A stretch of 36,250 nt of DNA from Chitinophagaceae bacterium (lineage in GTDB: Bacteria; Bacteroidota; Bacteroidia; Chitinophagales; Chitinophagaceae): NCBI GenBank assembly GCA_947446585.1, contig CANFGZ010000005.1, positions 1 through 36,250 on the forward strand, given 5' to 3'. A model generated the notes under the pieces. It saw nothing but the letters and a program-made list of their open reading frames with translations. It ran no database searches and was not told where the DNA came from. The position numbers were made by a program, and so were the translations under genes. Below, piece by piece: positions 1-36,250 of the stretch; within the stretch, counting starts at the first letter, position 1; the number at the start of each line of letters is the position of its first letter.

Positions 1-2
1 TG

Positions 3-458
3 GGAGTCGTCGTTGGAATGCCTCCGAAAAAAAACGGCTTAATCGATGCGCCCATTTCGGAACATCTTCTACAAAAAGGAACGATGGTGATCCACCGAAA
101 TGGAAAACCTTCAACTACAGGATATGAAGTACTTGAAGCTTACCAACAATATTCTTTGGTTTCCTTTCAATTACATACTGGAAGAACTCATCAAATCAGA
201 GTACATTCAAAAAACATTGGAAATCCTTTAGCCTGTGACCCTATATATGGAGATGGCAAACCTGTTTTACTGTCTTCTTTTAAAAAGAAATTTAAATTAA
301 GTCAACACGATGATGAAGAAAGACCAATTATCAGTAGATTGGCGCTTCATTCTTACAAACTGATTTTTACCGATGACAAAGACTTTAAACATGAAATTAC
401 TGCTGAAATGCCAAAAGAATTCAGGGCTTTGATGCAGCAATTAAGCAAAAATAGCTGA
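3..458 (+). CDS. RluA-family 23S rRNA pseudouridine synthase, C-terminal part (5' end outside window)
   Basis: Frame stays open upstream of the ATG at 18 (GVVVG-MPPKK...); FQLHTGRTHQIRVH motif typical of RluA/RluD family. Confidence 0.85.
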   Translation, partial: GVVVGMPPKKNGLIDAPISEHLLQKGTMVIHRNGKPSTTGYEVLEAYQQYSLVSFQLHTGRTHQIRVHSKNIGNPLACDPIYGDGKPVLLSSFKKKFKLSQHDDEERPIISRLALHSYKLIFTDDKDFKHEITAEMPKEFRALMQQLSKNS

Positions 459-490
459 CCTTTTAATTGGATGTTAAAATTGAATATCCT

Positions 491-1006
491 TTAACTATAG
501 ATTTCGAGCAACCCTTCAGGTAAGTCAACAAAAACCTTTTTATTTCTCTTGTCGATTTTTATCAGACTCCCTTCATGTATAGGAATTAACGCTTCTTTCC
601 CATTGTATATGATTGCACAAAGAATCTGATGTGGTTGTTCTATTACTTCTATTATAGTCCCAAGTTCATTTTCTCCTTCAATAATATGAAACCCTAATAA
701 AGCAATAGGTGCTGATTTTTCTGAGTATTTTTTAAAATCAGCCTCCAGCATCCATACTTCTTTTGGGGTAAGTTTTCTGGCTACTTCTTTATTATCTATG
801 CCTTCCAGTTTAATATAAGTTTCGGCTTCGTTTTTAATGGCTGTTTTCTCGATGAAATAAGGCATGAAATTATCTTCTCCTTCTTCAATAAAAACGGCCT
901 CAAGTCCTTTCAAGGTTGTTTTCTTGCCAAGATTATGGTGTAAAACCAAATCTCCAGACAAACCATAGCTGGCTGCAAATTTTCCAATTTTAAAATACTG
1001 TGACAT
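491..1006 (-). CDS. rimM: Ribosome maturation factor RimM
   Basis: N-term YFKIGKFAASYGLSGDLVLHHN, PRC-barrel-like C-term; adjacent to rpsP. Confidence 0.9.
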   Translation of the reverse strand: MSQYFKIGKFAASYGLSGDLVLHHNLGKKTTLKGLEAVFIEEGEDNFMPYFIEKTAIKNEAETYIKLEGIDNKEVARKLTPKEVWMLEADFKKYSEKSAPIALLGFHIIEGENELGTIIEVIEQPHQILCAIIYNGKEALIPIHEGSLIKIDKRNKKVFVDLPEGLLEIYS

Positions 1007-1037
1007 TGTTCCGAATTAATAATAAATATAAAAGGAA

Positions 1038-1069
1038 AAAATTAAAAAAGTCCCGCAATAAACGGGACT
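1038..1069 (-). terminator. Intrinsic terminator/attenuator between rpsP and rimM
   Basis: On - strand: AGTCCCG-tttattg-CGGGACT followed by T-rich run. Confidence 0.65.
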
Positions 1070-1095
1070 TGAAAGAATTTACGGCACAGAGATAA

Positions 1096-1584
1096 TTATT
1101 CTTCTGCTTTGGTTTCTTCTTGTGTTTCTTCTTGCGTTACTTCTGCTGAAGGAGTTTCTTCTGGTTTAGATTCCACTTTCCTTACAACAGGTACGTTGCG
1201 ACGATCCATCCGTGCTTTTTTTTGAGCACTTTGGCGATTTGCAATATGGGCATCGTGTTCAACGCTCCATTTTGTAAATTTTTCCATCGCAGTAGCCTCA
1301 TCAAATAAGCCTAAGCTTACTCCGCGAAGTAAATGCTTTAAGAACAATACACCTTTGAAAGAAAGAATACGGCGAACAGTGTCGGTGGGTTGAGCCCCTT
1401 TCTGAAGCCAATCCAATGCTTTCTGGCGATCTACCTGCACTGTAGCAGGAACCGTCAAAGGATTGTAAGTACCTAATTTTTGAATGAATTTACCATCGCG
1501 AGGACTGCGTCCGTCAGCAACTACAATGAAATAGAATGGTCTTTTCTTAGAACCATGTCTTTGTAATCTCATTTTTACAGCCAT
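1096..1584 (-). CDS. rpsP: 30S ribosomal protein S16 with acidic C-terminal extension
   Basis: [42 protein letters not shown]. Confidence 0.97.
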
Positions 1585-1734
1585 AAAAAATAGAAATTTT
1601 TTCGGTTGTGAACAATAGGGTTTAATCCCGTATTAAAACGGGGAGGCGAAGATAAGGGGATTTTTTGAAAAAAAAGGGGTTTATGATAATTTTTCTTCAT
1701 AGCCTGATTTAATATCTTTCCTATGGCTTCGTAA

Positions 1735-2733
1735 TTATTTTTCGTTGAGCCATTGCAACCAGTCGTTTGCTACTTTGTCCCAATTGAAGATATTGTAATT
1801 GGGTTTGTTATCTTCTATTATTGGAAAAAAGTTGTGTTCTGTTCCAACATATGATTTAAAACTAAAATTGTTTTTGTTTTTACGCAGAATATCTACTCGT
1901 AAAAAATCGTTGTAAGGCGAGCTCCAATCCTTTGTTCCATAAGTAACCAAAACAGGGATTTTGAGTTTTTCTAGGTTTGTAAGCATTGGTTCAGAAAATT
2001 CATATGTTGCTTTGTAAGTGTCCCCATGTGATCCACTCATGTCATTTCTGTTTGCGACAACATCAGCCCAATAACCCATGTCGTTTTCTCCATATTTGGT
2101 GCTATCTGTATCTGTTTCATTCGCCCTACTTTGCTCAATGATAGACAATATTCTACCCATAGGATTTCCTCCTGAATAAATCAGATGTGTAACACTTTTC
2201 AACTCGGTTGCCATTTTTGCACCAATTGTACTGCCCTCCGAATGACCTGCAACTACAAGGCTTTTTTTTGAAACCCAGGATTGTTGTTGTAAATATTTTA
2301 TGATGGCAATATTTCTTGGAACATAATAACTCAATAAATTCCTATCGATGTATTCTTTAGGAAATTTTCCAGTACTGTCAACATAAGTAAAGTCTGATTT
2401 AAGGATTCGAACGTCAGCTATAAGTGGTATGTATGGTTTACAGATAATGACCAAATGATAATAGTTGGATAGGCTGTCTGGGTTAAACGGGAAAGTGCCA
2501 TAAACGTCTTTTCCTTCGTATATAATCAATGGAATCGGCAAACTTCCTTGGCAAAAAAAGAAAATAGGTTTGGGCATATTTTCTTCGCCTTTTTTTGATT
2601 TTATTAAGACGTCAATATTGTCTGATTTATATTTGAAAACAAGATGTCTAAACCCAAAGTCTTGTGCGGTCTTGGTTTGTCCAAACACTTTAGAAAAAGT
2701 CAAAAGAAAAAATAAGCAAATCAATTTTTTCAT
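1735..2733 (-). CDS. Secreted alpha/beta-hydrolase family protein
   Basis: ATG at 2733 gives a signal peptide MKKLICLFFLLTFSKVFGQ; GHSEGS nucleophile elbow; the track's longer N-terminus reads through a GC-rich repeat. Confidence 0.75.
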   Translation of the reverse strand: MKKLICLFFLLTFSKVFGQTKTAQDFGFRHLVFKYKSDNIDVLIKSKKGEENMPKPIFFFCQGSLPIPLIIYEGKDVYGTFPFNPDSLSNYYHLVIICKPYIPLIADVRILKSDFTYVDSTGKFPKEYIDRNLLSYYVPRNIAIIKYLQQQSWVSKKSLVVAGHSEGSTIGAKMATELKSVTHLIYSGGNPMGRILSIIEQSRANETDTDSTKYGENDMGYWADVVANRNDMSGSHGDTYKATYEFSEPMLTNLEKLKIPVLVTYGTKDWSSPYNDFLRVDILRKNKNNFSFKSYVGTEHNFFPIIEDNKPNYNIFNWDKVANDWLQWLNEK

Positions 2734-2799
2734 TGTCTTCTGTATTAAAAAGTCAAATGGTGGGCAGTAAAGAAAATTGAATTCAAGAAAAAACACAAT

Positions 2800-2836
2800 C
2801 AACTTCCCCCTTCGGGGGATTGAGGGGGCCACCCTC
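2800..2836. repeat. GC-rich interspersed repeat (AACTTCCCCCTTCGGGGGATTGAGGGGG)
   Basis: Reverse complement matches 19846-19874 and 34481-34505; touches the ffh stop codon. Confidence 0.85.
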
Positions 2837-4168
2837 CTACCTCTTCCCCATTCCCCCCATGCCCGGCATCCTGCCCATCGGCATCTTGTTCATCATTTTC
2901 ATCATGTCTTTCATTTGATCAAATTGCTTGATAAATTGATTAAGTTCATTTAAATCTTTGCCGCTGCCTTTGGCAATACGATTTTTTCTACTTGGATTGA
3001 TGATATCCGGATTGCGTCTTTCTTCCATAGTCATGGAGTTAATCATGGCCTCGATTCCTTTAAATGCATCGTCATTTATATCCAGGTCTTTTATTTGCTT
3101 GCCTACTCCAGGAATCATACCCATCAAATCTTTCAGGTTGCCCATTTTTTTGATTTGCTGCAATTGGGTTTTAAAATCTTCGAAATCAAATTGATTTTTT
3201 CTGATTTTCTTTTCAAGCTTTGCTGCTTCGGCTTCGTCAAATTGTTCCTGAGCTTTTTCAACCAGACTTACAATATCACCCATCCCCAGGATTCGCTGAG
3301 CCATCCTTTCAGGATAAAACACATCCAACGTGTCCATTTTCTCGCCACTACTGCTGAACTTGATAGGTTTGTTAACCGTGTATTTAATAGATAATGCGGC
3401 TCCACCTCGAGTATCACCATCCAATTTGGTCAGTACAACTCCACTAAAATCGAGCCTTTCATTAAATGCCGCAGCTGTATTTACTGCATCCTGACCGGTC
3501 ATACTGTCTACCACAAACAATATTTCCTGTGGATTAACCGCCGCTTTAATATTAGCCACCTCTGTCATCATCACTTCATCAACTGCCAAACGACCCGCCG
3601 TATCAATGATGATGACATTTTTATTTTTTGATTTCGCTTCCTTAATGGCATTCTGAACAATTGAAACGGCATCTTTATTTTCTCTTTCGCAATAAACATC
3701 AACGCCAATTTGTGCGCCTAAAACTTCCAACTGGTCTATCGCAGCAGGACGATAAATATCTCCAGCAACTAACAATGGTGATTTGCCTTTTTTGGATTTT
3801 AGATAATTAGCCAGCTTTCCACTAAAAGTAGTTTTACCACTACCCTGCAATCCTGCAATTAAAATAATCGCCGGATTACCTGAAGTATTAAAATCAGAGG
3901 CAACACCACCCATTAAATCCGTAAGTTCATCCTGAACAATCTTCACCATCTGCTGCCCGGGATTTACAGCAAGCAAAACTTTTGTGCCCAAGGCCGTTTC
4001 TTTTACTTTTTCAGTAAACTCTTTGGCAATTTTGTAATTCACATCCGCATCTACCAGTGCACGTCGAATATCCTTTAACGTATTGGCTATATTCAGATCA
4101 GTGATTCTCCCCTGACCTTTAATATTTTTGAAAGCACTTTCTAACTTCTCACTTAAATTTTGAAACAT
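2837..4168 (-). CDS. ffh: Signal recognition particle GTPase Ffh
   Basis: GLQGSGKTTFSGKLA, DTAGRL, TKLDGDTRGGAALS, Met-rich C-terminal M domain. Confidence 0.98.
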   Translation of the reverse strand: MFQNLSEKLESAFKNIKGQGRITDLNIANTLKDIRRALVDADVNYKIAKEFTEKVKETALGTKVLLAVNPGQQMVKIVQDELTDLMGGVASDFNTSGNPAIILIAGLQGSGKTTFSGKLANYLKSKKGKSPLLVAGDIYRPAAIDQLEVLGAQIGVDVYCERENKDAVSIVQNAIKEAKSKNKNVIIIDTAGRLAVDEVMMTEVANIKAAVNPQEILFVVDSMTGQDAVNTAAAFNERLDFSGVVLTKLDGDTRGGAALSIKYTVNKPIKFSSSGEKMDTLDVFYPERMAQRILGMGDIVSLVEKAQEQFDEAEAAKLEKKIRKNQFDFEDFKTQLQQIKKMGNLKDLMGMIPGVGKQIKDLDINDDAFKGIEAMINSMTMEERRNPDIINPSRKNRIAKGSGKDLNELNQFIKQFDQMKDMMKMMNKMPMGRMPGMGGMGKR

Positions 4169-4207
4169 ATAAAACGCTATTTTGTATATTGCCGACTTTG
4201 AAATTTT

Positions 4208-6949
4208 TTATTTATTGAATGCTGCATTTAAAATTTCAGCTTGTTCTTTTGCATGGATTTTTGCATAGCCGGTTGCTGTAGCTGCACTGGCCATTCTACT
4301 AAAAATATAGAAATTAATATTTTTGAGATTCATTCTAAGATATGTGGCTGCACCCATATTTAAAGGCTCCTCCTGAATCCAGTACCAGATGGCTTTTGAA
4401 TATTTTTTGTACAGTGCATCCAATTGATTTTGTGGTAATGGATAAAGTTGTTCTATCCTGATGATTGCGATATCGGTTCTGTTTTCTTTTTGACGTTTTT
4501 CTTCCAGGTCAAAATATATTTTACCACTGCACATCAACACTTTTTTCACTAATGAAGCATCGCTGATTGAGTTGTCATCAATAACTTCCTTAAAGCCCCC
4601 CGTTGTAAAATCGGTTAAATCGGAATAACTTCCGGGATGTCTTAAATTGGCTTTAGGCGAAAAATTAACGAGTGGTTTTCTGAATTCCCAAGTTAATTGC
4701 CTGCGTAAAGCGTGAAACAAATTGGCTGCAGTAGTAATATTGGTAACTACCATATTTAATTCAGCACATTGCTGTAAGAATCTTTCTAGTCTTGCACTGC
4801 TGTGTTCGGGACCCTGGCCTTCGTAACCATGAGGAAGCAACATTACCAAACCATTCATGATTTGCCATTTTGTTTCTGCGGAAGAAATAAACTGATCAAT
4901 AATAATTTGAGCACCGTTGCAAAAGTCTCCAAATTGAGCTTCCCATAAAACTAAAGCATTTGGATTAGCCAAAGCATAACCATATTCAAATCCCAAAACT
5001 GCATATTCACTCAGCAAAGAATTATAAATTCTGAATTTTGAATTTTCTTTTGAGAAGGACTGTAATCGACTATATTCCGAATTGCTTTTTTCATCAAATA
5101 AAATAGCATGTCTGTGACTGAATGTGCCACGTTTCACATCCTGGCCACTCATTCTTACATCTTTTCCATCATTTACCAGACTTGCATAAGCAAGAAGTTC
5201 AGCGGTAGCCCAGTCTATTTTATTTTGATCCTGAAATAATTTTATTTTGTCTTGAAGTAATTTTTCTATTTTTTTTAATGGCTTAAAATCTGCCGGCCAC
5301 TTCATGAGACTATCGAACATCGAATTAAGCGATTCCATTTTAATTGCCGTATCGGGCGATTTTAAGAAATCTTCCGGAGTTGCTTTTCTGAGTTTCTGCC
5401 ACCAAAGTTCTGGCTTCTGATATTGGTATGGTAATGGATTTTGTTTTACTTCGTCTAATCTGTCCTGTAATTCTTTCAGAAACTGCTGCTCCATTTCCTT
5501 AGCCAAAGACTTTGCATCCGGCTCTCCATTCTCAATTAAGAATTGAGTATATACTTCTCTCGGATTAAGATGCTTATCAATTAATGCATAAAGCTGTGGT
5601 TGAGTAAACTTCGGCTCATCTCCTTCGTTATGACCATGTCTGCGATAGCAAACCATATCGATAAAAATATCTGCATTAAATTTCTGGCGATAGCGTGTAG
5701 CTATCTCCGAAACTTTAACTACCGCTTCCGGATCATCTCCATTTACATGAAATACAGGAGCCTGAACTAACGCTGCTATTGAAGTGGCATAATTTGAACT
5801 TCTGGCATCGTCAAAATCTGTAGTAAAGCCAATCTGATTATTGATAACATAATGAATAGTTCCACCGGTATGATATCCTTTCAGATTACTCATTTGCAAT
5901 ACTTCATAAACAATTCCCTGGCCGGCAACAGATGCATCACCATGGATAAGAATGGGCAAAATACTGTCGTATTTGCTGTCATGCATGACGTCTGCCTTGC
6001 TTCTTGAATAACCAATTACAACAGGATTAACCGCTTCAAGATGTGAAGGATTGGGACAAAGTTTAAGGTGAATTTTATTTCCTGATGAAGTATTCACATC
6101 GCTGCTGAATCCAAGGTGATATTTTACATCGCCGCTACCCATTGTAGTATCAGGAGTTGCGTTTCCTTCAAATTCATTAAAGATTTCTTCGTAAGTTTTT
6201 CCAAGTACATTAGCCAATACATTGAGCCTGCCTCTATGTGCCATACCGATGACTACTTCCTGAACTTTATTTTCAGCAGAAACATTGATGATGGCATCTA
6301 ATGCTGCAATAGTTGTTTCGCCGCCTTCTAAACTGAATCTTTTTTGGCCAATATATTTTGTATGAAGGAACTTTTCAAACATAACCCCTTCATTCAATTT
6401 TTGCAATATTCTTTTTTTCTGGGAAATTGACACAGGTACTTGAACTGTGTTTTCCAATGCATGAGTAAGCCATTCTATTTTTTCTGTATCATTGATATAG
6501 GAAAACTCAAGCCCAATGTGATGCGTATATGATTTTTGTAATTGCTCCAGAATTTTACTCAGGGTGGCTCTGCCTAACCCAATAAATTTACCAGATTCAA
6601 ATTCTGTAGTGAGTTCAGTGTCGCTTAATCCGAAATAAGAAAGTTCAAGATTCGCGTTTCTATTTCTTCGCTCTCTGATGGGATTTGTTTTAGCGATAAG
6701 ATGCGCTTTCTTTTTATAGGCCTGAATCAGTTGAAATACAGAAAATTCTTTTTCCAGTTGGCTATTACTTAATGCAGCTACAGGCTTTCCATTACTAACA
6801 ACCTGAGGAGTTGTTGCCATTGCAAAATCAAATCCTTCAAAAAATTTACGCAAATCAGCATCAATATTTTCAGGGTTTTTTAAAAAGTCCTGATATAAAC
6901 TTTCAATGTGATTAGGTGTGGCGTTGGTGATATATTGAAAATCCTTCAT
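4208..6949 (-). CDS. sucA: 2-oxoglutarate dehydrogenase E1 component
   Basis: GMAHRGRLNVLANVLGK, HGDASVAGQGIVYE, CYRRHGHNEGDEPKFTQP, LLPHGYEGQGPEHSSARLERFLQ; ATG at 6949 preferred over upstream TTG. Confidence 0.97.
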   Translation of the reverse strand: MKDFQYITNATPNHIESLYQDFLKNPENIDADLRKFFEGFDFAMATTPQVVSNGKPVAALSNSQLEKEFSVFQLIQAYKKKAHLIAKTNPIRERRNRNANLELSYFGLSDTELTTEFESGKFIGLGRATLSKILEQLQKSYTHHIGLEFSYINDTEKIEWLTHALENTVQVPVSISQKKRILQKLNEGVMFEKFLHTKYIGQKRFSLEGGETTIAALDAIINVSAENKVQEVVIGMAHRGRLNVLANVLGKTYEEIFNEFEGNATPDTTMGSGDVKYHLGFSSDVNTSSGNKIHLKLCPNPSHLEAVNPVVIGYSRSKADVMHDSKYDSILPILIHGDASVAGQGIVYEVLQMSNLKGYHTGGTIHYVINNQIGFTTDFDDARSSNYATSIAALVQAPVFHVNGDDPEAVVKVSEIATRYRQKFNADIFIDMVCYRRHGHNEGDEPKFTQPQLYALIDKHLNPREVYTQFLIENGEPDAKSLAKEMEQQFLKELQDRLDEVKQNPLPYQYQKPELWWQKLRKATPEDFLKSPDTAIKMESLNSMFDSLMKWPADFKPLKKIEKLLQDKIKLFQDQNKIDWATAELLAYASLVNDGKDVRMSGQDVKRGTFSHRHAILFDEKSNSEYSRLQSFSKENSKFRIYNSLLSEYAVLGFEYGYALANPNALVLWEAQFGDFCNGAQIIIDQFISSAETKWQIMNGLVMLLPHGYEGQGPEHSSARLERFLQQCAELNMVVTNITTAANLFHALRRQLTWEFRKPLVNFSPKANLRHPGSYSDLTDFTTGGFKEVIDDNSISDASLVKKVLMCSGKIYFDLEEKRQKENRTDIAIIRIEQLYPLPQNQLDALYKKYSKAIWYWIQEEPLNMGAATYLRMNLKNINFYIFSRMASAATATGYAKIHAKEQAEILNAAFNK

Positions 6950-7124
6950 TTTGAGTGTCAATAATTGAATTTGAGTGGTGTGAGCTTAATTTGGTTGCAA
7001 ATATCGGCCTAAAACTTAAGAAATAAAGCCATTGATTTCAAAATAATCGGACAATTTTAAACTCAATCGTTCCCGGAAATAAGAAAAAAATTCAAAAAAT
7101 GTTACGATTGTAAAAGCTATTCAT

Positions 7125-7132
7125 TATCTTTG
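7125..7132 (+). promoter_or_regulatory. Bacteroidota -7 box (TATCTTTG) upstream of rpsT
   Basis: Matches TAnnTTTG consensus about 20 nt before the rpsT ATG. Confidence 0.6.
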
Positions 7133-7151
7133 CATCCCTAAAAAAGAATAA

Positions 7152-7409
7152 ATGGCAAATCACGCAGCAACCAAGAAAGATGTTCGTCAGAGCGCAAAAC
7201 GTAATGAGCGTAATCGTTATTATGGTAAAACAACCCGTAATGCAATTCGCGATATCAGAGCTATAGATAACTCAAAAGCAGCTGCTGATCAGTTGCCTAA
7301 AGTGTCATCTATGATAGACAAATTAGCTAAGCGTGGCACGATTCACAAGAATAAAGCTTCTAATCTGAAAAGAAAATTGGCTTTGAAAGTGAACGCACTG
7401 AAAAAATAA
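7152..7409 (+). CDS. rpsT: 30S ribosomal protein S20
   Basis: MANHAATKKDVRQSAKRNERNRYYGKTTRNAIRDIR; C-term HKNKASNLKRKLALKVNAL. Confidence 0.96.
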   Translation: MANHAATKKDVRQSAKRNERNRYYGKTTRNAIRDIRAIDNSKAAADQLPKVSSMIDKLAKRGTIHKNKASNLKRKLALKVNALKK

Positions 7410-7433
7410 TTGAAATCGATTCAAAATATTCCG

Positions 7434-7460
7434 AACCTGCTTAACTGCAGGTTTTTTTTT
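7434..7460 (+). terminator. rpsT intrinsic terminator
   Basis: AACCTGC-ttaact-GCAGGTT followed by T run. Confidence 0.8.
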
Positions 7461-7511
7461 GCTCATACCTCCGGAATTAAAGAAAAATGATCCTTAATTT
7501 TAGCACACATT

Positions 7512-9236
7512 ATGAGAGCATTTATACTAATCATTATTTCGGGCTTGTTTTTTTGCTATGAAATTAAAGCACAATTAACCCCTTTTGAAAAAGAAGGAAA
7601 AAACGTATCTGCAAATTATGAACAGATAATTAATTGGTATCAGCAATTAGATCAAAAATCAACAACATTAAAACTTGTTGAAATAGGAATGTCTGACGCC
7701 GGGAAACCATTGCACTTGGCTTTAATTAGTGGAGATCACACATTTAACCCTAAAAGCTGGCATCAGCAAAACAAAGTCGTTATCCTCATCAACAATGGCA
7801 TCCATGCAGGCGAACCAGATGGAATCGATGCGAGTATGATGCTTGCGCGGGACATTATCGCAAAAAAGATTCTTCTTCCCAGCAACATCATACTGGCTAT
7901 AATTCCTGTTTATAATATTGGTGGATGTCTGAACAGAAACAGCACATCAAGAGTAAATCAAAATGGTCCATTAGAATACGGCTTCAGAGGAAATTCTCAG
8001 AACCTTGATTTAAACAGAGATTTCACAAAATGCGATAGCAAAGAAGCCAAAACTTTTGCCATGATATTTCATTATTTGAATCCGGATATTTTTATAGATA
8101 ATCATGTAAGTGACGGAGCGGATTATCAACATACCATGACTTTACTTACTACGCAGAGTGACAAACTTGGCGGACAACTGGGTTTATGGTTAAAAGAAAT
8201 TTTCGAGCCTGCTATTTACAAAAACATGGGTGAGAAAGGCTGGGATTTGGTGCCTTACGTTGATTTTGAATCTTCAAATATGAACGAAGGAATGGATGCT
8301 TTTTATGATCCGCCAAGATATTCTTCAGGTTACACGGCATTGTTCAACACCCTTTCATTTGTACCTGAAACGCACATGCTGAAACCCTATGCAGAAAGGG
8401 TAAAATCAACTTATGATCTTATGATGACCTTTATTGAAGAAGCACATCAGCATGCCTTTGAAATAATTTTGAAAAGAAAAAATGCCATCGAACGAGACTT
8501 TACCAAAAGGCAATTTGCTTTGAAGTGGAACTTAAAAAAAGACAGCTTTTCCACAATCATTTTTAAAGGCTATGAAAAAGACTCTTCAATAAGTGAAGCT
8601 ACGGGTCTTAAGAAATATTTTTATAACCATGCAAAACCGTATACTAAAAACATAACTTATTATAATCATTTTACAGACACTGAAAACATTTTAAAGCCAA
8701 GAGGATACATTATTCCTCAAGGATGGGCAGATGTTATTGAACGATTGAGAATAAATAATATAAAAATGGTTTCAATTAAAAAAGACACCTCAATAAAAGT
8801 CACGGCATATCGGATTGTATCTTATCAATCTTTAACAAAGGCCTACGAGAAGCATCATAAAAATTTTGAAGTCAATGTTATTGCAGCACAAACGGACATG
8901 AAGTTTAATAAAGGAGATTTTTATATCCCCTTAAATCAGCCGGGCAATAGATATTTAATGGAAATGCTAGAACCTACTGGCGATGACAGTTTTTTTGCCT
9001 GGAATTTCTTTGATGGAATATTACAACAGAAAGAAGGATTCAGTGATTATCGCTGGGAGGATCTGGCTGCAGAAGTATTAAAAAAAGACGATTCCTTGAA
9101 AACTGCTCTTGAAATCAAAAAGCAAAGCGACCCGGATTTCGCAAAAGATGCTCATAAAATCCTTGATTTTATCTATAAAAATTCTGTTTATTACGAAAAA
9201 ACACATCTGAGATACCCTGTTTTTAGGGTTGAATAA
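7512..9236 (+). CDS. Secreted M14-family zinc carboxypeptidase-like peptidase
   Basis: Signal peptide; NNGIHAGEPDGIDASMML (HxxE zinc motif), NLDLNRDF. Confidence 0.85.
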   Translation: MRAFILIIISGLFFCYEIKAQLTPFEKEGKNVSANYEQIINWYQQLDQKSTTLKLVEIGMSDAGKPLHLALISGDHTFNPKSWHQQNKVVILINNGIHAGEPDGIDASMMLARDIIAKKILLPSNIILAIIPVYNIGGCLNRNSTSRVNQNGPLEYGFRGNSQNLDLNRDFTKCDSKEAKTFAMIFHYLNPDIFIDNHVSDGADYQHTMTLLTTQSDKLGGQLGLWLKEIFEPAIYKNMGEKGWDLVPYVDFESSNMNEGMDAFYDPPRYSSGYTALFNTLSFVPETHMLKPYAERVKSTYDLMMTFIEEAHQHAFEIILKRKNAIERDFTKRQFALKWNLKKDSFSTIIFKGYEKDSSISEATGLKKYFYNHAKPYTKNITYYNHFTDTENILKPRGYIIPQGWADVIERLRINNIKMVSIKKDTSIKVTAYRIVSYQSLTKAYEKHHKNFEVNVIAAQTDMKFNKGDFYIPLNQPGNRYLMEMLEPTGDDSFFAWNFFDGILQQKEGFSDYRWEDLAAEVLKKDDSLKTALEIKKQSDPDFAKDAHKILDFIYKNSVYYEKTHLRYPVFRVE

Positions 9237-9255
9237 TGTGTGTTTTATAGAATTT

Positions 9256-9297
9256 CCAGCTTATCCAACTTTATCTAGCTTATCTAGCCTTATCCCC
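9256..9297. repeat. Degenerate ~9-bp-period CTTATC tract
   Basis: AGCTTATCC-AACTTTATC-TAGCTTATC-TAGCCTTATC. Confidence 0.6.
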
Positions 9298-9420
9298 TAC
9301 TCTTCATATCTCAAAAAAACAATCCTTAAAACGTTTATTTACAAACAAAAATTCCTAACTTCGCACCCCCGAAATAAAATCGGGATTAACCAATTTTTTT
9401 AAAAATTTAAATCAGGGAAA

Positions 9421-9777
9421 ATGAGCAACTACGAATTGATGGTGATTTTTACCCCTGTGCTTTCTGAAGAGGATTTCAAAGCCGCTCAGAAAAAATACGA
9501 GGCACTCGTTAAAGACAACGGAGGCAGCGTAACGCACACGAATCCCTGGGGACTAAAATCACTGGCGTATCCAATTGCCAAAAAGACTACAGGTCTTTAT
9601 TGGGTTATGGAATACAGCGCGCCAACCAGCTTCAATGAAAAGTTGAAAATTCAACTTTTACGTGACGAGAGTGCAATGCGTCACATGTTTACTGTACTCG
9701 ATAAATACGCCGTCGGATACAATGATAGAAAGAGAAGTGGTGTACAACATTTTACTAACGAAAAAGCGGGGGCATAA
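9421..9777 (+). CDS. rpsF: 30S ribosomal protein S6
   Basis: [17 protein letters not shown]..., upstream of rpsR. Confidence 0.95.
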
Positions 9778-9779
9778 TC

Positions 9780-10046
9780 ATGGCAAAAGCTAATGAAATT
9801 AAGTACTTAACGGCAATAAAGGCCGAAAAGCGTCCGAAGAAATATTGCCGCTTTAAGAAAATGGGAATCCGTTATATTGATTATAAGGATGCCGATTTTT
9901 TGAAAAAGTTTTTAAATGAACAAGGCAAATTGTTACCTCGTCGTCTCACAGGAAACTCTTTAAAGTTTCAGCGTAAAGTAAGTGAAGCCGTAAAGAAAGC
10001 ACGTCAGATGGCGATACTTCCTTATGTAACTGATCTTTTGAAATAA
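9780..10046 (+). CDS. rpsR: 30S ribosomal protein S18
   Basis: [64 protein letters not shown]. Confidence 0.97.
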
Positions 10047-10121
10047 TATTTTTTCACCACCCTAATCCCGTGCATTCGGGAGAAAGTCTGATAGAAAGGA
10101 TTGGGTAAAAATGCAATAATC

Positions 10122-10568
10122 ATGCAGGTAATTTTAATTCAGGATGTAAACAATCTTGGCGGAGCCAATGAACTGGTAACCGTAAAAAACGGATATGGTC
10201 GCAACTTTCTTATTCCAAGTAAATTGGCTGTAGAAGCTAGCCCGAGCAATTTGAAGCAACTGGCCGAGAAACTAAAGCAGCAAACTAAGAAAGAAGCCAA
10301 ATTATTGGCAGAAATCAATAGCGTTATTACTGTTTTGAGAGATGGTGCTTTAAAAATTGGTGCAAAAACCGGTACAAGTGGAAAAATCTTCGGTAGTGTA
10401 ACTTCAGTTCAGATTGCACGTGCCATTAAAGAGCAAAAAGGATACGAAATCGATCGCCGCCGTATTTCAATTCTTGATGAAGTAAAAGAATTAGGTACTT
10501 ATAAAGCAAAAATTGACTTTGGTAACGGTAACGAAACTGAAGTAGAATTTGAAGTAGTATCAGAATAA
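10122..10568 (+). CDS. rplI: 50S ribosomal protein L9
   Basis: MQVILIQDVNNLGGANELVTVKNGYGRNFLIPSKLAVEA; ATG at 10122 preferred over TTG at 10101. Confidence 0.96.
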   Translation: MQVILIQDVNNLGGANELVTVKNGYGRNFLIPSKLAVEASPSNLKQLAEKLKQQTKKEAKLLAEINSVITVLRDGALKIGAKTGTSGKIFGSVTSVQIARAIKEQKGYEIDRRRISILDEVKELGTYKAKIDFGNGNETEVEFEVVSE

Positions 10569-10590
10569 TATCACATCTTACAATCTTGTA

Positions 10591-10615
10591 AAACCACCTT
10601 TAAGGTGGTTTTTTT
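10591..10615 (+). terminator. rplI intrinsic terminator
   Basis: AAACCACCTTTAAGGTGGTTTTTTT. Confidence 0.85.
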
Positions 10616-10790
10616 GTTAATTTAATTTAACAAATTTCTTGATATTTCAAAAGGATTACTTTATCTTTATGTTGAAGAAATGGTTTAAGGTTTTTTTCAT
10701 TGGCTGAAATCTCTTCAAAAGTATTTTTCAGTTTGTTGTAATAACTTATATCATTCAATTTTTTTTAATTTTTTTAAACAGTTTTTTACA

Positions 10791-11198
10791 ATGAACATTT
10801 ATGTTGGAAATCTTAGTTGGTCTATGACGGACGAAGATTTAACGAATCTCTTTACACAGTACGGTACAGTTACTAGTGGTAAAATCTTAAAAGACAAAAT
10901 GAACGGCCGTAGCAAAGGTTTCGGTTTCGTTGAAATGGAAGACGATGAAGCAGCTCGTACTGCAATCGCTAACCTAAACGAAACAGAAGTACAAGGTCGT
11001 AAGTTAATCGTTAACGAATCACAACCACGTCAAGAAGGCGAATACAAAAAGCGTCCAAGTGGCGGTGGTGGTTATGGTGGAAATCGTGGTGGCGGTAGTC
11101 GTGGTGGCTACGGCGGCGGCGGTGGAAGTCGTGGCGGTGGTTACGGTGGTGGTGGAAACCGCAGCGGTGGCGGCGGTGGATATAACAGAGATTTCTAA
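10791..11198 (+). CDS. Glycine-rich single-RRM RNA-binding protein
   Basis: RNP2 IYVGNLSW, RNP1 KGFGFVEM, C-terminal GGGYGG repeats. Confidence 0.95.
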   Translation: MNIYVGNLSWSMTDEDLTNLFTQYGTVTSGKILKDKMNGRSKGFGFVEMEDDEAARTAIANLNETEVQGRKLIVNESQPRQEGEYKKRPSGGGGYGGNRGGGSRGGYGGGGGSRGGGYGGGGNRSGGGGGYNRDF

Positions 11199-11226
11199 TT
11201 TCGATTTTTATATCTAAACCATATTC

Positions 11227-11257
11227 AATCCTCTAACTAAAGTTGGAGGATTTTTTT
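11227..11257 (+). terminator. Intrinsic terminator of the RRM gene
   Basis: AATCCTCTAAC-taaa-GTTGGAGGATT + T run. Confidence 0.8.
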
Positions 11258-11270
11258 ATGAACATAGTTA

Positions 11271-11395
11271 ATAAGGTTCCAAAGGTTCAATTAGTTGTCT
11301 TATCCTAAAAAAGGTTAAGGATGCATGATAAGACTTTATCATTTGCAACATAACCTATTGAACTTATTGAACCCTTTAAACTTCTTGAACTGATC
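11271..11395. repeat. 9-bp-period TTGAAC/GTTCAA interspersed repeat with opposed arms
   Basis: AAGGTTCCAAAGGTTCAA ... TTGAACTTATTGAACCCTTTAAACTTCTTGAAC; same words at 19890-19976. Confidence 0.65.
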
Positions 11396-11485
11396 ATAAG
11401 AAAAACCTCTTGAAACCAACGTGAAATAAACCGCCTGATTGAATCTGGGATTCGTAATTTTGAAACAATCGATTTATACAAACAC

Positions 11486-13981
11486 ATGGATTATTCCGAT
11501 TCTTTTAAGCTCGCTTCAGATTTTGTTCAATACACCAATACTAATATTTTTCTAACCGGAAAAGCGGGTACAGGTAAAACTACATTTCTTAAATATTGTA
11601 AAGAACATGCCAAAAAGAATACAGCTGTTGTAGCCCCTACCGGCGTTGCGGCAATGAATGCAGGTGGCACAACAATACATTCCTTTTTTCAATTGCCATT
11701 TAATCCCTTTATTCCTGCTTCTCGAATGCTTAATGGTGATGAATCTGTAAATGACAAGAACAGCTTATTGAGCAAAATGAAACTGACTTCAGAAAGAAGA
11801 GAAGTGATGAGGAATCTCGAATTATTAATTATCGACGAGATCAGTATGGTGAGATGCGATTTGCTCGATGCAATTGATACGGTATTAAGACATGTTAGAA
11901 ATCAGTATTCAAAGGCGTTTGGAGGAGTTCAGGTTTTATTCATCGGAGATATGTACCAACTCCCTCCTGTTGTAAAAGAGGAAGAATGGCAACTACTTGC
12001 CCCATATTATAAAAGTCAGTATTTTTTCAATAGTCAGGTAATGGAAACCGAACCGGCTATGTTTGTTACACTGGAAAAAATATACCGACAAAATGATCCT
12101 GCATTTATCAATATACTTAACCAGGTTCGTAATAACCAACTGGATTCAGAAGGATATGAATTTTTACATCGCAGATATCTTCCAAATTTCGAACCTGCAA
12201 AATCAGATAATTACATCACTTTAACTACTCATAATTACAAAGCGGATACCATTAATACAAAAGCATTAAATGAAATCGCCACCAGGGAAATAATATTTGA
12301 AGCTGCAATCGAAGGCGAGTTTTATGAAAAATCTTATCCTGCTGATGTATCATTGAAATTAAAAGTGGGTGCTCAGGTTATGTTCATAAAAAATGACACA
12401 GAAAAAATAAAAAGATATTTCAATGGAAAGATTGGTATTGTTGAAAAAATCGAAGATGATAAAATTTGTATTAGTTGTATAGGTGATGATTTGCCAATTG
12501 AAGTTTCTAAAGAAAAATGGAAGAACATTAAATATACCGTTGACAAGACCAGCAATCAAGTTGAAGAAAACGAAATCGGCTCTTTCACTCAATACCCATT
12601 AAGACTTGCCTGGGCGATAACGATTCATAAAAGCCAGGGACTTACATTTGAAAGAGCCGTAATTGATGCGGGTGATGCTTTTGCAGCAGGGCAAGTATAT
12701 GTTGCTTTGAGCAGATGTACCAATTTGGAAGGAATGGTATTACGGAGTCGAATCACCAATCAAAGTCTGAAAAGCGATCAGCGAATTATTGATTTTTCAA
12801 ACTCAAAAAAGCCAATTGATGTTCAGTTGCAATTATTAAAAACAGCAAAGATTAAATACCAGTCCGAGCAAATTAAAGAGTTGTTTGATTTTACTTTCAT
12901 TCGCGATTATACAAAAGAGATTTTGAATTTTATCGCCAAAGAAAAAGATGCATTTAATGGTCAAGGCATTTCAGTATTTGAAAGCATTCAACAATACATT
13001 ATCAGCATGAATCAAACTGCTGAAAAATTTGAATTTCAATTAAATGATCTTCTTAATGCTGAATTATTCCCTGAGAAAAATGATAGGCTACAATCCCGAA
13101 TTAAAGCGGCTGCGCAACATTTCAAAGTTGAAGTTGAAAAAATAAAAACCAGCATAGAAAATATTTCCATTGAAACAGATAGTAAAACATTGGCGAATGA
13201 CTTATACAAACAGTTGCAACGTTTGTATGATGAATTAAATTTCAAATTCCAAATGCTGAAAGGAAACGTAAATGGATTTGCCATTGATGATTATCTACAA
13301 ATCAAAAAAGAGTTTAAGAAAATACCACTGCAATTAAATATTTATTCCGGCCATTCAACAATTGAAAAAACAGACATTGCCCATTCTGCTCTTTACCAAT
13401 TGCTCAAGAAAAAAAGAGATGAAATTTGTAAAGAAAAAAACCAGCCGGTTTATTTAATTGCGAAATCAGCTACGCTGGAAGAAATGACGTTGTATCTTCC
13501 TCAAACCATTTCGCAACTCAATATGATCAATGGTTTTGGCCCAGTTAAAAGCAGACAATACGGACAGGAATTCCTGAATATCATTTGTGAATATTGCGAA
13601 GCCAATGACCTGCAAACAAATATTGAACTATCCATGCCTAAAGTAAAAACTTCCAGCAAAAAAGTTGACACTAAAGCTAAAAAAGAAACTGACCCCAAGA
13701 AAGATACCAAAACAATAAGCTACGAATTATTCAAAAAAGGAAAATCAATAACAGAAATTGCATTGGAAAGAAACATCACTAGCGGAACTGTTGAAACACA
13801 TCTGACTTATTTTATTTCCACGGGTGAGATTGATGTTTCTGAAATACTGAGTGAAGAAAAAATAATCTTAATCAAATCATCTATAGACAAACATGGCAAC
13901 ACCAGTGCAAAAGCATTGAAAGAAAATTTACCGGAGGATATTGGTTATGGAGAGATTAGGATGGTGATGGGAGCCTCCTAA
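11486..13981 (+). CDS. PIF1-like SF1 helicase with HRDC and C-terminal HTH domain
   Basis: LTGKAGTGKTTFLKYC (Walker A), VAPTGVAAMNAGGTTIHSFF, IIDEISMVRCD, IHKSQGLTFERAVID; HRDC-like LYQLLKKKRDEICKEKNQPVYLIAKSATLEEM; HTH-like KKGKSITEIALERNITSGTVETHL. Confidence 0.9.
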   Translation: MDYSDSFKLASDFVQYTNTNIFLTGKAGTGKTTFLKYCKEHAKKNTAVVAPTGVAAMNAGGTTIHSFFQLPFNPFIPASRMLNGDESVNDKNSLLSKMKLTSERREVMRNLELLIIDEISMVRCDLLDAIDTVLRHVRNQYSKAFGGVQVLFIGDMYQLPPVVKEEEWQLLAPYYKSQYFFNSQVMETEPAMFVTLEKIYRQNDPAFINILNQVRNNQLDSEGYEFLHRRYLPNFEPAKSDNYITLTTHNYKADTINTKALNEIATREIIFEAAIEGEFYEKSYPADVSLKLKVGAQVMFIKNDTEKIKRYFNGKIGIVEKIEDDKICISCIGDDLPIEVSKEKWKNIKYTVDKTSNQVEENEIGSFTQYPLRLAWAITIHKSQGLTFERAVIDAGDAFAAGQVYVALSRCTNLEGMVLRSRITNQSLKSDQRIIDFSNSKKPIDVQLQLLKTAKIKYQSEQIKELFDFTFIRDYTKEILNFIAKEKDAFNGQGISVFESIQQYIISMNQTAEKFEFQLNDLLNAELFPEKNDRLQSRIKAAAQHFKVEVEKIKTSIENISIETDSKTLANDLYKQLQRLYDELNFKFQMLKGNVNGFAIDDYLQIKKEFKKIPLQLNIYSGHSTIEKTDIAHSALYQLLKKKRDEICKEKNQPVYLIAKSATLEEMTLYLPQTISQLNMINGFGPVKSRQYGQEFLNIICEYCEANDLQTNIELSMPKVKTSSKKVDTKAKKETDPKKDTKTISYELFKKGKSITEIALERNITSGTVETHLTYFISTGEIDVSEILSEEKIILIKSSIDKHGNTSAKALKENLPEDIGYGEIRMVMGAS

Positions 13982-14007
13982 ATTCCTCAAAAGAGAAAAT
14001 ATATTGT

Positions 14008-14119
14008 TGGGATAGAGGCTATTTTACTGCTGAGAAACTTGTAAAAAGCGAATATTTTTTGTGTATGATAAAGCCTTTGCGATCAGTAAATTGTCGCTTT
14101 CTTATTCCTTTTTATCCCA
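14008..14119. other. Intergenic segment with three nested/crossing inverted repeats
   Basis: TGGGATA/TATCCCA, TTTACTG/CAGTAAA and AAAGCGA/TCGCTTT pairs. Confidence 0.35.
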
Positions 14120-14140
14120 CCTTTATTTAAATTACACTTA

Positions 14141-15313
14141 TCATTTCCCATTGATCTTCTCCCTCAACCCCAATCCCACAGCAGCTTTTGGAACTACCAA
14201 ACTAATGGTATTAATCGCGAAATAAGATTCAGATACATGCATATATCCTTTATAAGGACCAGATTCTCCCCATGAATTTTTTACAATGAAAAATGTTTTG
14301 CCCCCTTTTGATTTTTCAATACCCACAATATGCATGAGATGATCATCCTGAGTAGTTAGGTTTTCAAAAAGTTGCTGTCTGATATATTGATCCCATTTTT
14401 CTTCTTTACTATCCGGATCAGTAACTCTCAACATTGTGCTGTCGTTTTCTTTGATATTTAAGGCAATGCCTGTTTTGGAATTGAACCCAATGTTACTTAC
14501 ATCCGCATCCCATGAAACACTGTAGCCATTTTCAATAGCAGATTTTACTAAATCAATCATTTCATTTAAAGGCAAATTATAATAAGAGCCATTGCTGAAA
14601 TTGTCTGGCACTTCAATTATAAAAGGTGCATAAAAAGGATGATGAGTGAAAGATGTTATGTTGATATATTCATCAGCATTAAACTTCAGTGCATTCTTTG
14701 CAAAAGTTTGTGGAGTATACTTTTGATTATTGTAAATAAAAGTCTGAGGCAAGACGCCCATTTGCCTGTCAAGTATCTGATTAAATCCGGGAAGCCAGTT
14801 TGATGACAATGGATCACCATGTGTTTTTAACGTACTATCGAGATAGGTCTTTAATTGGTTTAATAAAATCAGATGATTGTTTACTTTTTCTCCTTTAGCA
14901 TTGCCACTGTAAGCGCTTTCCGGAACGGCTCCATAAGTAGCATAAGATCTGATTACATCATGTCCAAGGCCACCTTCACTAAACTGCGCATGTCCCTGAC
15001 GGAGAATATAATTTTTGGCTTTTTCGATATAGATATTTCTAACCGTAAACATTTCACTCAAATCATAAGGGCCAAGATTATTTTTAATGGTCTGGCTTTC
15101 TATTAATGAAGTTGCAGAAAATGACCAGCAAGTATTCGTTCTCTGTTGATTTTTAATTTTAGTTGCGTTGTTTTTTTTACCTCCAACAAAAAAATTCCCT
15201 GAAATCGCTTTCACCCCTGATGCATCTGGTGAAATATCCAAGATGACATCATCTTGTGCTATAACACTGGATAGATGATAAAATACAAAAAAGACAAGAA
15301 ATATTTTTTTCAT
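14141..15313 (-). CDS. Secreted papain-like (C1 family) cysteine peptidase
   Basis: Signal peptide; NQQRTNTCWSFSATSLIES, HLMHIVGI, FIVKNSWGESG. Confidence 0.88.
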   Translation of the reverse strand: MKKIFLVFFVFYHLSSVIAQDDVILDISPDASGVKAISGNFFVGGKKNNATKIKNQQRTNTCWSFSATSLIESQTIKNNLGPYDLSEMFTVRNIYIEKAKNYILRQGHAQFSEGGLGHDVIRSYATYGAVPESAYSGNAKGEKVNNHLILLNQLKTYLDSTLKTHGDPLSSNWLPGFNQILDRQMGVLPQTFIYNNQKYTPQTFAKNALKFNADEYINITSFTHHPFYAPFIIEVPDNFSNGSYYNLPLNEMIDLVKSAIENGYSVSWDADVSNIGFNSKTGIALNIKENDSTMLRVTDPDSKEEKWDQYIRQQLFENLTTQDDHLMHIVGIEKSKGGKTFFIVKNSWGESGPYKGYMHVSESYFAINTISLVVPKAAVGLGLREKINGK

Positions 15314-15321
15314 AATAATGA

Positions 15322-16443
15322 TTAATAACTTAAAATAACATCAAAGGTTTCGGCACCGGCTCCAAGTTCATCTGCAGCTGCATTGCTTAATCTAATCAGC
15401 AATCCATCATTTTGTTTTAAATCAGGAATAACATCCAGCACTTTTGCAAAAACACTTTTTTGATTTGCCTTGTTGGTGATTTTTAAAATTGTTCCTGAAG
15501 GTGCTGCATTATATAAGCAATAGTATTTCCCATCATTCCAACCGCTGGTGCTTTTAAAGACTGCAGCAGTGCCGCTTTCCGATTTCAATGATGATTTACC
15601 GGAATTCTGACTTGAGTAGGCTGTATTAAAATAACCTCCCTGAAAATCTCTGATGATTATAGAACCTGAATGCTGAGGCTTAGCTTCATTTTCTTTTATA
15701 TCTACAACTGGAATTGCAACAGGAGTCTGCTTAATTTCAGCAGGAGCAGCAACTATAGGTGTTACTGGTTTGATGGGTATCTCTTTTTTTACGATTGGAT
15801 CTGTTGTGTGATTTTTATAACCCACAATAAGATTAACGCCTTCATTAACTCCATCAACAGTTAACTTATTCCATTTTTTTATATCGTCGATACTTACTTT
15901 TTCTGTTTGAGAAATTTGAAAAAGAGTTTCTTTTTTTTGTACTTTATGATAGATGGGTTGCATTCCTGCAGGAGTAACTGGTTTTTCGGTTGGCTTAACT
16001 GCTATTACTGGTTTAGCTGGAGTAACAGATGTAGTTGCCGTAGCAGGTTTAGCAGCATTTGTTGTAATTGATGTTGCTGGTTTTGTAACAGCTGCTGGTG
16101 TGGGCTTAGGCGTTGTTGCGTTAACAGTCGCTGTTGCTGGCTTAGGTGTAGTTGTGGCAGTATTTGAAGCGGGTTTCACAACAGATTCTTTTACAGGAAC
16201 ACTGGCAATTGCTGGCGCTACATCAGGTAAAGGCTCCATTTTTTTTACTGCCGGAATTTTTAAAACCTGTCCTACCTTCACTCCATTTTCAAAAGGAATA
16301 TTATTGTATTCGGCTAATTCACGGGGATGAATTTTTAAAGCTCTTCCAATAGAAAATAACGTTTCCTTTGGACCAACCGTATACGTTTTTTGTGCAATAG
16401 AGAGCAAAGGTGTTAGCAAAAGGATAAAGAATAGTTTTTTCAT
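15322..16443 (-). CDS. Secreted protein with two LysM domains, T/P/A/K-rich linker and RlpA-like double-psi beta-barrel C-terminus
   Basis: YTVGPKETLFSIGRALKIHPRELAEYN; HKVQKKETLFQISQTEKVSIDDIKKWN; C-term TAVFKSTSGWNDGKYYCLYNAAPSGTILKITN. Confidence 0.8.
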   Translation of the reverse strand: MKKLFFILLLTPLLSIAQKTYTVGPKETLFSIGRALKIHPRELAEYNNIPFENGVKVGQVLKIPAVKKMEPLPDVAPAIASVPVKESVVKPASNTATTTPKPATATVNATTPKPTPAAVTKPATSITTNAAKPATATTSVTPAKPVIAVKPTEKPVTPAGMQPIYHKVQKKETLFQISQTEKVSIDDIKKWNKLTVDGVNEGVNLIVGYKNHTTDPIVKKEIPIKPVTPIVAAPAEIKQTPVAIPVVDIKENEAKPQHSGSIIIRDFQGGYFNTAYSSQNSGKSSLKSESGTAAVFKSTSGWNDGKYYCLYNAAPSGTILKITNKANQKSVFAKVLDVIPDLKQNDGLLIRLSNAAADELGAGAETFDVILSY

Positions 16444-16559
16444 TTGTTGTTTACTTTAAAGTCATTAAAATAATTGTTGTATTAAAACAATCGATTATCA
16501 TAATACACTGATAAAAATACCTTTGCAAATATGGGAAAATAAGTTGGTTAAATTATTTA

Positions 16560-17933
16560 TTACTTGTTAAGAATACGCCATTCGCGTGGATAATAATTGT
16601 TTATCCTGTTAGTCATTGCTTTTATGAACCCAAGTGGCAATCCGCCATACTTCAGTAATACCCAACCAGATTGAGAAAAGGATTTGCTTATTGATTCATG
16701 TCTTAAATAATTCAACGCTGTTTCAAGATCTACTTCTATAGATGGAATAGTGTTACTGATTAAGGTACTCATTGCCAGTTCATGCGATGGAATTAATTCC
16801 TCTCTGATTATACTTCCAATATTTACGCCAGCTTTCTTAATGTAGAGCGCCGATTGTAAAACAGGAAGATCATATTGAATTGATTCGGGTACAACAATTA
16901 CATCATCTTTCCATTGTAAAAAAACCATTTCATTATTTTCAATTATCCATTTAGTGAAGGATGTTGATTTGAGAAGTTGCAGATTTGATTTTTTATTTTT
17001 TATTTTTGAACATTCATTTTTCACTACTGAAGAATCTCCAGATTTTCTGAAGGCTGAAATAAAAAAACCTTCTCCTTTTATTTTATCCGGATAGAAACGG
17101 TAACCATAACAATTCTCAATATTTGATTCCATTATATTCCACTGAGGATTGGTATTTATTTTCAAAGAAATAAAATCCGCAGTTTTTATTAGCCAGTTTG
17201 AAATCTGTTCATTTTCTTGAATCGAATAGGAACAGGTTGAGTAAATCAAAGTTCCTCCGGGCTTCAGCGAATCAATAATATCACTCAGAATACGCTGTTG
17301 TCGGTGACTACAAAGATTTACATTATCGAGACTCCACTGTTCAATAGCATCAGGATCTTTTCTAAAAAGTCCACTGCCACTGCAGGGTGCATCAACAACA
17401 ATTAAATCAAAAAATCCTGGTAATTTTTTAAAATCGGAAGGATCATTATTGGTAACCACCACATTTGAAGCCCCCCACTTTGTAATATTTTCGGAAAGAA
17501 TATTTACTCTTGTCTTAATCACTTCATTACTTACCAGCAAACTGTTCTGGGAAATCAAAGATTGTATTAATGTAGATTTCCCTCCGGGAGCTGCACATAA
17601 ATCAAGCACTTTTATTGACGCATTTAAATCAACTGTTTGATTTAATACTGCTTCCAGAAACATACTGCTGGCTTCCTGAACATAATAAGCTCCTGCATGA
17701 ATTAAAGGATCAATTGTAAAAGAAGGACGTTCGGTTAAATAAAAACCTGCTGAACTCCAGGGTATTTGTTCGGCTATATTCAGTGAAGTTGTATGGTTTG
17801 ATTTTTTTTGAGGATTAAACCGAACTGAAGTTACCGGAAAATATTTTTCATGGGCCTCTATAAAAGCATCCATATCAAAGTCCGGATTTTTTTCGAGGGA
17901 ACTGAGAAAAGAATGTGGCAACCGATGTTCCAT
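16560..17933 (-). CDS. RsmF/Nol1-type 16S rRNA cytosine-C5 methyltransferase
   Basis: VLDLCAAPGGKSTLI, VDAPCSGSGLFRKDP, GGTLIYSTCSYS. Confidence 0.92.
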   Translation of the reverse strand: MEHRLPHSFLSSLEKNPDFDMDAFIEAHEKYFPVTSVRFNPQKKSNHTTSLNIAEQIPWSSAGFYLTERPSFTIDPLIHAGAYYVQEASSMFLEAVLNQTVDLNASIKVLDLCAAPGGKSTLIQSLISQNSLLVSNEVIKTRVNILSENITKWGASNVVVTNNDPSDFKKLPGFFDLIVVDAPCSGSGLFRKDPDAIEQWSLDNVNLCSHRQQRILSDIIDSLKPGGTLIYSTCSYSIQENEQISNWLIKTADFISLKINTNPQWNIMESNIENCYGYRFYPDKIKGEGFFISAFRKSGDSSVVKNECSKIKNKKSNLQLLKSTSFTKWIIENNEMVFLQWKDDVIVVPESIQYDLPVLQSALYIKKAGVNIGSIIREELIPSHELAMSTLISNTIPSIEVDLETALNYLRHESISKSFSQSGWVLLKYGGLPLGFIKAMTNRINNYYPREWRILNK

Positions 17934-17995
17934 AAATTATTTACCAGTTATTAAAAATAATGAAGGCGCAAAGCGTTTTAAATAACCCCACTCTA

Positions 17996-19423
17996 TTAAC
18001 TATTTTTTATTTCGGCACAAAGATCTTGTAAAACTTTTTTGGCATCACCAAAAAGCATAGACGTTTTGGGTTTAAAGAAAAGTTCATTTTCAATTCCTGC
18101 ATAACCAGGCTTCATACTTCTTTTATTTACGACTATATTTTTTGCAAGTTCAACATCAAGAATCGGCATTCCATAAATTGGTGAAGCAGGATCTGTTTTC
18201 GCAGCAGGATTCACTACGTCATTAGCCCCTAATACCAGTACAACATCAGTAGTTGAAAATTCTTCATTGGCATCTTCCATTTCAAGCAGATGATCATAAC
18301 TAACATCTGCTTCTGCGAGTAACACATTCATATGACCGGGCATACGACCTGCAACAGGATGAATGGCATATTTGACATCAACTCCTTTTTCGGCCAATAT
18401 TTTTTCGAGCTCATGACAAATATGCTGAGCCTGAGCTACCGCTAAGCCATAGCCAGGAACAATCATCACTTTATTTGCATAACTCATAATCATTGCTGTA
18501 TCACTCAAACTTATTTCTTTATAATGTCCAAAATCTGAAGAACCGCCTCCCGATTTAGCGGAGTTGCCTCCAAACGATCCAATTAAAACATTTTTGAGTG
18601 AGCGATTCATGGCTTTACACATGAGAATGGTGAGAAGCGTTCCTGCCGCACCAACAAGTATACCACCGGTCAGCATAACTTCGTTGTTATATAAAAAACC
18701 GCCACAAGCTGCAGCCACACCAGTAAATGAATTCAGCAATGAAATCACCACAGGCATATCCGCACCGCCAATAGGCATTACAAAGAAAATACCATAGATC
18801 AAGGATAAACCCAAGATAATATACAACATCATGCTATGCGCTGGATGCATGACTAAATACCCGGCTAATCCCATCGCTGAGGCCAGCACTAAAAGATTCA
18901 AAATATTCTGTCCGGTAAAACTTAAATCTTTCACCTTGCCATTTAATTTACCCCACGCAATCATACTTCCGGCAAATGAAACCGACCCGATAATTAATCC
19001 AACCACAATTATTAAAACTGTGGGTTGAATAAAATGAATATAATCCGGATTTGGATTGGTCTGAATTTCTTTGCTTAAATGATTGAATTCTTCAATAGAA
19101 ATTAGTGCAGCACAAGCGCCTCCCATTCCATTAAACAAACTCACCATTTCTGGCATTGCCGTCATTTTAACTTTCTTTGCAGCTAATGTTCCCACAATTC
19201 CACCAATCAACAAGGCTCCGAATATCCATTCATAGTTGTGAAGATATTCGCCAGTCTCAACATCTTTATATAAAAAAATAGTTCCCAGAATAGCAATGGC
19301 CATACCTGCACCGGCAAGTAAATTTCCTTTTCTTGCACTAGCAGGATTAGACAACATCTTGAGTCCGAGTATAAATGTAATAGACCCTATTAAGTAACAA
19401 ACGGTAAGTATGTTTTGGCTCAT
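17996..19423 (-). CDS. pntB: NAD(P) transhydrogenase subunit beta
   Basis: Multi-TM plus dIII: VPGYGLAVAQAQH, KYAIHPVAGRMPGHMNVLLAEADVSYD, VLGANDVVNPAAKTDPASPIYGMPIL. Confidence 0.96.
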   Translation of the reverse strand: MSQNILTVCYLIGSITFILGLKMLSNPASARKGNLLAGAGMAIAILGTIFLYKDVETGEYLHNYEWIFGALLIGGIVGTLAAKKVKMTAMPEMVSLFNGMGGACAALISIEEFNHLSKEIQTNPNPDYIHFIQPTVLIIVVGLIIGSVSFAGSMIAWGKLNGKVKDLSFTGQNILNLLVLASAMGLAGYLVMHPAHSMMLYIILGLSLIYGIFFVMPIGGADMPVVISLLNSFTGVAAACGGFLYNNEVMLTGGILVGAAGTLLTILMCKAMNRSLKNVLIGSFGGNSAKSGGGSSDFGHYKEISLSDTAMIMSYANKVMIVPGYGLAVAQAQHICHELEKILAEKGVDVKYAIHPVAGRMPGHMNVLLAEADVSYDHLLEMEDANEEFSTTDVVLVLGANDVVNPAAKTDPASPIYGMPILDVELAKNIVVNKRSMKPGYAGIENELFFKPKTSMLFGDAKKVLQDLCAEIKNS

Positions 19424-19492
19424 GTATTGGTTTCTTTCTGATGATTATTTATTAATAACAAATCTATTTCAATGCACATAAAAAAATAGGCT

Positions 19493-19810
19493 CTAATGAT
19501 TTGTTTTTTTCTTTTTGAACATTTCTAACATTCTGTCGGTAACTACAAAACCACCCATCACATTTATCATACCCAGAACAACGGCAAGAAAACCTAAAAT
19601 CAAAGCAAGATGATTATTGGCTTCTGCTTTCCCCATAACAATGATAGCGCCAATAATAACCACACCATGAATAGCGTTGGCTCCACTCATCAATGGTGTA
19701 TGCAAAACACTCGGCACTCTGCCTATAACTTCGATTCCTACAAATATCATCAGCACCACGATGTAGATGATTTGCTGGTTTACAGTAATGAAGTTTAAAA
19801 TTTGTTCCAT
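19493..19810 (-). CDS. pntAB: NAD(P) transhydrogenase alpha-2 (membrane) subunit
   Basis: Hydrophobic, VPSVLHTPLMSGANAIHGVVIIGAI, MGGFVVTDRMLEMF; between pntB and pntAA. Confidence 0.93.
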   Translation of the reverse strand: MEQILNFITVNQQIIYIVVLMIFVGIEVIGRVPSVLHTPLMSGANAIHGVVIIGAIIVMGKAEANNHLALILGFLAVVLGMINVMGGFVVTDRMLEMFKKKKTNH

Positions 19811-19845
19811 GATATTTATGTTTGTTGTTTATTGTTAAGTTGGGT

Positions 19846-19876
19846 AACCCCCTCAATCCCCCAGGGGGAAGTTGTT
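19846..19876. repeat. GC-rich interspersed repeat (CCCCTCAATCCCCCAGGGGGAAGTTG)
   Basis: Near-identical to reverse complement of 2800-2830. Confidence 0.8.
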
Positions 19877-19889
19877 TGGCGTTTGTTTT

Positions 19890-19976
19890 GTTCAAAAGGT
19901 TCAAGATGTTTAATGTGTTCAAAAGGTTGGTGTCTGGAACAAATTGAACATTTTGAACTTTTTAAACATTTTGAAC
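19890..19976. repeat. 9-bp-period GTTCAAAAG direct tract followed by its inverted counterpart
   Basis: GTTCAAAAG-GTTCAAGAT-GTTTAATGT-GTTCAAAAG ... TTGAACATT-TTGAACTTT-TTAAACATT-TTGAAC. Confidence 0.75.
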
Positions 19977-19987
19977 TTACATCATTA

Positions 19988-21106
19988 TCAAATTAAACTT
20001 TTCACTCTATCATTACTCACCGCTCCCCCATGTGCCACACAAGTTCCTAGCACCAAATCATCTTCAAAATTCAAATTCAATTGCCCTTCTTTGTTTACAA
20101 TCAACTGAAGGAAATTGAGAATATTTTTTCCGTATAATTTACTGGCATCACTGGGCATTGATCCTGGCAATTTAGAATTTCCAACAATCATCACTCCATT
20201 TACAAAAACAGTTTCATCATCTTTTGTGCATTCTGTATTACCACCGGTTACAGCAGCCAGATCAATAATTACAGAACCACTTTTCATGCTGCCAATCATT
20301 TCTTTTGTAATGAGAACTGGTGCTTTCTTTCCTGGTATCTGAGCCGTAGTGATGACAATATCAGCCTTGGCCACACTCTCTGCAATTTTTGCTTTTTGTC
20401 TTTGCTGAAATTCTTCCGATTGTTCTACAGCATATCCCCCAGCCTTAGACGCATCTGCCGCTCCTTCCACTTCTATAAATTTTGCACCCAAACTCATTAC
20501 TTCTTCTTTTACTGCAGGTCGGGTATCAAAAACTTCAATTACAGCACCCAGTCTTTTTGAAGTTGCAATAGCCTGAAGTCCGGCAACACCTGCTCCTAAT
20601 ATTAGAATTTTAGCCGGAGGAATACTTCCTGCCGCTGTCATAAACATTGGAAAATATTTGGGATATAAATTTGCTGCCAGTAACACCGCCTTATACCCGG
20701 CTATATTAGCCTGACTGCTCAACACATCCATGCTTTGTGCACGTGTGGTACGAGGCAACATATCCATACTGAACACCACACAATTTTGTTGTGCCCAATT
20801 TGAAATCAATTTTGCATTTACTAAAGCTTGAAAGAAACCAATCAACACTTTACCTTTTGCAGATTGTATATCAGATTCAGAAAGTGTGTTTATAGATAAA
20901 ATAACTGTTGCTCTTTGTAAGACTTCTTGCCTGTTGCCAACAGTAGCTCCTTCTGCTTTATATTTTTCATCTGATGCAAATGCTTTTTCTCCGGCTCCGG
21001 ATTCGATAATCAATTCAACATTCATCTTTTTTAATAAGATAACATGTTCAGGAAGCAATGATGTACGAGTTTCGAAAGCAGGTTCTTTGAGTAGACCAAT
21101 GATCAT
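19988..21106 (-). CDS. pntAA: NAD(P) transhydrogenase alpha-1 subunit
   Basis: IGLLKEPAFETRTSLLPEHV, LILGAGVAGLQAIATSKRLGAVIEVFDTRPAVKEEVMSLGAKFIEV. Confidence 0.96.
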   Translation of the reverse strand: MIIGLLKEPAFETRTSLLPEHVILLKKMNVELIIESGAGEKAFASDEKYKAEGATVGNRQEVLQRATVILSINTLSESDIQSAKGKVLIGFFQALVNAKLISNWAQQNCVVFSMDMLPRTTRAQSMDVLSSQANIAGYKAVLLAANLYPKYFPMFMTAAGSIPPAKILILGAGVAGLQAIATSKRLGAVIEVFDTRPAVKEEVMSLGAKFIEVEGAADASKAGGYAVEQSEEFQQRQKAKIAESVAKADIVITTAQIPGKKAPVLITKEMIGSMKSGSVIIDLAAVTGGNTECTKDDETVFVNGVMIVGNSKLPGSMPSDASKLYGKNILNFLQLIVNKEGQLNLNFEDDLVLGTCVAHGGAVSNDRVKSLI

Positions 21107-21138
21107 AGTATAATAAATTGCGCCGAAGTTATGAAAAA

Positions 21139-21936
21139 TTAAAATTGCACGCTAAAATGCTGTGTTACTTTGAAGTCTTTTTTAATAAAAACAATTCCAA
21201 TGAAGAACAAATCAATACTTAAAGTAACTGCAGGATGCAAGGTGATTTCCTTCCAAACGTTCTCCATTTCTATACTCCAGTGAATATCATCAAATACAAA
21301 AATTGAATTTTCATTAGATTTAGTCAATAATAATTCGAAATATTCCCAGGTTGGTTTTTTTCGATGATTGCCGTCTATAAATGCGAAATCAATTGTCCTC
21401 AAATCCGCAATCGTAGCCGGTAAGGTTTCCGAAAAATTGCCTTTTTTCAGTTGAATATTTGATAAAGATAATTTATTAAAAGTTTCAGCAGCTATTTTCA
21501 AAATTGAAGTCGCTCCTTCATGCGTAATTACAACTGAATTGGAATTCGCTGTTGCCAGATAAGAAGTGGTAATTCCAAATGAAGTTCCTATCTCAACGAT
21601 TTGTTTTGGATGGTAATATTTTACTACCCGATATAAAAGCTGTGCATATTTTTTTGACTTCAAAGATGAAGCGGCAATTTTATCAATTCGCCGAGTATTG
21701 GTTTTGATTACACCCGAGCCTGCTCCAAAATCTTCTACTTCTATTGTATTTTTGTTTTTCAATAACTCATTACGGATGTTTTCGATTTTTTTATAATCCG
21801 GATAAACCGTTTTATCATTCAACACGTTTAGAATAAAATCAAATACAAATGGAGAATGCGTGCCGTGGCCTTTTCCATTGGATGAAGTGAGCAGGTAGTG
21901 AAGATACTTTTGAGCTATGGTGAATTTGGAATACAA
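21139..21936 (-). CDS. Class I SAM-dependent methyltransferase
   Basis: NGKGHGTHSPFVFDFI, IVEIGTSFGITTSYLA, FAFIDGNHRKKPTWEYFELLL; start appears to be TTG next to a repeat. Confidence 0.8.
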   Translation of the reverse strand: MYSKFTIAQKYLHYLLTSSNGKGHGTHSPFVFDFILNVLNDKTVYPDYKKIENIRNELLKNKNTIEVEDFGAGSGVIKTNTRRIDKIAASSLKSKKYAQLLYRVVKYYHPKQIVEIGTSFGITTSYLATANSNSVVITHEGATSILKIAAETFNKLSLSNIQLKKGNFSETLPATIADLRTIDFAFIDGNHRKKPTWEYFELLLTKSNENSIFVFDDIHWSIEMENVWKEITLHPAVTLSIDLFFIGIVFIKKDFKVTQHFSVQF

Positions 21937-21938
21937 TT

Positions 21939-21968
21939 GTTTGGCGTTTGGTGTTTGGCGTTTTTTGT
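21939..21968. repeat. 7-bp-period GTTTGGC tract
   Basis: GTTTGGCGTTTGGTGTTTGGCGTTTT; 31-bp identity (CAATTGTTTGGCGTTTGGTGTTTGGCGTTTT) with 33000-33030. Confidence 0.85.
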
Positions 21969-21990
21969 TTTAGTGAACAACAGCTTTTTA

Positions 21991-22028
21991 CTCCCCTCTT
22001 CCTCTAGGAGAGGGGTTGGGGGTGAGGT
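21991..22028. repeat. GC-rich palindromic repeat CTCCCCTCTTCCTCTAGGAGAGGGGTTGGGGGTGAGG
   Basis: Same 3' arm GGAGAGGGGTTGGGGGTGAGG as 34654-34674. Confidence 0.85.
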
Positions 22029-22106
22029 AAGTAAACCCTTTTGAACCACATTATTTTTACGACTCAGTCGAGACCTTCATCATCAAATCTTCAAATTATC
22101 TAATAA

Positions 22107-22595
22107 TCAAATTCTCTCCCACACCTCAATCGTATGATCAAAAGCATTTTTCTCATCCGCTTTACATTCAGTTGCAGAAACCAAATTCCATTCTATTGAC
22201 TTTAATTCAGGAAAAAAAGTATCCCCATCTATTTGGGTATGAACTCTGGTTAAGTAAATTCTATTGGCAATTGCCATACTTTGTCTGTATATTTCTCCAC
22301 CACCGATAATAAAGATTTCTTTGTAATGAGCCGCTGTGGCTTTTTCCAGCGCCTCTTCCAAACTATTTGCTGTCACCACATTTTCTGCAGTCCAATCTTT
22401 GTTGGAAGTAATCACGATATTCAATCTTCCCAGCAATGGTTTATTTACAGACTCAAAAGTTTTTCTGCCCATAACCACTACTCCACCCCAGGTAGTATTT
22501 TTAAAAAACTTAAGGTCATTCGGTAAATGCCAGAGCAGCTGGTTGTTTTTACCGATGGCGTTGTTGGTGGAAGCGGCGACGACGAGTGAAATCAT
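22107..22595 (-). CDS. folA: Dihydrofolate reductase
   Basis: MISLVVAASTNNAIGKNNQLLWHLPNDLKFFKNTTWGGVVVMGRKTFES, FIIGGGEIY. Confidence 0.97.
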   Translation of the reverse strand: MISLVVAASTNNAIGKNNQLLWHLPNDLKFFKNTTWGGVVVMGRKTFESVNKPLLGRLNIVITSNKDWTAENVVTANSLEEALEKATAAHYKEIFIIGGGEIYRQSMAIANRIYLTRVHTQIDGDTFFPELKSIEWNLVSATECKADEKNAFDHTIEVWERI

Positions 22596-22631
22596 GGGGG
22601 CAAAGGTAGAATGTATGTATTAGAATTAATA

Positions 22632-22667
22632 ATTAATAAGAAAGTAAAAATAAGGAATAAGGAAGTG
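22632..22667 (+). repeat. Left arm of perfect 36-bp inverted repeat
   Basis: ATTAATAAGAAAGTAAAAATAAGGAATAAGGAAGTG; exact reverse complement at 23229-23264. Confidence 0.97.
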
Positions 22668-22684
22668 CACTTAAAAAATAAAAA

Positions 22685-23062
22685 TCATTCAGATTTAAAT
22701 TGTGCTTGCTTGGCTTTTGATGTTTGAACACTTTTGATGAAAATGGCCATCAACTCGTTGACTTCAATAATTGACTTTTCTAGTAATTCATTTTTAATGA
22801 TGGGCTTTTCTTTTATTATTCTGAGATTTACACGAGTTTCTCTAAGTTCCTTTAAAGTCATTTTTAGTTTATGAATAAAATCTGCGTTTGATTCAGCAGC
22901 TTGGGCTTCACCATAAATCAATGCAGATGCGGTGGCACTTTTAGACAACTGATAAGATAAATTTTGAGCAGCTTTAGTAAGTGGTAATAAATCACATATC
23001 TCGAGAGATAAACAAGCGAATCTAATCAATCGATCTTCTAAGTCAAATCTTAGTTTTTGCAT
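22685..23062 (-). CDS. Four-helix-bundle protein (23S rRNA intervening-sequence protein / S23-like family)
   Basis: MQKLRFDLEDRLIRFACLSLEICDLLPLTKAAQNLSYQLSKSATASALIYGEAQAAESNADFIHKLKMTLKELRETRVNLRII; ATG at 23062. Confidence 0.88.
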   Translation of the reverse strand: MQKLRFDLEDRLIRFACLSLEICDLLPLTKAAQNLSYQLSKSATASALIYGEAQAAESNADFIHKLKMTLKELRETRVNLRIIKEKPIIKNELLEKSIIEVNELMAIFIKSVQTSKAKQAQFKSE

Positions 23063-23142
23063 AAAATCATTTTCAGCAAAACTGTGATTATACTTTATTA
23101 TACAAATGTGAAAATCAACAGTAAAATTTTGTTTTTTTCCAA

Positions 23143-23178
23143 ACCACAAAGGCACAAAAACTCAAAGTTTCACAAAGA
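23143..23178. repeat. 9-bp-period CACAAAG tract
   Basis: ACCACAAAG-GCACAAAAA-CTCAAAGTT-TCACAAAGA, upstream of the four-helix-bundle gene, inside the IR. Confidence 0.7.
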
Positions 23179-23228
23179 ATTTCTAAAAATCCAATACAGG
23201 AAACAAAGTCTGTTTCTTAACCAAAATC

Positions 23229-23264
23229 CACTTCCTTATTCCTTATTTTTACTTTCTTATTAAT
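23229..23264 (-). repeat. Right arm of perfect 36-bp inverted repeat
   Basis: CACTTCCTTATTCCTTATTTTTACTTTCTTATTAAT = reverse complement of 22632-22667. Confidence 0.97.
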
Positions 23265-23276
23265 CATTTCCCTTCC

Positions 23277-24071
23277 CTAAACCGCCACCGGCGCCTTAAT
23301 CCCCGCATGGCTCTCATAATTCACCAACTCAAAATCTTCAAACTTAAAATCAAAAATATCTTTTACGGCAGGATTGATTTTCATCTGCGGTAATGGAAAC
23401 GGAGTACGGGTTAATTGCAGATCTGCTTGTTCAAAATGATTGTTGTATAAATGCACATCGCCGAAGGAATGAACAAAATCTCCATATTGTAAATCACAAA
23501 CCTGAGCAATCATCATCGTTAGTAATGCATAAGAAGCAATATTAAAAGGAACACCGAGGAATACATCCGCACTGCGCTGGTATAACTGACAACTCAATTT
23601 ACCATCAGCCACATAAAACTGAAACAAACAATGACAAGGCATCAGTTTCATTTTTGGCAAATCCGCCACATTCCAGGCGGAAATAATCATGCGGCGACTA
23701 TCGGGATTGGTTTTGATAGTATGAATCAAATCTTTTACCTGATCAACAACAACTCCATTTGACCCTTCCCAACTACGCCATTGCTTGCCATAAACCGGAC
23801 CTAAATCGCCATTTTCGTCAGCCCATTCATTCCAGATGGAAACATTATTTTCTTTTAAATAAGCGATATTGGTTTCGCCTTTTAAAAACCAAAGCAACTC
23901 ATAAATGATACTTTTTAAATGTGTTTTTTTGGTAGTAACCAATGGAAACCCATCAGCCAAATTAAATCTCATCTGATAGCCAAAACAGCTTCTGGTGCCT
24001 GTTCCGGTGCGATCACTTTTATCAGTTCCGTTTTGTTTGATGTGTTTGAGTAGGTCTAAATATTGTTGCAT
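23277..24071 (-). CDS. thyA: Thymidylate synthase
   Basis: [72 protein letters not shown]. Confidence 0.98.
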
Positions 24072-24078
24072 GGGTGCA

Positions 24079-24119
24079 AAATAAGTAAAAAGTAAAAATT
24101 TAAAAGTAAAAAGTAAAAA
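24079..24119. repeat. 7-bp-period AGTAAAA tract
   Basis: AGTAAAAAGTAAAAATTTAAAAGTAAAAAGTAAAAA. Confidence 0.7.
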
Positions 24120-24256
24120 TGTTTGGCGTTTGGTCGCTGCGCTTGTTTGGCGTTTGTTGTTCTACTTACTTAGATAAATAATTGAATTTATAAATATTTT
24201 GAAAAATAAACAAAAACAACAATAAACAAAACAACGCCAAACCCCAAACCCCAAAC
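24120..24256. repeat. GTTTGGC heptamer repeat with opposed arms
   Basis: TGTTTGGCGTTTGGTCGCTGCGCTTGTTTGGCGTTTGTTG ... CAAAACAACGCCAAACCCCAAACCCCAAAC. Confidence 0.8.
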
Positions 24257-24264
24257 ATAAATAG

Positions 24265-24272
24265 TATCTTTG
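24265..24272 (+). promoter_or_regulatory. Bacteroidota -7 box (TATCTTTG) upstream of mnmA
   Basis: TAnnTTTG match 17 nt before the ATG, just downstream of the repeat. Confidence 0.55.
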
Positions 24273-24288
24273 CCCCGGAGAAATTATC

Positions 24289-25389
24289 ATGAGTAAAAAA
24301 GGAAAAGTATTAATGGCTATGAGCGGCGGTATCGACAGTACCGTGGCGGCTTTGATGCTACATAAAGAAGGGTATGAAGTGGTGGGTATCACCATGAAAA
24401 CATGGGACTATGCCACTAGTGTAGGCGTAACCAATAAAAAAGAAACTGGCTGTTGCAATCTCGATAGTTTCAACGATGCCCGTATGGCTGCTGTAGAACA
24501 TGGCTTCCCTCATTTTATTTTAGATATCAGAGAAGAATTCGGAGATTTTGTAATCGAAAATTTTGTTGAAGAATATCTTGCCGGAAGAACGCCCAATCCT
24601 TGTGTAATGTGCAATACACATATCAAGTGGCGTGCGTTGTTGAAAAGAGCTGATGCCATGGGATGCGATTTTATTGCTACCGGACATTACGCTCAAATTC
24701 ATCAGCATACCAATGGAAGGTATTTTATACGAAAAGGGAAAGATGAAACTAAAGATCAGAGCTATGCTTTATGGGGATTGCAACAGGATTTATTAAAAAG
24801 AACACTTTTGCCTTTGGGCACTTATCATAAAACAGAAATCCGTCAAATGGCCCATGATTTCGGTTATCCGGAGCTGGCGAAAAAAAATGAGAGTTACGAA
24901 ATCTGCTTTGTACCCGATAATGATTACAGAGGTTTTTTAAAACGAAGAGTAGAAGGATTAGAAGAAAAAGTAGACGGCGGAAATTTTATTGATCAATCAG
25001 GGAAAATTTTAGGAAAACACAAAGGCTATCCTTTTTATACCATCGGACAAAGAAAAGGTTTGGACATTGCTCTAGGTTTCCCTGCTTTTGTTACCCATAT
25101 CGACCCAGATAACAATACAGTTGTTTTGGGAACAGAGGAAGACCTAAACAAAACCGAAATGATGGTGAAAAACATCAACTGGATTAAATACGATGGCCTC
25201 AATGAAAACATTGATGCTGTTACAAAAATTCGTTATAAAGACAAAGGCGCCATAAGTCAACTTATCGCTACCGATAATGGCGTAAAAGTTGTATTTTACG
25301 ATGATGTAAAAGGCGTCGCCCCCGGACAAAGCGCCGTTTTTTATGAAGGTGATGATGTGATTGGGGGTGGAGTGATTCAGAGGGGATAG
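24289..25389 (+). CDS. mnmA: tRNA 2-thiouridine(34) synthase MnmA
   Basis: VLMAMSGGIDSTVAALMLHKEGYEVVGITMKTWD, TPNPCVMCNTHIKW, ATGHYAQI, KNESYEICFVPDNDYRGFL. Confidence 0.97.
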   Translation: MSKKGKVLMAMSGGIDSTVAALMLHKEGYEVVGITMKTWDYATSVGVTNKKETGCCNLDSFNDARMAAVEHGFPHFILDIREEFGDFVIENFVEEYLAGRTPNPCVMCNTHIKWRALLKRADAMGCDFIATGHYAQIHQHTNGRYFIRKGKDETKDQSYALWGLQQDLLKRTLLPLGTYHKTEIRQMAHDFGYPELAKKNESYEICFVPDNDYRGFLKRRVEGLEEKVDGGNFIDQSGKILGKHKGYPFYTIGQRKGLDIALGFPAFVTHIDPDNNTVVLGTEEDLNKTEMMVKNINWIKYDGLNENIDAVTKIRYKDKGAISQLIATDNGVKVVFYDDVKGVAPGQSAVFYEGDDVIGGGVIQRG

Positions 25390-25426
25390 CCCCCAAAGGG
25401 GGAAGCTGGTTGGCGTTTTGTGTTTC
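25390..25426. repeat. GC-rich interspersed repeat plus partial GTTGGCG tract
   Basis: CCCCCAAAGGGGGAAGCTGGTTGGCG immediately after the mnmA stop. Confidence 0.65.
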
Positions 25427-25507
25427 TCAGCAATGTCTCCCGAAGGGGATGTTGCGTGGCTTGATGATTTTCGTATTAAATTGTAATAGTTTTTTAAAAA
25501 AGTACAA

Positions 25508-26263
25508 ATGAAAAATCAACATTTCCGTATTAACAAACTGGCTTTAATTTTTTACTTTTTACTTTTTACTTTTTACTTATCAAGCTGTAAAAAATCCGAA
25601 TCCTACACCTCTCCTTCCATTGCCGATTACAATCCATTACAAACCGGAAAATACATTACTTATCAACTCGATTCATTAGTTTATCTTTCTTTTGGAACCC
25701 GCGATACTACAGTATCTTATCAAGTAAAATACCTCACCGATTCTTTGATTACAGATAATCTGGGAAGGCCAGCCTATCGTATTTTCAGATTCATCAGAAA
25801 AGATGAAAATTATTCATGGGCTCCCGATGCTACATTCATGTCCGTTAATACCGGAAATAACTTAGAATTCATTGAAAATAATCTCCGTTATATAAAATTA
25901 CAGATGCCCATTAAAGATGGCTTTACCTGGAAAGGCAATTCATATATTGATACGTATTCTGCAAATTCATTATTAAGATATCTCGATAACTGGGATTATG
26001 TTTACAGCAATATAGGTAAAGCAGATGTGGTTGGCAGTTACAATCTCGATAATACATTAACTGTAAATCAGCGCGACGAAATTATCGGAATTCCAGATGA
26101 TCCCGGCAGCTACAGCGAAGTCAATTTCAGCCAGGAAAAATATTCAAAAGGCATTGGAATGGTATATCGGAAATTTTTTCACAGCGAATATCAGCCCAAT
26201 AATGGAGGCTATTTCGCTGATGGCTCATACGGAGTAACTTACACGATGATTGATCATAACTAA
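25508..26263 (+). CDS. Hypothetical lipoprotein
   Basis: Lipobox-like LSSC after hydrophobic core ALIFYFLLFTFYLSSCKK. Confidence 0.75.
   Translation: MKNQHFRINKLALIFYFLLFTFYLSSCKKSESYTSPSIADYNPLQTGKYITYQLDSLVYLSFGTRDTTVSYQVKYLTDSLITDNLGRPAYRIFRFIRKDENYSWAPDATFMSVNTGNNLEFIENNLRYIKLQMPIKDGFTWKGNSYIDTYSANSLLRYLDNWDYVYSNIGKADVVGSYNLDNTLTVNQRDEIIGIPDDPGSYSEVNFSQEKYSKGIGMVYRKFFHSEYQPNNGGYFADGSYGVTYTMIDHN
25547..25579 (+). repeat. (TTTTTAC)n heptamer tract inside the lipoprotein signal peptide
   Basis: TTTTTTACTTTTTACTTTTTACTTTTTACTT; reverse-complement word of 24079-24119. Confidence 0.85.
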
Positions 26264-26275
26264 TTAAATTTTTCA

Positions 26276-26740
26276 ATGAACATCAACATAAGAAAAGCTG
26301 ATGAAGCAGATTGCAGCCAAATGATGGAACTGATTAAAGAACTGGCTTTGTATGAAAAGGCTCCTGAAGAAGTTACCGTTTCATTTGATCATTTTGTATC
26401 CAGCGGATTTGGACCCAACCCTGTTTGGTGGGCTTATGTAGCCGAACTTACTCATGAAAATCAATCAAAAACTATTGTCGGATTCGCCCTTTATTATATC
26501 AGATACAGTACTTGGAAAGGGCAAAGAATGTACCTAGAAGATATTATCGTTACGGAACCAATGAGAGGTAAAGGCATCGGAAAAATGCTGTTCGACCAAT
26601 TGATTGAAGTGTGTAAAGAATTGAATTTCAAAGGAATGACCTGGCAGGTACTTGACTGGAACGAACCTGCAATCAACTTCTACAAAAAATTTGAAGGTGT
26701 AAACTTCGATGGAAGCTGGTTAAACGGTAGCATTAAATAG
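26276..26740 (+). CDS. GNAT-family N-acetyltransferase
   Basis: IRKADEADCSQMMELIKELALYEKAPEEV, YLEDIIVTEPMRGKGIGKMLF, WQVLDWNEPAINFYKK. Confidence 0.92.
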   Translation: MNINIRKADEADCSQMMELIKELALYEKAPEEVTVSFDHFVSSGFGPNPVWWAYVAELTHENQSKTIVGFALYYIRYSTWKGQRMYLEDIIVTEPMRGKGIGKMLFDQLIEVCKELNFKGMTWQVLDWNEPAINFYKKFEGVNFDGSWLNGSIK

Positions 26741-26851
26741 CAAAAAGTACTGTTTTAAATACCCTAAAACACCTATATTCGCAGGGCATTTGATTAAAAA
26801 ATCGAATCTATCCCCCCCTATTTGTATTTATTATTTATAACCATTTTCAAC

Positions 26852-28660
26852 ATGATTGCATTTTTACTTAAAAAATCGAAATTATTTGTTCTTCTTTTTT
26901 CATTATTTTCTTTATGGTCTTGCCAGAAAAATGTTGATGGAAGCATCAATAATCCTTCTGATCAGATTCCAGATCTCACCACAAAAGTAAATTCTTCTGT
27001 TTCGGGATTTGTTACCGACGAAAATAACACTGCCGTTAATGGCGCAACAGTTAGTGTTGGAAACAGAATTACCTATACTGATAACTATGGCTATTTTCAG
27101 GTAAGAAATGTAGACGTTGTTAAAACTGCTGCAGTGGTTACCGTTAGTAAGGCTGGATATTTTCACGGGATTAAAACTTATATCGCCACAGAAAACAAAT
27201 CAACTTTTTTCAGAATTAAATTAATCCCCAAAAATACTGCAGGTACTTTTAGTGCTTCTGCGGGAGGAAGTGTTTCATTAACCAATGGAATGTCTATTAA
27301 TTTTCCATTAAATGCAATAGTGAATGCAGCTTCAGGTGTTGCATATGCTGGTGTTGTAAATGTTGCTGCTTCTTGGATTAATCCAACTTCAACAGATGTT
27401 AACCCAACAATGCCAGGCGATTTAAGAGGTCTGAATGATGCTGGTGCCATTAAAATCTTACAATCATTTGGAATGGCTGCAGTTGAATTAACGGGTGCAT
27501 CTGGAGAATTATTACAGATTGCATCTGGCAAAAAAGCAACCCTTACATTTCCAGTACCTGCTACACTGATCTCAAACGCTCCTGCTAACATTCCTTTATG
27601 GTATTTTGATGAAGCTACTGGACTTTGGAAAGAAGAAGGCTCTGCAACAAAAACAGGAAATAATTATGTTGGCGAAGTAAGTCATTTTTCTTTTTGGAAT
27701 TGCGACGTGCCCAATAATTACATTCAATTTAATTGTACCATTTTGGATGCCAATGGAAATCCTATCCCTTTTGTTGGGGTAAAAATTTCTGTAGTAGGGG
27801 GAAGCCTATATAATTATGGTTGGGGATGGACAGATTCTTCTGGATATGTTAGTGGAGCTATTCCAAATAATGCCTCACTAAGTTTAGAAGTATTCACTAA
27901 TTACAATTGTGGAACTGCAGCTTATACACAAGCTTTTAGCACAACAAGCACAGCTATTTCACTAGGAAATATTACGATTCCCAACACCGTTCTGAATACA
28001 GCCAATGTTTCCGGAACAGTTACCAATTGCAGCAGTGGCCCGGTTTCCAATGGTTATATCATCATGCAAAAAGACAATCAATACTCCAGATATTCATTAA
28101 GCAATACAGGCTCTTATGATTTTTCTACTTTATTATGTAGTACAAATGCACCGGTAATTTTAATTGGAGAAGATATTTCAGCAGGTCAGCAGAGTACCCC
28201 ATTATCATATACGATTGTAAGTGGTAATAACGTGGTTCCTAATTTACAAGCTTGTGGTATTACTACAGAACAATTCTTCAATTACACCGTAAACGGTGCC
28301 AATACGGCTTTCACTTCACCTGCTGATACTTTTTACATGTATGTGAATACTCAAATGAATCCACCAAGAATCGAGATTTCCGCTCAAAATATTGTATCTG
28401 GAGGCTCTACAGGTTTCGGTACCATTGGGTTTGATCAACCAGGCATTGCTGTTGGAAGTGTTCAACCGATGTCATTATTTTATGTTACCAATATCAATGA
28501 TTCAACTTATTTCACTACTCCTATTAATGTAAATATCACAGAGTATGGAAATGTAGGTGAATTTATTTCCGGAAATTTTGCAGGTTCTATGTCAGGAGCA
28601 GCACCTTTAAATACCGTGTACAATATCAACGGTAATTTTAGAGTAAGAAGAAATCAATAG
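26852..28660 (+). CDS. Surface lipoprotein with carboxypeptidase-regulatory-like domain
   Basis: LFSLWSCQKN lipobox; SGFVTDENNTAVNGATVSVGNRITYTDNYGYFQVRNV; ATG at 26852 preferred over TTG at 26822. Confidence 0.75.
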   Translation: MIAFLLKKSKLFVLLFSLFSLWSCQKNVDGSINNPSDQIPDLTTKVNSSVSGFVTDENNTAVNGATVSVGNRITYTDNYGYFQVRNVDVVKTAAVVTVSKAGYFHGIKTYIATENKSTFFRIKLIPKNTAGTFSASAGGSVSLTNGMSINFPLNAIVNAASGVAYAGVVNVAASWINPTSTDVNPTMPGDLRGLNDAGAIKILQSFGMAAVELTGASGELLQIASGKKATLTFPVPATLISNAPANIPLWYFDEATGLWKEEGSATKTGNNYVGEVSHFSFWNCDVPNNYIQFNCTILDANGNPIPFVGVKISVVGGSLYNYGWGWTDSSGYVSGAIPNNASLSLEVFTNYNCGTAAYTQAFSTTSTAISLGNITIPNTVLNTANVSGTVTNCSSGPVSNGYIIMQKDNQYSRYSLSNTGSYDFSTLLCSTNAPVILIGEDISAGQQSTPLSYTIVSGNNVVPNLQACGITTEQFFNYTVNGANTAFTSPADTFYMYVNTQMNPPRIEISAQNIVSGGSTGFGTIGFDQPGIAVGSVQPMSLFYVTNINDSTYFTTPINVNITEYGNVGEFISGNFAGSMSGAAPLNTVYNINGNFRVRRNQ

Positions 28661-28670
28661 TGCTTAAAAA

Positions 28671-28702
28671 AAAATTATTGTATTCATAAATACAATAATT
28701 TT
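28671..28702. terminator. AT-rich perfect hairpin, probable terminator
   Basis: AAAATTATTGTATT-cata-AATACAATAATTTT, 14-bp perfect stem. Confidence 0.5.
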
Positions 28703-28757
28703 ACAACTAATTTTAAAATAGCATAATATAATATCAATTTACCTTTAAACAATTTTT

Positions 28758-31580
28758 ATGAAGAAAATTTACTTATTATTGGTTATTAGTTTTATTTGTT
28801 CGTTTGGGGCTATTGCTCAAACAGTAACTATTTTTAACGGAACCATTGGAACAGGTACAAGTGGCAATGTTGTTATTGGTGCAAGTAATTATCATGTGGA
28901 TGAATCTATTTATACCGAAGCCGAAATCGGTGCCAGCAATTTCATAACTGCCGGAACCGCAATCAATTCAATCAGCTACTACGCATCTGCAATAGGAGGC
29001 CCAACACCAGTCACTTCATTTAAAATCTGGATGAAAAATGTACCAGCTGCAACTACAACCTTTACCGCCGGTAATTATTCTACCACTGGATATACTTTAG
29101 TTTATGATGGCACCTTTTCACCATCAATAGTTGGGGCTAATCCAATTAACCTCACTACTCCATTTACCAGAACTGCTGGAAGCAACTTGCAAATTTTGAT
29201 TGAAAGAAACGACAACAGCTTATATGCTGGTTTCGTTTTCAACACCGCTAACAATCAAACAGCAACTCCAACACCAACCGTTGCTTCAACAAGAAGATAC
29301 AATGGCGCAACATTATCTGCCGCATTAACCACTTCAGCTTACAGACCAGCAATTGATTTAGCTCATTTATATGCAGTCGACGCCGGTTTAACAGGTATTG
29401 AAAATCCTACTATTTCTTGTTACAGTGTTTTTCAAAATATAGGAATTGTTGTTACCAATTCAGGAACTTCTAATATTGCTCCTGGTGCTGCATCTGTAAA
29501 TTTAAAAATCAGCGGTGCAAACACTTTCAATGGTACATTAACAAATACTGCAGAAATTTTACCTGGAGCTTCTGAAACTATTTCTTTTTCTAATATCAAT
29601 TTAAACAATGCAGGTATTAATTATGATACAGCTAAAGTAACATTGGCAAATGATGAAAATCCGAGCAATGATACTTTGAAAGCCACCACAAATACTTCTG
29701 AAATACTTTCTGCTTTTCCTTTAGTTGAAGATGCTGAGGCTACCCCATTAACAGTATTCCCTTATGCTAAAATTATTAATTTGGATCAATCCTGGTTGAG
29801 AAATACTGGAAATTATGGAAATGCTTCTCACCCAGCAACAGATTCATTAATCCCAAGAGCTCCGGGTACTAAATATTATTTATTTGACAGCTGGAATGCA
29901 ATAGATGGTACAGAAAGCAGATTGTACAGCAAATGTGTTCAGTTGGTTAGCGGTTACCCAGCTAAAGTAAGTTTTTGGATGAGTCATGACAGTGCTTTTT
30001 CAAGTGGTGCTAATTTATTTGCAGACAGTTTATACGTTTCTATATCTACAGATAAAGGTTTAACCTGGACAAGATTGGGTGGATTCCAAAGACCTGATGC
30101 AAGTTTGACTTTATATGCATGGAAAAAAGATAGCATTGATTTAACCGCTTATGCAGGCCAGTTAGTTCAACTTGGATTTGAAGGTGTTAGTAAATATGGT
30201 AATGCATTTGGATTGGATGATATCAATGTATTTTCTGGTTGCGAAAATCCTGTTACACCATCGTTTAATCAAGTTGATCCAATATGTGCAGGTGCTTCAT
30301 TTACCTTGCCTAATACTTCTAATAATTCTATCAATGGAACATGGTATCCTCCAATTGATAACTTGAATACAACAACTTATACATTTACTCCAGGATTAGG
30401 CGTTTGTGCAGTTCCAGTAACCATGACTGTTACCGTATTCCCAGTAAGTAACACAGCAACAACACAAACTGCTTGCGGATCATATCCATGGAATGGAAAT
30501 ACTTATACTAACAGCGGCACGTATATTCATCAGAATGGCAACTGCAGCGCAGATACGTTACATTTAACTGTTAATCCTAACATCACTCCAATTTTTGATC
30601 AAGTACCTAGCATTTGTGCTGGTGGTTCATTTACTTTACCTTCAACTTCAAATAACGGAATTGATGGTTTATGGATTCCTGTTATTAATACTGCGGCAAC
30701 AACCCCTTACACATTTACTCCTACTAATACTGCCGCTTGTTACACTACAGCAACTATGACTGTTGTAGTTAATCAAATCCAAACTCCAACTTTCACACAA
30801 GTAGATCCAATTTGCGAAGGTGGTAGTTTCACATTGGCAACTGCTTCAAATGAGAATATTACGGGACAATGGACTCCTACAATTGATAACATGAATACCA
30901 CAACTTATACATTTACTCCAGATGCCGGACAATGTGCAGCTATTACAACTATGACCGTTACTGTGAACCCTATTCTTACTTCTACTTTCACATCACTTGC
31001 ACCAGTTTGCAGCGGTAGTTCATTTAGTCTTCCAACTACATCATTAGAAGGTGTACAGGGAAACTGGACTCCTGATGTTAATAACACCAATACTACCACA
31101 TACACTTTTGTTCCAGATAACGGACAATGTGGAACAGGTGCAACAATGACTGTTGAAATATTACCTACATCAAGCAGCACGGTTACTATTGATACAACCG
31201 GTAGTTTTACCTGGAATGGTACTACATATACTTCAACCGGCACTTACACTTGGGTTGGACAAAATTATTTAAACTGCGACTCTACAGTAACATTGAATTT
31301 AACCATTCGTTCTGTGGCTTCCGCTTTCATAAGTCCTAATCCAAACAAAGGATCTTTTGATATAAATTATTCTGATAAAGTACGTGGCATTTCAACAAAA
31401 TTCAAAGTACTTATTTTTGATGCTAAAGGCTCAAGAGTTTACAACAATGTTTTTGTATCTGATGGTATTACTTTAAATGCTCATTTAGATATCTCTAAAT
31501 TACCTGCAGGAATTTATTATCTTGATCTAATTGATGCTTCTGAAGTAAGAGTTAAATCAGAAAAAATTGTGAAGTATTAA
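28758..31580 (+). CDS. Secreted modular repeat protein with type IX secretion C-terminal sorting domain
   Basis: Signal peptide; repeated FxQVxPICxGGSFTLPxTSNNxIxGxWxPxIxNxxTTTYTFTP modules; C-term ISPNPNKGSFDINY...LPAGIYYLDLIDASEVRVKSEKIVKY. Confidence 0.88.
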   Translation: MKKIYLLLVISFICSFGAIAQTVTIFNGTIGTGTSGNVVIGASNYHVDESIYTEAEIGASNFITAGTAINSISYYASAIGGPTPVTSFKIWMKNVPAATTTFTAGNYSTTGYTLVYDGTFSPSIVGANPINLTTPFTRTAGSNLQILIERNDNSLYAGFVFNTANNQTATPTPTVASTRRYNGATLSAALTTSAYRPAIDLAHLYAVDAGLTGIENPTISCYSVFQNIGIVVTNSGTSNIAPGAASVNLKISGANTFNGTLTNTAEILPGASETISFSNINLNNAGINYDTAKVTLANDENPSNDTLKATTNTSEILSAFPLVEDAEATPLTVFPYAKIINLDQSWLRNTGNYGNASHPATDSLIPRAPGTKYYLFDSWNAIDGTESRLYSKCVQLVSGYPAKVSFWMSHDSAFSSGANLFADSLYVSISTDKGLTWTRLGGFQRPDASLTLYAWKKDSIDLTAYAGQLVQLGFEGVSKYGNAFGLDDINVFSGCENPVTPSFNQVDPICAGASFTLPNTSNNSINGTWYPPIDNLNTTTYTFTPGLGVCAVPVTMTVTVFPVSNTATTQTACGSYPWNGNTYTNSGTYIHQNGNCSADTLHLTVNPNITPIFDQVPSICAGGSFTLPSTSNNGIDGLWIPVINTAATTPYTFTPTNTAACYTTATMTVVVNQIQTPTFTQVDPICEGGSFTLATASNENITGQWTPTIDNMNTTTYTFTPDAGQCAAITTMTVTVNPILTSTFTSLAPVCSGSSFSLPTTSLEGVQGNWTPDVNNTNTTTYTFVPDNGQCGTGATMTVEILPTSSSTVTIDTTGSFTWNGTTYTSTGTYTWVGQNYLNCDSTVTLNLTIRSVASAFISPNPNKGSFDINYSDKVRGISTKFKVLIFDAKGSRVYNNVFVSDGITLNAHLDISKLPAGIYYLDLIDASEVRVKSEKIVKY

Positions 31581-31618
31581 TTGATGAGTATTTAAATAAT
31601 ACCACTCATTATATTCAA

Positions 31619-31650
31619 AAAATCCCGGCTAAAATAGTCGGGATTTTTTG
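31619..31650 (+). terminator. Intrinsic terminator
   Basis: AATCCCGgctaaaatagtCGGGATTTTTTG. Confidence 0.8.
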
Positions 31651-31706
31651 TGCGAAACACTATTGCTTTGATGTGTTTTAAAACAAGTACATCAAAAAAC
31701 AATTGG

Positions 31707-31714
31707 TATTTTTG
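31707..31714 (+). promoter_or_regulatory. Candidate -7 box (TATTTTTG) upstream of the first isocitrate dehydrogenase
   Basis: TAnnTTTG match 17 nt before the ATG. Confidence 0.45.
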
Positions 31715-31731
31715 TAATCAATAATAATGTT

Positions 31732-32997
31732 ATGCAACAAAAAATAACGATGGGTATAAATGGTAAATTGATTGTGCCTGATCAGCCAACAATTCCATTT
31801 ATAGAAGGCGACGGCATTGGTCCGGATATTTGGAAAGCGGCCGTTCGTGTATTTGACGCTGCTGTTGAAAAAGCTTACAACGGAGAAAGAAAAATCAACT
31901 GGCTGAAAGTGTTGGCCGGTGAAGAAGCCTTCAACCAAACCGGAGAATGGATGCCGGAATCCACCATGGATGCTTTTAAGAAATACTTGATTTCTATAAA
32001 AGGTCCACTCACTACGCCTGTTGGCGGTGGCATCAGAAGTTTGAATGTGGCGCTTCGTCAGGAATTAGATTTGTTCGTATGTCTGAGACCCGTGAAATAT
32101 TTTGAAGGCACCCCCTCACCTATGTGGCATCCCGAAAATGTGAACATGATTATTTTCAGAGAGAATACGGAAGATATATATGCCGGTATCGAATACATGA
32201 CGGGAACTCCTGAAGCAAAAATGCTTCTTGATTTTCTGGTAAATGAATTGCATGTTAAAAAATTAAGATTTCCTGAAACCACTTCTTTTGGAATTAAACC
32301 GGTGAGTAAAGATGGTAGCGAAAGACTCATCAAATCTGCAATACAACATGCCATAGCACATAAATTACCCTCTGTAACCATTGTTCATAAAGGTAATATT
32401 ATGAAATACACGGAAGGATCTTTTAAAAACTGGGGCTATGAACTGGCTGAAAGAGAATTTGGTGGCGACGTATACACTTGGCGCCAATGGGAAAAAACAA
32501 AAGCAGAAAGTGGCGAAGCCGTTGCCAATGAAGAAATGCGTATCAGCAGCATGGGCGGAAAAATAATTATAAAAGATGCCATTGCAGACAATTTTTTACA
32601 ACAAGCTTTATTAGCGCCACAGGATTATAGTGTTATTGCCACACTTAATTTAAACGGCGATTATATCAGTGATGCATTGGCCGCTCAGGTTGGTGGTATA
32701 GGCATTGCTCCCGGAGCTAATGTCAATTATCTGACTGGACATGCTGTATTTGAAGCTACTCATGGAACTGCTCCCCGATTTGCAAACACCAACACCATGA
32801 ATCCTTCATCACTTATTTTAAGTGGTGCAATGATGCTTGAATATATGGGATGGAGAGATGCTGCAGAACTAATTACCAACGCGGTTGGAAAAACAATAAG
32901 AAATAAAACAGTCACTATCGACTTTTATAATCTTTTAAAAGAAGGAACTTTATTGAAAACCAGTGAATTTGGGGAAGAGGTGGTGAGGAATTTGTAG
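31732..32997 (+). CDS. icd: Isocitrate dehydrogenase, E. coli-like (type I) family
   Basis: [90 protein letters not shown]. Confidence 0.93.
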
Positions 32998-33003
32998 TTC
33001 AAT

Positions 33004-33089
33004 TGTTTGGCGTTTGGTGTTTGGCGTTTTATGTTTCGGCTTAAATAAAAAAACACCAAACAAGCGCAGCAACCAAACGTCAAACAGTG
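33004..33089. repeat. GTTTGGC heptamer repeat, opposed arms
   Basis: GTTTGGCGTTTGGTGTTTGGCGTTTT ... AACACCAAACAAGCGCAGCAACCAAACGTCAAAC. Confidence 0.85.
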
Positions 33090-33137
33090 TAAATAAATGC
33101 CAACTTTACCCTAAATTTGCCACTCAAATTCAAAGCC

Positions 33138-34370
33138 ATGTCAAAAATAAAAGTAGCCAACCCCGTAGTGGAATTAGACGGTGATGAGATGACCCGTATC
33201 ATCTGGAAATTCATCAAAGACAAATTGATTCTTCCTTATTTGGAGGTGCCTATTCAATATTTCGATTTGGGTATGGAGTATCGTGATGAAACCAACGACC
33301 AGGTAACCATTGATGCAGCCAATGCTATCAAAGCTTGCGGTGTTGGTATCAAATGTGCTACTATCACACCTGATGAAGCCCGTGTAAAAGAATTCAACCT
33401 AAAACAAATGTGGAAGAGTCCTAACGGAACGATTCGTAACATTTTGGATGGTACTGTTTTCAGAGAGCCGATTGTCATGCAAAATGTACCTCGTTTGGTT
33501 ACGAACTGGACAGCTCCGATTATCGTGGGTCGTCATGCTTTTGGTGATCAATATCGTGCAACGGATACCGTTATCAAAGGAAAAGGAAAGTTAACCATGA
33601 CCTTCACTCCAGAAGGCGGCGGTGAACCTCAAGTTTTTGAAGTGTATAATTATAAAGGTGATGGCGTTGCGATGGCGATGTACAATACCGATGAAAGTAT
33701 TTACGGATTTGCACGCAGTTGTTTCAATATGGCGTTGAGCAAAAAATGGCCATTGTATTTGTCTACAAAAAATACTATCCTTAAAAAATATGACGGAAGA
33801 TTTAAAGACATCTTCGAAGAAGTATATCAAAATGAATTCAAAGCTGCTTATGAAGCTGCGGGTATTACCTATGAACATCGTTTAATCGATGACATGGTGG
33901 CCAGTGCGTTGAAATGGAATGGTAATTTCGTATGGGCTTGTAAAAACTATGATGGTGATGTACAAAGTGATACAGTAGCACAAGGTTTTGGTTCATTAGG
34001 TTTGATGACTTCTGTGTTAGTTACACCTGATGGAAAAACCATGGAATCAGAAGCTGCTCACGGAACCGTAACACGTCACTTTCGCGATCACCAAGCAGGT
34101 AAACGGACCAGCACCAACCCAATCGCTTCTATTTTCGCATGGACAAGAGGTTTGGCTTTCAGAGGTAAATTGGATAATAACCAACCTTTGATTGATTTCT
34201 GTAATGCTTTAGAAGCAGTTTGTATCGAAACGGTTGAAAGCGGAAAAATGACCAAAGATTTAGCAGTTTGTATCCATGGTAATAAAGTTTCTCATGGTGA
34301 TCATTATTTATACACTGAAGAATTCTTGGATGCGATTGATGAGAATTTGAGAAAGAGAATGGGGATGTAA
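33138..34370 (+). CDS. NADP-dependent isocitrate dehydrogenase, eukaryotic-like (type II) family
   Basis: [82 protein letters not shown] at 33138 gives canonical N-term. Confidence 0.95.
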
Positions 34371-34437
34371 ATGCCTCACCCCCAACCCCTCTCCAATAGA
34401 GAGGGTGAATCCTTCGAATAAGTTTTTTATATTTTGA

Positions 34438-34470
34438 AACCGCCTTTCTTTCTGAAGGGCGGTTTTTTAA
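34438..34470 (+). terminator. Intrinsic terminator of the second IDH (copy 1)
   Basis: AACCGCCTTTctttctgAAGGGCGGTTTTTTAA. Confidence 0.75.
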
Positions 34471-34565
34471 TTTGTTACATTTCCCCCTTGCGGGGATTGA
34501 GGGGCTCCCCCCCCTCTCCAATAAAGAGGAGGAAAATCTCAAAATATGTTTTTTATTTTTTTTGA

Positions 34566-34599
34566 AACCGCCTTTCTTTCTGAATGGCGGTTTTTTAAT
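34566..34599 (+). terminator. Duplicated terminator hairpin (copy 2)
   Basis: AACCGCCTTTCTTTCTGAATGGCGGTTTTTTAATT. Confidence 0.65.
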
Positions 34600-34647
34600 T
34601 TGTTTTACATTTCCCCCTTGCGGGGATTTAGGATGCAACTCCCCTCT

Positions 34648-35832
34648 CTATTGGAGAGGGGTTGGGGGTGAGGCTGTCCTACTCCCCGCATACAACTCAT
34701 ACTCAAACAACCTGCAATCAATTTTGCCATTATAAAATTCGATTCTTCTCTTTGGCTTCAATCCGATTTTTTTAGCGAGTTCTAAATTGCCAGTAAAAAT
34801 ATATCCCCAATAACCTTTACATTTTTGTTTAAGAAAATCTCCCATCCTTTTGTAAGTACCTTCCAATTCAATTTCAACACCTAGCCTGTCGCCGTACTCA
34901 GGATTGAAGAACACAACACCTTCTTGATTTTCTGGAATGGTAGTATCAGCAAAATCACAACATTCAAAACTGATCATTTCTTCCACGCCGGCAATACCTG
35001 CATTTATTTTTGAAATGGAAATGGCATCTTCGCTGATATCTGAAGCAATTAACCTTACCGGTGAATCATGTAAGACTTGCGATTCCATTTGTTGATAATG
35101 ATGATCATATATTTTTTCATCATACCCACATACATGCATAAACGAATAATTATTTCTGAACAAACCCGGCTTTCGATTGGTAGCCAACATCGCAGCTTCA
35201 ATGGCAATGGTTCCGGAACCACACATTGGATTGATGAAAGTGGATTTTCGGTCCCATTTCAATGCCAGCAAATTAGCTGCTGCAAGCGATTCAAGCATTG
35301 GCGCTTTACCTGGAATTTTTCTATACCCGTGTTTAGATAATGTTTCACCACTAGTATCCAAAAACAATTCCGCCTGACTTTCCTTCCAGTATAAATGAAC
35401 TACAACGCCCGTCAATTCAGGGCCAGAATCTGGTCGCTCTCCTGTCTTTTCTCTGAAACGATCAGCAATCGCATCTTTCACTTTCACATTTGCAAACAAA
35501 TTATTCGTTATTGTTTCATTGGTTACATTACTGGTAATTGAAAAATATTCATGGGCAGGAATGATTTTTTCCCACTCAATTTTCGACAATTCTTTATACA
35601 AATCATTGGCATTATAAGCCGTAAATTCTTTTAAGGAAAACAATACCTGTGAAGCACAACGAAGATGTAAATTCAATTTGATGCAATCATCGAGCGTTCC
35701 CAACAATTCAACGCCGGTTTTAAAAATACGAATCGGCGCAAATCCAAGTGCTTCTATTTCTTGTTGTAAAAAAGGCGATAGTCGATTACTGCAAGTAACA
35801 ATAATCCGATTTTTAATAGCAAATAAATTCAT
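34648..35832 (-). CDS. THUMP-domain class I SAM-dependent RNA methyltransferase (RlmL N-terminal-like)
   Basis: GVVVHLYWKESQAELFLDTSGETLSKHGYRKIPGKAPMLESLAAANLLALKWDRKSTFINPMCGSGTIAIEAAMLATNRKPG; C-terminal SPPTPLQ is repeat-derived. Confidence 0.92.
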   Translation of the reverse strand: MNLFAIKNRIIVTCSNRLSPFLQQEIEALGFAPIRIFKTGVELLGTLDDCIKLNLHLRCASQVLFSLKEFTAYNANDLYKELSKIEWEKIIPAHEYFSITSNVTNETITNNLFANVKVKDAIADRFREKTGERPDSGPELTGVVVHLYWKESQAELFLDTSGETLSKHGYRKIPGKAPMLESLAAANLLALKWDRKSTFINPMCGSGTIAIEAAMLATNRKPGLFRNNYSFMHVCGYDEKIYDHHYQQMESQVLHDSPVRLIASDISEDAISISKINAGIAGVEEMISFECCDFADTTIPENQEGVVFFNPEYGDRLGVEIELEGTYKRMGDFLKQKCKGYWGYIFTGNLELAKKIGLKPKRRIEFYNGKIDCRLFEYELYAGSRTASPPTPLQ

Positions 35833-35857
35833 TGAACTGTTTTAAAGCTGATAAATT

Positions 35858-36250
35858 TTATTTCAGCAATTGCATGCATTTTTCCAGACTATCTTTCCAA
35901 TGTGGAATGCGGATGTTATAAGTTGTTTCAATCTTATCCGTCAATAAAATTGAATAATGAGGTCGTTTCGCTGGCACCGGATACGCAGATGATGGAATTG
36001 GATTTACTTTACAAGCATAACCTCCAATTTCTTTTATCGCCGTTGCAAATTCAAACCAAGAAATAACCCCTTGATTTGAATAATTGTAAATTCCCGTAAT
36101 AAATGTTGTTGAAGAAAAAATAATATTAAAAATGGCACTCGCCAAATCAGCCGCATAAGTTGGCTTACCGATTTGATCCGCCACTACACTGATTTCTTCT
36201 TTTTCCTGCATCAAGCGCATCATGGTTTTCACAAAATTCTTTCCATGAAA
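35858..36250 (-). CDS. rfbD: dTDP-4-dehydrorhamnose reductase, C-terminal part (5' end beyond window)
   Basis: Frame stays open to the window edge: FHGKNFVKTMMRLMQEKEEISVVADQIGKPTYAADLASAI, GIYNYSNQGVISWFEFA. Confidence 0.85.
   Translation of the reverse strand, partial: FHGKNFVKTMMRLMQEKEEISVVADQIGKPTYAADLASAIFNIIFSSTTFITGIYNYSNQGVISWFEFATAIKEIGGYACKVNPIPSSAYPVPAKRPHYSILLTDKIETTYNIRIPHWKDSLEKCMQLLK

Follow-up and report, generated by a model that had tools for sequence, protein, structure and literature searches.

Why should a single small gene, wedged between thyA and folA, be enclosed by a perfect inverted repeat that is built from seven-base words? We address this question for a stretch of 36,250 nucleotides of Chitinophagaceae DNA, to which we refer as the window. 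According to a preliminary description of this DNA, a perfect 36-bp inverted repeat surrounds a 561-bp interior with one four-helix-bundle ORF that is read in the same direction as thyA and folA. Each of these points is borne out: positions 22632-22667 are the reverse complement of 23229-23264 in every letter, the size of the interior is correct, all three genes are located on the minus strand, and the enclosed ORF matches the S23 family models PF05635 (35.6 bits; cut-off 33.8) and TIGR02436 (56.7 bits; cut-off 24). With mismatches allowed, the arm pair covers 45 nt (93%) and ranks first among the inverted repeats of the 36 kb window. Both arms comprise five heptads that point inward to the S23 gene (Table 1), and the repeat stands above chance, since period-7 words of this kind are found again at relatives. 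When the whole genome was searched with the 36-mer, allowing up to three mismatches, the two arms and one solo site with 2 mismatches were recovered and nothing else, while the reversed pattern, which served as the control, gave 0 matches. No Rfam match was found at 22400-23500; this result, and the site between thyA and folA, characterize the insert as an element resembling an intervening sequence (IVS), yet not as a 23S rRNA IVS.

Table 1. Features at and around the thyA-folA junction of the window.
Feature	Position	Strand	Description
folA (dihydrofolate reductase)	22107..22595	-	downstream neighbour, co-directional; PF00186
folA-side arm	22628..22667	+	AATAATT AATAAGA AAGTAAA AATAAGG AATAAGG AAGT(G); exact 5-heptad+AAGT pattern
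S23/four-helix-bundle gene	22685..23062	-	ATG start, 125 aa, pI 9.1
possible degenerate 8-base-word repeat	23139..23178	+	CACAAAGG-like; between thyA-side arm and ORF; read from sequence
thyA-side arm	23229..23268	-	AATGATT AATAAGA AAGTAAA AATAAGG AATAAGG AAGT(G); perfect inverted copy over 36 nt
thyA	23277..24071	-	upstream neighbour, co-directional; PF00303

A check of other family members for flanking inverted repeats had been suggested, and most of the S23 genes that we examined do have them. Among 80 S23 loci collected from public genomes of relatives, 79 of which possessed enough flank to be scored, inverted repeats with a score of at least 30 occurred at 62 of 79 S23 genes versus 4 of 195 other genes residing on the same contigs (p=3e-28). 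A period-7 autocorrelation is present in both S23 flanks and absent from the S23 genes themselves. Runs of AA at an exact spacing of 7 have their mode at six on both sides, which corresponds to five heptads plus the AAG at the inner end; such six-AA runs were found in 62 of 163 arms versus 2 of 1630 shuffles. Anchored at the inner AAG, the AA occupancy amounts to.81,.82 and.69 at positions -21, -28 and -35, and to.27 and.12 at -42 and -49; the anchored profile has a sharp end at five heptads. For 321 flanks, drawn from about 165 S23 loci, the period was scanned without reference to any word: the best period was 7 in 114 flanks and 8 in 24, with 0 in the shuffles. Heptad runs attain a density of 7.1 per kb in intergenic DNA near S23, versus 0.88 in other intergenic and 0.05 in coding DNA. 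The unit number varies around five, with some arms having 4 or more than 6 units and the period-8 class having a median near 4.4, and about one fifth of the closest S23 loci, along with a larger share of the distant ones, lack clear arms.

The words from which the arms are built are to a large extent a matter of the individual locus. In genomes rich in S23 genes (15 in G063, 16 in G068, 14 in G084), the words differ between loci, with GGTTGGA, GATACTG, TCCACAG and AATGTAA as examples, and the middle word of an arm is often deviant (e.g., AACAAGG). When each left arm was compared with right arms genome-wide, its best partner was its own in 9 of 13 cases in G063, 4 of 6 in G121, 11 of 16 in G068 and 11 of 14 in G084; the median own-arm score within a genome was 29, as opposed to 17 to the other S23 loci (p=4e-22). 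Hence, the two arms that flank one S23 gene tend to be built from a common word, distinct from those of other S23 genes in the same genome. The corresponding cross-locus test over mixed genomes is weak, with rank 1 in only 10 of 45 cases, as many of the loci have dialects in common; the proper test is consequently the one made within genomes. Between the loci of one genome, the correlation of S23 protein and word is weak as well (rho 0.17, p~0.02).

The protein encoded by the window gene yields an AlphaFold2 model of high confidence for the monomer (pLDDT 93), whose best Foldseek matches in the PDB are the S23 proteins 2RLD and 2GSC, the Avd protein 4DWL, and the ribonucleoprotein of a diversity-generating retroelement (DGR), 8UBE/8UB7. 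Both 2RLD and 2GSC contain the chains A to E. From these two structures and 4DWL we infer that the window protein, whose own model depicts a monomer fold, would assemble into a pentamer; S23 has been described as a homopentamer (Lin 2006, as quoted in PMC4990558). S23 proteins are basic (median pI 9.0), TIGR02436 is present in 153 of 198 Bacteroidota genomes, and a dN/dS of 0-0.09 in 7 of 8 orthologue pairs demonstrates purifying selection on the S23 protein.

Taken together, we consider it probable that the window element belongs to a class of intergenic S23 intervening sequences, in which one S23 gene is located between two arms of five heptads plus AAGT and these arms are the putative binding sites of the pentamer. 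As S23 and Avd are homopentamers, we propose one heptad per subunit: the homopentameric ring would bind one arm in single-stranded form, either RNA or DNA. A single strand would be the more suitable ligand because five equal steps suit a ring, whereas a step of 7 bp strays from one face of B-DNA. In a read-through transcript the arms would pair. A stem in the thyA-folA transcript had already been predicted in the preliminary description, and folding in silico recovered it in the minimum free energy (MFE) structure with about 40 bp and z=-3.8. Such a stem might be cut by RNase III, which, by analogy with the 23S rRNA IVSs, would free the S23 message from the host operon and would therefore allow this operon to tolerate the insert. 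Arm-bound S23 may then control processing or its own expression, and may mark the ends of the element for its spread.

Five-heptad arms also exist where no S23 gene is nearby. The window genome harbors nine exact five-heptad arms, versus none for the reversed pattern, and seven of these nine, that is all but the two of the window, are solo. In the 198 Bacteroidota genomes, the count of exact AAT-type arms is 94 versus 12 for the reversed control, and exact five-heptad arms are present in 29 of 153 genomes with S23 versus 2 of 45 without. Other heptad-word repeats without S23 can be found in the window itself in both orientations (21938-21970, 24081-24158, 24220-24257 and 32988-33086), with the words AACGCCA/AACACCA and AAGTAAA. 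A further heptad array (TTTTTACTTTTTACTT...), at 25543-25580, is situated inside the ORF 25508-26263, where it encodes the hydrophobic N-terminal segment YFLLFTFYLSS; this heptad repeat may consequently be part of a lipoprotein signal peptide. At 34373-34674 of the window, a terminator-like hairpin (AAACCGCCTTTCTTTCTGAAGGGCGGTTTTTT) is duplicated and enclosed by a perfect inverted repeat of 33 bp (CCTCACCCCCAACCCCTCTCC...) that is not of the heptad type.

Such solo arms lend themselves to a different explanation, in which S23 is an RNA-binding regulator of the host whose regulon is dispersed. It would have its operators in untranslated regions in the form of solo arms, its own arms would serve autoregulation, and its spread would be incidental. 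The strong purifying selection on S23, the intergenic position of the solo arms and their excess in S23-containing genomes would all fit, and S23 is placed co-directionally with its two neighbours at 55 of 70 and 46 of 74 loci. The history of the thyA-folA junction speaks on both sides. S23 is found there in 19 of 80 relatives, mostly in the same orientation, and we therefore regard the junction as an old site with losses and swaps, at which S23 is a long-standing resident in Chitinophagaceae; given the same count, a recent insertion at this junction is not supported. Genomes of the same genus without S23 at this site have gaps of 12, 13, 52 and 164 nt, and the junction of G014 contains a solo arm of the window's word and no S23. 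In the closest relative (L010), ThyA and FolA are 99% and 97% identical to their counterparts from the window and the entire junction is a different cassette, with AATGTAA words and an S23 gene in the opposite orientation whose product has 69% amino acid identity to the window S23. This cassette (L010, 330-1800), like the one at the thyA-folA junction of L061/G010, carries inside its AATGTAA arms a second gene as cargo, which we label DinB-like from reading its sequence. The contig of L010 is labelled as a Streptomyces griseus metagenome-assembled genome; with a thyA product 99% identical to that of the window, it is clearly Chitinophagaceae-like. A host regulator is difficult to reconcile with an S23 gene whose presence, orientation and identity at a given site vary between sister genomes, and with words that differ from locus to locus. 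Solo arms occur in both orientations relative to their neighbours, although the numbers are small and the test is uninformative, as loci were oriented by the S23 gene. We therefore judge this explanation to be rather unlikely.

It is likewise unlikely, in our view, that the arms are an RNA stem and RNase III site only, with heptads that arose by replication slippage and are not read by S23. What this reading has in its favour is the presence of the window stem in the MFE structure, the cleavage of the Coxiella IVS by RNase III within its stem (PMC4990558), and the effect of register on arm similarity: at 18 loci with two clear arms, and outside the AAT positions, identity is.672 in register and.546 out of register. 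However, even out of register, the words within one locus resemble each other far more than they do the words of other loci (.347). The shared word thus outweighs register, register counts too, and both reading and pairing may be selected. The AAT positions, moreover, are conserved even where the two arms pair poorly, solo and hence unpaired arms have the same five-heptad form, and pairing requires neither a period nor a fixed number of units.

If S23 reads its own arms, as we propose, how do gene and arms behave at a given site? An empty-site comparison across relatives had been recommended; it uncovered empty, solo-arm and swapped sites, the thyA-folA junction included. In a genus of which many species have been sequenced (G068 and its sisters), the L208 cassette of G068 measures 455 nt, versus 13 nt in the sisters G095 and G099, and the same site in G084, G056, G130 and G193 is occupied by a 63-nt hairpin of a different word. 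Where the L200 cassette has 547 nt, sisters have 43 nt or, in G130, 71 nt that include a solo five-heptad arm; the L205 cassette (577 nt) corresponds to 28 nt in the sister genome G130. At the site shared by L195 and L192, the neighbours are about 90% identical and the S23 proteins 53%. The single pair of within-genome S23 copies that we found at unrelated sites, L174 and L176 in the complete genome G063, has 80% homology from outer arm end to outer arm end and none beyond. The arms are part of the unit, and have been moved or swapped together with the S23 gene. The notion of a chromosomal IVS-like unit put forward in the preliminary description thus gains support from the empty and swapped sites of sister genomes, from the family-wide inverted repeats and from the predicted stem, whereas a simple recent insertion at the window locus is not supported. 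As no target-site duplication was detected in the empty-site comparisons or at the window junction, and as the empty sites contain short replaced stretches, the swaps may reflect ordinary recombination between flanking genes. At one site, L254, L262 and L263 (G084, G130 and G056), G130 has a five-heptad AGCTGTC solo arm where G084 and G056 have one heptad each, and arms may therefore contract or expand.

An ordinary miniature inverted-repeat element (MITE), or a decayed insertion sequence served by a transposase in trans, shares with the window element the terminal inverted repeats and the small size, and arm-arm hairpins without a gene do exist, including two inverted pairs of facing five-heptad arms that are 2-5 nt apart (G129:C23:18804-18886 and G129:C63:98548-98627). 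We nevertheless regard this origin as very unlikely: unlike in such elements, no target-site duplication is seen, the words of the inverted repeats vary among loci, the enclosed S23 gene is intact and under purifying selection, and the ends of the window element lack a genomic family of near-identical copies. The idea that S23 prefers to insert into pre-existing heptad repeats, so that the arms are split target sites, can draw on the S23-less heptad arrays of the same genomes and is highly improbable, since it is rejected by the heptad-less empty sites of 13 nt in G095/G099 and 28 nt in G130, the arms of L174 and L176 are homologous at unrelated sites, and the arms are inverted and not the halves of a split direct array.

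Heptad arms are not confined to Bacteroidota. In cyanobacteria, S23 genes on plasmids are flanked by arms with the words AACAGGG (Nostoc), AAAAGGG (Geminocystis) and ACAGGTG (Anabaena, between cas6 and cas4), while no heptad arms were found at the S23 gene of Calothrix (L232). Two cyanobacterial S23 genes (L231 and L235) are located between CRISPR genes (cas10/cmr3 and cas6/cas4), and the gaps at L231 are about one arm in length. In Azospirillum, the arm reads TTCAGAG GACGGAT GACAGAG GACGGAG GACAGAA, and since this locus lies inside the large-subunit rRNA, a true 23S rRNA IVS has five-heptad arms.

To our knowledge, IVS elements and the S23 protein have been without a function since about 1990. 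S23 genes lying between inverted arms of five heptads in several phyla, together with a homopentameric protein, connect the puzzle of the heptamers with that of the IVSs. It is conceivable, and we put this forward tentatively, that S23 homopentamers are sequence-specific ring readers of single strands with one word of 7 (or 8) bases per subunit, that each gene has its own word in both arms, and that the intergenic heptamers of bacteria are arms, solo arms and arm-arm hairpins of a class that includes the 23S rRNA IVSs. If true, this would describe a class of very small mobile cassettes whose sole gene encodes a ring reading its own ends, and it would give a reason both for the heptads and for their number of five; the design of S23 arms may then explain the abundance of 7-base repeats in bacterial genomes. 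The IVS with its S23 ORF, the Avd fold and the intergenic heptamers were already known separately; their connection appears to be new, as we found no link between S23 and heptads in the non-subscription papers that we searched beyond the description of the Coxiella IVS.

How does the window element compare with known systems? Intergenic heptamers have been reported as TAACTGA in Beggiatoaceae, cyanobacteria and Bacteroidetes (PMC4679880), and as GGGAATC in Xanthomonas, where the arrays mostly have four units, and GGGGA(C/T)T in Nostoc (PMC4692102); a survey found tandem heptamers to be the commonest intergenic periodic repeats of prokaryotes, with no clear clue as to their function (PMC6344855). 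The window arms share with them the period of 7, the intergenic position and the small number of units, and convergent pairs are frequent in Xanthomonas; unlike the window arms, these heptamers carry no S23 link in the three studies. The 23S rRNA IVSs with an S23 ORF are listed for Coxiella, Leptospira, Xanthomonas and Brucella, and in Coxiella GACAGAT heptamers precede the S23 ORF, a feature that its authors did not connect with the pentamer (PMC4990558). Like these IVSs, the window insert has one S23-family ORF (PF05635) and complementary ends that form a predicted stem around it, and it shares heptamer repeats at this ORF with those of Coxiella and Azospirillum. Unlike them, it is situated at thyA-folA, uses an AATnnnn word and contains an intact gene that is under purifying selection in relatives. 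Homology of PF05635 to the DGR accessory protein Avd has been stated before (PMC10053308), and the monomer model of the window S23 has the same fold. In contrast to Avd, the window S23 stands alone between heptad arms; in the ORF list at 19-27 kb we recognised by reading neither a reverse transcriptase-like ORF nor template and variable repeats beside S23.

A parallel for the reading that we propose is provided by the ring protein TRAP, whose 11 subunits bind repeated RNA triplets in steps of about 5 nt. As in TRAP, one repeat unit would be read by each subunit of a ring, provided that S23 binds its arms as we suppose; different from TRAP, the S23 fold is unrelated, the subunits are 5 and the steps 7 nt. 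The modal number of five heptads matches the five chains in 2RLD and 2GSC, a correspondence between repeats and subunits of the TRAP type.
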